Part shown: piece by piece, positions 1 through 64,000 of the stretch
Layout: every line of letters starts with the position of its first letter
Position numbering within the stretch: the stretch's first letter is position 1
DNA from: Sipunculus nudus
Taxonomy: Eukaryota > Annelida > Sipuncula > Golfingiida > Sipunculidae
Length of the DNA: 64,000 nt
Reading direction: 5' to 3'
Assembly: GCA_026874595.1 (NCBI GenBank)
Contig: CM049317.1
Location: forward strand, 46,214,401 to 46,278,400
The notes under the pieces: generated by a model
The model's database searches: none
What the model was told of the DNA's origin: nothing
What the model saw: the letters and a program-made list of their open reading frames with translations, nothing else
Program-made: the position numbers and the translations under genes

Positions 1-3000
1 CAGTGTACTCTGTCCCTGTAGAATAATGATATACATACGTTACTGCAATCTGTTTGTGTAGAATAATGATATACAGAAGTCACTCAGTGTTCTCTGTCCC
101 TGTAGAATAATGATATACAGAAGTCACTCAGTGTTCTCTGTCCCTGTAGAATAATGATATACATAAGTCACTCAGTGTTCTCTGTCCCTGTAGAATAATG
201 ATATACATACGTTACTGCAATCTGTTTGTGTAGAATAATGATATACAGAAGTCACTCAGTGTTCTCTGTCCCTGTAGAATAATGATATACAGAAGTCACT
301 CAGTGTTCTCTGTCCCTGTAGAATAATGATATACATAAGTCACTCAGTGTACTCTGTCCCTGCAGAACAATAATATCATAAGTCACTCAGAGTACTCTGT
401 CCCTGTAGAACAATAATATCATAAGTCACTAAGAGTACTCTGTCCCTGTAGAATAATAATATACATAAGTCACTCAGTGTACTCTGTCCCTGTAGAATAA
501 TGATATACATAAGTCACTCAGTGTACTCTGTCCCTGCAGAATAATATACATAAGTCACTCAGTATACTCTGTCCCTGCAGAATAATGATATACATAAGTC
601 ACTCAGTGTACTCTGTCCCTGTAGAATAATGATATGCATAAGTCACTCAGTGTACTCTGTTCCTGTAGAATAATGATATACATAAGTCACTCAGTGTACT
701 CTGTCCCTGTAGAATAATAATATACATAAGTCACTCAGTGTACTCTGTCCCTGTAGAATAATGATATACATAAGTCACTCAGTGTACTCTGTCCCTGTAG
801 AATAATGATATACATAAGTCACTCAGTATACTCTGTCCCTGTAGAATAATGATATACATAAGTCACTCAGTGTTCTCTGTCCCTGTAGAATAATGATATA
901 CATACGTTACTGCAATCTGTTTGTGTAGAATAATGATATACAGAAGTCACTCAGTGTTCTCTGTCCCTGTAGAATAATGATATACAGAAGTCACTCAGTG
1001 TTCTCTGTCCCTGTAGAATAATGATATACATAAGTCACTCAGTATACTCTGTCCCTGTAGAATAATGATATACAGAAGTCACTCAGTGTTCTCTGTCCCT
1101 GTAGAATAATGATATACATAAGTCACTCAGTATACTCTGTCCCTGCAGAATAATATACATAAGTCACTCAGTGAACTCTGTCCCTGTAGAATAATGATAT
1201 ACATAAGTCACTCAGTGTACTCTGTCCCTGCAGAATAATGATATACATAAGTCACTCAGTGTACTCTGTCCCTGCAGAATAATGATATACATAAGTCACT
1301 CAGTGTACTCTGTCCCTGTAGAATAATGATATACATAAGTCACTCAGTGTACTCTGTCCCTGTAGAATAATGATATACATAAGTCACTCAGTGTACTCTG
1401 TCCCTGCAGAATAATATACATAAGTCACTCAGTATACTCTGTCCCTGTAGAACAATAATATACATAAGTCACTCAGTGTACTCTGTCCCTGTAGAATAAT
1501 GATATACATACGTTACTGCAATCTGTTTGTGTAGAATAATGATATACAGAAGTCACTCAGTGTTCTCTGTCCCTGTAGAATAATGATATACAGAAGTCAC
1601 TCAGTGTTCTCTGTCCCTGTAGAATAATGATATACATAAGTCACTCAGTGTTCTCTGTCCCTGTAGAATAATGATATACATACGTTACTGCAATCTGTTT
1701 GTGTAGAATAATGATATACAGAAGTCACTCAGTGTTCTCTGTCCCTGTAGAATAATGATATACAGAAGTCACTCAGTGTTCTCTGTCCCTGTAGAATAAT
1801 GATATACATAAGTCACTCAGTGTACTCTGTCCCTGCAGAACAATAATATCATAAGTCACTCAGAGTACTCTGTCCCTGTAGAACAATAATATCATAAGTC
1901 ACTCAGAGTACTCTGTCCCTGTAGAATAATAATATACATAAGTCACTCAGTGTACTCTGTCCTTGTAGAATAATGATATACATAAGTCACTCAGTGTACT
2001 CTGTCCCTGCAGAATAATATACATAAGTCACTCAGTATACTCTGTCCCTGTAGAATAATGATATACATAAGTCACTCAGTGTACTCTGTCCCTGTAGAAT
2101 AATGATATACATAAGTCACTCAGTGTACTCTGTCCCTGTAGAATAATGATATACATAAGTCACTCAGTGTACTCTGTCCCTGTAGAATAATGATATACAT
2201 AAGTCACTCAGTGTACTCTGTCCCTGCAGAATAATATACATAAGTCACTCAGTATACTCTGTCCCTGTAGAATAATGATATACATAAGTCACTCAGTGTA
2301 CTCTGTCCCTGTAGAATAATGATATACATAAGTCACTCAGTATACTCTGTCCCTGTAGAATAATGATATACATAAGTCACTCAGTATACTCTGTCCCTGC
2401 AGAATAATGATATACATAAGTCACTCAGAGTACTCTGTCCCTGTAGAATAATGATATACATAAGTCACTCAGTGTACTCTGTCCCTGTAGAATAATGATA
2501 TACAGAAGTCTTTCAGTGTTCTCTGTCCCTGCAGAATAATGATATACATAAGTCACTCAGTGTACTCTGTCCCTGTAGAATAATGATATACATAAGTCAC
2601 TCAGTATACTCTGTCCCTGTAGAACAATAATATCATAAGTCACTCAGAGTACTCTGTCCCTGTAGAATAATAATATACATAAGTCACTCAGTGTACTCTG
2701 TCCCTGTAGAATTATGATATACATAAGTCACTCAGTGTACTCTGTCCCTGCAGAATAATATACATAAGTCACTCAGTATACATTGTCCCTGTAGAATAAT
2801 GATATACATAAGTCACTCAGTGTACTCTGTCCCTGTAGAATAATGATATACATAAGTCACTCAGTGTACTCTGTCCCTGCAGAATAATATACATAAGTCA
2901 CTCAGTATACTCTGTCCCTGTAGAATAATGATATACATAAGTCACTCAGTGTTCTCTGTCCCTGTAGAATAATGATATACATACGTTACTGCAATCTGTT

Positions 3001-4878
3001 TGTGTAGAATAATGATATACATAAGTCACTCAGTGTACTCTGTCCCTGCAGAACAATAATATCATAAGTCACTCAGAGTACTCTGTCCCTGTAGAACAAT
3101 AATATCATAAGTCACTCAGAGTACTCTGTCCCTGTAGAATAATAATATACATAAGTCACTCAGTGTACTCTGTCCCTGTAGAATAATGATATACATAAGT
3201 CACTCAGTGTACTCTGTCCCTGCAGAATAATATACATAAGTCACTCAGTATACTCTGTCCCTGTAGAATAATGATATACATAAGTCACTCAGTGTACTCT
3301 GTCCCTGTAGAACAATAATATCATAAGTCACTCAGAGTACTCTGTCCCTGTAGAATAATAATATACATAAGTCACTCAGTGTACTCTGTCCCTGTAGAAT
3401 AATGATATACATAAGTCACTCAGTATACTCTGTCCCTGTAGAATAATGATATACATAAGTCACTCAGTATACTCTGTCCCTGCAGAATAATGATATACAT
3501 AAGTCACTCAGAGTACTCTGTCCCTGTAGAATAATGATATACATAAGTCACTCAGTGTACTCTGTCCCTGTAGAATAATGATATACAGAAGTCACTCAGT
3601 GTTCTCTGTCCCTGTAAATTAATGATATACATAAGTCACTCAGTGTACTCTGTCCCTGTAGAATAATGATATACATAAGTCACTCAGTATACTCTGTCCC
3701 TGTAGAATAATATCATAAGTCACTCAGAGTACTCTGTCCCTGTAGAATAATGATATACATAAGTCACTTAGTGTACTCTGACCCTGTAGAATAATGATAT
3801 ACATAAGTCACTCAGTGTACTCTGTCCCTGCAGAATAATATACATAAGTCACTCAGTATACTCTGTCCCTGTAGAATAATGATATACATAAGTCACTCAG
3901 TATACTCTGTCCCTGTAGAATAATGATATACATAAGTCACTCAGTGTACTCTGTCCCTGCAGAATAATATACATAAGTCACTCAGTATACTCTGTCCCTG
4001 TAGAATAATAATATACATAAGTCACTCAGTATACTCTGTCCCTGTAGAATAATGATATACAGAAGTCACTCAGTGTTCTCTGTCCCTGTAGAATAATGAT
4101 ATACATAAGTCACTCAGTGTACTCTGTCCCTGTAGAATAATGATATACATAAGTCACTCAGTATACTCTGTCCCTGTAGAACAATAATATCATAAGTCAC
4201 TCAGAGTACTCTGTCCCTGTAGAATAATAATATACATAAGTCACTCAGTGTACTCTGTCCCTGTAGAATAATGATATACATAAGTCACTCAGTGTACTCT
4301 GTCCCTGCAGAATAATATACATAAGTCACTCAGTATACTCTGTCCCTGTAGAATAATGATATACATAAGTCACTCAGTATACTCTGTCCCTGTAGAATAA
4401 TGATATACATAAGTCACTCAGTGTACTCTGTCCCTGTAGAATAATGATATACATAAGTCACTCAGTGTACTCTGTCCCTGCAGAATAATATACATAAGTC
4501 ACTCAGTATACTCTGTCCCTGTAGAATAATGATATACATAAGTCACTCAGTGTACTCTGTCCCTGTAGAATAATGATATACATAAGTCACTCAGTGTACT
4601 CTGTCCCTGTAGAATAATGATATACATAAGTCACTCAGTGTACTCTGTCCCTGCAGAATAATATACATAAGTCACTCAGTATACTCTGTCCCTGTAGAAT
4701 AATGATATACATAAGTCACTCAGTATACTCTGTCCCTGCAGAATAATATACATAAGTCACTCAGTATACTCTGTCCCTGCAGAATAATATACATAAGTCA
4801 CCCAGTTTATTCTGTCCCTGTAGAATAATGATATACAGAATTCATTCAGTGTTCTTTGTAGAATAATGATATACATAC
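1..4878. repeat. 44-bp satellite array in separase intron 17
   Basis: About 110 head-to-tail copies of a 44-bp unit, cagtgtactctgtccctgta followed by gaataatgatatacataagt and cact. Variants: a 41-bp form lacking GAT in the AATAATGATATAC stretch, a 43-bp form with 'gaacaataatatcataag', a CAGAAGTCACTCAGTGTTC form, and a diverged unit containing ACGTTACTGCAATCTG. The array is cut by the left edge. The right end decays at 4800-4878. No open frame or gene is seen. Confidence 0.98.
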
Positions 4879-5039
4879 AGAAACAAGGCCTACAGGCTTA
4901 ATGCTAACCTGTGCAATCAGATAAACACCAGGTATAATAATTAAATGCTGGACTATTTCTTTTCAAGTACATGTGTAACATGTATATGAACAATGCAATA
5001 AACTAAACAGTTTGAACAAGAAAAAATTACTCAAACATC

Positions 5040-5432
5040 ACTGATAAAATTCTGGCATAGGTGCACACAACACAAAAATGATTGTAGCTGGCACCACCAG
5101 TCTTGTATACAACAAAGCTATCAGAGATATATACATATGCCAAATTTCAGACTGATATGTCAAACCCCTCCTGAGAAATAAACAGGGACATACACTGTGC
5201 AAAAATTATTGTAGGTGGCACCACTGGTCTTGTACACAACAGGCGATCTGATATGTATAAATATACCCAATTTCAGCCTGATATATCAAATTCCTCCGTA
5301 GAAATAAGCATGCACATACACTGTGCAAAATTCATTGTAGGTGGCGACACCTGTCTTGTGAACGAGAAAACCATCAAAGATACATAGACAGGTCAAAATA
5401 TCAGGCCAATACACCAAACTTCCCTTGAGTTT
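5040..5432. repeat. Three diverged ~135-bp pearl-like core monomers
   Basis: Three successive copies of a segment with 'attgtaggtggcaccac...cttgta' and 'tatgccaaatttcagNctgatatgtcaaa'. They resemble the half-unit of the tandem core in the element at 30668-32251. No element ends were recognised, so this is a fragment. Confidence 0.75.
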
Positions 5433-5439
5433 GATGCAC

Positions 5440-6165
5440 TGGGCTGACCAGGCTTAGGTGAAAAAGGCAGTTGCCCGAGTGAACTGTGACAAATTGCTGG
5501 CTCAAGCTACTGCACTGACTGAACTCTTGACCTGCACCTGGCTAGACTGAGTGAACATTTGACCTGCACCTGGCTGCACTGAGTGAACTCTCGACCTGTT
5601 GCATAAACTGACAAAGTTGGCAGTCTGCCAAAGCTATAAAGAGATACAGGCTGAACTTTGGTGCCAAATATGATGCAGTGAGCAGTCTGCCAAAGCTATA
5701 AATAGAATGCAGCTACTGCACTGAGTGAACTCTTGATCTATACCTGGCTGCACTTCTTCAAATCCTGGCATTGTGCCAAAACTATTTATAGAGCTGACAT
5801 CATCTTGGCTAATGGCCAACATCAAGGCACTGGCAATCTGCCAATGTTAAACCAAGTGCTGCCTTCTGTACACAAAAGTGGTCCCTACTTCAAATAACTC
5901 TGACCTGTATCTGGCTGCACTAAGTGAATTCTTGACCTGTTGCATAATCTGATGCAGTGGGCAGTCTCGCCAAGCCATAAACAGAATGCAGCCACTACAA
6001 TGAGTGAACTCTTGACCTATACCTGGCTGCACTGAGTGAACTCTTGACCTGTTGCCTAATCTGATACAGTTGCCAGTCTGCCAAAGCTATAAATACATCC
6101 TGGCTGACCTTTTGCCTGTTGAGAAATCTGAAATAGCTGGCAGTCTGCCAAGCTATTTAACCTGA
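5440..6165. repeat. Degenerate tandem repeat
   Basis: Repeated blocks of 'ctgcactgagtgaactcttgacct' type and 'ggcagtctgccaaagctata' occur at least five times with irregular spacing. It translates into short open frames on the minus strand that are only repeat. No gene seen. Confidence 0.8.
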
Positions 6166-6169
6166 AATC

Positions 6170-7265
6170 TAAATGTCTAGTGGCATGATGTAATAGATGC
6201 TGATAAACTGGTGCCAGGCTAGATGTAACTGCTTCACAAAGCTTACATATATGGCAAAATGACTCAATTCAATCTCCATAATTCAGCCAAAAATCATTCA
6301 TGTGGAACCATTAAAGACAATTATTATAAGAATTATTGTGGGGATTATTCCTATTAAACAAACTGACCTCAGTGGCGTCAGTAGAAAAATGTTTTGCAGG
6401 GTTAAAACTCATACAGGAAATTACAGCAAAATGGCTAAGTTCAACTTCCTGTAACTCAGCCAAAAATCACTGAACCAAAACCATTTGAACAAACTTGAAT
6501 TATCAACATCTAAGGATAATTAATGTGTGAGATTTAAGAATTAGGCCCAGAGGTTTTTATGAAGAAGATCTTTGTAGCCACTGAACTGAAATGTGCTGTA
6601 ATGGCATATGACTAAATTCAGCTTCCCATAACTTCACCACTGAACTGAGACCATTTGAACAAACTTCAGAAAGCACTACCTTACGATTATTTCTGTGAGA
6701 TATTAAACAATTGGCCATATGGTTTCAGAGAAGAAGTTTTTTGTAGCCCTCAGTATGATACAGGCACTGATGACCCCCGTACAAAAAAGGCTGATGCAGG
6801 TTGGCCACCAACACCTCAATTTCAGATATGACTCGTGACCAACATTGGAATAAAATTTGGTGATGATAGCTCCAGCCGTTTCTGAGATTGTAATTTTAGT
6901 ATGCTTTTCTGGACAGATGACTAAGTTCAACTTCCTGTAACTCGGCCAAAAATCAACGAACTTAAACCATTTGAACAAATTTAAGAGAAACTGTTCCAGG
7001 AATCGTTTCTGAGAAATATTGGACAAATTTTTGGAGAAGATGATTTTAAAAGGTTTTTTAGCCTTTTCCCTATTAAATCTAAGAAAATGCAGTTAGCAAA
7101 AAAATAAGCAAAATCTGAGTTTTTTGGATGACTAATTTTTTGCATAAAATTTGGTGATGCTAACTCCTGCCATTTTCAAAATAGTATGAGTTAACTTACA
7201 GACGACGGATGCTGGATGACGGACCACGCCACACCATCACATAAGCTCATGAGGTCCCAAGCATT
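6170..7265. repeat. Dispersed repeat with three related segments
   Basis: The motif 'taagttcaacttcctgtaactc' followed by 'gccaaaaatca' and 'accatttgaacaaa' recurs near 6430, 6620 and 6920. The right end carries a GACGGA-type run at 7200-7230, a feature shared with the large Helentron-like family in this window. No coding content. Confidence 0.65.
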
Positions 7266-7365
7266 TTACTTATCTTTCCCAACAAAAAAATCTCACAGAA
7301 TTAAGATACGCATTTTGTAAAATGTTATCTAATCCTACAATGTAATACCTATTCTAACTTGTATC

Positions 7366-8046
7366 TTTTGTCTGATGATATTTCAAAGAAATCCTTTACA
7401 ATCTTCCCCTCCTCTGATAATATTTCAAGGAAATCCTATACAACCTTGACCTGCTATGATGATATTTCTAAGAAATATTTTAAATACAATCTTGAACTGC
7501 TCTTATGATATTTCTAAGCAATTGTACACAGCCTTCACCTATTTAGATATTTCAAAGAAAATCCTACACAGCCTTCACCTCCGCTGATAACATTTCTATG
7601 AAAACCTTTATAACCTTGACCTGCTCTGATGATATTTCTGAGAAATCCTAGCTACACAACTTTCACCTTCTCTGATGATATTTCTAAGACATCCTATACA
7701 ACCTCTACCTTCCTGATTATATTTGTAAGAAATCCTACACAACCTTCACGTTCTCTGATGACATGTCGAAGAAATCCTATACAAACGTGACCTTCTCTGA
7801 TATTTCAAAGAAATCCTATACAACCTTGACCTCCTCTGATGATATTTGTAAGAAATCCTACACAACCTTCACGTTCTCTGATGACATGTCGAAGAAATCC
7901 TATACAAACGTGACCTTCTCTGATATTTCAAAGAAATCCTATACAACCTTGACCTCCTCTGATGATATTTGTAAGAAATCCTATACAACCTTCACCGTCT
8001 CTGATATTTCTAAGAGATCCTGTACAACCTTAAACTCATCAGATAT
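7366..8046. repeat. 39-42 bp minisatellite abutting the exon 17 donor
   Basis: About 16 copies of 'tctgatgatatttctaagaaatcctatacaaccttgacc' type, 39 bp with optional +3 bp, including an exact ~120-bp duplication (7750-7990). The last partial copy ends a few bases from the separase exon 17 splice donor at 8050. A 112-codon frame on the plus strand reads through it because unit lengths are multiples of three; it is not taken as a gene. Confidence 0.92.
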
Positions 8047-8050
8047 TTAC

Positions 8051-8175
8051 CTGTTTAGTGCTGTATCCTGGCAAGTGGGCTATCACAGGACTCTCTCCTG
8101 AGCGATACTGTGTCACATACATGGAGCCTGGACCAATCACAGATGTTACAGCACTCACATGACACACCGTCAGAT
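8051..8175 (-). CDS. ESPL1: Separase exon 17 (residues 2120-2161), last exon in window
   Basis: 125 bp. The acceptor atctgcag joins the final G of exon 16 to give DLTVCHVSAVTSVIGPGSMY, matching human '[20 protein letters not shown]'; it ends 'HLPGYSTKQ', matching 'QIPTGQNK', at donor GTAAAT. Phase 0 at the end. The next human segment (with a WW pair before the catalytic region) was not found between here and position 1. Confidence 0.92.
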
Positions 8176-11100
8176 CTGCAGATGATACAGATTGAATACT
8201 CAATGTAACACCTCCATAAGAAAACTCAAAAGTTAAATGAGATATGAATCCCAGATCCCAATTTTGAAAGATTTTGGTATCAAAACAAGGCTCTATATCA
8301 CAGTGATTCATAGTGCTTTCAAGTTTTCTTGTAACTATATGTTAAGATTTATCTGGAAGATACATTGTGTTCTTTGGGTATATATATACATATGGTATTT
8401 TCAAGCCTTAAAGATGCACTGATCTGCTTGAATATACTAGGTCTGTGTTAAAATGGTTTTAAAACTTCTCATTTTTCCTGTGCTTTAGAAATATACATAT
8501 ATAACCCATGGGTCATGACGCTCAGCTGCCAAGCATGACCTGTGACATCATGGACTGAGATTCACAACTTCCAGTCAAATTTTGAAGGACCAATTTGCCA
8601 ATTTGTTAAAAATTTTCTATGACAACAGAAATATATATCACCTATGTCTGGTTAAAACACAGTGAATTGATGGTCTGAGGAAAATGCATGATTGTTAAGC
8701 TATCAGGAACTATTCCAACAGCTTGCTTGAAACCTGTCAGTCTCAAAAGGAACACCATAAAGGGCAAATATAAGATCAAAATATATAGCAAAAATCAAGG
8801 AAATACATGCAAGAATTATTGAGAAACAGGTGCTTCTGTACTGCACTTTTATGGTAATATTTATTCAGAAATATTTGACCCAATCCTTTACAAGATTACA
8901 TAAATATACATCCAACTGCATTCACTTTAACTGTTCTTGAGATAATATGATCAAAAGGAATTAAAAGATGGTTGCCTGGTGGCCATATTGGACTTCTGAC
9001 AAGTCTGAAATCAGACAACAAACATTCTCTAAATCGGACCAAACATTAAAGAAAAATTACTGAAACTGCACTGAAGAAAGAATTTCTAAGGTGGCTAACT
9101 GGCAGACATAATGGATTTCTGACAAGTATGACATTTGATATCCCACATTCTCCAATAAGAGACCAAACTTGGGGCAAATTATCCAGTAATAAATGCCCAA
9201 AATAATTCAAAAGGCATGTCCAGGCCCTCATATCAGATTTATAGATATGCAATTGTAAAAAGTGTAAGTCCAATATTTTTTATTATCACTCTGCTTTTCA
9301 ATGGGGTCAGCAGGGTAGGTAAACTGCCAAACCTGAAAGAAAAGAAATGCAGAAAGCATGACTAAGAGTCTTGAAATAAAACAAAAAGCCATCCTAAATC
9401 AAGGTACACATCCACATATTATGAGAACAAACACTTGCTTTTATATGTGGTGATATATATTAAAATATTCAGATATCTAGGAAACTAAGTTTATTGCTAG
9501 GATTCCATAAAATAAACTGCAAAATGTTCCCATCATCTTATAAATCAGTAGCTAAACCTTAATACTAAACTCTCATAGTCTTAATGCCTGGCTGAAGCAT
9601 TCTGACAACAGTGTTTTTGTTATGAAGTAACGAGGTACTTATCACTGAGCCTTATCACTTAATAGGCTGATACAAAAGGGAGTCATATGTCACCAGTGTC
9701 ACTCACAATTACAGCCACACAGGCAGATGTACCAGCTGGAGTGGGATGGTTATATATACAAGAAAAATAGAGATGGTCTATAAAATAAGTAATTGTGAAC
9801 ATCCCTGACCAATGACCTTGGCTTTTTGCCCATATATCAACTGGATTCTTTCTAAATGATGGGTAACTACTGACCACTAAAATCTGGTGTAATTACTTGG
9901 CAACCAATGGGTGAATAACTTTGACCTGCAACCTTTAACCTGCTGACCAGCTGACCCCAAAATCAATAAGTTATTTATTCATGCAAAAAGACCCATAAAT
10001 ATGAAGTTTGAGTCAAACTGAGTGATGCATAGATGTGGCATATGTGAAAGACTGAAGGTTTGGGTTGAACAGTTACACTTGAAATATGCTCACAAGCATT
10101 TAGAACAATTAAATATTGCGACCTTGACCTCTGACCTCAACATCAATAGGCTTCTTCCCTTTTTGGTAGGTAAGCCATATATGACAGATGGAAGGTACAG
10201 ATTGAAAAGTTTGCCTGAAAATGATTCCACGCAAGAAGTGGGTGCTGTGAACTTGACCTTTGACCTCAAAATCAACAGGTCTTTTCCCCTGTTGGCAGAG
10301 AAGCGATATCAGTGCTGGAAGGTTTGGAATGAAAAGTCTAGCTTGAAATGTGTCCACTACCTTTTCAAAGAAGTGGATCCTGTGACCCTGACCTTTGACC
10401 TTGTAACCTCAAAATCTATAGGATTCTTCTCCAACTTAGTAGGTGAGCTATATGTGAAAGATCAAAGAATTGGGATGAAAGGGTTGGCTTAAAATGCATC
10501 CACAGGCTTTTCAAAGAAGAGGCTCCTGTGACCTTGACCTTTTGACCTAAAAAAAATTATGGTTCTTCCCTTGTTGGTATGTGAGCTGTATGTGAAAGAT
10601 GGAAGGTTTGGGATGAAAATTTTGTCTCAAAGAGTTATTTCTGGGGGGTGCAAACACACCCCATAACTTCGAGAATATAGGTCGCAGTGACCTAATTTCA
10701 GGTTTGCAAGGAGATCTTTTTATAACCTCTAAGACTGCATAGGGTTCATGGCCCTAGCCCCTACGGTTACGATTTGTGCCCTGCTAACGGCCGGCCGGCC
10801 AGACAGACGGACAGACGGAAGGACGACGGACAAAGACCCATCGCTATAGCCCAGCATGACTGAAAGTCAGCTGAGCTAAAAACTAGGGGTGGGGGGTGTA
10901 GTCATGGCTTTTTTCGGATTAAGAATATCTGTAATCTGCTTTATATGGGCTCCCAAGAGATTTCAAATTTTATGATTAATTATTCAAATGAAAATGTTTA
11001 TCAGAGCATTCTAGACGGTGCATATAAAGGATACATGTCATTGGTAACAATATTTCAGCAGGGACTGATGGGGTTTGACACTCAGTCACAATAACTGAAA

Positions 11101-14100
11101 GGGAGTCAATATAATACCAAAAGGTCTTTAGTTTATTAAAGTTAAAGTTATTTTATGTTACCATTAGTTGATACCATACATTATTAAATAATTTGTATAG
11201 AATTAAATATTTATTATTGGAAAAAATTCAAATAAAAACTTTTCATTTTTTTTTTCATTTTAGAAAACACCATTTTCGAATTAATTCCGATTTCTGAGTC
11301 ACATAATGAGACGGTTACAAAAGAGGTGGTGACAGTTAAACTGATCTAAAGTAAATAATAAATTGGTGATGCCTATAATTATTAATCAACATTTTAAACA
11401 ACAAGACAGTAAATCAATTAATTATGATATTTACCCTCAGGAATGGCGTTAACAAGCTGCCTGAAATCATCCTGACTCTTTCCAAATGAGAGGAAGTCCT
11501 TGGTTTTGTTAAGCACCTCAATCTGCGGGCCATCTAAGTTCATCTTCTCCAGGTCAACTACCAAGGCATCTGCACTGTTAGTTGATCCTTCTTTCTGGAG
11601 TTTCCTACAAAACACCACACATTGCTGACTCTGGATTTGACAAGAAAATTTGCAAAATCACAATACAGCACTTTATTTAATTACAGAATAACACATTTTA
11701 ACAAGAGTTATTTATAAGAAACTTTTGGTAAGTTATAATATTCACAGATCTAGCATGATAGTACTAAGAAAAAATCTCTATACGGATACTGGAATGACAA
11801 TAAAAAGCAACAACATTGTGTCATACAGTTTATCCACAAAAAGTCATCTTTTAATTTTTATTTATTGGTAGGGATGGGGTGATCAAGAGGCCATGATGTT
11901 TCACTTGGCCCATATTCCTAGGTTCATTGTGCATAAGTAACTAGACTTGTGACTATTCCTTGATCACATTCCTGGGTCCAAATCATGTGCCAGATCCACA
12001 CCAAACCTAACTGATTCTTCATGATAATCTCATGAGCTTCCTTCATGATTGTGTGAGTTATGTTGTGTACAAACACAAACATACAACACAAGAGATTGTA
12101 GGCATACCCTCCTGGTTGAAGCAATAATGATACTACTTCATAGCAAGTGACCAATTTTAGGAAATTTTGTTTTCAAATTATTTGATAAATTTGAACCTAC
12201 CTGATTTTTCTTGAGATGTTGACCAGTGCGTAGTGTCTGAATGTCACAGCCTGGCTCTCACTGAAGTAGAACGCTGCCTGGTCAGGATGAGAGCCCATGC
12301 AGCTGACAGCCAGGGCCTGACAGATCTGTCGATACAGGACAGGCTGTGGACAGCGCTGGATCATGCTGAATGCCTGCTCAAGTTGACTCTTCATTGATCC
12401 TGAACATTTTAATAAGTGTAAACACAAATATTAACACTTTTCACTATTAAGCATGATATGTTAAAAATGTCAGCCTTGATTTAACCATACATGTAACATG
12501 ATTTCCTTAAACTTGCCAGCTTGTAATATTTTTTTTATATTTGAATGACCTGCACTGCTGAAATATGTTATTAGTGTGTTACAACTAATTAAATAATTAG
12601 AACATAATTTCATAATTTTGTTTTAAAATTTGCTATGGTATATACAGTGGAGCCATTCCTATTGGGCACCTCTGTAATAAGGGCACCTCCTATTTACGGC
12701 CATTTCCTCTGTTCTAAGGCCACCTCCTGTTTACAACCATTTTCATGGCCTTTAAAACAAGAGACTCGCTGAGCTGCTTGAATATAGTAGGTCAGTGATA
12801 AAATCTATTGCAGGCAAAAAGTCCAGTCCCGTCAGTGATTGTAATTCATAGATTTACTCTGTGTGTGTGTGTGTGTATATATAGAGATACAGCCCCAAAC
12901 AGACAAACAGAAAAAAAAGTGTTTGGTTACATGTGTGCTGAAGCTGAAAGGTTGCTAGTTGCAAAACACCTTGAGCTGCAAAATTCTGACTTGGTGCCAG
13001 ATGTCCTTGTTGAATATGTTTGAATATTTTGGGAAGTCCCCCTTTTTATAAAAGGGTGACTTCCGATATTGGAATAAGCTCCTTCAATAACACATCATCT
13101 TGGTAGCAAAATAACAAATAATTAATATTGTTATTACTGTAAAAAATTAATTTTCTTTGTAAATAAAAATGCTTGAAAATTGTCGGAGATCATCACATAC
13201 AACACTTATCAATAACAAAGATTATAATTAAATACAGAGCCTGGATAAATCTGAATTTGCAAACCTGCAAAATCTAAGCTGAATAATTGATTTCCTTGGT
13301 ATAACCAAGTTAATAGCTTAAGAGTTTTCAGTAGAACATTTGTATTGTATTTATATTTTCAAGAGAACATATATCGGTATATCAACATTCAGGATATTCT
13401 TTCATCTAGTTAAATTAAATATTTTAATTAATTATATTGTGCTGCTAAATAAGACCTTTTTAATCATGCATGGATTCTGTCCATAACCCAACCATGGCAA
13501 AATATTATATTGGTTATTATTTTTAATGGGTTTTGTCAAAATCCATCACATTCCTGGTAAGTTACCATGACATCCCACCAGTCCCAGTAACCTCTGCCCA
13601 TTAAATAAGTGTTTTACAGGGAATCAAACGCCTGTGAGATTATCTATTGGTGAACAGATGCAGCTTTTTTCATGAAAATTCATTAAATCCCAGGTAAGTT
13701 ATGATGGTGACCCTAAACGTTAACAGATGGTTGCAGCCACTACCATGATACCTGTCATAGACAGGCATGTAAACAAAAGCATCATGAATGGTGCATAATA
13801 ATTAATGACCCTGTAGCATACCTTGTGACCTCAGACCTCAATAAATATGCATGAATTTTGCTGAAACTGTATTGGTTAAAATTACAAGTTTTATGAAATC
13901 CATCAGACTTTTGGTTAGTCATCAAGGCGCCATCAAAGTCTGGAGACCTCTGACCTAATAAAATCTGCATGGATTTTGCAGGAAATCTAAATTAGGTGAA
14001 ATAATATACTGATAAATATATGTGTTTCATTAAAATCCATCATAATCTGTTAAGTTATTGTGGCGACACCACAAAGTAGCCTAGTGACCTTTGACCTTAT

Positions 14101-17100
14101 TAAATATGCAAGGATTTTGCCCATAAACGAACTCGGATGGGAAAACCAATTGGTAAGTAATTATGGTGAAATCCATCAAAGCCAAGGTAAATTGTTGCAT
14201 CGACACAAAAGGTTAACCTGTAGACAGAGAATGGGTATACCATAATGTCCCCTCATAGACAAGTGTAGAAAAAGTGATAAAAGATGACTGATGTCAAACA
14301 GGCTAATGTGTATGTTATAATTTACAGAATAAATCATGTAAATGGTGAAACTCAGGGACCACACACTCTGAGGGCAGGAGAACGGGTGTACCTACCTGGA
14401 GTGGTGATGAGCTGAGCAGACAGCGAGCAGTTTGTGGTGACATCTGGCAGACGTTCTGACACTCCCTCTAATGAACAACGGCTCATTGACCTGGTAATCT
14501 CAGTGTCATCTACTTTTCTGCCTCTTCTACTGGGCTTTCTTCTTCCTGACCTTTTGGTGTCAGCATCAGCGTTGGGATCTGATCGGGGCATTTCTATTGG
14601 TTCCAGATTATCATAGTTATCAGACAAAACTGAGTCTGATAAGTTACTGGCAGATCTTGAACCACATACAGTGAGCTCATCCAGGTTAAGATGCCGATGA
14701 TCATCAAGAACATCTGGTGAGGAGATATTCAAGACCGAGCTGCAGGAATTTTCATGTTCAGATTCACCTCGGTTCTTCTCTGTTGAACACTGAAATGAAA
14801 CTGACAGTGACTTGTCCAGCTTTAACATAGACTTTACAACATCAGCTTGCTTGGATGGCCTTATCACAGTCTGTCTCATGTCACTTTTCTTGGTGGGGCT
14901 TAGTTCCCTTCTCTGCGTTTCTTTCACACAAGTTTCAAACAATGGCCAAGAATTTTCTGCTTTGTCATCCACAAGTATAACCTGAGGAAAACCATCACCG
15001 TCAGCCTCGTCCGGGAGACTGGTGTCAAGGCTGATGTTGAGAGGTTTATCCGGTGAGAATTCAGCACGACAATCCTCAATGTCAGCCACCTTTGACCTTG
15101 TGAGCCTTGAACGTCTCCCCCGTGTCAAGCCCAGACTCTCAGTTACCTGGGGATCTTTCATTACCATTACTCCTCCGACGTTTAACCTATCCTGTACTAA
15201 CTTGGATTTCTGAGGCTTAGACCTGACAGACAGGGGTGGCCTATGTGAGGAGGGTGTCAAGGGAGTGTTGCTGTCATCAACCTCTGTTTCCGTCCTCACA
15301 AGTTCAATATCTTGAGCCTGTGATTTGACCTGTCTTTTACTGTGGCTTCTGCCTCGACCTTTACCTTTAGTAGCTGCCGTTTTACGCTCCCCTCCGATCT
15401 TTTCAGTGTCAGGTTCATCAAAGTCATACACATTCTCTGACACGGACTGTTTACTCGGACTCTTAGTGAACGAACTATTAAGATCATGTACTTGTAAGAG
15501 TTTCCTTGAATTCCGCACATGCAGTGGTTGTTTGAGATTCATCTGTGCTGATAAGGATCCATCAAACATACATTTGGCTTCTTGTTCTTTAGAGGTCTCA
15601 TTAGTTTTATTACATGTGCTTGTGACTCCTTTCTTTGTTCCCCTCTTGGCTCTGCTTGTCTGCTGGGGGGTTGTTACCTCATTATCACTGTCACTGTCAA
15701 ACAACATACTGGCTTGTTTGCTGAAGGCACTTGCTGGGGTCTTCCTTGCAGTCTTTTTAAACACAAGGGGTGACATCAAAAAGCTGTCATCATCAAATGT
15801 GTCCACCTCTGCTGTTCCTGATTTCCTGTTCCCGATCAATGGGGTATTTAAACCAGCAATATTGGCTGTAGTGTCATTACATAAAGAGGCACCTGACTTG
15901 TCTAGATTGGAAGTGTGGTTCTCTGTGCTGTCCCTGTCTGATTGCTTTTTGCTACCTTTCCTGTTGGACCTTTTCTTGGACTTGAGGACACTGGTATTAC
16001 CTGATGGTTCCTCAGGTTCTAAATGCTGCCTAGTTTTCCTCACAGTTTTGATTCCTTTTGGTGCCCCCTTGATTTTCTGAGGGGCATTTTGTTCAGATCT
16101 GCCAGGTATGGGACTATCCATAGCCATATTTCTATCTTTTAGCACTGTTTGGTAATGAGTTTTGGACGGTGTCTGAACATCCTTGGAAGGTTTCATAAGA
16201 CATGGGGATTTTGGTGTCATCAAGGATTCACCAGATTTTAATCTCAAGGCTTGTTCTTTTCCAACTTTACTTTGTTTGTCAGGGTGGGTCCTTTGTGCTG
16301 GGGAAGTGACACATACATTACGTTTTTTGTGAATTTCCTCCCCACCGAGACTGATGTGCGTGAAGGACATGGCCAGGTCATTGACTGGGGTGTCATCTGG
16401 TGCTGGTAAAACCTCGGCAGTCAGACATTCAAGATACAACAACCACGCTTTGTTGTGTATCCAGGTTGAAGCAGGATGTTTTTCAGTCAGTGCTACTGCA
16501 TTGTGAGCCTTGGATTTGGCTGCTTCAAGGTCTCTCATCTGAAGCAGTAGCTCACACTGCTGAATGCTGGCCAAGCATCTACAGGCAACCAGCCAGCTCA
16601 AGGGATCAGACCTGTCTTCTGTTTTCCCGTTTCTCTTTGATAAACTTTTGGCTTTTGATACCTTCTCTCCAGTCATTTTCAAGGCCTCCTGTACAACAGC
16701 AGGTCCTTTGGACTGCACAATGTTCACAACTAGCTGTAGAGATGTGATGGATTTCAAGGCTTGTTCCGTGTTGCCTTTCTGCTGCAGGAGCTGTGCATGC
16801 AGGAGACAGTGCTGGACCCACAAAAGGTGCACCTGTGTATCACGACACAGGTCACAAACGCAGGTCTTTCTGTGATCCAAAAACTCTGGCTGAGGTAATT
16901 TTTTCTGAGTAAAGACAGGTGAGGCAGTTCCATCTGCTTTCTCCCCAGACTCGTCATCCAGGTCCAGCGGCACTGTATGTATCAAGTCAGCATCACCATT
17001 GTCATCTACTTCAGCAAACCCAAAGCATGACAATACATCTTGCTCCTTGAGTGACAGGTTTCTGGCACTGCTGCCGCTTCTCCTCTGATGCCCAGGCTTG

Positions 17101-20100
17101 CTGCATTTCTGTTGGTTTCCTGATGTTTTATCATTCGTGCTCTTATCTGGAGTAGCTACCACTGATGTGAGCAGGTACTGAGTTGAATGAAGTCGGTACT
17201 CACAATCCATAAGTCTTGCACTGAGGCATTCAAGACGACCCAAACTCAGGTGGCACAGGCTTGCCCTGACAAAGTACAGAGAAGTTAAATTAAAATATTA
17301 ATATGCAACATTTAAAAAAACACTCCCTCTTATGTATCCATCATGCAAGTTGGCAAATTTCAGGGATTCTGTCCTGAATGGTAAATTTTCAAGAGAAAAA
17401 AATTGTTCAATCACCAAATGTTTTATGTCCTAGGGTCTGTTTTATGGTTTGGCTTTATTCTTAGAAAAGTGAAAAATATCAATTTAGATCCAACAGACAT
17501 CCCCCCTCCAAAAAAAAAAAAACTTTGTTTGCCTATTGATCACATGATCACATATTTAGTAGCAGAAAGTGGAGACTGTAGCAATGCATTATCTTACAGA
17601 AATAATTGAGGAGAAGCAAATGGGATTTGTAAGCTAAGTTGAAAATGTGAACCACTCACCAGCGTGGCAGGTTGAATGCCTGAGAGATCTTTTGTGCTTG
17701 TCTGAGGTAGCACTTTGCCTCTCTGGGTTCTCCAAGTTCCACAAACATAATGCCTGCCTGCATGAGGCACTCCAGCAGGTCCGTCAGTATGCCCCACTTG
17801 GCCAGGGTGTTATCAGGCACTGTAATATAATATTGTCAGTTATCTGCTGGTACAGATAAAAAATAAATACAGATGCTGTACTCTCACAATGAACAAATCT
17901 ACACTGAGGATTTCAAATGAAAAACATGTTATGTATAAATATTTAGATTTATGAAAAGTGTATTGACAAGAGCCTGCTGCTGAGACAAGTCATAAATCCA
18001 AGCAACACACATTTTAAGAGTTTACTATTGTATGTAAGCATAGCTATTTTACATTGCAAGCACTGAATGCAGGGCATAATGCACATATATATTGAAAAAT
18101 ACGTGGTACCACCTATCTTCAAGGTGATGCCTCAAATCAATCAAATAATAATCCACACAGAGGCATGAACTGTTTTACATGTGTTTACTGAGACCAACCT
18201 TTGTCACTGAGGCTTGATCCACTGAGCACCCAGCCACCAAGGACAGAGTTAGCCAGACAGCCCTGAGCCCTACATGCCTCGATGCTAACAGCAAGCGGCT
18301 CCCCTTTGTTAAAGGTCTCTGGAAGCTCCGTACTCTGTGTGGAGAGTATTTTGGACAGCAGCCTCTTTATGGATGCCTTTAATCTGAGGCTCTCCTTGTT
18401 CTTCAATTTATAGTTGGTATCCAGTAAATCTGACGCCTTCTTATACACTAAGTATGCTTTTTTCACCTAAAACATACAATTAGTTCACATCAATATCAAA
18501 ACTAGAAAAAGGTAGCCATCAGCATTCCTTCAGAAGACCTCCTTTAAGCTGGCCGCCTCCTCTGACCTGTACCTTGATATATATGCTCTGAGCTGTATCT
18601 TGATGTACATGCTAAATTTAATTTTTCTGCTTCAACAAATTCAGAATTTTACAAGATGTACATACATGAAGTCGAGGTTAACCATATCTATGCACATACA
18701 AATTTAAAAGATATGATTCAATTATTTTTTTAATTATCATGCTGTCTGTGAAGATGAAAATCTTACAGCTGGCCTGGACAAGATCCACTGCAACATCATT
18801 ACATGGCTCTGAGTGGCTGATAGTCTGATCAGCTGGTCTGGACAAGGTTTGGCTTTTGCCTTACTACACTTTTTGAAAGATGGGTTTTTATCTGAACAAG
18901 GTTATGCCTTCCACTTTACTATGAATGACACTCTCTGAATGTGCTAGGATCACAAATCACTTGATGCTTGGTAAAAATGTACAACAGGGCACAGGACTAG
19001 CTAAGGTCACATGTAATGTTGTGAAAAATAAACAAGAGGAAAACAAAAAAGCAATCTTTGGCTTTAGTACTCTGTTTGTGATTCATAGAAGATGTAAACA
19101 TATTTGTGTACTTTTACAATTAGAGGTCATCATTCACAAACTTTTCATGACATCTGAATAATGATACTGCATGTAACACACATCTTAGATTAAGTCAGAT
19201 AGCAGATGTAACATTACCTGTCCAATCATAAGATGTGTCTCAGATTAAGTCAAAATATACCAGATATAACATTACCTGTCCCATCATAAGATGTGTCTCA
19301 GATTTAGTCACAAGATATCAGATATACCATTACCTGTCCCATCATAAGATGTGTCTCAGATTTAGTCACAAGATAGCAGATATAACATTACCTGTCCCAT
19401 CATGAGATGTGTCTCAGATTTAGTCACAAGATAGCAGATATAACATTACCTGTCCAATCATAAGATGTGTCACAGATTTAGTCACAAGATAGCAGATATA
19501 ACATTACCTGTCCAATCATAAGATGTGTCACAGATTTAGTCACAATATACCAGATATAACATTACCTGTCCCATCATAAGATGTGTCTCAGATTTAGTCA
19601 CAAGATATCAGGTATAACATTACCTGTCCCATCATAAGATGTGTCTCAGATTTAGTCACAAGATATCAGGTATAACATTACCTGTCCAATCATAAGATGT
19701 GTCACAGATTTAGTCACAATATACCAGATATAACATTACCTGTCCCATCATAAGATATGTCTCACATTTAGTCACAAGATTTCAGGTATTACATTACCTG
19801 TCCCATCAAAGAATGTGTCTCAGATTTAGTCACAAGATAGCAGATATAACATTACCTGTCCCATCATAAGATGTGTCTCAGATTTAGTCACAAGATAGCA
19901 GATATAACCATAGCTAGAAGTGACTTTGCTGTCTCTGACAGACTCTGTGTTGACTTCTTCATCCGTCACGTTGATGACCTCGGCAGCCTTTACAGGATGA
20001 CCAAGCTGTAGCCAGGCTTGAGCCATCATAGAACTGGTGCGTATACTCAGCTCCAGGTTATCATTGTGAACAGCCAGCTTCTTCTGCAGGTGCAGTGCTC

Positions 20101-23100
20101 TCAGCTGCCACAGAGGCTGAAACAGGGATGTCAACACTGTGATAAAACTAATCTGGCCATATAAAACACAGCCATGCAAACAGCTAAAATGCAAATAAGA
20201 TACATGGGCTCAAGTGCCACATATTTAAACATGTTCATGAAACGGATTTATAAATTTATTTGTTAAACAGCTTACTGAAAAACAGTCAAGAATGGCATTC
20301 AAAAGATTAGTTTCCATGGACTGAGCCATCCTGAACTGCATGAGAACACAATGAAATATATGATTAAAATGTTTGTCAATTTCTTTTACAGCAGAATATT
20401 TTTTATGCTGTGTAACTGGACCTCAGCTTGACATTTGGGCTCATTTCTCTGACTTTTCAGATGCTGGCTAACATTGGTACAATTTTTGTAGTGTAAATCC
20501 ACCTTAACTGGATCTCAGCACGTTTATTGACAGCCTTGATTTGTTAGGACACAGAATTACCTTGACAGCCAGGCAGTATATGGAGCTGATGATGCTGACG
20601 TAATCCAGGACCTCCTGGCATACACCTCTCTCCATCTTCCCTGAAACACTGCTCATGAACCTCTCAAAAAGTCCCAAGGCTTCCTCCAAGGGTGCATGGG
20701 AATTCATCTCCATGGAAACAGTTGCAGCACTGGCATCTTGGTTTTCTGAGAGGGTGAGGTCATCAGGCATGTCTGACTGGTTAGTTTCCTGAGGTCTGCT
20801 CACTTTGTCTTTCACATTGGTAGCTCTCAGCTTATTCAAAAGCACACAACAACATGAAGCAATCATTGAACAAAATATATCCACAATACAAATGAAATAC
20901 AAATGAAGTGTATTAGATTTAAATAAATATTATGAATTAGCTTTAACATTATGTTTTCTCAAAGTTTAATTCCTGACAAAAATTCCTTTACTTTAATATA
21001 TAATAATTTTGGGGGTACATATATGTACTGTGAAATGATGACCACCAATGGGACCTAGATAAAGTGGTTGCATTTTTGAGGTTGTTGTCTCAGCGAGGTC
21101 GGATATAAAGAGGCTTAAAGAGCAAAAAAGATTTGGGGGCCTGGAAAAGTGGCTGTTTATTGAGGTGGTAGCTAATCTGAGGTGGTTGTTAGGCAAAGTT
21201 TTACTGTACTTGTGTAATCAGTTAGTGTACATGTAGACCTTGTGAGATCTGGAGACATTGATAATGTGTCAATGTATGTTATTCATCCAATATTTTAAAT
21301 ACATGGATCATGGTGCTTTGTCAATGAACATTGCTTGGGACACTGTAGCCTTACATCGACTGAGAATAATGGTAAAACTCACCAATTTGACAATTTTTGA
21401 AGAATCAATTAGTAGGTTTTATTTTATTTTTTTTTCAGATGTTTTTCAGATGCAGCAGGTTATTTCAATATTGTTTAAAGCAACATCTATATATGTCATA
21501 TATCATCTTTTAGCTAACACTGTATCATTACTGTTGTGCTAAATTACCACAAAACTTGCCAGGGCAACCTCCCTCATGGAGCTAGTTAAGGTAGCACAGT
21601 GAATCATTAATTCTAAATACCTCAGCCTCTCTAATATGAAAGCTACTGTATTAAAGAAAAAATATGAGCAATAAGCTAAAAAAGTGCCACTTTTCAAACT
21701 CAATATAATCATTAAACTTACATCATAATAAAGTATTCATAGGTCATGCCACCAGCCTTGGATGAAAAAAGTTGCTCCAGGTTAAAATGTATAGCATATT
21801 TAATGGCAATCCACACTTCCACAATTGAGGAACCAAATGTTTAATAATTGTATATTCTAGAATTCTAAACTTAGCAACTATTGTGGAACTTAATAACCTG
21901 CAATGTAAATATGAAATGCATATGAACCAACCTGTACAGGGTCAGTATCAGACAGGATGTAGCTCCACACCAGGGCTTTAGCACGTACAATGTTGTACTG
22001 TCCTGCTTCCTTTGGTTGTTTCTTCACCAGGTCCAACTGATCTAAACACTCTTGACACATTTTTGGAAGTTCTCTACAATGAAACCCCAAATACATCAGT
22101 GCACAGGACTACACTGTTTGTTTAAGTTCATGTAAATAGTGACCAAACTCAAAGCGTTATTACCTCTGGCAGTCAGTGAATGAAGTTGGCAGTTATATGT
22201 TCACCATACTGTTTATAAAAAAAATACCTCCAAAAGTTAATCATGATTGAATATAAAGGAATTTTATTATATTTGCCCAACTGTCTGTTTATTCAAAATA
22301 TATCTTCAAATGTTAATAATGCATATCAATATTTTTTGGATTGTTCGTTCACAAGCAAAGACAGAGTTAGAAAAGTTAAATTTGGGGTGAAATGGGTGTG
22401 GATATTGGCAATAGTGGCAGCTATAATATGTGAAAGTGCTTTCTTATTTTCTTTTGTCCAACAGAAATAAAAATGCGGAAGGATTTCTAGTTTTTTCTGA
22501 TTCTATATATGCTTAATACCTGTATGGCTGCTAAATACCTCCATATTTACAGTCTCTATAGCTGATAAATACCTCCTAACTTACAGGTCTCTACAGTTGC
22601 CTAACACTTCAAAAATTTATTAGTCTGTACAGCAAATACAGAAACCTTAATATCTGGTCAGTACAGCTGCTTAATACATCAGATTTAACTAGATATTTCT
22701 TGGCACCGCAGGTGCCATAGTATCCCCAGACAATTAACCCCCCCCCCCCTCCCAGCCTCGAAGAATAGGATCCCATCTTGAATTCAGATGCAGAGACTGA
22801 CACTTGGCAAGCCACCATGGTTTCTTATAAGTATGGGCATATTTAAGGTAAAGGTCACTCTCAAAGGAGAGGTCATGATTCAAATTGAAATATATCTCAT
22901 TCCATAACCCATATCTATATACATGATATGAAAGAAATCTGTCCATTTGTTTTCAATTTATCATGCTAACAGTGCTGTCAAGTGGCAATGGTGGGGTATT
23001 AACAGGTGCAAAAGCAAGAAAATGACACAACGTGATGCCACCTGTATTCTGCAGAAGAGAAAAAAAAAAATCCAAGGTTTATAAAAAAAAATTTAAATTA

Positions 23101-26100
23101 AAATTAAAAAAAAATTTTTTAACTAAAAAATATATATATGCATGATATGAAAGAAATCTGTCCTTTAGTTTTCAATTTATCATGCTAACAGTACTGTGAA
23201 ATGGAAATGGTGGGGTATAAACAGTTGCAAAAGCAAGAAAACTACACAAGGTGGCGCCACCTGTATTTTACAGAAGAGAAAAAAATCCAAGAGTAAAAAA
23301 AAAATTTAAATTAAATTAAAAAAAAATTTTTTTTTTCTTTAAAATATTTATTTGCATGATATGAAAGAAATCTGTCCTTAAGTTTTCAATTTATCATGCT
23401 AACAGTGCTATCAAGTGGCAATGGTGGGCTATTAACAGGCGGAAAAGCAAGAAAACAACACAAGGTGGCGCCACCTGTATCAGCATAATCGCTGCTGTGA
23501 CCTTGAAAAAGCCATCAAGGTCATCCATGTTCAAACTTGAGCTAGCCATTGATAAGATGTTAGCAAGAAAGGGACACAAGGTGGCGCCATCTGTCTTCTG
23601 CAAAAGACAAAGCTATCTACGATCTTCGGTCAATTTGATTTTTGGATCATTTTATGTATCCCTTACTGGGATATTAAAGATTTTGTGTGAATTTCACCAA
23701 ATATGGGAATATTCAAGGTCAAGGCCACTCTCATAGGAAAGGTCATGACCCCAATTTAAATAAACATCCCATTACCCATATCTATGTATATGCATAATAT
23801 AAAAGAAATCTGTCCATTAGTTTTTGACTTATAATGCTCACAGTACTGTCAAGTGGCAATTTTGGGGGTATTAAAAGGCACAAAAACAAGTAAAGAATAA
23901 TAGGTGGTGCCACCAGTTTCTGGAACATGACAACCCTATCCATGATCTTTGATCAACTTGATTTTGGGATCAATCCATGCAAGATTTCTTGAGATATTTA
24001 AGAATTTGTGTGATTTTGCCAAAATTTGGACCTATTCAAGGTCAAGGACACTCTCCTAGTAAAGGTCATGACCTCATTTTAATTAGGCGTCGTCCTCTCA
24101 CTCATATCTATACATATACCAAGTTTGGTAAAGATCCGTGAAATATTTTTTGAGTTATCACGCCAACAAGATTTATATGCGGCGGCGGCGGCAGCGGCGG
24201 CGGGACCAGTATGAAAACATAGTATCCCCCGACTGGGGATACAATGATCTGTACAGCTGCTAAATACCTCAGATTTATTGGTCTGAAAAGCAGCTTAATG
24301 CCTCTTAATTTAGTTTTAATCAAATATATCATACAAATTCAAGATAAAGTATCTGTTTACCAGACTTAACTGAGGCTACATTTGCTGAAATTCCGGATTT
24401 ACACTCACTGATGTACACATAAATTTACACATGGATAACATTTTCTAAAATGGTATATTATTCTGCAACTTCACTTTGCCGTATTTACCACCTTGAAACA
24501 TTTTCAGAAAAAAAAGTGTCTAAATTTTGTTCATTTGTATTACTAAACAAGGGACAAGGGCACTGGGTTTCCTTCCATAACCTAAGCCTCCTCCACACTT
24601 TGTATCTCATCCACAGCCTATAACCCAACCACAAAAACAAAACGCTTCAGTAACAGCATCCTTGTCATTAACAGTTGAACAGTTGAGTTTGAATTTTCTA
24701 GGTCAAACAGTTATGATTTGTGTCCTATTAACAGATGAACTGATAGTCAATGACAAAATAGAGACAGTCATGCAAATACATGATCTCACCCCACATCCTG
24801 GCGCATTGCCCAGAAGACCTGGACTTTGTTCAGGAGTACCAAAGCCTTTTCAAGGGTGGTCGATGCCACGTTGTTCATATCGTCAACAACAGAGCACTGT
24901 AGGTCAAAGGTATGTGGTCTACAAAACAGGTACAGAAAATCAGACAACAGATGACCATGTTGACATTAGGTTTTTATGTTTAATCACTGGGCACTAAGCA
25001 GTAAGCACTATTTAGCCTATTCAGAAAAAATACATATGGCGATACACTGATACCTGATATGTTTAGACGAGACACTTTGATTTTCTTTGTGTATATTTTT
25101 TTAATTTAAACTATGAGGATAAATTAACTGTCTTTCTTGTAGAATGGAAGTCTTTTTTGTTAATACACATCCAAGTGTTCTGTTTGATTCTGAATAAGTA
25201 TTTAAAAAAAAATTTTTTTGAATGCATACAAACATATCTCAAGCAATCAAATGGCAATACATTTGACCTTATATAAGTCTTAAAAGGCCAAAGTAATAAA
25301 TCTAAAGTTACTTAATTTAGCTTGAAAATTGAAAAAGTGTTGGTTAAACATTAGTCTAGAGTTGTATCAATTTTGTTAGCAGTCACTGTTTTTTACCTAA
25401 CAAAACAGTATCCACAGTTTGAAACATATGTTAATTATGAAATAATGGAAATGCCTGCATGATCCTGCTTAAACATGTCCTGCTGATCCCTGGCATTGAC
25501 GTACAGCTGTAATACATCAGCCAGTTAAGTAACAGTTAGGGTTTCTCACCGGTCTTGTAATGTTTTGAGTTCAAGGTCAAGTAGAGCAAAAGGCTCCATC
25601 CTGATGGTTTTTGTTGTGTTTCCTGACAAGTAGCTGGACATCGACCTGAAATACACACAAAACAAGTGACCCACAGGTCACGGTACTCAGCTTATATGCA
25701 CATGCTGTGACACTATGACTGGATACAAACGGAGAACTTAAGATCCGTGAGAAAGTAAAGAAATAACTGTAACATTTTCAGGTCAGGCTGATTAAAGGGA
25801 TCCTTTCTTCTCAGCTATCACATATTTTGCTGAACAAATACAAAATTTCATCAATTAATAAAGAACTATAACATTTCTGAAAAGAAAAATTATTTTTTTT
25901 CTCATCTTGCATCCTGGGTGACATGTTGAAAGGAGTGTTGGAAGAGAGTATAATCAATCAGGGGCAAACTTTACACACTTATATAGCCAAAAACCATTAA
26001 AAAGATGTAGAAGAGATGGACTATATATCATTATCAGTTATTAATTTTTTATGTCATTAACCAGCTCTTACTTGTACAGCAGTTCACTGGACTTGCCACA

Positions 26101-29100
26101 TTCACTGACTGACATGTCATATTTGATGTGAACCCACTGCTCCACAGCCGGAATCAGGTGACTTGCATCAGCCAATAAGCCGTCTGCTATGCTGATGAGG
26201 GCATTTTCATATAGCCCCCGTCTCCTTTGCATTTCAGACAAGTACTCATACTTCTTTGCAAGCTGGACCTAGCAAAACAAGGGAATAACTTTGCAGCATC
26301 TGAATGGAAGGTCAATGTTGTAAAACATGGACCACTGATCCATTCATCTCAGAGATGTTCAGATATTATGTACTGTAGTGGCTTACAGGTTTGGAGGCAC
26401 TACTAAACTGGACACGTAGATCTGTGGCATGTGCAAACATACAGGTCAGGATATTCTCATAAAGTTGGAAAAATAGTGCAATACAAAAGAATTCACCTTA
26501 TCTGTAGGCTCAGTCTCTTACTTAACATGAAAAGTGTGACTTTAAATGACTCCATCTAATTTTGCATATCAAAAGGCACTTTTACTGCAGCACTGATTGA
26601 TTTTAATGTAACATTTGGGCTACTTGGGCCTTAATCTTTCATGACCTGACTTACATGGGTTCCCACCACCCTCTACAGGTGACGGCTTTGCTCCTGATAA
26701 GACAGCCTGATCCTGGGCTGCTTGTCTTAAAAGTGCTGTCATTCTGAATTTTATTGGATAAGGTATAAAATCTTACAAGAAAAAAGTATCAAATTGTGTG
26801 AAAAGTAGAAAAAAAATGTGAAATGAATGCCAAATTGCTCAAGTTTTGTACAAATTTACAGCATGTGATACTTTTAAACAAGTTACTGGTCTAAATTAAC
26901 AGTTATGTGGCAAGTTACATCATGACTCCTCAGTATTCCATATATCTAGTGATTTTGTCAAACATTATCAAGGTAAAAAACAAGGGACCCATTGGTCACG
27001 GCGCTCAGCTTAAGTTTGAAATTTTTGCAAATGCAAAATATTCTATTTTAATGTTTTTCATTTATATAAGCATATGAGAAGACTGTCATTAGGAAAAACA
27101 GTAAAAGTTTTGAGATACTGTGGTGCATATGAAAAATTTACAGATGGACAGGCCAGTGGACAGAATGGACTAATACCACAACATGGCATCTACAAGATAA
27201 TTCCTTGAATCACTATTAAAAAGTTTTGCACATTGGAGTTTTCAATACATGCTTAATCTTATTCACTGAAATAAAATAAAAGATTCAGTAAATTTGGTAA
27301 AGTTAAAACATATTTTCAAATAAAGTATACACACTGTTGATTGAATGAGGGACAAACAATATCATTATGCTAATTACAATCTCAGCTATAATTTATTACT
27401 GGAATTAATAGTCAATTTCACACCTGGTGAAGTTTTTACTCTTCTGAAGTAAGGAATTACTTATCTGATGAACATCCACACTTTCATAGCAATACACCAC
27501 TTTGTGGACACAATTAAATGTGCACTTTAATCATTGTAACCCTGGTGGTAAATACAAAATCTAAAATGTAGCATTGCATAGCCAAGAATAAAATGAAATA
27601 CAGAAAATTATAACATTCATCTAGTTAATGCACGATCTGGGGGCGGGGGGGGGGGGGGGGGGGGTGCAGGGCAGAGGGGAAACCTGCTAGTAGTGGCCAA
27701 GCTGAGCCAAGGCAAGCTGCCTGGGGTGGGTTACATAATGCAAGTGAAGGCTGTACTACTAGGTGGGCTAGATGTAAACAACACTTGACATGGTGTATGA
27801 AAACTTGGATAAAAGCTACTCTTTTCAATCAATTCCTTTGACATTTCAGATTTCAAAAGATTGAATCCTTATGTATATATGCTGTGAAAATTAAATCAAC
27901 AGTGCTTACAGGGAAAAAACATGCCATTGCCAAAGTTGGACAAAATATAAGGTATTGATTTTTTATTTATGCTTATAACTTGAAAAATTTGAAAATTCAG
28001 ATCTAATTTTGGGTAAACAATTGAATCTTGATTAAATAAAGTTATATTCCTGAAAAAAAGTCTCTAGCTTCAGCAATTCTCATCTTAGGTGAGTGAATAT
28101 ATTTCTTGATTTTTTAAAAAGTGCATTATGTTTGGGCCCATAACTTAAAAAAATTACCCAATACTGACATCATTTCTGGCATGTGCATAGCGAATGTATA
28201 GAAAAATATGTATATTATATATGATCAAAGTCAGATCAGTGGTTTTGATATTAGGCAGTCTTAAAGTGTAACAACGGGTTTTTAATGGAAAAATGAAGTT
28301 TTTCATTCATATCTCGAAGGATCAAATTCTTGGCATGGTAGGGGATTTTGGAGACATCTAACTGTATGCCAAATTTAAGGAACTTAGAGCTGAAGCTGGG
28401 GAGCTGAGCTTTAGCAAACTGCATAACACTAGCTTGATGTAAACAATATGTGACATGGTGCTTGAAAACTTGAATAAAATCTACAGTTTCTGATCAACTG
28501 GTTTTCAAATTTTTGGTGTTAACAGTTGAAATGCTAACACAAACATGCTTTGAAAATTAAATCCACAGCAGTTACAGGAAAAAACGAGCCATGGTCAAAG
28601 TTGGGCAAAATTTAAGGTACCAATCTTTTATTTTTGCTAATATTTTAAAAATTTAAAAGATTTTGATCTAATTTTGGGTATACAATTAAATTTTGATTAA
28701 TAAAAGTAATATTACTGGAAAAAAAGGGCTTAGCTTTAACAAGTTATGTGTTAAGTGATCAAATTTCTTTCCTGATTATTTACAAAATGCATTAGGTTTG
28801 GGCCCATAACTTTTTTAAATTATATAATACAGACCTAATTTCTGGCATGTACATAGGAACTATATAGAGGATTATTTATGGTAAATATGATGAAAAACAG
28901 ATGAGTGGAATATTAGGCAGTCCTGAAGTGTGAAAATAGGTTTTTAATAAAAAATTGAGGTTTTTCCTTAATTTCTCAAAGGAACAAAGTCGCAAAGACC
29001 CAGTTTTCAGCTTGGTAGGAGATCTTGGGGACATCTAACATTATGCCAAATTTTGGACTCCTAGGTCTTACGGTTTCAAAACGTGCCACATCTACGGACA

Positions 29101-32100
29101 GACGGACGGACGACGGACAATGGACCACGACTATAGCTTAGATGACTTATAGTCGGCTGAGCTAAAAATAAGTGCAAATATTATGTTTTCTCTGGTTTCC
29201 TCCACCCTTACCAACTATCAAGTGCTAACATCCAAGCCATGGAGACTGCCTCGTAATACCGGTAGTTATTATAACTAAGTGTACAATCCCTGTAAAATAA
29301 ATTATGTAATAATGTTTATATTATATCAAACACAATTCCCCCTTTTTTTAAATATTGCCACAGCATGTTTACTACACTTAATAAGTTCATGTAAACGGCC
29401 TAAAATTTCCACTTAAAGATGATGATTTAAGCAAATACGATAAAAAATATTATCTCCTAAAAAAGTATAAAAAGAAGTATATTACTTTTAAAATAAGTAC
29501 AAAGTGGCAGCTCTGGGTTAACTACCTTCCTTACCTCTAATGCTTTACAGCCAGTTTTATCCTTCTCACAGTAAAGACTCAGATATCTGCATGCTGTGGC
29601 CATGAAGTCTATTGCTGGCTCATAGAATCCTCCTTGGTAAGCCACCTGGCCAAACCTGCCTGCAAGGTTACCTGAAACCAAGATACACAACCATTTCAGA
29701 CAAAATTCATTTTTCCTAAACTAAATTTCTGCTGGAAACAAGAGGGGATGCAAGTGACCTACAGGATATGGAGCCTGAGCAGCTTATCAATGAGGAGCTA
29801 TATCAAGGACTTGTGACTCGCATAATTTCTCTGCCTATCAATGAGGAGCTATATATATAATTTCTCAGCTTATCAATGAGGAGCTATATCAAGGACTTGT
29901 GACTCGCATAATTTCTCTGCCTATATATATATGTGTGATATATATATATAAAAGTGACACCATTTCCATAGACTAACTTGCTTATTAATACACAAGCTTT
30001 CGAAGCGCAGAGGCTTCTTCCTCCGGTAGTAGGTGGGAACACGTAGAGAGGTGCTTATGTATGGTGGAATCATATAACATCCACAACCTTTTTAAAGTTG
30101 AAGGTCATGTGACCCTGAACTTTGATCTAATAACCAAAATATATAGAGTTCTTACTTTAGTGGTAGGCCATATATAAGTCAAGATTGAAACCAATATTTC
30201 AATCCAACCTGGAGTTATCATCTGGAAACAAATATGTGCACAGATGGCACCCATAACCTTGACCTTTGACCTTGTGATTCCAATATCAATCAGGTTCTTC
30301 CCCTATTGGCTGGTCAGCTGTATGTGCAAGGTGGAAGGTTTGGGATGAAAAGTATGGCTTAAAATGCAACCAAAATCTTTCCTAATATGTGGGTTCTGTG
30401 TCCTTTGACCTTGTGACCCCAAAATGAATAAAGTTCTTGCTTTCAAAGGTGGGCCATATAGAAGTCAAGTCTGAAATCCGAATGTCAATCCAACTTGAGT
30501 TATCATTAGGAAACAAATTCGACAAACATACTGAAAGAAGGACAGTGACCGGATAGGCTGATTACTATAGGGCATCTGCCTGTTCAAGCAGAGCCTTAAT
30601 ATTAAACACAAAGTTTCAGGACACAGGATGACAATACAGCTGCGAATCTGATAGTATCAATACAAAACTAGAATACGGGTAGTCGACAAGCGACTACTTG
30701 TATCCGCCTAAATCAGAGTGGAACGGGTGAAGTGTTGCATATTAGCATGGATATTTTATCCCATGGCAGACAAACAGATGGGAGCTGTGCAAACATGGCT
30801 GCAGGTGGCGCCACCAGTTTTGCGTATGATAAAGAGCTATGTGAGATTTATACACATGCAAAATTTTGGCCCAATCGGTCAAACGGTTCCCTAGATATGA
30901 GCTTGGATGTCGCAGCGTAAACTTGATTGTAGGTGGCGCCACCTGTCATAAAATCAGAAAAGCTATCCAGGATGTATAAGCATGCCAAATTTCAGGTGAA
31001 TTAGTCAAACCACTGCAGAAATATGAGTGATTTTAACCCAAGGCAGACGAACAGATGGACACTGTGCAAACATGGTTGCAGGTGGTGCCACCATTTTCAG
31101 TGTATGTTATAAAGCTCTCCAAGGGCTACATTTGTGCAAAAAAATTTTCCTGATCGGTCAACAGTTCCTGAGATATGAGCTTGGATGTCTGCAGCATAAA
31201 CGTGAATGTAGGTGGCGCCACCTGTCATAAAATCAGAAAAGCTATCCAGGATGTATACGCATGCTAAATTTCAGGTGAATTAGTCAAGTCACTGCAGAGA
31301 TATGAGTGATTTTAACCCAAGGCAGACAAACAGATGGACACTGTGCAAACATGGTTGCAGGTAGCGCCACCATTTTTGGTGTATGTTATAAAGCTCTCCA
31401 AGGGCTACATTTGTGCAAAAGAATTTTCCTGATCGGTCAAACGGTTCCTGAGATATGACTTTTGATGTCTGCAGCGTAAACGTGAATGTAGGTGGCGCCA
31501 CCTGTCATAAAATCAGAAAAGCTATCCAGGATGTATACGCAAGCCCAATTTCAGGTGAATTAGTCAAGTCACTGCAGAGATATGAGTGATTTTAACCCAA
31601 GGCAGACGAACAGATGGACACTGTGCAAACATGGTTGCAGGTGGCGCCACCATTTTTGGTGTATGTTATAAAGCTGTCCAAGGGCTACATTTGTGCAAAA
31701 GAATTTTCCTGATCGGTCAAACGGTTCCCAAGATATGAGCTTGGATGTCTGCAGCGTAAACGTGAATGTAGGTGGCGCCACCTGTCATAAAATCAGAAAA
31801 GCTATCCAGGATGTTAACGCATGCCCAATTTCAGGTGAATTAGTCAAGTCACTGCAGAGATATGAGTGATTTTAACCCAAGGCAGACGAACAGATGGACA
31901 CTGTGCAAACATGGTTGCAGGTGGCGCCACCATTTTTGGTGTATGTAATAAAGCTCTCCGAGGGCTACATTTGTGCAAAAAAATTTTCCTGATCGGTCAA
32001 ACGGTTCCCGAGATATGTGGGTTTATGTGTGGAAACAGACGCACAAACGGACGCAGAGCGCAAAGGAAAGGTCAGAGGTCAAAACAAAATCGGGGCGCAG

Positions 32101-35100
32101 CAGTTCACATGTGACCCGAACATAATCCCGGGTTTCGGAAAATTCCGCCCAGCGGTTACGGAGGAGTTCTCCGGACACCTACGCGGCGGCGGCGGCGGCG
32201 GCGACCAGCTGAAAACATAGTATCCGCAAAACTCTGTTTTGGCGGATACAATAAAGAAAAATAGTTAAAGATTGAGCCACCAGTCTTCAGGAACTGAAGA
32301 AACCAGTCATAATCAATAAATACACCAGGTTTTGGAAACCACAGCTGAGAAACTGACATAATTACTATCTTTGACGGTCTCCAAAACGGAAAAAAAAATC
32401 ATAAAAATTTAAAAAAAACACACAGGTGGTGCCAGCAGTTTTCAGGAACTGACAACCCGGGTCATGGTCAATATTCAAGACAAGATATATGGCAATCCAT
32501 GCATTAATTATCAAGATACTGGAGGTTTTGTATCAAAACTTTTAATTAATCTGGGGGGTACTTACAAGCCTCATAGCTCAGAGGATGTAGGTAGCACCGT
32601 AGCAGTGACCTTATTTAAGGTTTCCAAGGAGATTTTTTATTGACCTCCCTGCATGTATACTTAAAAAATTTCTAGGGCCAGTGGTTTTGATTTGTGCCTT
32701 GCTAACAAACAGACAGCCAGCCATAGGCTGAGGGCTAAAAACTACATAAATATTTTCATGTATGCAAGAACAGATAAAATTGGATATTCTGCAAAGGCAG
32801 ATTTTACCCAAATGAAAGCGGTCCTTCTCCTGGGACAGAGGTGGAGAGTCAGAGAAACCTGTGTCGATGTCTCTCCCCAGAGTCTGCAGCTCAATATATA
32901 ACTTCTGAAGACTGCTGCATGATATCAATGCTGAAAAGAAATAGAATACATATCAGGAAAAGTATGAGAGCATTTTTATTTAATACCAACTTAGACAAAC
33001 AAACTAAAAATACAGTTCACACTACAAATCATAACTGTGTTAAAGCTGGATGACTTATCTGGATGAAAGCTTGGGCTAATCAGCCTACTGTATATTACAT
33101 GTCCAATCTTGTTTTCTTTAAAGACTGGTTTAACTCCACAGAGCAGGCTGCTATTAACTCATCTAATTCCGAAGACTTCAGAAACCAGATCACATCTAGA
33201 TTACACCAAAGAATCAATCGATCTACCAAAACATTTAACACTTAAAACATTTATGCACATTTCAACAAAATTTCACAGAAATCCATGAACAACTTTCAGA
33301 AATTCAGTTTACTGTCAGTGTAAATAACTTAAAAAAACTGCCTCACTTATACACTTCAATATATTCTGTTCATAAATATTCGAGCCCCTGCATGATCCTA
33401 CGTCCCCACTGAAATGGAATTTTAAAATTAGTTTATGGGGTAAATTACAAATCACAATGGAGACCGTGTGGATTTGAAATTTATGAAACAAATCTGTGGG
33501 TTTTCCCTGAATAAAATCATAAAACCTCTTAAACATGGCATCCTTACCAGCTGGTTTTCCTTTAACCCTCTCCAACTCAAGCTGAAGTTTTTCAGTTCTC
33601 CACCATGTTGCCTTTCTGGTCAAACTTTGCAGCTTTTTGTGTGTTTTATCAGCATCATTTTCTTTAGCAGTTAGCAAGATGATCTGTCTGTTATAGAGCT
33701 TTCCCAGGTCAGCATATAGAGCGAGAATCTCAGCTTGCATATCCACCGCAAATGCTAAGAAACAGGCTCGACTGTTAGTACGTGCTGACTCTCCCGACAC
33801 CTGGGTCACAGTTAGCAGAACTGCGTTAGTCAGTGTCTGCACATATTTCAGATTTGTCACTTTTTGTAGCTGAATTTCTACAGAACGGTGAACCTTATCT
33901 AACATCTTAAACAAACTTGTGGTGACCACCTTCTTTTTGCCCTGACATGTTAACTGAAATGACAAGAAAGCTGCAGTTTGTATCAGTTCCACACACAGAA
34001 TGTGGTCCCGGTGCCAACTGTCACTCACATGAAGCTGAAGGTCATCAGTCAATCTCTTGACAATGTCCACCTTGTCAAGACGAATAAAAAACCTCACAAG
34101 TAAGATATACAGATCTACTAAGACTAACTGAGCACAACTGGTGAGTTCCCCAGATTCACATGTTGAACCATGGTTTTTCTTCAGCAGTTCAAAGAGGTGA
34201 CTAAAACATGTATACAGATCTTCTAATGCTGAGGCATGGGCCTCTCTGGCAACTTTGATGAAGCTGTCTGCTTTATTGAGGGTGGCTTCAACTTTATCAG
34301 GGAGTGATGAAATTTCCTTGTCAGTGAATAGAGAAAACATCAAAGCCCGAAGACAGAGTTGGTAAATCACTGAAGGATTGTTGTTGTCCTGCTCAAACTG
34401 AAACGCTGTATTCCAGAATTTGACATACATTCCTGCAGCAACAGATTTCAGTGCTGACTGACAACTGGTTGAACTAAAATGAAAAAGGACTTCAAACCTT
34501 TCCTGAAGAAAGGTACCCATTTGTAAAGCTTCTGAGACATGTTTCTGAAAAAAAAAATGAGAATCTTGGAATTTAAGCATACATGCAATGCCTGAAACAA
34601 AACACGAGATAATCAATTAATTGGCACAACTTCATTAACTTTACATACAAAAACTGTAAAGATAAAATCCCAACTTATATATCTGAGTCTGCAGTAACAA
34701 ACCAATTCAAAAACTGTTTGTTTTTTATTAGAATGCAAATCATGACTGCTATATTTAATATGTAGAGAACAGGATAATTAAAGTGCTTTCAAATTCATTA
34801 CAATTTTAAGTAAAATTGACAAGTGACCACTTGTATCCAAATTGTGATGAAACTAGTTAGATATTTTTTTTTTTTGAAAATCTGACTGTTCAATGCTATA
34901 AACAGTGTTAATCTCTTAGTATTTTCTAAGGTACAACAAGTACTCACCTGTTTTATTAAACATAAACTGATATGGTACAGAAACTTTTCCAGTGTTATTG
35001 GATCCTTCTTTGGACCTGTGTACAACTTGGCCCAGTCAAGACATATTTTGACAACAGCTACTAGTTGCGCTGCTTCTGCTCGCATGACAGTATCAGCTTG

Positions 35101-38100
35101 TTTGGCCAGCACAGCCAGCATTTTGATGGCCTGATAGCTCTTCTGCTGCACATCAGATGAGGTATCAGGGAATTCAGGGACTGACCCCAGCAAGTCCTAG
35201 TAAATTAAAAAAAATAATAGGAAAACTTCACCATTAAAATAATTCTCCAGTAGGTCACAGCACTTGGCTGACAAGCACTGTGACATGTATCATAATATAA
35301 ACTTCAGTTTAAAGAAAAATATCAAACAATGTAACAAGGCCTGGAATTTCGAGGGGTAAAGTGATTAGCTCTCTGTCATGGACTCTCTACTGAAACATTT
35401 TTAAGAACATATACACATCACCAACATCCTTGATGATCCAGGCAAAACCAAATCCACATCTGAAAATAATATTTTTTCTTTTGTGACCAGTTGTTTCTAT
35501 GAACTGTATCTAGTTGGTACATACTATGATATGCTTGCTTTACAAGTCTTTTGCTTGGCATGTTCAGTATCTTGACCTAATATTTGATCAACCTTGTGAT
35601 GCTATGTATTTTAACTAGTAACCTTCCATATTCACCTAAATCAGCAGGAGTGGGTGCAGATGAAATTAGTAAGTTAGTAACAACAAAAACTTACAAAATT
35701 TTGTTTTGATTCTAAAGTCACAGCAATCACCCCATCCCAAAAGTTCACTTCCATATGTGAACACTGGTAAAACATTGCATCAATAATGTAAAACAGCTGA
35801 CTAAAAGTTGTTGATTTGTACTGATTATGGTATTTCTTATTAATCCTATCCCCTTTAGTGGCCGAATCCCTTGATATTTATGACATTTTGACAATTTACT
35901 AAAGCTTGAGAAAATTGATCCAAGATTTATATACAAGCTTACTGTTTCAATGTTAGAACTCTTGAATTTCCATTTTTCATTTTTTTTAATTTTCAACCAT
36001 TTCTTAACACCTCAACTTTAGTATTTTTTTAATTCAGAGTCATCCCATATCAGTTACAAAATGACTCTAAACTAATTTTTTTATGTGGTTCTGTAGGATT
36101 CCAACTGAATGATACTTTGATAAATGTCAGCAGCAGCAATAAGTAAATAGTTCACAGTTTATAAAAAAAAATAATTTTATTGTAAATTTATATATGAAAA
36201 TGCAATTATTTTGGTACTGTAGCTTGCAAGATACTTTATACAGACCAATGTTTTAATTACCAGCAAAAAAAAAAACTCTTATAAAGATTAAAAAGAAACA
36301 GAGAATACAAGCAACACATATTTATTTTTACTGATTTGAGTTTTATTCCCCATACTCCTGGTTCTTGTAGCAGCTCAGCAGTGACATCAAAGTACGTCAC
36401 CCTGCTACTGGACACCCTGAATATCCCCAGAGAGAGGATTCATGTACTCTGTCAAGGCTCATGCCTCTTAAGCACCTATCACACTGGGAAAGCAAATGAA
36501 AAGCGGATCTATAGCTTATATCTGTTTTTCTGTCACTTTCCATGAGCCCTTGTCAGAATTGATTCGCTGACTTCGCTTTTCATTCTCCAAATTACCAAAA
36601 GCAAAAGAAAATTTATTCGCCAAACTTTTAGAAATGAAAATTTCTGTTCTATTCCGTTTTCAGTTTGCTCACTGTAGTACATGACAATTATTTTGGTATT
36701 CATTCGGTCATGTTGTTTAGTCAGTCGTTATTGTGCCTCTTTTCATTCACCCGTGTCAGTACTGGTTTGTTTTTGTCTTTGGCTGATTGAAAACCGAACA
36801 GAAAGGAATCAATAAAGTTGGCAGTATATATGTGAAAAGCATGGACCTCTTTGAAAACCATGCATTGCTTTTCTGGCATTATTCCATCCTTATTTGTTTG
36901 CTTTTGATTCACCCATGTTGCTATTTGTTCTTTTTTATTTGCCCTTGTCGCTATTGGCTTGCTTTCAGTTAGCCCGTGTCGCTATTGGTTCATTAATTAT
37001 GTGCTTTTCATATGCCCATTTGGGTTTTCCCTCGCTTTTGTATATGTTTTGGTTTGCCAGCTTCTTTTATCATTCGCTTATAGTTCTGTTTCATGTCGTT
37101 ATTGCATCTAAATCAACCCAAACACCATAAAATGTCTATGTACTTTCGCTTTCCATGTCCATTTTTTTCATTAAAATAAAGTTTTTGGTTCATTATTGGG
37201 TCTGACACGGGCTTTAGATATGACTATATCAAGCAGCATCATCATGATTTAATAATACAGAGGAACCCTGCCTTGCGACCACCCCACAATTGCGACCACC
37301 CCACAATTACGACCATATTGCTTGGTCCCGAATTTTTTTAGTTTATTTATGTTTAAAAATGACCCAAAAGTACGACCACCCCTGAACTCAGAATTACAAC
37401 CAGATTTCCTGTCCCCAGCACTAATGCGACCCAGCTAATGCGACCACCGCCGAGAAGTACTGAAACAACATTTGTCACGAGTCAATGGCTGTGTCTTGTC
37501 AGAGGCGCCTTAACGAAAGATCCAAGCGGGTAACAAGGTTTCTTAACCCGAGTGTTTATCTGGTCCCGCATATCTTCCCGACTCGGTGTCTTTGCTGAGA
37601 CTTGTTGAGGTGTAGGTTATAGATCAAAGAGGGTAACCATTGGCCTGATTACTTAATGAGCCGGTCTGACCTGGGGTCAGATGCTATTGCCCCTCAGTGA
37701 TCACCTGTATATTACAGCTACCCTAAGTGTGGGGTTGCGGGCATAATATTTCAACTCATCACATATTGTTTGATCTTTATTGGTAAAATTAACGACCTTG
37801 TTAATCCTAAAGGTGTTCATACCTTACTTACACTGAGTATTGAGCAGTCTGTAGAATGTATAAATAAAGCTTGCATGGGGGGAAAATCCCTCACATTATT
37901 TTGCTTTTTCTGATAGATCGTTGTCAGTTTATTTCTCTACTGGTTAAGTTTGCATTTAAATTGCTTGCTGTTAGGCAACCATGCCTCTGAAAGAGCTCTC
38001 CTTGAAGGATAAAGTGGCGTTAATCAAGGAGGCAACACCACGCGCAGTCAGCACCAAATGGCTCAGCAGTTTAGTGTCGGGAAAACTCAAGTGCACGCAA

Positions 38101-41100
38101 TATATAATCAAGCGGAAGGCTAAATATATGACAGCCACGTATAATGTTCAATATGCATTCAGTAGGTTGAAATCATATTGCCTTAGTGTTATTATTTGTT
38201 AATTATCAGTCACTACCTATGTGTACATGTATGTTAATTTTTATAATGAATAAATATGTTTAGCTACACACAAAAAAAAAAACATTCATAATAAGGGTCC
38301 TCCGCTAGGTAAAATATTTTGTTATAATTCACATTGAAGATATGCAATAGATAAATTCTGATACACATTAAATATCAGCGTGTTATATGCGACCACGTTA
38401 AGAGTTTCACAAATACGACCACCCCCAAATTACGACCAATTTGCTCAGTCCCCAGGGTGGTCGTGGGGTTCCACTGTAAATTTCTGTGGCAGACTGTAAA
38501 ACAGTGCAAATATGGCAAATTTTATGCTAAAATTTATGATAAATTGCATCACATCTGACCATTTTTCTCTATTTGTGGCTATGAGACAATGTCTGAAGAA
38601 CAAGAAACACCTGTAAAGCTGTCTGAATAAATGTTTATTACTGTGTTGCAGACTGGATCTAGTTTTTTTTCCATACATTCAATAGAAGCTCAAGCCTCAC
38701 TTTCCGAATATGAATGTGTTTGTTTTCATTATGTATACGGTATAATACCTAGATGATGTCAGTGAACAATATTTTCTGCTTACTGACATCATAAGCTTTC
38801 TTTTGATACCAAACATGGGAGCAAGTATAGAATCTGGTCTACATGGATGAGGTTATGGGTGTATACGGACGGATGTAATGATGGTTAGGATTCATGTAAT
38901 GGAGAAGTAAGAGGCATGTCAATGTCACATCATCAGGTATGTCATGGCTTATGTTGATTCATACTAATACGAGACGGTCTAGTCAGTTTAGACCCATCTT
39001 GGAAATGTAGACCGGATTCTATACTCGGGCCCAAACATGTAATATTTAACCCACTTTGAAAAATATTTGGCGGTCCCCAGTAACTAATCAGGGTGTATCT
39101 AAAACCTGGAGATCTCCGGCCGGAGATCAAAATAAAACCCGGAGATTGCGATATCTTAATTAATAAGGCAGCAATTCGGATTAAACGTTCCCCTTGACAC
39201 TTCTAAATGACATCCACATCGAATATGATACTTAATTTGCTAGTGCACGAAGTATTTATTTAGTTATCCACGGAAACTTCACCCAGAGACGACCCGGAGA
39301 TCGTCCGGAGACCGCCATCTTGCCCGGAGATCCGCCAATGAATGCTTCCCACTGATTCCCACTCGCCACAACAGATGCCGCCACATACATGTCTTAATTC
39401 CCCGCTCTGATATGTGATATTGTTTACGAGTCTATAATCGATTGGAACTGTCACTAAAATATGTATTGCTGGAATGTAAACATTTTATTTTCCGATATTA
39501 ACGATATTAAATAAAATGATGATAATATATTTATATGTAATTGATATGTTTTTTATACGATATTGATATATATATATATATATATATTTATATTAATATA
39601 TTATAATAAACTGTTAAAATAAAAATTTATATTATTAAGTATTATTATTCATATTTATTTATTTATTTTTTCCCGTAATAAATGTCAAACTTTTGCCAGA
39701 CATTGATATATCTGTGTGAAAGTTACATCAATGCCTATTGCCCGGTCAGTGCCTTGTTGAGGCAGTTGACAGAATGACCTTTTTTCTTTTTTTTTAAATT
39801 TCATTTTTATTTTTTAACAAATTTAGCGGTGTCTATAAATCAAATAACCCCACCGATTTTATATATGTTTTTCCTTTTAAAATCATCAGCTTTATTTTTT
39901 TATATTTTAGGTAATATTATTTTAAGAAAAACTGAAATTTCTAGAAACCCCTCCCCTATCTCGAAAGTGATATAAATTCAACTCAGTAATAAATTCTACT
40001 ACTGTATACAACTACTCTCTACCACTACTTAAGACAGGAAAACTTTTACTACTATAAAACCAAAGAAGCAAAAGCGTAGCCAAACCAAATAAAAATTTAT
40101 TATTCCTTATCCGAAGTCCGTCATGAGGGTTTCACCAAGAAGGTTCATTTGCCTTTCTCTTTTTAACTGAAAAGTTGTTTCTAATGTCGGCAATTTATTT
40201 CGACGAGAGTCGATTTCTTTTTTTTTTTTGTTTTTGTTGGTGTTATCTTTGGGGATTACTTTACGAATTTTGCTTAGCGGGCGATTACATTCGTTAGAGG
40301 TCACACAATTTTCCTGGGTTATTTTATTTGTGGTCTGTTTTGGTGTGGAGGATGCACTCATTTCAAAAGATTGTGTATCAATAATGCTTTCCGGCATCCC
40401 TACTGGACTACAATTAGGAGCTGGAAGCGAGGATGAACTGTCGTCTTTACTTTTTTCTTTACTGTTACTATTACTATCGCCAAAATCAAGTCTAATTCTC
40501 ACTCGTTTCCGTTCTGAATTTTTCAAAATTGATTTCGGTGTTTTTTAACTGTAACATTATTTAATGGTGTAGCTGGGGTAGCTTGTGTCTTAATTTTATC
40601 AACAGTACCCTGTTTACAGTTTTTTTGTTTCGAAAAGGGAACTGGGTCATCTAGCTCGGGAGATTGCAGGGTTCTATCTCTAGGCGAGGTTATCATGGAA
40701 ACATCGGTATCGGGAGCAGCTTCAAATTCGTACACGAAATCTGATTTTCTCGGCTGTTTTCTACCCGTTTTTCTAGCCACCCTTTTCTTACTACGCTGAC
40801 ACATTATATTAGTGAAACATTTAGTTTGCATTTTTGATCGATTACATCCATACCTATAAATTTCCCGGCTGTAAGAATATGGTAGCAAATATTTGTTGCT
40901 GCGCACTGACATTTTTCTTTTGGGAACAGAGTTTAGGCATATTTATTGTCATTGTTGCCCTCCACAATGAAAGTACCAAATTTCGCAACTAATTCTATTT
41001 TTCTGTTATTTATTATATTATGTGCCCTTTCAATTTGTGTCCGATTCTTTCTAACGAATTCCAATTTTAAGTTCTCCTCTTTTGTCTCCGCATCAGCATG

Positions 41101-41875
41101 CAACAAATCTAATTGAAGTGACAGGGGATCAGACATGAACTGGTTTATATTTTTTTTTACCTTTTGAACTATTAGTCCCGGGGCCCAAGTATCCTTGGGG
41201 AATGGTTGATCCTCAGTGTTTTCTAATAAATCCATATATTCTGACTTTAAATGATAGGAACCTAAATTACAATAATCCTGCAAAATTTCTTTCAGATAAT
41301 AATTTTGAAGAAAATAAAAGCACAACGTCAAGGAAAATAAAATGTTTACATTCCAGTTATAAGCAATACATATTTTAGTGACAGTTCGAATCAATTAGAC
41401 TCGTAAACGATATCACATATCAGAGCCGGATATTAAGACGTATGAGGCGGCATCTGTTGTGGCGAGTGGGAATCAGTGGGAAGCACTCATTGGCGGATCT
41501 CCGGGCAAGATGGCGGTCTCCGGACTATCTCCGGGTCGTCTCCGGGTGAAGTTTCCATGGATAACTGAATAAATACTTTGTGCACTTACAAATTAAGTAT
41601 CATATTCGATGCGGATGTCATTTAGAAGTGTCAAGGGGAACGTTTAATACGAATTGCTGCCTTATTAATTAATATATCGCGATCTCCAGGTTTTATTTTG
41701 ATCTCCGGCCGGAGATCTCCGGGTTTTAGATACACCCAACTAATCACTGCTAATAATAATATAGTATTGTGTCACTGAAGTTTACCTGCAGCTGACGGCT
41801 GACTTGAGCAAGGTTTCGCATGCCTTCATTTTTTAAGCCCTCGGTAATCGCGATCACTTCATTTTCTAGATCCAT
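8051..41875 (-). CDS. ESPL1: Separase gene, 17 coding exons, 3' end beyond the left edge
   Basis: Separase is the cysteine protease (peptidase C50) that cleaves the cohesin kleisin at anaphase and acts in centriole separation; securin and Cdk1-cyclin B inhibit it. Joining 17 minus-strand exons (41875-41786, 35196-34948, 34544-33548, 32930-32808, 29671-29535, 26268-26072, 25645-25550, 24918-24790, 22073-21932, 20830-20561, 20116-19856, 18466-18199, 17819-17660, 17265-14396, 12399-12201, 11604-11435, 8175-8051) gives one open frame of 6483 bases, 2161 residues, with every intron GT-AG and every phase matching. Colinear similarity to vertebrate separase, recalled rather than searched, includes the CxCxxC segment (residues 1175-1180), the 'YRQICQ...SESQAVTFRH' segment in exon 15 and the 'TVC...LPG' segment in exon 17. 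About 450-500 further residues, including the His-Cys catalytic dyad, should follow and are not in the window. The disordered middle looks several hundred residues longer than in human. Confidence 0.95.
8500..8530 (-). mobile_element. Terminus of a Helentron-like repeat (minus orientation)
   Basis: Contains the palindrome acccatgggtcatgacg followed by CTCAGCT, the reverse complement of the 3' end seen intact at 49228-49262. Flanking CAAG is lost, so the end is eroded. Confidence 0.6.
8531..9900. other. Separase intron 16, no gene seen
   Basis: AT-rich non-coding sequence. Similar sentences recur at 8990-9060 and 9090-9170 ('tggacttctgacaagt...aaacattctc' type), suggesting part of a dispersed repeat. 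Confidence 0.6.
9905..10655. repeat. ~125-bp tandem repeat carrying DR1 half-site pairs
   Basis: Five to six diverged units, each containing 'gaccttgacctttgacctcaaaatcaatagg', 'cttcccttgttggtaggtgagctatatgtgaaagatggaaggtttggg' type blocks and 'cttttcaaagaagtgg'. Two units hold an exact TGACCTTTGACCT (10254-10266 and 10389-10401). A 156-codon frame at 10022-10492 is repeat-derived. Confidence 0.85.
10656..10885 (-). mobile_element. 5' end of a large Helentron-like repeat (minus orientation)
   Basis: Reads through 'cttcgagaatataggtcgcagtgacc' to a GACAGACGGACAGACGG run and ends 'tcagctgagctaaaaa'. The same end structure occurs at 29090-29168 and, inverted, at 52286-52400. It may belong with the terminus at 8500-8530 as one element, but this is not proven. 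Confidence 0.65.
10886..11434. other. Intronic sequence, nothing recognised
   Basis: Unique-looking AT-rich sequence between a repeat end and separase exon 16. No open frame or structured signal was found. Confidence 0.6.
11435..11604 (-). CDS. ESPL1: Separase exon 16 (residues 2063-2119)
   Basis: 170 bp, acceptor ttttgtag, donor GTAAAT, phase 2 to phase 1. Encodes KLQKEGSTNSADALVVDLEK and ends 'RQLVNAIPE', matching human 'QERLALIPSG', the linker before the first strand of the pseudo-protease/protease region. Confidence 0.93.
11605..12200. other. Separase intron 15, nothing recognised
   Basis: 596 bp of AT-rich non-coding sequence. A short minus frame at 11924-12154 has no recognisable features and no splice context. 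Confidence 0.6.
12201..12399 (-). CDS. ESPL1: Separase exon 15 (residues 1997-2062)
   Basis: 199 bp, acceptor gttcag, donor GTAGGT. Encodes SMKSQLEQAFSMIQRC, 'LYRQICQALAVSC' and 'SESQAVTFRHYALVNI', clearly matching human 'LYAHLCRFLALCL' and 'TESVSITCRHQLLTHL'. This is the start of the conserved C-terminal half that leads into the protease. Confidence 0.95.
12645..12775. mobile_element. One-ended relic of a pogo/Tc1-type TIR element
   Basis: Preceded by TA, it starts CAGTGGAGCC and continues with repeated 'gggcacctc', 'ggccatttcc', 'ggccacctcc' blocks, like the subterminal repeats of CAGTGG elements elsewhere in the window (37258, 46154). No matching right end was found. Confidence 0.5.
13445..14250. 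repeat. Diverged tandem repeat of ~170-bp units
   Basis: Recurring 'aatatgcatggattttgc...cataaac' and 'gaaatccatca...ggtaagtta...' segments at about 13450, 13820, 13960 and 14100. One unit carries an exact TGACCTTTGACCT (14085-14097). Confidence 0.75.
14396..17265 (-). CDS. ESPL1: Separase exon 14, giant disordered exon (residues 1040-1996)
   Basis: A single 2870-bp exon. It begins with the end of the helical region (ASLCHLSLGRLECLSARLMD). It then contains the separase CxCxxC segment C-V-C-D-L-C (codons at 16862-16845, residues 1175-1180) and another helical stretch to about residue 1290. Beyond that are roughly 650 low-complexity, charged residues with several basic clusters that look like nuclear localisation signals (for example KKRSNRKGSKK and RRKPSRRGRK) and about twenty Ser-Pro or Thr-Pro sites, as expected for a Cdk-regulated protein. 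An E-L-V-R|T site at 15305-15291 resembles the human autocleavage site E-I-M-R|T. Donor GTAGGT, phase 1. The equivalent human region is several hundred residues shorter. Confidence 0.95.
17660..17819 (-). CDS. ESPL1: Separase exon 13 (residues 987-1040)
   Basis: 160 bp, acceptor tattacag, donor GTGAGT. Reads VPDNTLAKWGILTDLLECLM and 'GEPREAKCYLRQAQKIS', matching human 'GSVSEAKAFCLEALKLT'. Last solenoid helices before the disordered region. Phase 1 to phase 2. Confidence 0.92.
17820..18198. other. Separase intron 12, nothing recognised
   Basis: 379 bp of AT-rich non-coding DNA. The similar-sized introns at 17266-17659 and 20117-20560 are likewise empty. Confidence 0.6.
18199..18466 (-). CDS. 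ESPL1: Separase exon 12 (residues 898-987)
   Basis: 268 bp; begins VKKAYLVYKKASDLLDTNYK directly after tttag and ends SLSDK with a split codon at donor GTTGGT. It matches the vertebrate helix '[20 protein letters not shown]'. Phase 0 to phase 1. Confidence 0.92.
18467..19179. other. Separase intron 11, proximal part
   Basis: Non-coding sequence between exon 12 and the 58-bp array. A 78-codon plus-strand frame at 18925-19161 has no recognisable features. Confidence 0.6.
19180..19912 (-). repeat. ESPL1: 58-bp minisatellite built from the exon 11 end and its splice donor
   Basis: Twelve copies at an exact 58-bp period. On the plus strand ATTACCTGTCC starts at 19213, 19271, 19329, 19387, 19445, 19503, 19561, 19619, 19677, 19735, 19793 and 19851; the last is the real exon 11 donor. 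Each minus-strand unit carries exon sequence for 'LVTKSETHLMMGQ' followed by GTAATG. Because 58 is not a multiple of three and the first unit contains an in-frame stop, the extra copies cannot extend the protein. Confidence 0.97.
19856..20116 (-). CDS. ESPL1: Separase exon 11 (residues 811-897), donor duplicated downstream
   Basis: 261 bp, acceptor ctgtttcag. Begins PLWQLRALHLQKKLAVHNDN, matching human 'PMQALEVLLLLRIVSERL', and ends SETHLMMGQ at donor GTAATG. The last ~47 bp of the exon plus its donor are the founder of a 58-bp tandem array that fills the adjacent intron (19180-19855). Reading through the true donor meets a stop after 11 codons. Confidence 0.92.
20561..20830 (-). CDS. ESPL1: Separase exon 10 (residues 721-810)
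   Basis: 270 bp, phase 0 to 0, ending CLAVK at GTAATT. The 3' half ('LEEALGLFERF' to 'SIISSIYCLAVK') aligns with human 'LDQALALWKEL' to 'LAALYQLVAK'. The acceptor is placed at gaataag|CTG; its pyrimidine tract is poor and two further AGs lie within 10 bp, so the first few residues are uncertain. Confidence 0.85.
20831..21931. other. Separase intron 9, nothing recognised
   Basis: 1.1 kb of AT-rich sequence without convincing open frames, repeats or transposon ends. Confidence 0.55.
21932..22073 (-). CDS. ESPL1: Separase exon 9 (residues 673-720)
   Basis: 142 bp, acceptor cattgtag. Encodes GELPKMCQECLDQLDLV... and 'AKALVWSYIL', which matches human 'AQALLWLYIC'. The donor GTTGGT is a weak but usable GT site. 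Ends in phase 0. Confidence 0.9.
22689..24244 (-). mobile_element. Helentron/pearl-like non-autonomous element A
   Basis: Read on the minus strand it starts TTGTATCCCCAGTCGGGG, whose GTATCCCC/GGGGATAC arms form a hairpin, then GGATACTATGTTTTC and a CCG-type trinucleotide run (24180-24202). It ends with a subterminal GGGGATAC copy (22719-22727), a 7-bp hairpin TGGCACC-tgc-GGTGCCA (22701-22717) and CTAG, followed by TT. The interior has four ~220-430 bp units with a GGTGGCGCCACCTGT motif and A/T tracts. This asymmetric inverted-repeat plus terminal-hairpin layout is that of Helitron2/Helentron non-autonomous elements. No coding capacity. Confidence 0.8.
24790..24918 (-). CDS. ESPL1: Separase exon 8 (residues 630-673)
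   Basis: 129 bp. The acceptor is ttttgtag at 24919-24920, not the nearer ctacag, because only the former keeps phase 2 and an open frame (PHTFDLQCSVVDDMNNVAS...). Donor GTGAGA. Encodes two helices of the alpha-solenoid. Confidence 0.87.
24919..25549. other. Separase intron 7, nothing recognised
   Basis: 631 bp, AT-rich, no repeat ends. A minus-strand segment after a 'gtattacag' acceptor near 25506 looked exon-like but does not fit the phases of exons 7 and 8. Confidence 0.55.
25550..25645 (-). CDS. ESPL1: Separase exon 7 (residues 598-630)
   Basis: 96 bp, acceptor atttcag, donor GTGAGA, phase 2 to phase 2. Encodes KSMSSYLSGNTTKT... and ends LELKTLQD with a split arginine codon, matching the 'LLLREELQAY' helix of human separase. 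Confidence 0.88.
25663..25693 (-). mobile_element. Helentron-like 3' terminus (minus orientation)
   Basis: CAAGTGACCCACAGGTCACG followed by GTACTCAGCTT is the reverse complement of the 'GCTGAGC...ATGACCCATGGGTCACTTG' end seen at 49228-49262. The element's other end was not found. Confidence 0.6.
26072..26268 (-). CDS. ESPL1: Separase exon 6 (residues 533-598)
   Basis: 197 bp; reads VQLAKKYEYLSEMQRRRGLY and includes 'VEQWVHIKYDMS', matching the vertebrate 'VTFWVRVKMDAA' segment. Ends TACAA|GTAAGA, phase 2. Confidence 0.92.
26981..29168 (-). mobile_element. Large Helentron-like element D, 2.2 kb
   Basis: On the minus strand it begins TTTTTAGCTCAGCCGACTAT, passes a GTCCGTCCGTC-type run, and ends with GCTGAGCGCCGTGACC-aatGGGTC and CTTG then TTTT. 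AGCTCAGC at the start and GCTGAGC near the end are inverted copies, and the end is a GTGACC/GGTC hairpin. The interior is an imperfect ~700-bp duplication. An inverted copy sits at 52286-54905 in CFAP410 intron 4. It contains a poly-G run (27636-27664). Non-coding. Confidence 0.75.
29535..29671 (-). CDS. ESPL1: Separase exon 5 (residues 487-532)
   Basis: 137 bp, acceptor gtttcag and donor GTAAGG. Encodes GNLAGRFGQVAYQGGFYEPA..., which lines up with the vertebrate separase helix containing 'SNLAYSFYSHKLYAEA', a TPR-like hairpin. Ends in phase 0. Confidence 0.92.
29751..30560. repeat. Mixed repeats in separase intron 4, including DR1-type units
   Basis: 29751-29785 is another CAAGTGACC terminus. 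A 51-bp block ('tatcaatgaggagctatatc...') is duplicated near 29808 and 29870. From 30060 two ~290-bp units share 'tggtaggccatatataagtcaag' and 'ttgacctttgaccttgtga' blocks, with an exact TGACCTTTGACCT at 30260-30272. Confidence 0.7.
30668..32251 (-). mobile_element. Helentron/pearl-like non-autonomous element B with tandem core
   Basis: On the minus strand it starts TTGTATCCGCCAAAACAGAG and folds back on GTTTTGCGGATAC. It carries GGATACTATGTTTTC and a GCC trinucleotide run (32183-32201). It ends with the perfect 11-bp inverted copy GGCGGATACAA (30708-30698), a 7-bp hairpin GTAGTCG-cttgt-CGACTAC (30697-30679), and CCGTATTCTAG before TT. The core has nine GGTGGCGCCACC-type palindromes at alternating spacings of 128-131 and 149 bp, i.e. 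a ~279-bp dimer repeated four times. No coding capacity; open frames inside are repeat translations. Confidence 0.88.
32275..32750 (-). mobile_element. Fragment of a dispersed Helentron-like repeat
   Basis: Contains 'ggtggtgccagcagttttcaggaactgacaac' type sequence, then 'ctcatagctcagaggatgtaggtagcaccgtagcagtgacc' type sequence and a terminal 'aggctgagggctaaaaactac'. The same blocks occur inverted at 48560-49262. Confidence 0.6.
32808..32930 (-). CDS. ESPL1: Separase exon 4 (residues 446-486)
   Basis: 123 bp, acceptor tttcttttcag, phase 1 to phase 1; reads ALISCSSLQKLYIEL and ends DRFHL with a split glycine codon at donor GTAAAA. It bridges exon 3 to the 'GNLAGRFGQ' helix of exon 5. Confidence 0.88.
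32931..33547. other. Separase intron 3, nothing recognised
   Basis: 617 bp of non-coding sequence; a 60-codon plus frame at 33063-33245 has no support. The 403-bp intron 34545-34947 is also empty. Confidence 0.55.
33548..34544 (-). CDS. ESPL1: Separase exon 3 (residues 114-446)
   Basis: A 997-bp exon preceded by a long T-run and cag, ending GKPAG at GTAAGG (phase 1). It encodes about 330 residues of predicted helical repeats, part of the TPR/HEAT-like N-terminal region that binds securin. The open frame continues past the donor to 33315, but those extra residues are intronic because exon 4 continues the protein in phase. Confidence 0.93.
34948..35196 (-). CDS. ESPL1: Separase exon 2 (residues 31-113)
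   Basis: Begins DLLGSVPEFPDTSSD after the acceptor ttactag and ends LIKQ before GTGAGT; 249 bp, phase 0 at both ends. Leucine- and alanine-rich helices match the start of the separase N-terminal alpha-solenoid that wraps around securin. Confidence 0.92.
35197..36719. other. Separase intron 1, distal part, nothing recognised
   Basis: AT-rich sequence with A/T homopolymers and no transposon ends or credible open frames. Confidence 0.55.
36720..37140. repeat. Degenerate ~54-bp repeat
   Basis: The motif 'ttcacccgtgtcgctattggtt' recurs near 36745, 36908, 36945, 36972 and 37012 with substitutions. On the plus strand it gives short hydrophobic frames that are not considered genes. Confidence 0.6.
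37258..38476. mobile_element. Decayed pogo/Tigger-like element, 1.2 kb
   Basis: Flanked by TA on both sides. The left end CAGAGGAACCCTGCC and the right end, read inverted, CAGTGGAACCCCACG, are imperfect terminal inverted repeats. Both subterminal regions repeat 'gcgaccaccccacaattacgacca'. It carries a remnant reading frame for the N-terminal DNA-binding domain. It lies in separase intron 1. Confidence 0.85.
37981..38202 (+). pseudogene. Pogo-like transposase remnant, N-terminal HTH only
   Basis: 73 codons from ATG. MPLKELSLKDKVALIKEA is typical of the CENP-B/Psq-type helix-turn-helix that opens pogo/Tigger transposases and binds the element ends. The second helix ('LVSGKLKCTQYIIKRKAKY') is partly recognisable. 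The CENPB-type second HTH and the DDE catalytic domain are absent, and downstream sequence to the right terminal repeat has no matching frame. Confidence 0.7.
40107..40526 (-). CDS. Uncharacterised ORF 3 inside the long-TIR transposon
   Basis: About 140 codons with no ATG near its start; the frame opens at a TAA just upstream of 40545. It begins 'TPKSILKNSERKRVRIRLDF', then runs through a serine/asparagine-rich acidic part and ends in lysine-rich sequence ('NTNKNKKKKEIDSRRNK'). It most likely continues ORF 2 after a one-base shift. No domain recognised. Confidence 0.4.
   Translation of the reverse strand: MKNSERKRVRIRLDFGDSNSNSKEKSKDDSSSSLPAPNCSPVGMPESIIDTQSFEMSASSTPKQTTNKITQENCVTSNECNRPLSKIRKVIPKDNTNKNKKKKEIDSRRNKLPTLETTFQLKRERQMNLLGETLMTDFG
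40523..40912 (-). CDS. Uncharacterised basic ORF 2 inside the long-TIR transposon
   Basis: 129 codons from ATG at 40912. A basic stretch 'RSKKRVARKTGRKQPRKSD' resembles an AT-hook-like or nuclear localisation segment and is followed by acidic and proline/threonine-rich sequence. It ends 'TVKKHRNQF' at a TGA that overlaps the start of the ORF 3 frame (offset -1). Possibly one protein broken by a frameshift. Function unknown. Confidence 0.45.
   Translation of the reverse strand: MSVRSNKYLLPYSYSREIYRYGCNRSKMQTKCFTNIMCQRSKKRVARKTGRKQPRKSDFVYEFEAAPDTDVSMITSPRDRTLQSPELDDPVPFSKQKNCKQGTVDKIKTQATPATPLNNVTVKKHRNQF
40933..41394 (-). CDS. Uncharacterised ORF 1 inside the long-TIR transposon
   Basis: An open frame of about 150 codons whose first part lies in the inverted repeat; the earliest ATG well inside the unique region starts MDLLENTEDQPFPKD near 41235. 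The body is helical and charged ('QLDLLHADAETKEENLKLEF', then 'KNRTQIERAHNIINNRKIEL'), consistent with a coiled coil. It stops 20 bp before ORF 2 in the same direction. No family recognised; it could be an exon or accessory protein of the element. Confidence 0.45.
   Translation of the reverse strand: MIRTVTKICIAYNWNVNILFSLTLCFYFLQNYYLKEILQDYCNLGSYHLKSEYMDLLENTEDQPFPKDTWAPGLIVQKVKKNINQFMSDPLSLQLDLLHADAETKEENLKLEFVRKNRTQIERAHNIINNRKIELVAKFGTFIVEGNNDNKYA
41786..41875 (-). CDS. ESPL1: Separase exon 1 (residues 1-30)
   Basis: Starts with ATG at 41875-41873 and reads MDLENEVIAITEGLKNEG..., ending in LQ before the donor GTAAAC. Chosen as the first coding exon because it joins in phase 0 to exon 2 and gives an N-terminal helical start comparable to vertebrate separase. 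The following intron is 6.6 kb and holds two DNA transposons. A non-coding exon further upstream cannot be excluded. Confidence 0.8.
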
Positions 41876-42030
41876 CACTGGTTTGTTATGGTAGAAAGTC
41901 TCTCTGTGGCTACCAGTCATGTGTTGTTGTCATATCATCATGTATTAACTTGGAAACCACCAGAGTGCTCTCCTCTCATTATGACTCCGGCCGACTTCAC
42001 TTTTCGAACATGGGCGCCACTTTTCCGGAG
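41876..42030 (-). promoter_or_regulatory. ESPL1: Separase upstream region with CDE/CHR-like site
   Basis: Upstream of the ATG, reading the minus strand, is GGCGCC (42018-42013), a 4-base spacer CATG, then TTCGAA (42008-42003). This matches the spacing of CDE/CHR elements that time G2/M genes through DREAM and MuvB complexes. It lies 128-143 bp before the start codon. Start of transcription is unknown. Confidence 0.5.
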
Positions 42031-42307
42031 TAAATGCAGTGTAAGCACTAAAAGCGGGATGTCGAAAATCATGTGTTGGTTGCAATGTATGCTGCTTTGC
42101 AGGAACCTATATGTAAGCCGTTGCCAGAGCATAGTACTACATGTACTTAAATGCAGACAGATCTCGGTTTTCTGACAAATTCATATTTCACAGATAAAAT
42201 TAACATTTTCAAAAAAGAATCTTTCTGATACTTCATTTAAACAATATGGTCTGTTTAACCCATTTTCATATATACGCACTTTCTTCTGAAGTTCTGTGTA
42301 TTTGTGT

Positions 42308-42312
<5 letters not shown>

Positions 42313-42354
<42 letters not shown>

Positions 42355-42989
42355 GTTACATAAAAAATAATAATGATAATTATAATAATAATTATAATAA
42401 TAATAATACTAATAATAATAATATTAATGTTAATATTCATATTAATATTATTATTATTATTATTATATACAGTAGCCAAGTTATTCATGGCTTTAAATTC
42501 AAAGACTAGAATCTTAAATTTTACGTTTTGTTTTTATTGGTAAGTAGTGGAGAGAGTAAAGTAATGGTGTTGTGTGACCATGTTCCCACAGTAGACACTG
42601 TGGGTAAGCATTTTTGCTACTACGTTCTGCATGCGCAAGAGCCCAACAGATAATATGAGTTGCCGGGGGGGGGGGGGGGGCGGCATAGCAAAGAGCTGCA
42701 ATAAGGCCAAAAAAGGTATGGTTCTCAGGCACTTTTTTTTCAGAAACCAGTGCGGGCGGGCGATATTTCATTTTTTATCTTTTTTGTATGTTTCGATAAA
42801 AATGTCATAGGTTCTGGATAAAGCATGATAACAGAATTTAATTGCTAAACAGGTAAAAGCACTACTTAACAAAAGAAATCTGATCAAAATTGTATTATTT
42901 TTATCTTCTTGAAAGATGAAAATCAAAATAACAATTTTTCAAATCGGGGGGTTTAAATTGACGCTGGCGGTGCCTCAGAACCATACCTT

Positions 42990-43020
<31 letters not shown>

Positions 43021-43110
43021 TTTTTGCCTAATCTGGTTTATTGGTAATGAAGACATGAATCGAACATTCGAGTGCATCCCGATTTATTTATTTATTGTAT
43101 TTAAAATATA
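42313..43110. repeat. Microsatellites and low-complexity DNA
   Basis: (TA)n at about 42310-42350, AAT/ATT trinucleotides at 42365-42470, poly-G at 42665-42680 and (TTTA)n at 42988-43023. Frames through these are artefacts. No gene seen. Confidence 0.9.
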
Positions 43111-44214
43111 TTATTGATATACAATAAAGCAGATTTGTAAATTATTGCAACATGAGCATCCTTTGAAGCGTGCATGGTAATCCATTATGAAGCCGATATT
43201 AATGGCTGAAGATGAGAGTGAAATTCTCCGAGTAACAACTTGAAGAGAAGCATGCATGAGGCATTTTGTTGTTAGTATTTCTTGATGCTTATGCTTGTTT
43301 TTACGACTGGCAAACTGAAATCTGGCTCTCGCTGTCTTCATTACTTCACACTTGTTTTGGTTTACCATGATTACGCCACATAATGTATGCCTGGCGAGCA
43401 GCCTTATTATAGTACTTCACATTCTCATTCCAACAAGGCACATTATACTTATGATGATTTGCATTTTGCTCTGAATTGAAGACTATTCTATTTAGTATGT
43501 CAATAATATTGTTGTGCAAATCATCAATATCTCCCAGGCGTCTGAATTCTTTACACATAACAATAACACATCTAAAACTTGTGGGAACAGGAAGCTCCCT
43601 AAAACCATCCACTGAGACATTATGATGACATCTGTAAGTTTGTCCAGTGAAGCTTTATGCCAGGACACCTGAGAAATAATATCATTTGTCATATCATTAT
43701 GGTATTCTGGAAGTATATCAAATTTGATACTAAAAGAAATAGGATGATGACCGGATAAGACACAATCATAATACACTTTCATGGAGGTTAATGCCTGCAG
43801 ACCATCCTCAGTGCACAATACATGATTTAACCACGAAGTACAGTATTCAAAGAATTACTCAAGAATGTATAAGTATCAGGTGGTAAGATACTATCAGCAA
43901 TAGTGAGATTGTTTTCAGACCAATAAGTCTGCCTTATATGTTACCCTATAAAGACTTTTTAGACAAGTCGGCATTAAATTCACCAGTATACTATAGATAC
44001 TTGTACGTATATATATACTGTCCATGTTTTGTACATATACAGCCAACTTCCCAAGACAATCATAATAATCATCCATATTATCATCCTTTTCATAGGGTAA
44101 ATACACATTAATGATAATGAATTCCTTATGAGATTCAGAAACTTTGATTGCACACATCCAGTCATAATCGCATTCTAGTACAGAAATAAGAGGATCAAGA
44201 CAATGTTTCCACAT
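43111..44214 (-). pseudogene. Decayed non-LTR retrotransposon (LINE) endonuclease region
   Basis: Three overlapping minus-strand fragments in different frames. 'MWKHCLDPLISVLECD...' and 'EFIIINVYLPYEKDDNMDDY' match the middle of an APE-type LINE endonuclease; 'VLSGHHPISFSIKFDI' resembles its SDHxPI motif; 'VPCWNENVKYYNKAARQAYI' and 'CEVMKTARARFQFA' match the linker that follows in mollusc LINEs. At least two frameshifts and a stop. No reverse transcriptase is present downstream, where low-complexity DNA begins. Confidence 0.75.
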
Positions 44215-44587
44215 AAAACCAACTCCCCATACGGTCTACCATATAAGATGTCTGAAGCTGTATCAACTGGGGAAACAGCGGAACCAAGATATTCAGAATG
44301 ACAGTTATTCAGCAGTGCACAATCTTATCTTAAGATCATGAGTTTCTACAGACATAAAATATCACAGTTCATCTGATTATTTAATAAATCATTTAGACTA
44401 GGTTTTGGACTATATGTAATATATGTTTATATTCCAAAATATCTCATACATTAGCAATTTTATATTCGCGTCGTCTCAGAAGATCGTCGTCACGGGTGTG
44501 CGAATAAATAATTACTAATAAAATGAACTTACTAATTTTACATGGATTCTACAAATAGTTACTCTAACTAATTAACGCGCTCTCCAT

Positions 44588-44722
44588 GGCTGAGATGATG
44601 GCGTTCGGTAGTCTGTTCGCCGGGGTCGATGAAACTGGTGAACCTGGAGAAAACCAGCGGCCATGTAGGGGCAACTTGAACCCAATCTCACGGCCACGCC
44701 GGGGATCGAACCTGGATCGCCA
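44588..44722 (-). mobile_element. Fragment of a tRNA-derived SINE
   Basis: On the minus strand AGGTTCGATCCCCGG (44697-44711) matches a tRNA-type B box (GGTTCGAnnCC), followed by 'gtgagattgggttcaagttgcccc' type conserved sequence. The A box that should lie about 35-50 bp upstream is replaced by pyrimidine-rich sequence, so the head is truncated. The family cannot be assigned. Confidence 0.5.
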
Positions 44723-45260
44723 GCGGAGAGAGAAAAAAAGAAAATACTTAGAAAAAAAAAAAAAATTTAAAAAGAGAGAAATTAAGTTGAGTAAATAATT
44801 TCATAAAAAAGAGGAATAAATAATAATAAACATTTTTATTTTTATAAGGATTCAGAGAAAAAAAAACAGAAAAAAATATTATAAATTTACAATAGAAAAT
44901 ATGTAGGCCTATATAAAAATGCAAAATGAATTTATAGATCACGTGCTATAAAATCTGACATAAAACTAGCTTGAATTTATTCCACAAAATTTGACTTTCA
45001 TTTGGCCTTGGTTTACGTGGGTCTGTCATAGATATTACAGTTATAATATAATATCATCGGCAGAGATATCTGAGAAATATTGACATCCGACTTATGACAT
45101 CCAAGTTTTAGTTGTATCATAATGGGCTTACAAGTTAATTTGGAAAAGAAACAAATGCACTACAGCAACTATTGAAAGTTTTCTATATTTACGAACTAAT
45201 AATACTAGGTATGAGAATTAATTAAATTTCTATTTTTTTTTTCCTTGTTTACCTCAAGGA
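44723..45260. other. Intergenic AT-rich DNA, nothing recognised
   Basis: A-rich and AT-rich sequence between the SINE fragment and the CFAP410 promoter region, without open frames of note. Confidence 0.6.
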
Positions 45261-45363
45261 GTCCAATGAGAAGCGCCAATTTTAAATGCTGCAGCTTTTC
45301 TACTTCCGGTTAGCGACTGAGGACGCTATCACAGACTGACAAGTTATATACAGCGGTCCCGCG
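45261..45363 (+). promoter_or_regulatory. CFAP410: CFAP410 proximal promoter and 5'UTR
   Basis: Two CCAAT boxes (45263-45267, 45276-45280) and an ETS site ACTTCCGG (45302-45309) lie within 100 bp of the CFAP410 start codon at 45364. No TATA box at a fitting distance. The layout is that of a housekeeping promoter. Confidence 0.5.
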
Positions 45364-45443
45364 ATGGTTAAGCTCACAGAAACCCTAGTTTTGGCCAGAT
45401 CGCGAGCATCTGATTTGGAAAATGTGCGGAAACTCAATGTTTG
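45364..45443 (+). CDS. CFAP410: CFAP410 exon 1 (residues 1-27)
   Basis: ATG at 45364 follows GCGGTCCCGCG. Reads [20 protein letters not shown] and ends VRKLNV plus a split tryptophan codon at donor GTGAGC. Human starts MKLTRKMVLTRAKASELHS. A 4.6-kb intron follows. Confidence 0.94.
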
Positions 45444-48400
45444 GTGAGCACGTTTAAACTTTAAATATTCCATTAATTTATTAAAATTTAACAGAAGGCC
45501 TATCTATATAGAATACATTTTGAGCGATATTATGGCCCGGTCGGTCTAAACACCCAAAACACTGGTGTTTTGGGTACCTGAGACGAAACACCACGAAACA
45601 CCTATTTATCCTCAATGTTAAAGTTTAATTTTGAGTCACTTTGATGAATCATTAAATGTTGACTATATATATGATGTTTGGCCTGTAAAAGTGTAGCCCT
45701 AGCTCGGAGTGACTGTTTACCGTCCGGTACCGTCCGACACCCTCCGGGACTCCCTGAATACCGTCCGGGACACAGATATACCGCCCGGGCCACCAGAACT
45801 AGCTTAAAAATATTACTTAAATACATACAGACACTAATTGATGTATAGTACATGATTTTATTGTCCAGATCTCAAGAAAAGGCCTCATTATAGTTATGAA
45901 CAGGCCAGAAGGTAGCATTATCACCCTATCTCAAAAAGGTGTGATATTGTGAGTGGACATGTAAGGCATTTTTATTACCAGATTCAATGATTGATCCAAA
46001 CCAAAAAAAAAAAAAGTCTCGAATTTTTCTGAGTAACTGTTTATTCTATTCATTCAATATCTTATGATTTATTAAATTGTAAGCATTGAGGCAAAGCCAA
46101 ATCAGCTAAATAATTTTATTGTTTGTATGCAAATTATCTTCAGGGTACAACTACAGTGGAGCGCCGTTCATCCGAACACCGTTTATCTGTAATTAAAACT
46201 GGAGAACCAAAATTATGACCGTTTCTCCGTAATTTTGAAAATCTGGAAATATAAAAATAATATTTATTCAATAAGAAGAACTGATAATGGCTCGTGTATT
46301 TACTCCCGGTCGGTCCCGACTAATAATGAATGCATCACCGGTTTTTTTCTGCAGGTGTGACAACGCCTAATTACCCATGTTGTACACACGCAGCTTGGGC
46401 TTGTACTCATTTGAGCAGTTATAGATGTGAAAACTACCACCGGCCAAGTCCCCTAATTAACCTTGTGTCCTGAAATGTCAAGTTGTTCACACCTGCAAAC
46501 CATCCGGCCATGAGAGCGAGTAGATTTTGAGCTGATAATGTCGGACTCTGATACGCTCGAACTTGTACTCATCTGAGCAGTTTAACAGTGCAGGCAAATC
46601 TATCTTCTATATAAGCTATACCATGACACGCAAGTTCATTCACAATTTAGCAAATCTTCACCACGACAACACAGCACTCAAGTTTCATGTCAGATGGAGT
46701 CTGGGTCTCCCAAGCGCAAACGCCATGTCCTGTCACTTGAAGACAAGCTCAGCATTCTGGAGAGACTTGATCAAGGCACCAAGGCAGCTGAGCTGGCCAG
46801 AGAGTTCAATGTTCGCAGATCTACTGTTAGTGACATCAAGAACAGTGGTCAGAAGCTAAAGGATTTCAAGGGCCAGATGCCAGACACGCATGCTTCCAAG
46901 AGACGAAAGACGATGCGCAAGGCGTCTGATGACAAGCTGGATGCGGCCGTATACACATGGTTTCTGCAGGAACGGTCCAAAGGCAGCCCCATCTCTGGTC
47001 CAATCCTGATGGAAAAGGCAGCGATGTACAACAAGTCGATGCATGGCTCTGACAGTACATTTTTGGCGTCAAGTGGGTGGCTCAAGCAGTTCAAGGAATG
47101 TCACGGCATCTGGCAGCTTGAGATTCAGGGCGAGGCCTTGTCAGCGGACACCAGCCACATCGACGAATTCTGATCCCACGTGCGTAAATCTATCATGGCG
47201 GATATCCACACGTTCAGCGAAAGATTAACTGGTACATGTACTTTACTGACAAAAAATCTTAATAAAGTGATTAAAGATATTATAATAGCTTGATTGAAAT
47301 TTTGATTTGATAAGTAAAAAGGTATTAATAACACATTATTCCGTTCTGTTCACGTTTTTTATAACTCTTAAAGCTAACCGAAGTCCGTGACACCGTACCA
47401 CCATTTAGTAGTAATACCGGGATGACAACATCAATGAAATGATTTTATTTTACAGATGTTCGTTCATCCGAACGTTCGTTTATCCGAACAAAACCCGTGT
47501 CCCCCGAGATGTTCGGATGAACGGCGCTCCACTGTAATTGACTTGCAAGATCATCAATTTGCCAGCTTACCCCGAAACCGGTAATAGTCCCTTCACAGTT
47601 TAATGAACAACAACTGACACTGTTAATTTTGTTGAAAAAGGTGCTTCATTAAGTAAAATTTTTAAATCTCTCTGTCTCTCACTTTATAAAAATATGTCAC
47701 ATTATCAATATGGAATATAATTAAAAATATATCAATGAGGGTCACATCTTTTTACCAAGAGGATGAGGTCTTTATTGATGTGCATATTGCTGATAGTATT
47801 ATGTATTGCAAGTATACTTAATGACACGTTATGATTACTATAATATGGAATATAATTAAATATATCAATGAGGGTCGCATTTGATAACCATGAGGATGAG
47901 GCCAATATTGATATGCGTATTGCTGAAAGCATTATGTATTGCAAATATAATAAATGACAAGATATGATTACAACAATACAGATAGGCATATGACATGTAT
48001 CAGTGACAGCACCATAGACCACCTGTAACCGTGCAACCAGGAAGATGGTAACAGCTCAGCGCATTGTATAACAACCCCTAATCACACCACTTGGCTAATT
48101 AATTACTAGGCTGTCACATTGACAGGCGTGCATGGTTTTGGTGGAGCAATTAATGGCAGGTGGTTAGTGATCAAAGGGCAGTCTACTCCGACTTTCGTCC
48201 TTGACTAGGTGAGAATTTTTAGGGCTTGTTCTGTTGCCCCGGATGGTATATTGGCGGGTGTAATCACATTCTGAATACATACGTTTACTAATTATAACAA
48301 TATTAACATGATCATTACCATGGCAATATATAGACCTACCAAACAATTTTATTCTTATTTAAAATATAATCGTCATAACTTTTGAATGTTTATATTATAA

Positions 48401-51400
48401 TATATAGTAAATTTAATTTGGCTATTGCCCATGGTTGATCTCAGGCCTGTTCGGGGCTGGTTTTGTTGCCCCGCACGGTACTCTGGTTGGAAGAATAATA
48501 TTCAGAATGCATATGATTAATAATAAAAATAATAATAATAATAGGCCTATTAATAATAATAATAATAATAAGATCCATGAAAAGTCTCCTTGGAAACCTA
48601 AAATTTGATCTCTGTTACCCATATTCTTAGAGCTATGGGGCTCGGAAGTATCCCCTAGAATCATAGAAAATTTGATACAAAAGCTCCAGTATCTGAACAA
48701 ATAATGCATTGATAACCATGATTCTTTGCATGGATATTGGTCATGGAATGTTTCATCAGCTTTTGCAGACTGGTGGCGCCACCTGTATTTTTTTTATTTT
48801 TATGAATTTTTTTTCTCTATTTTTGAGACCTTGAGATCTGTTAACAGGGCACAAATCGTAACAAATGGACCACTCTGTTACCCATATTTTCTGAGCTATG
48901 GGGCTATTAAGCACCCCTCAGAATAATTGAAAATTTTATATCAAATTAGGGCATAAATCATAACCATGAGGCCCAGAATCTTCTAACTTGACATCCTGAG
49001 AGTTCCTCAAAAGTTCTCCCCCAGAAACTTGAAATTGGGTCACAGTGACCTATATTCTAAGAGTTTTGGGGTATGTTTGAGCACCCCAGAAAAAATGCAA
49101 AATACACACAAATTGCGAGATACCTCATGAAAGGCTGGTTGGATTGTCATCAAATTTGTTGTGCTTAAGGGTCTTGATGCCACCTATATTAATTAGTTGT
49201 CTGTACAAGGACATATTATCAACATGTCAGTCGGCTGAGCATCATGACCCATGGGTCACTTGTTTCCTTTAAAATAAATTGGTACCTGCCAAAATATTGC
49301 ACTGACACTATTTGCTTACTCCTGTAAATGAGTGTTAAAAACAGTTGACCCGGCTGATCACAGGTGTCAACATAAACACAGCGCGTCAGACTCTGTGCAT
49401 CACAGTGCCAAATCATGTCATATTTGTAAATTATTTCATTTCTTAAATAAGGTTATGGTAGGTATTAACTTTTCATTTACCTCGCTGAAAATTAGGCCCT
49501 TTAAATTGAAATTGCAAAAATTTCATTAAATACAGCCAAAATTTGTGTGACCAGTACATGTATTTCCACAACAAATTAACTTTACATAAGTTCATAGTGC
49601 ACAAGGTCATAGTATGACATACATGCTATATAGGCTGCAGTGGACCAATGAGTAAAGACTCAAGCTGTTCCAGTGCAAGGGGATAAGAAAATATACTGGA
49701 TTTATCTGATATTTCAGCTGTCAGTTGTATATACAGTGTCATATGAAAACTCTAAAGAAAAAGGATATGCTGAGCATCAGTATATCTCATGTTTCTTAGA
49801 GGTTTCCATCCCTGCGAGATCTGCAGGTTTCCATTTTACTGAGCTTTCTCATAGTGAAATTGTCATCTTGAATTCAGGTCTGACTACTTTATCAATAGAC
49901 CAAACTCATCATTTACCAAACAGGTGCATAATTGCCTTCAATATATAATCTAACTGCCAATATATATTTATAAATATATCATGTATATTTTTTTTTATTT
50001 CAGGGGAACTGAAATTTCTGATGTATCAATAATGCACAACCTGCCAAACATCCAGGTTGCAAGTTTGAGGTAAGTTTATTAAACATTTTTATCAAGCTTA
50101 TATTATATTATTTATATCTTTATTATTCAAATATCTTATATTTTCACCAAGCTTATATCAATATTTAGTTACTAGTCGATATGGAGCATGTTAATAAATT
50201 TGCCTCAATTTTTTTGCTGCTGTCAAAACAAACATAAAAAGTCTTCCCTTTTGAGTTCAGTTCTAAAATAAAATTAAAACTGGAGACTCTTGTTTCCTTG
50301 AGCCCATGTTTAGTTCTTAACCAGTTCAATTGTTTCTTAAACATTTTTTTATAGATAAACACCTCCCTTTTTGTGTGCTATAATATCTAAGTCTTAGCCA
50401 AGGTTAACATCTGCATAATACAATTTTCAGTCTGGAACTATGTGACAGGGTTTTGAACTATGTGACAGGGCAGTAGCTCTCACTTCCTGCCATTTTATTG
50501 TATGTTGGTGTCACCCATGCCTGGTGTGTACTGCACCTGCAGGTTCTGGGTGTGAAAATCTTGCACATTTTGCCAGTTTTAGAGCAGAACATATCAACTT
50601 TGACAATATTTAGTTTAGTCATGTAGGACTAAGGTCTTTTGTTTCCCACTGCACCTATAATAAACAAAAGTATTACATTTTTTCTGACAGACAAATAATG
50701 AACTGTAGTTTTGTTAATCCAGGTATATTTTTCATTTTCAGTGTCAACAGAATTACAACTCTAAAAGATTTTTGTGGCTGTGATAATCTAGAAGAGCTTT
50801 ACATTCGAAAGAACAATATCAGTAGTTTATCAGAGATATGTTATCTCAAGCAGCTGCCAAAATTACGTATTCTGTGGCTGGCAGACAACCCTTGTGCCGT
50901 TGGGGATCGCTATAGAATGACAGTGTTGAAAACCTTGCCAAATCTACAGAAATTAGACAATGTAGGCAAGTAAAATGCAAGATTCTCATTATCAGTATTT
51001 TAGTTCACCTGTGAGCTGTTGTTGTGACACAGCATCCTCAATCTTTCATTTTTATCATTATAAGAATATTCACACAAAAAATTCACATTTTACAGATCCA
51101 CTTTTGAATATTACAATGTATACCAAACTTGTGTTGTTTTAAGTGTTTTGTGTAAATAATGAAATGCATTTTCACATCTACACTACAGTAGCCATTTTAT
51201 ATATATAAACACTTATGCAGTGGTCAGAATACATTTGTTCTGTAATTCCATTTTGCCACTGATTTAATTGCAGGGTTTGCTACATATCACCACCAGTAAT
51301 TTTGCAAAGGGTCAAGTAATGCAAATGACCAATGAATGCAGAGTGTCACAAGTTTCAAACCTGGTCAGACCCACAATTTCCAGCTCTCACTGGTTGGAAC

Positions 51401-52683
51401 ATTCTTGGCTCTGTTTCAATTTGTTGATAGCATTACTTAGCAAACCCTGCTGTTGGAAGCAGTGGCTAAGTGGATGATTTTGAATGAATGTAGAGTAACC
51501 ACTGCATCAGGAGTGTAAAGTATTTGTTACTTTTTAAACATGTCACATTATATGACTGCCCTATCTGGACAAATGCACATTCTCTAATAAAGAATTTTTC
51601 TTATTAATAATATTATTAAAATCACAAGAACACAAACACAAGTTTCTGGATAGAGAGAGTTTTTGTAAAAAATGGATGAAATTTCTTTCAGCTGTACAAG
51701 AAGAGGAGATTAATGCAGCAATAGAGCAGGGCCTTGACCTATCACCGCCAGCAGATCAGGCAGGTGCTGCTGTAGTCAACCACACTCCTGATGAGAAAGG
51801 GGATGCTGAAGCAGACAGCCGAGTGCTGGAGGAGCTGCCAGAAGATGAAGCTCAGCCTGATGATGATGTCAAGTAAGTCTTATTCAGTTGTTAGTGGTCT
51901 TACTATACTCAAATATTTTGGGAGGACAGTGGATCTTAAACTAACGTATAATCACTGATTGTGCTTATTTTATCCTTTTTCACCTAGAGCTACCCGGTAA
52001 TATCATATATAATAAATAGAACCCTAGCACCATAGATGCCTGTTTGCAGTGACCAAAATTGTTCCTATATCATTTAGCAATGAGCATTGCAGGTGATTCT
52101 CCAAAGCATTTGTTCCTTTTTTAAAAGTAACATATTTTTTTTCAAGAAAGACTTCTTTTTATACTTTTTCACACATTTTTCAGGGGTTAATCATCATCTT
52201 CAGGTTGTGATTTTAGGCTGTAAATATGAACTTTCTGAGTGCAGTAGATATATTCTGGCAATATTTCATACTTTCTTCAAACAACTTTTTTAGCTCAGCT
52301 GACTATAAGTCATCTGAGCTATATTCGTGGTCCATTGTCCATCTTCCGGCCGGCCGTCCGTCCGGATGTCCGTCCGTAAGACTGGCACGTTTGACACCAT
52401 TGGACCTACGAATCTGTAATTCCCCATACAGTTAGATGTCCCCAAAATCTCCTTCCATGCCGAAAATTGGGTCAATAGGACTTCGTTCCTTCGAGATATT
52501 AAGGAAAAAGCTCAATTTTTTATTAGAAATCTATTTTCACACTTCCGGACTGCCTAATATCAAAACCACTCATCTGGTTTTCTTCATATTTACCATAAAT
52601 ATTCCTATATATAGTTCCTATGTACATGCCAGAAATTATGTCAGTATTATTTAATTTAAAAAATTTATGGGCCCAAACATAAT

Positions 52684-52722
<39 letters not shown>

Positions 52723-55700
52723 AATGGACTTTGTAAAAAAATCAGGAAAGATATTTGGTCACTTAAGACCAAAAGTGTTAAAGGTGGGGACTTTTTTCAG
52801 TAATACAACTTTTATTGATCAAAATTTAATTTTATACCAAAAATTAGATCAAAAACTGTTAATTTTTTTTAAATATTGGCAAAAATATAAAATTGGTACC
52901 TTAAATTTTGCCCAAGTTTGACCATGGCACGTTTTTTTCCTGTATGTACTGTGGAGTTAATTTTCACAGCATGTTTTTTTTGTTAGCATTTTGTCTGTTA
53001 ACACGAAAAATTTGAAACCAGTTGATCAAAAACTAAAATATCAAGCTAGTGTTATGCAGTTTGCTAGAGCTCAGCTCCCCAGCTTCAGGTCTAAGTTCCT
53101 TAAATTTGGCATACAGTTAGATGTCTCCAAAATCCCATACCATGCCAAGAATTTGATCACTAGGACTTTATTCCTTCGAAATATTAATGAAAAACTTCAT
53201 TTTTCCATTTAAATCCCGTTGTTACACTGTAAGACTGCCTAATATCAAAACCACTGATCTTTGATCATATATAATATACATATTGTTCTATACATTTGCT
53301 ATGCACATGCCAGAAATGATGTCAGTATTGCTTCATTGTTTTAAGTTATGGGCCCAAACATAATGCACTTTTTAAAAAATCAAGAAATATATTTACTCCC
53401 TTAACAAGAGGATTGCTGAAGCTAGAGATTTTTTGTCAGGGATGTAACATTATTTAATCAAGATTCAATTGAATACCAAGAATTAGTTCTGAATTTTTCA
53501 AATTTTATAAGTTATTAGTATAAATATAAAATTAGTACCTTAAATTTTGCCCAACTTTGACCATGGCACGTTTGTTTCCTGAGAGCACTGTTGATATAAT
53601 TTTTCATATCATGCACACATAAGGATTTCATCTTTGTAGTTTAGAAAGCTTAAAGAAATTGGCCATATATTGTACCTTTTATTAATGTTTTTATGAGATC
53701 ATGTCAGACCCAGGCTCAATCCAGCCCCTCTTCAGTCACCTGTATGTTGACCTTGTTGACCTTTCATCAGCTTATGCATGCTTGAGCGAAGCATACACTG
53801 GGGCAGCCAGGCAGCTAATGCCCAGCCACAGTTGATCCAGGTGTCCAAGCCAACTCATCTAGTAGTTGTTTTGAAAAACAACATAACAATAAACAATAAA
53901 TTAATAATTTTGTATTTTTTTTATAACAAATTAAATAAAAATTAATAGAAAAGGAATTTGTTAGTTTATGAGTAACAGAAAATTAACTTGCAGTTACTGA
54001 TGATGTAAGAATCTTGTATGAATGGATAGAATATCAATGTCAATGTTATTCCAAATAACACCATGCAGTCACCTATGGTATTTTTCAGTTAAATTTTAAT
54101 GATAAAAAAAATAAATCATATTATTCATTAATAATCATTAGATGCAGTTGATAATATTAATCTAGATTCCCACTGTGTCTAGTGTGTAGATTGATGTGAA
54201 AGTAGTCCAAAGTGAATATATTACATTTGTTTTTTTTTTAATATAAATAAAAGCCATAAAACCAGGTACTTATGATCATTATTTAAATTTGTGAATTTTG
54301 TATATTCTGGATTCTCAACATCATTGTTTGGCTAAAACTGAATAAATACTAGACATGGTGCGAATGCATTGCAAATGTATTTGAATACGAATATGAATAT
54401 GTACTGCATTAAAAAATTTTATTGCATAAGAATGGGAATTCAGGTAAAAATGAAAGTATTTGAATACCAGTGCAGATACTTTCAAAATGTATTCATGAAT
54501 GCATTCATGAATATATTCTATAATATTATTTCAATAATCATTTTAGTTATATTTTATTTTAAAAAATCATATGATTTTCTTATTTTTTTTTTAATAAAAA
54601 TTATATTGGCACAAATTATTAAATTTTAATAAATAGTTAAACTCTTTTATTATATGTGCTGCTTATAAGTTATATGGCCAAGTCAATATCTGTGTGACAA
54701 TAGCAATCCATTTGTTAATAAAATAAATGAAATCAATCCTCTTCCCTGTCTCTAAAGATAATATCAAAATCATACATAAGCTAAACACCAACAAATTATA
54801 ATAAAGCTTATATTTATTACCACACAGAACCAGCATGTGCCTCTTTCCCAAATCATATTTTTTATCATATATAACAGCTGAGTGCCATGACCCATGGGTC
54901 CCTTGTTCTTGCAAGTTATTTTACTTTTTTCCATAAAATTCAGTGAGGCAACACTGTGAGGATTAGGCCACAATGACTAGCAGTGTTTACTTTAGTACTA
55001 GAGTCTTGAGTTACCAGTATGTTATTCTGATAAATATACCAGGATCAGGACTGGAATAGACATCTGAACATATTAATACACCTGTTTTGTTAACATTGCA
55101 AAAGAGTTTCTTAATAACATATGGGCTCAGTAATTTACACCCCATTGTTAACCAACGTGTGTTGCACTATGTCTGACTTTGTGACCAGTCCATGGTATTG
55201 TCTGGTGACCACCATTAACCTTTCCCAAGTGCAAGGGCCAACCTATCAATGGGCTAAAAGTTGCCCCAAGTTCAGACAGGGCATGGGCCAGTATAACATC
55301 TAAGCCACTTTCTGCTGCTTGCACCACCAATGCCTGTATTTTCATCAAGTCATCTACCCTTTCCTCCATGTTAAAGTCCTCGCTTTAAATGTATTATTGT
55401 GTCAGACTTTCATATGTGTTCATGTGGCAGTTTAACATCACCATAATTGGGTTTGGTACTAATATAGTATATTTAGATAATCATTTACGGTATTCAGTTG
55501 GTCAGGGTGATAAATTCAGTCAAAAGATATCTCTGTTTTTCTGTGTGTCTGAGCCTGAATGTGACATGTAAACATTTTATCAATATACTTCTGTAGTCAT
55601 TTATAGTTAGGCATAAAATCTTCATCTACCAATTTAAATTAGGTTTGCATATAGTTTATTGTATCTGCCAAAACAAAGTTTATGGATACCATGTTTTTGA

Positions 55701-58013
55701 TCGGGTTCCGCTGCCATCACCCTCTCCACCACCGCCACCGTCTTGGTTTATGGAGAACTCCTCTGATACCACTGGACTGAATTTTCCCATACTAGACCTC
55801 ATTATCGGGTCACTTATGAACTGGTGCCTAACCATTTTGCGTTGACCTCTGACCTTTCTTCTTTGCAGTGCATCCATCTGTGTGTCTGTTTTCACAGATA
55901 TACCCACACATCTTGGGATTGTTTGACCAAGCGGGCTGAAATTTTGCCCAAGTGAAACTCTTGGATAGCTGTTTTTCATACAAAACCTGGTGGCACCACC
56001 TGCTACCATTTTTGCATACGTCCATCTTTTTGTCTGCCATGGGTTAAAATCACTCATATCTCGGCAGTGGTTTGACTTACCTGCCTTAAATTTTGCATGT
56101 GTATACAACTTGGATAGCTTTCTTGATTTTATGGTAGGTGGTGCCACCTACATTTACCTTTACGCTGCAGACTTCCATGCTTACTCAGGACTGGTAAGAT
56201 ATATCCACATGAAATTTTGCATTTGTATAGATCTAACATAGCCTTTTTATCATAAGTAAAACTGGTGGTGCCACTTGCAACCATTTTTGTACAGCATCCT
56301 TCTGTTTGGCTGATGTGGGATAAAATCACTAATATCTCGTCAGTGGTTTGACTTAACCACCTGAAATTTTGCATATGTATACATCTTGGATAGCTTTCTC
56401 TTTTAAATAACAGGTGGCACCATCTGCAGTCATGTTTACATGGCAGACATCCATGCTATTATGCAACACATCTCACTTTATTTCCCCTTTCCACTCAATT
56501 CATGCCTTACTTCACCTGCCCTACTCTGATTTTGGCAGATATACATAGTTGCTCGTCGACTACCCGTATTCTAGTTACCTTGGCATTCAATATAGTGGCA
56601 TGCTCAGTTCTTCAATGTCTGTATGGTAAATATTTAGAAGAAGCATCTTTATATCCATCTGTGTATATAGTAATGTATCATGACTACCGGAAGTATCCGC
56701 CTCTAATTTTTGGATTAAGGGAAACAACAGATGCACTTTTTAATATGTGTGTTTGTATGTGTGTATATATGTCATATGTCCATATGTCCTTGTTCTTTAA
56801 TCTGTCTCAGGGCCCTTGTCTGCATGTTTTTCTGCTATAACTGTTTTAAGAATATTCTTTATAAATAACTTATCCTAAAACAAATATGCAGATATTCTGC
56901 CATTTTTGTGTAATGTAATATGTCATATTGAAAGTATTTACTTTGCAACCCTGTTGATTGGCTTATGATGCCCTCTTTCTAGTACAACTGGATAATATGT
57001 TCCTCCATGAAAAGCTTTCCATTGTTATGGTTATGAGAGCTGTTTGTAAGACAAAAGTGATGTCACAAAGATGTCACTAACATTGGTTGCGTATGATTTT
57101 TCATTGTCTGATGTCATTACCTAGAATGTTTTATTTCTGAGTTCACTGGTTATCAGTATTGTTGACTCCTCAGTCATATTTGTGTTTGTCTATCTCAGAA
57201 AAATTCAGTGCGAGGTAACCTGTTTTTCTTTCACCCTGGCATACTGCAGAATAACCTCTACAATCTTTGGTCAAAAATTTTTATACTGTCTCACACATAA
57301 AAACTTACAACAGAAAAACATGAAGACACAGGTACTGAGACAGACTATGAACAAAATACATGTATGCCTTTAACACATGTATTTTCTTCAGTTTTAATGT
57401 GGTACTACATGTATTTGAGGATTCTTGTGAAATATTCTAGAAGATGAAATCTGTGTTATTCTTTATGTAGTAAAATACGATGCCAGCTCGGACTGAAGCC
57501 TGTCCCAGCAGGAAAACCTGCACCTGCCAAGCCTTGTTCAACAGCAGCAAAATTAAGGGTAAGTATTCATTCAATAATTCCTCACTTATTGTAATGTAAT
57601 GAATATAATGTTCAAGTGTTCAAGGTCCCCCCCCCCCCCCCCCCCATAAGTTTTAGTTGCAATCTGTTCTTCCAACAATATAGTAACAACCAAATGAATC
57701 AGAGGACAACTTTGTGTGTAGCACCACTTGTTTACAAGCTGTATGGACTCCTCTGCCCAGAACTTAGCCAGCCAGTCACAAGCAGGGCAGGTTTGTCCAC
57801 AGTGGCATCAAAATGTATAAACTGGTTCACTTATTCTTGTTCCTCTTCATGTATTAGTCTCTTAATGTTATACATGTACATTCATGTTGATGTTACTTTT
57901 GCTTTCAGAATGCAAACTTACTGCAGGCAGTATTGTGCCTTATTAAGGAACTTGATGCTGAGAGTCTGGAAATAGTAGAAGATGCAGTCAGAAACAGGAG
58001 GGAATCATTATGA
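45364..58013 (+). CDS. CFAP410: CFAP410 gene (C21orf2/LRRC76), six coding exons, complete
   Basis: Exons 45364-45443, 50004-50069, 50742-50965, 51692-51872, 57471-57558 and 57909-58013 join to 744 bases, 247 residues plus stop, close to the 256 residues of human CFAP410. CFAP410 is a cilium-base protein with leucine-rich repeats that partners NEK1 and is also linked to DNA repair. Matches recalled from the human protein run the whole length: [20 protein letters not shown] at the start, '[14 protein letters not shown]' and '[17 protein letters not shown]' in the repeat cap, 'AVQEEEI' after it, and '[20 protein letters not shown]' at the C-terminal helix. The acidic linker (exons 4-5) is variable. 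All introns are GT-AG except intron 3, which is GC-AG. Confidence 0.96.
45444..46153. other. CFAP410 intron 1, proximal part
   Basis: Non-coding AT-rich sequence before the pogo element; a GC-richer stretch at 45700-45790 repeats 'ccgtccggNac' four times but has no evident function. Confidence 0.55.
46154..47534 (+). mobile_element. Pogo/Tigger-like element with intact 24-bp TIRs
   Basis: TA target duplications (46152-46153, 47535-47536) flank perfect 24-bp inverted repeats that start CAGTGGAGCGCCGTTC. Extra copies of the 'GTTCATCCGAAC'/'GTTTATCCGAAC' motif lie just inside both ends. It contains one open frame for two DNA-binding domains but no DDE domain, so it is an internally shortened, non-autonomous element in CFAP410 intron 1. 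The near-perfect ends suggest a relatively recent insertion. Confidence 0.92.
46694..47173 (+). CDS. Pogo-type DNA-binding protein lacking the DDE domain
   Basis: 159 codons from ATG to TGA. Residues ~8-58 ([20 protein letters not shown], then '[17 protein letters not shown]') form the Psq/CENP-B N-terminal HTH. Residues ~75-150 ('[19 protein letters not shown]', '[11 protein letters not shown]', '[17 protein letters not shown]') form the CENPB-type HTH. It stops just after '[14 protein letters not shown]', where full-length pogo transposases continue into the DDE domain; about 35 more codons in the same frame after the TGA still look transposase-like. Could bind the element's own ends without catalysis, or be a pseudogene. 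Confidence 0.8.
   Translation: MESGSPKRKRHVLSLEDKLSILERLDQGTKAAELAREFNVRRSTVSDIKNSGQKLKDFKGQMPDTHASKRRKTMRKASDDKLDAAVYTWFLQERSKGSPISGPILMEKAAMYNKSMHGSDSTFLASSGWLKQFKECHGIWQLEIQGEALSADTSHIDEF
47705..47990. repeat. Tandem duplication of ~135 bp
   Basis: Two copies of 'atatggaatataattaaa...tatcaatgagggtc' through 'attatgtattgcaa' start near 47708 and 47843. Non-coding; CFAP410 intron 1. Confidence 0.8.
48560..49262 (+). mobile_element. Helentron-like element with intact 3' end
   Basis: Interior blocks 'gttacccatattNtNagagctatggggct' repeat near 48615, 48880 and 49040, with one GGTGGCGCCACC at 48773-48784. The right end reads GGCTGAGCATCATGACCC-ATGGGTCACTTG followed by TTT: a 6-7 bp palindromic hairpin next to CTTG. 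The left end is not defined. Confidence 0.7.
49263..50003. other. CFAP410 intron 1, distal part, nothing recognised
   Basis: Non-coding sequence before exon 2. A 91-codon frame at 49673-49948 has no splice context or recognisable domain. Introns 2 (50070-50741) and 3 (50966-51691) are also empty. Confidence 0.55.
50004..50069 (+). CDS. CFAP410: CFAP410 exon 2 (residues 27-49)
   Basis: 66 bp after a T-rich tract and cag; reads [20 protein letters not shown] and ends at donor GTAAGT. It encodes the first leucine-rich repeat. Phase 2 to phase 2. Confidence 0.94.
50742..50965 (+). CDS. CFAP410: CFAP410 exon 3 (residues 49-124), GC donor
   Basis: 224 bp. Encodes the LRRs ([20 protein letters not shown], then '[20 protein letters not shown]') and the LRR cap with NPC and [17 protein letters not shown]. 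The end is placed at GTAG|GCAAGT so that the split codon gives alanine and exon 4 reads AVQEEEI as in human. Using the GT four bases earlier would put exon 4 in a wrong frame. Confidence 0.92.
51692..51872 (+). CDS. CFAP410: CFAP410 exon 4 (residues 124-184)
   Basis: 181 bp after tttctttcag; reads [20 protein letters not shown] and then acidic sequence '[13 protein letters not shown]', ending at GTAAGT. A disordered acidic linker that is variable between species. Phase 1 to phase 2. Confidence 0.92.
52286..54905 (+). mobile_element. Large Helentron-like element D2, inverted copy of 26981-29168
   Basis: Begins TTTTTAGCTCAGCTGACTAT, followed by a GGCCGGCCGTCCGTCCG run, and ends GCTGAGTGCCATGACCC-ATGGGTCCCTTG. 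The interior between about 52430 and 53640 matches the reverse complement of 27650-29060, including the two ~600-700 bp sub-repeats and a poly-T run. The part 53650-54860 is not shared and may be a later insertion. CFAP410 intron 4. Confidence 0.72.
55659..56574 (+). mobile_element. Helentron/pearl-like non-autonomous element C
   Basis: Same family as element B, opposite orientation. Starts TTGTATCTGCCAAAACAAAG and folds on GTTTATGGATAC, has ACCATGTTTTTGATCGGG and a CACCACCGCCACCG run, and ends with a decayed subterminal GGCAGATATACA, hairpin remnants, and CCGTATTCTAG followed by TT. About five palindrome-containing monomers (GGTGGCACCACC type) lie inside. CFAP410 intron 4. Confidence 0.85.
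56575..57470. other. CFAP410 intron 4, distal part, nothing recognised
   Basis: Non-coding sequence between element C and exon 5. Short frames are without support. Confidence 0.55.
57471..57558 (+). CDS. CFAP410: CFAP410 exon 5 (residues 184-213)
   Basis: 88 bp after ttatgtag; reads [20 protein letters not shown] and ends CSTAAKLR at GTAAGT. Proline/alanine/lysine-rich linker. The frame is fixed by the phases of exons 4 and 6. Confidence 0.88.
57909..58013 (+). CDS. CFAP410: CFAP410 exon 6 (residues 214-247) and stop
   Basis: After gctttcag: [20 protein letters not shown], then [14 protein letters not shown] and TGA at 58011-58013. It matches the human '[21 protein letters not shown]' C-terminal helix bundle. 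Confidence 0.95.
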   Translation, partial: NANLLQAVLCLIKELDAESLEIVEDAVRNRRESL

Positions 58014-58277
58014 GAATACAGGATAACTAATAACCCCTGCATTTGTATCTACAAATCATCAACCATTTATATCATATAGTTTTTTTGTACATTACTCAAG
58101 GCATACATTATCATTAAACTACAGAGCAGTGGTTATTATGCATGGCTTCACTGACTGGTTTTGACAGACATGAACAGACATTACAGTGGCATGTACTGAT
58201 ATTGGACACTGGAGTTTTAGGAGCATTATTGATGATTTTGTTAGATCATGACTTGATGTTTAACATTCCTAGTTGTT

Positions 58278-59022
58278 TTGTTCAGCTGACTTGAAAGTCA
58301 CCTAAGCGGTAGGGATGACCCTTGCTGTCATTGACTGGATATATGTGACCCTGCTGGCAGTGGTTGACCTGTACATTTTAGGACGCAGGCTAAAGAGAGG
58401 TTGTGATCAACCTACCATGATTTTGCAAAGTATGTTTATTTGATCTACAAAATCCTTGCAATAAATTGGTCCATCCAAAGAATAAAACAGTCTGTTATAT
58501 ATTTCATGATATCAGAACCCATTGAGGGCATGATACACAATATGTTTCCATTCGTATGTCTGGCTTTGGGGATGGCTACTTGTAAATATATTGACCAACA
58601 GTCAAACATACTAACGACTGGTGCATATTTTTACACATTTTAAATGTACTTTTGAAGAAGGATTATGGCAGTAATGTCACAGTTTATCATAGCTGTCAGG
58701 TATTTGAATCTTTAAAGCAAAATAATGTGACTTAATAAGATGTTTCTTTTTTTATGCATATTGTATTTTTATCAATTTCAATTATATCAAGCATATTAAA
58801 GTCAGGAGTCAAGTTATATGAAGAAACTATTTCTTTTTGTTTATTGATCATACAAAGTGGAGACATTTAATGGTTCAGTCTAAAGTCTGTTTAAATACAT
58901 GGTCTGTCCTTATGTACAGTTCAGCAGTACCACGGAACAAATAGGCTCTTTTTGAATCATGCCCATATGCTGTTGAAATTTGTTCAGTGTTGAAGCTGAG
59001 TGTCATGACCCATGGGTCATAA
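58278..59022 (+). mobile_element. Decayed Helentron-like element downstream of CFAP410
   Basis: Starts TTGTTCAGCTGACTTGAAAG, comparable to the 5' end of element D2, and ends AAGCTGAGTGTCATGACCC-ATGGGTCAT. The interior is short and diverged. No coding content. Confidence 0.55.
58460..58465 (+). terminator. CFAP410: Candidate polyadenylation signal of CFAP410
   Basis: AATAAA about 450 bp after the CFAP410 stop, in an otherwise unremarkable 3' region; a second A-rich variant (AATAAAAC) lies nearby at about 58480. If used, the Helentron-like repeat start at 58278 would be inside the 3'UTR. Confidence 0.3.
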
Positions 59023-61182
59023 GTTATGATGGTGCAACAACAGACTTGCCATGTTTACCCAGTTATGCCCCGTAAAGCTTGGACGTAAGTGAGATATATA
59101 TATATATAGTGCCAATACTCAAGCAATAGAAACATTATACATATGACTGGTCCATTGAGATGCATAGAAAATGGGCATGTCAGAGTTGAAGCTTTATCAT
59201 GAGCACAGAGCTGGGACTTCATTTATCAAATAACCTCTCAGGCTTGATTTGTTCAGTTGAATAGTGTGTGTGCATGTGTGTGTTTAATATACCAAATAAT
59301 TAAAATAAATGTTCTATATTTACCTAGAGTGTGGTTGTTATTTACCATTAGCAAAATAAATATTTATTGATTTTAGACAGGCTTCCATCAATAAACAATG
59401 GTGAACACGTCAGTCCTGAGTGCATATGAAGATCTGCGACCTCATATATCTATATATTGTCTTCTTTTTACTATAAAACAAGCTATCAGTGTGCGTGTTA
59501 AAAGAGCAGTCTAATTGGATAAATATCATTCGTATTGGATGTTTTGATAACGTTGCCGAAAAAAGGAATTGTTTTCAAACATTTTAAAAACAGTGTTTAT
59601 CATAAAAGCAACCTTTAAACCAACCCCCCCCCCCCCCACCCTACGCTTTTAATTTTGAATTTTACTAGTGTTCTGTAGCTAGCATCACAGAAATGCAATC
59701 ACTGACAAGTGTTTTGATGTAACAACTACAAGTCTCATCTGCTCAATGATTAAAAATGAAACCTTCCACTTTGGTCTTATGTTTCTGGAAGCAATTATAT
59801 TTTTTCCGATGACGAAGACGCGCCGTCGGCAGAGGACATAGAAATGGTGATCGTCTATATGTCCGTCCGAGATATATGGTGTTACCACTAATCTTAAAAC
59901 AACTTGACAGACAGTCGCCATATTTGTACCGTTGATGAATCTCATACGGGGCTAGGTTTAGAACGAATGACCTTGACATATTTTCCAAGGTCACATTTAA
60001 TTCTCACTGATTTCACACTCATTAGTCCTTTTTAAGCGTCCATCTAATTTCCCAGTGGAACTGCAAAACCTTTCTAGAAGCTAATTCCATGATAGGCGGG
60101 TTACAGACCAGATCTGTTAGTTATTCCCTGAAAAAGTAAGATCTTGAAGGTAAAGATCACAGGCCCAATTCTTTGAAATCGCTTGTGGGTGTATTTAGAG
60201 CCAAAGTTTTCATCCCAAACCTTCAATCCTATCGAATTTTGGGTTCAAGGTCACAGGAGCCACTCCTATTGATAAAACTTTACCCATAGGTCATTTATTG
60301 TCAAACTGAACAGTTGAACTCTTATTCAGGAACTTGATTCTGCTCAATCTGGAATGCTCCGATGATATGTAGCAGTTCGTTCTTCTTGCTTAATAAAACT
60401 CGCAGATGATGTATCTGATGTCTTTCTGATATTTAACACTGACCAAGCTGAATTACAGTTTCAATTTTTCTGTCGTTAATAAAATTTAATTGTTAAGATT
60501 GTTTAAGGATGCCGTTTAACACATCCAGTGTAATTACGACCCTGTTGGTAGGGGGATGTTCCTCTTTGCGATGCCCTTTTGCTTTCACATTGTGAACATA
60601 TGCATCCACAGTTTGTTATATATCGTATTTCTAAATCACCCCTGCAGCTGTCATCGTGCACATACTGCATTAATAAGGTTTTGGTGGCATACTTTCTGTG
60701 GGCCAGAATGGTCTTTTTCCAAAGATAGGTAATGAAGTTTTAATATTTTGGTTTTCCTGTTCCTTAGAGGAAGTGTATTGGCACGAGTATAAATTCAGTC
60801 GAATTGTTTTTTAAAACGGCGTCTTTATACGGAACTTTTAAGATATGTTCGATAGCAAAATCTGATAATTGGATGTGTTTGCAAATACAATATAATGTGT
60901 GCTGCCAAAGATCTCAGGAACAGCTGCGACCATCGAAACAATTTCACAGAAGTATTGAGTGTCTAATTATCTCCACTTATCCATAGGTGGAAATATTAGC
61001 TTTTGGCATTATCATTTTTTATGATTTTGCTTATTCCCCATCCTATTTTATTTGTTCTTACCTAGGATGTACTGTACGATGGTCCAATTACTTTGATCCA
61101 GTGTTTAACCAATTTTTAAGGTTGCAGGGCTAAAAAAAGTGCGGATTTGTTAGAGTTTTTAATGTCAATTATCTCTTTTAAT
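59023..61182. other. Intergenic DNA, no gene seen
   Basis: AT-rich sequence with a poly-C run (59619-59637). 60130-60300 contains 'ttcatcccaaaccttcaatc' and 'ttcaaggtcacaggagcc', an inverted fragment of the repeat at 9905-10655. Short frames lack support. Confidence 0.6.
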
Positions 61183-61198
61183 CTGTAAGGGTGCCTTT

Positions 61199-61264
<66 letters not shown>

Positions 61265-61796
61265 GCAGATTTTCACCCGCGCGGGCCCCTGCATGCGGAG
61301 AGTCCCTTTCCATATGTGCGGGTTCCTGCATTTGTTGGGATAAACGCATGCACTAATAATCATAATTTCTCAAATTTTAGTGTAATGTGTTAAGAAAATA
61401 TTCAGTGTAAACATTTATACTAACTGATGAGGCAGATTTAAGCGGATTAATATCGTATCTCACCAGCCAGGCTTGAATGGTGACTATTTCCTGTCACACT
61501 CTAACTAAAGCTGGCCCCGGGCCGTATCGCAATGAAGACTGGTCGTATATTTTTTTATGCAGTCAAATAAGCTCTTTCAGCTCCGTTTTCTTTTCAAAGA
61601 CAAGGACACATGCCTTCTTCACATGCCTGCTACTGATATATACATGTAGCATCCGCATGAGGGCCCCCGCAGAAATTAATCCAACACCGCGCGGGGGCCC
61701 GCATTTATGGAAAAGGGACAAGGATAACACACTTGTTGGATTTCAACCGTGCGGGACCCGCGCGGGGGCCCGCATGTATGGAAAGGCTCTCTTACA
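61183..61796. mobile_element. Palindromic MITE-like element with GC-rich ends
   Basis: The left end CTGTAAGGGTGCCTTTCCAT and right end, read inverted, CTGTAAGAGAGCCTTTCCAT, are inverted repeats. Internal 'cgcgcgggggcccgcat' blocks repeat at 61275, 61690 and 61755, each next to a TATGGAAA motif. A ~60-bp (TA)n microsatellite interrupts the left arm. No coding capacity. Confidence 0.65.
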
Positions 61797-62236
61797 GATA
61801 CATTAAAATGGATAAACATGTCATAATAAAATCTAGTTGCGAACATTTCTATGCAAAAAATTGGAATTCACTCACACAGAAAGTTATGAGAACGCTAACT
61901 CGGCACTTTTCAGTTCGACTTCGTTTCCTCATTTCTGTTAGCCGGAATGAACTTTTCTTTTCATTTTAAATATAAAGTGTAAAGTATTAATACTTTACCT
62001 GCCATGTCATATAGTTAACAATCCCTTTGAGCAAGTGGTATCAAATGAATATTCATTCACTTGAATTATTTACAAAATAGCGTCTTTATATGGATCTTTA
62101 TAATTCGTCGGTGGCAAAATCTTACTTTTTGATCGATTTGTTACAAACCTTGGCAGAATGTATAAACTTTTCTTTGGTTTACATCTCGCCGTTCTCAACT
62201 AAAAAAAATCAAACAAACGCATATACATGCAGATGC

Positions 62237-62291
<55 letters not shown>

Positions 62292-62885
62292 GAGCCTTAG
62301 CCCAGCAGGTATTCAGTTGTTTTGAGTATTAAAAATATTAAAAGAATATTAAAATCCTAGGCTGATTCTTGGCAGAATGTAAACTTTTTCTTAGATTTAC
62401 ATCTCGGCTCTCTCAAACAAACAAATATTCAAATACACGCATCCATGCAGATGCACAGATATGCATATGATTATATATATATATATGTGTGTGTGTGTGT
62501 ATATATATATATGTGTGTGTATATATATATATATATCTATACCTTTGCCAAGCAGGTATTCCTGCAGCTCCCCCCACCCCCTTCTCATGGGCCTATTGTG
62601 CAAGCACTTTGTCAGCTTTATCAGAATAATGCATGGCCCAGGGGAGACCAAGCAGTCCGGAGAAGTAAAATTTCCTGTATAATAGTCTGATGTTAGAAAA
62701 TCTTGACACCGGTCTGCGCAAGGTCGAAATAAACGTAAGGTAAGGTGATAAGGTAATTAAGGTAATTTAAGATCAGATTCGTCTCGATCAACATTAAGGA
62801 CTTTTTATTGACTCGCTTTTCATTTAATATAACGTCACTGATTGTGGAATAATGTCATAACAGCACATTGACATAAAAAAATACC

Positions 62886-62924
<39 letters not shown>

Positions 62925-63300
62925 GTTAAAATGGTAGATAAAAGTAGATAAAATCGAATATATGAACACGTATAGGCCTATAGTACATACAATGGACATT
63001 TGAATATACATGTATGATAATCCCTGCATCTTCCAAAATTAAAACCGCATGTGAACAGAATTTTAAATGATAAAATTTTACATTATGAGTTAAAAAAAAC
63101 TATAAAAAATAATAATTTAATAGGGCATACTGTACATAGAGTATAAGATATTTTTAAAATATGTGACTAGTTTTGCCCCATGGGCTTAAACTGTTTAATT
63201 CAAATTCCGAAGGCCTTTTTTACGTTATGCCATGCCGCATGTGTCAGCTATCGCTTACCTTGTATCAATAATCCAACATCTGTGAACAGCGGTTCCGGAA
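61797..63300. repeat. Intergenic DNA with TA/TG microsatellites
   Basis: (TA)n at 62237-62288, mixed TA/TG at 62473-62537 and TA at 62885-62925. Blocks near 62150 and 62370 ('ttggcagaatgta...aacttttcttNgNtttacatctcg') are duplicated ~235 bp apart. No gene seen. Confidence 0.8.
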
Positions 63301-63363
63301 ATCCCGTAGCGGACAATAAAAAATGTTGTGAGGAACCAATCTGATGTTGTGCGAAACATAAAC

Positions 63364-63470
63364 ACTTCCGGTGAGAACATTGTGACGTCATCGAACGACA
63401 CCTCGGTTCGCGCCATTTCACAGGCGACCAAGCAGACGACGTGATACCATCGGGTGCCTCTCGAGTACGG
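63364..63470 (+). promoter_or_regulatory. Candidate TATA-less promoter and non-coding first exon
   Basis: ETS site ACTTCCGG (63364-63371), a perfect CRE TGACGTCA (63383-63390) and a YY1-type CGCCATTT (63411-63418) are followed by a GC-rich stretch ending at a strong donor, ACG|GTAAGT (GT at 63470-63471). This fits the 5' end of a plus-strand gene that continues beyond the window. No start codon was assigned. Confidence 0.5.
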
Positions 63471-64000
63471 TAAGTAGGATTGTTAAACATGTATTGTTAT
63501 CTCACAGGAAAGCGGCCACGAACATGCAGGCTAATGGTGAAGCCGTTGACTAGTCATTCTATAAATAAATGTAAATGTAAAACGGTATAGGGGCATTATA
63601 CGGGGCTGAACTTCAGGGGGCTAAAATAGTGACTGAACCCATGCTTTCTTTTGCCAAGTTTTGGTATATAGGCTTAAAGTGTCTATCCGAACGACGGTCG
63701 TTATCAAATATATCTTACACTAAATATTTAAAATGTTCATAATATAATTACTTTAAGTATCAGAAAAATGATAGTTGTTGGGAAAATTCTTTATACAAAA
63801 TAAAACAGAAATGAACAGAATTAAACACACCACCAGATGGGTAGCCTAAACCTGCCATGGTAGCTGGCCAAGGAACATTCGTGTATTGGGCCCGGCCCCG
63901 GTTTTTTCCAGTTTTATACACTGATCCAATGATTGTGTCGTAATTGTTAGTAGTAAGTTCACGTAAATCACCGAGCATGTATACAACTTTCACATAGTTC
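63471..64000. other. Possible first intron of the next gene
   Basis: AT-rich non-coding sequence; no exon or transposon end recognised before the right edge. Confidence 0.4.

Follow-up and report, generated by a model that had tools for sequence, protein, structure and literature searches.

The separase gene and its array

The window analysed here, a 64-kb stretch of DNA, carries on its minus strand exons of a separase gene, one of which runs into a tandem array that repeats its own splice donor (Table 1). The joined exon translations are collinear with separin (chain 7nj1, residues 641-1060, E 6.5e-5), of which residues 1581-1670 are matched by two exons further on (E 6.2e-8). An uninterrupted frame spans the array-bearing exon and the three after it; one of the last two is 2870 nt long. 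These collinear matches and a frame consistent over four exons bear out the host gene named in a preliminary description of this DNA. A C50 protease domain was not found in the 10 ORFs scanned within the window, past which the gene may extend.

The array-bearing exon joins the following one in phase 0, which together with the open frame identifies the donor at 19855 as the one that makes the protein. The junction had been placed at 19856, which is correct for the last exon base, but the intron begins at 19855. This intron measures 1389 nt, of which the array takes up about half, and its acceptor (TGTATGTTTTAG at 18467) lies ~730 nt past the array.

Table 1. Features of the separase locus (window positions) and of the six other arrays at exon ends with protein support (positions by locus)
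Feature	Position	Strand	Remarks
Separase exon bearing the array	20116..19856	-	exon 11 of the preliminary description; 261 nt, 87 codons, phase 0 end; acceptor TCCCTGTTTCAG, donor GTAATGTTA
Exonic share of repeat unit 0 (final 53 nt of the exon)	19856..19908	-	equals array consensus at 53/53 positions
Authentic donor CAG|GTAATG	19850..19858	-	the only donor among the 12 whose use leaves an open frame into the following exon
Twelve full 58-bp units, one CAG|GTAATG each	19213..19908	-	TRF, motif search and unit alignment
Intronic part of the array, 11 decoys	19212..19855	-	G of GT from 19797 to 19217, motif search
Partial terminal unit, diverging	19180..19212	-	3-base deletion; TRF edge at 19197
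Following separase exon	18199..18466	-	acceptor TGTATGTTTTAG; unrelated to the array unit
L026, ABCC/MRP transporter exon end	5887-7618		Pfam 27 vs 28 bits, just under the cut-off; PDB E 8.7e-10
L027, 3-hydroxyacyl-CoA dehydrogenase (HADH) exon end	5409-10000		match ends two residues before the exon end; 73 copies
L031, importin-13 exon end	5837-7375		solved protein aligned to the last exon residue
L032, M1 aminopeptidase exon end			protein comparison
L033, PP2A B56 exon end			protein comparison; solved protein reaches the last exon residue
L034, FAM220-like ORF			match to residues 4-86 of 130; exon end beyond the match, open frame continuous

A motif search of the window finds GACAG|GTAATG twelve times on the minus strand, each step being exactly 58 bp. 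GACAGGTAATG occurs twelve times on this strand, with the G of GT at 19855, 19797, 19739, 19681, 19623, 19565, 19507, 19449, 19391, 19333, 19275 and 19217, and an exact CAGGTAATG is present in 12/12 units. TRF reports the array at 19197-19908 with a period of 58, 12.3 copies, 92% matches and 0% indels. The exact 58-bp period and the twelve junction copies noticed earlier are therefore upheld by both methods, and so is the succession of one real donor (19855) and eleven decoys directly after it. All 11 decoys equal the authentic donor from -5 to +6.

The repeat unit consists of the final 53 nt of the exon followed by GTAAT, in the register GTTATATCTG...GACAG|GTAAT. The exonic share had been put at ~43 bp, which is too short: exon bases 19908..19856 match the array consensus throughout, an extent reached by 0/2000 shuffles. 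Unit 0 (19908..19851) adjoins the exon and includes the donor at 19855; its sequence is that of the array consensus and of unit 9. Two more identical pairs, units 3 and 6 and units 4 and 5, point to recent copying at the level of units. Across the array, 16/58 columns are variable, none of them within the donor. When the array DNA was compared with the assembly (1.43 Gb, 153 contigs), no locus besides separase was matched within the limits of the search tool, so there is no sign of a dispersed family.

Use of any decoy, or retention of the intron, is predicted by translation to add nine codons and then a stop, identical in all cases (...MMGQ VMLYLLSCD*). The number of units cannot alter the truncated product, only its frequency. 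On the whole, the preliminary description holds for the repeated exon/donor junction in separase, the decoys and the early in-frame stop. It is not supported as to the seed of the first duplication, which it saw in the recurrence of GTTATATCTG after the donor. This recurrence is merely the start of unit 2; the match continues through the whole unit and is not independent evidence on how the first duplication began.

Similar arrays elsewhere in the assembly

Further arrays were sought with donor 9-mers, as three motifs 39-69 bp apart, with the motif read backwards as control. The 23 loci examined comprise 10/10 listed for CAGGTAATG, 10/15 listed for CAGGTAAGT and 3/12 for CAGGTGAGT on contigs C1-C4; the latter three (L032-L034) were picked from the 12 for their exonic-looking units, so their 3/3 success gives no rate. 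Six of the 23 loci, all on contigs C2-C4, start at an exon end with protein support and contain 22-58 nt of exon sequence per unit. Judged by protein comparison, the arrangement recurs at exon ends of an ABCC/MRP transporter, importin-13, HADH, an M1 aminopeptidase, PP2A-B56 and a FAM220-like ORF.

One more array (L022, 2084-4295 on C1) has a 62-bp unit and begins precisely at a TPR-exon donor (E 1.5e-8). Its unit is without exon sequence (3 nt). Four loci are candidates. In L012, L017 and L024 the frame is open up to the first donor, with no family match above the cut-off (for L012, ATG7_N at E 0.016, under the cut-off, and no PDB match); L025 has a weak PH match (E 0.023), also under the cut-off. 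At these four loci a match between the ‘exon end’ and the unit is no proof of an exon, being simply the first unit. The other 12 of the 20 fetched CAGGTAATG and CAGGTAAGT arrays showed no convincing exon. In L012 (780-5716 on C1) a 58-bp unit with a donor is repeated ~85 times; the highest copy numbers counted are 85 for this candidate and 73 for the HADH array.

Are splice donors favoured birthplaces of minisatellites? In the assembly, sites with three motifs outnumber those with the reversed motif, although such sites are not independent arrays and all counts are lower bounds: at least 520 vs at least 84 for CAGGTAATG, at least 325 vs at least 128 for CAGGTAAGT and at least 444 vs at least 83 for CAGGTGAGT. 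Distinct arrays counted by eye on C1-C4 (405 Mb) number 14 for CAGGTAAGT vs 6 for its control (one-sided p = 0.12), and single words occur 15,332 vs 12,946 times. Not every CAGGTAAGT word is a real donor; under assumed numbers of those that are, the array excess rises to between 3- and 7-fold (p from 0.025 down to 0.0004). In 264 kb, made up of the window and the 20 fetched loci, there are 51 arrays with periods of 20-150, of which as many as 21 are the arrays sought. The DNA examined is rich in minisatellites, so a random array will at times span a donor. We regard the excess of minisatellites at donors as suggestive. It is possible but rather doubtful that donors are favoured birthplaces in this genome. 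On that reading several genes, including conserved ones, bear many copies of their own exon end with its donor, and position rather than local sequence would have to decide correct splicing in them; the genome would then amount to a natural library of the duplicated-donor experiment, and separase, whose 12 donors are alike from -5 to +6, to a clean case.

Relation to known repeats

Turri, Cuin and Porter (1995) reportedly described, in the interferon-induced transcript of IFI6/6-16, a minisatellite that provides multiple splice donors. Like the separase array, it offers many donors within one gene.

The closest parallel is the VNTR in intron 18 of human ABCA7. According to PMC5954066, this repeat includes the exon-18 donor and has a 25-bp unit that opens with the donor GT; it varies in people from 12 to about 427 units, and both its splicing effects and disease risk have been measured. 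Retention of one unit, with a frameshift and a premature stop, was seen at a frequency independent of length, while skipping of the following exon increased with VNTR length. ABCA7 demonstrates that splicing can be influenced by a repeat that spans a donor. The separase array likewise begins at an exon donor and repeats it, and use of the next copy would retain one unit and lead to a stop. Its 58-bp unit with 53 nt of exon differs from the 25-bp unit of ABCA7, for which no long exon segment is described there. L022, which starts at the donor without exon sequence, is nearer in form to the ABCA7 VNTR.

Two other systems are more distant. In potato RdRp (PMC4974935), an intron was gained when a segment crossing an exon/intron border was duplicated in tandem. 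In separase, too, the duplicated segment crosses such a border, but in potato a single duplication at an acceptor created a new intron, whereas separase has many donor copies and no new intron. The intronic tandem repeat of dog LHX3 (7 bp, intron 5) alters splicing with its copy number (PMC3223203) and acts through the length of a short intron while the donor is unaltered.

The separase array adjoins an exon, includes its donor and carries a potential donor in each unit, and so belongs with the donor-spanning VNTRs and minisatellites. Its kind is already known from human genes; the array is a striking member and reveals no new mechanism. What it adds is a unit with a long exon piece, the location in separase and evidence for recurrence at several conserved genes of one genome. 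In the literature searched, which leaves out most subscription papers, no listed paper treats donor-spanning minisatellites as a class across a genome.

The choice among several equal donors is usually studied in engineered minigenes. Here, twelve natural donors share one core and a near-equal exonic context, and RNA reads could show their use by position and number. In addition, gene predictors may misplace exon ends in genomes with such arrays, and the human repeat tied to disease risk gains company of an invertebrate type. If the first donor alone is ever used, the array is a neutral curiosity.

Origin of the array and use of its donors

We consider it quite probable that the separase array is a nearly neutral, donor-spanning minisatellite that arose by tandem duplication of the exon end; this degree of confidence was set to reflect the donor-column excess reported below for all nine arrays. 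A stretch of 58 bp, made of 53 nt of exon end and 5 nt of intron, would have been duplicated in tandem. In a genome with many arrays of this sort, it would then have grown into the intron as a by-product of a duplication process begun at the exon end.

How could a gene with twelve nearly equal donors be spliced? Because donor and exonic context were copied together, the copies differ mainly by their position, and because both are nearly equal in every copy, position may well be what chooses. The first donor, which defines the shortest exon and is made first, would be mostly used; if correct separase is made, this donor is presumably favoured by exon length or by order of synthesis. Decoys would be rarely used and the resulting transcripts removed by nonsense-mediated decay, leaving the array nearly neutral. 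By analogy with ABCA7, a leak with one-unit retention and a premature stop, and an effect of length on skipping, may hold here too.

The conservation of donors within units was compared in separase and eight other arrays. In none of the nine is the donor 9-mer an outlier: the windows at least as conserved number 4/58, 42/58, 24/55, 24/44, 8/30, 13/42, 9/53, 31/63 and 29/62. Donor columns are on average slightly more conserved than other columns in 9/9 arrays, a result against strict neutrality that carries a selection bias. Eight of the nine arrays had been selected because three adjacent donors were intact, and only copies with an intact donor entered the consensus, so a slight excess is to be expected. 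In L012, GT is retained in just 37/85 copies, which means that its decoys decay through the spread of a variant. For separase, the invariant donor reaches p = 0.042 (9 columns) or 0.019 (11 columns) for chosen columns. An invariant run of 12 columns appears anywhere in the unit in 24% of shuffles, and selection on the decoys was rejected as a reading of their invariance (P = 0.24). That all 12 donors are intact is mildly unusual at best. Within units, the decoys show no clear sign of protection or of purging, which favours near-neutrality over a tuning or poisoning role.

Such a role had been suggested earlier. In this reading, decoy use would rise with copy number, yielding transcripts longer by 58n, a premature stop and less separase. 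The decoys do have the real donor's sequence and share most of its 53-nt exonic context, and a stop is predicted from each of them. Moreover, one-unit retention does occur in human ABCA7, where the product is a target of nonsense-mediated decay, but its level is unchanged with length (PMC5954066). The donor columns are no outliers in nine arrays, and comparable arrays stand at unrelated genes. We find tuning or poisoning of separase splicing by the array somewhat disfavoured and, taken as the explanation of the locus, improbable.

The direction of copying can also be addressed. The separin alignment crosses the join of the array exon without a large insertion, with two-residue gaps on each side and weak local support. 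As this alignment is collinear, if weak, across the join, the 53 nt that close the exon most likely represent old coding sequence and gave rise to the intronic copies, and the exon as source of the array is well supported. The opposite course, in which the exon end was taken from an intronic minisatellite and the 53 nt are new coding sequence, would account for an exon copy that equals the array consensus exactly. It is nevertheless very unlikely given the passage of the separin alignment into the next exon; in addition, solved proteins align to the exon's last residue for B56, ABCC2 and importin-13, where the exon end clearly predates its copies. Intron gain from a duplicated AGGT-bearing exon segment, the array being the intron and supplying both GT and AG, has a mechanism in print (PMC4974935) and suits units that are 58-nt GT...CAG stretches joined as CAG|GT, but it is the least credible of all, as the acceptor, which that model takes like the donor from a unit copy, lies outside the array and is unlike the unit, and the array is only about half of the intron.

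Several minor features were noted. A scan of the window for bacterial promoters and terminators is irrelevant to the separase gene, and its hits mostly recur with the unit. The fold of the whole array RNA was discarded as a signal (z = -1.03, 4/20 shuffles equal), as was a donor hairpin CAGGUA/UAUCUG, which has -5.6 kcal/mol at the authentic donor, with 16/200 shuffles folding equally well; two variants at -7.0 were matched by 5/200 and 9/200 shuffles. Two decoys lie inside a perfect 6-bp inverted repeat CAGGTA...TACCTG (window 19609-19626 and 19667-19684), and the stem recurs at the authentic donor, where one of its pairs is G-U; against shuffles this is not significant. TRF also reports a minisatellite of ~113 copies of a 44-bp unit at window 1-4877, up to the window edge, and more tandem arrays near or within the gene region at 7371-8031 (units of 42/123 bp) and 30753-32017 (280 bp).
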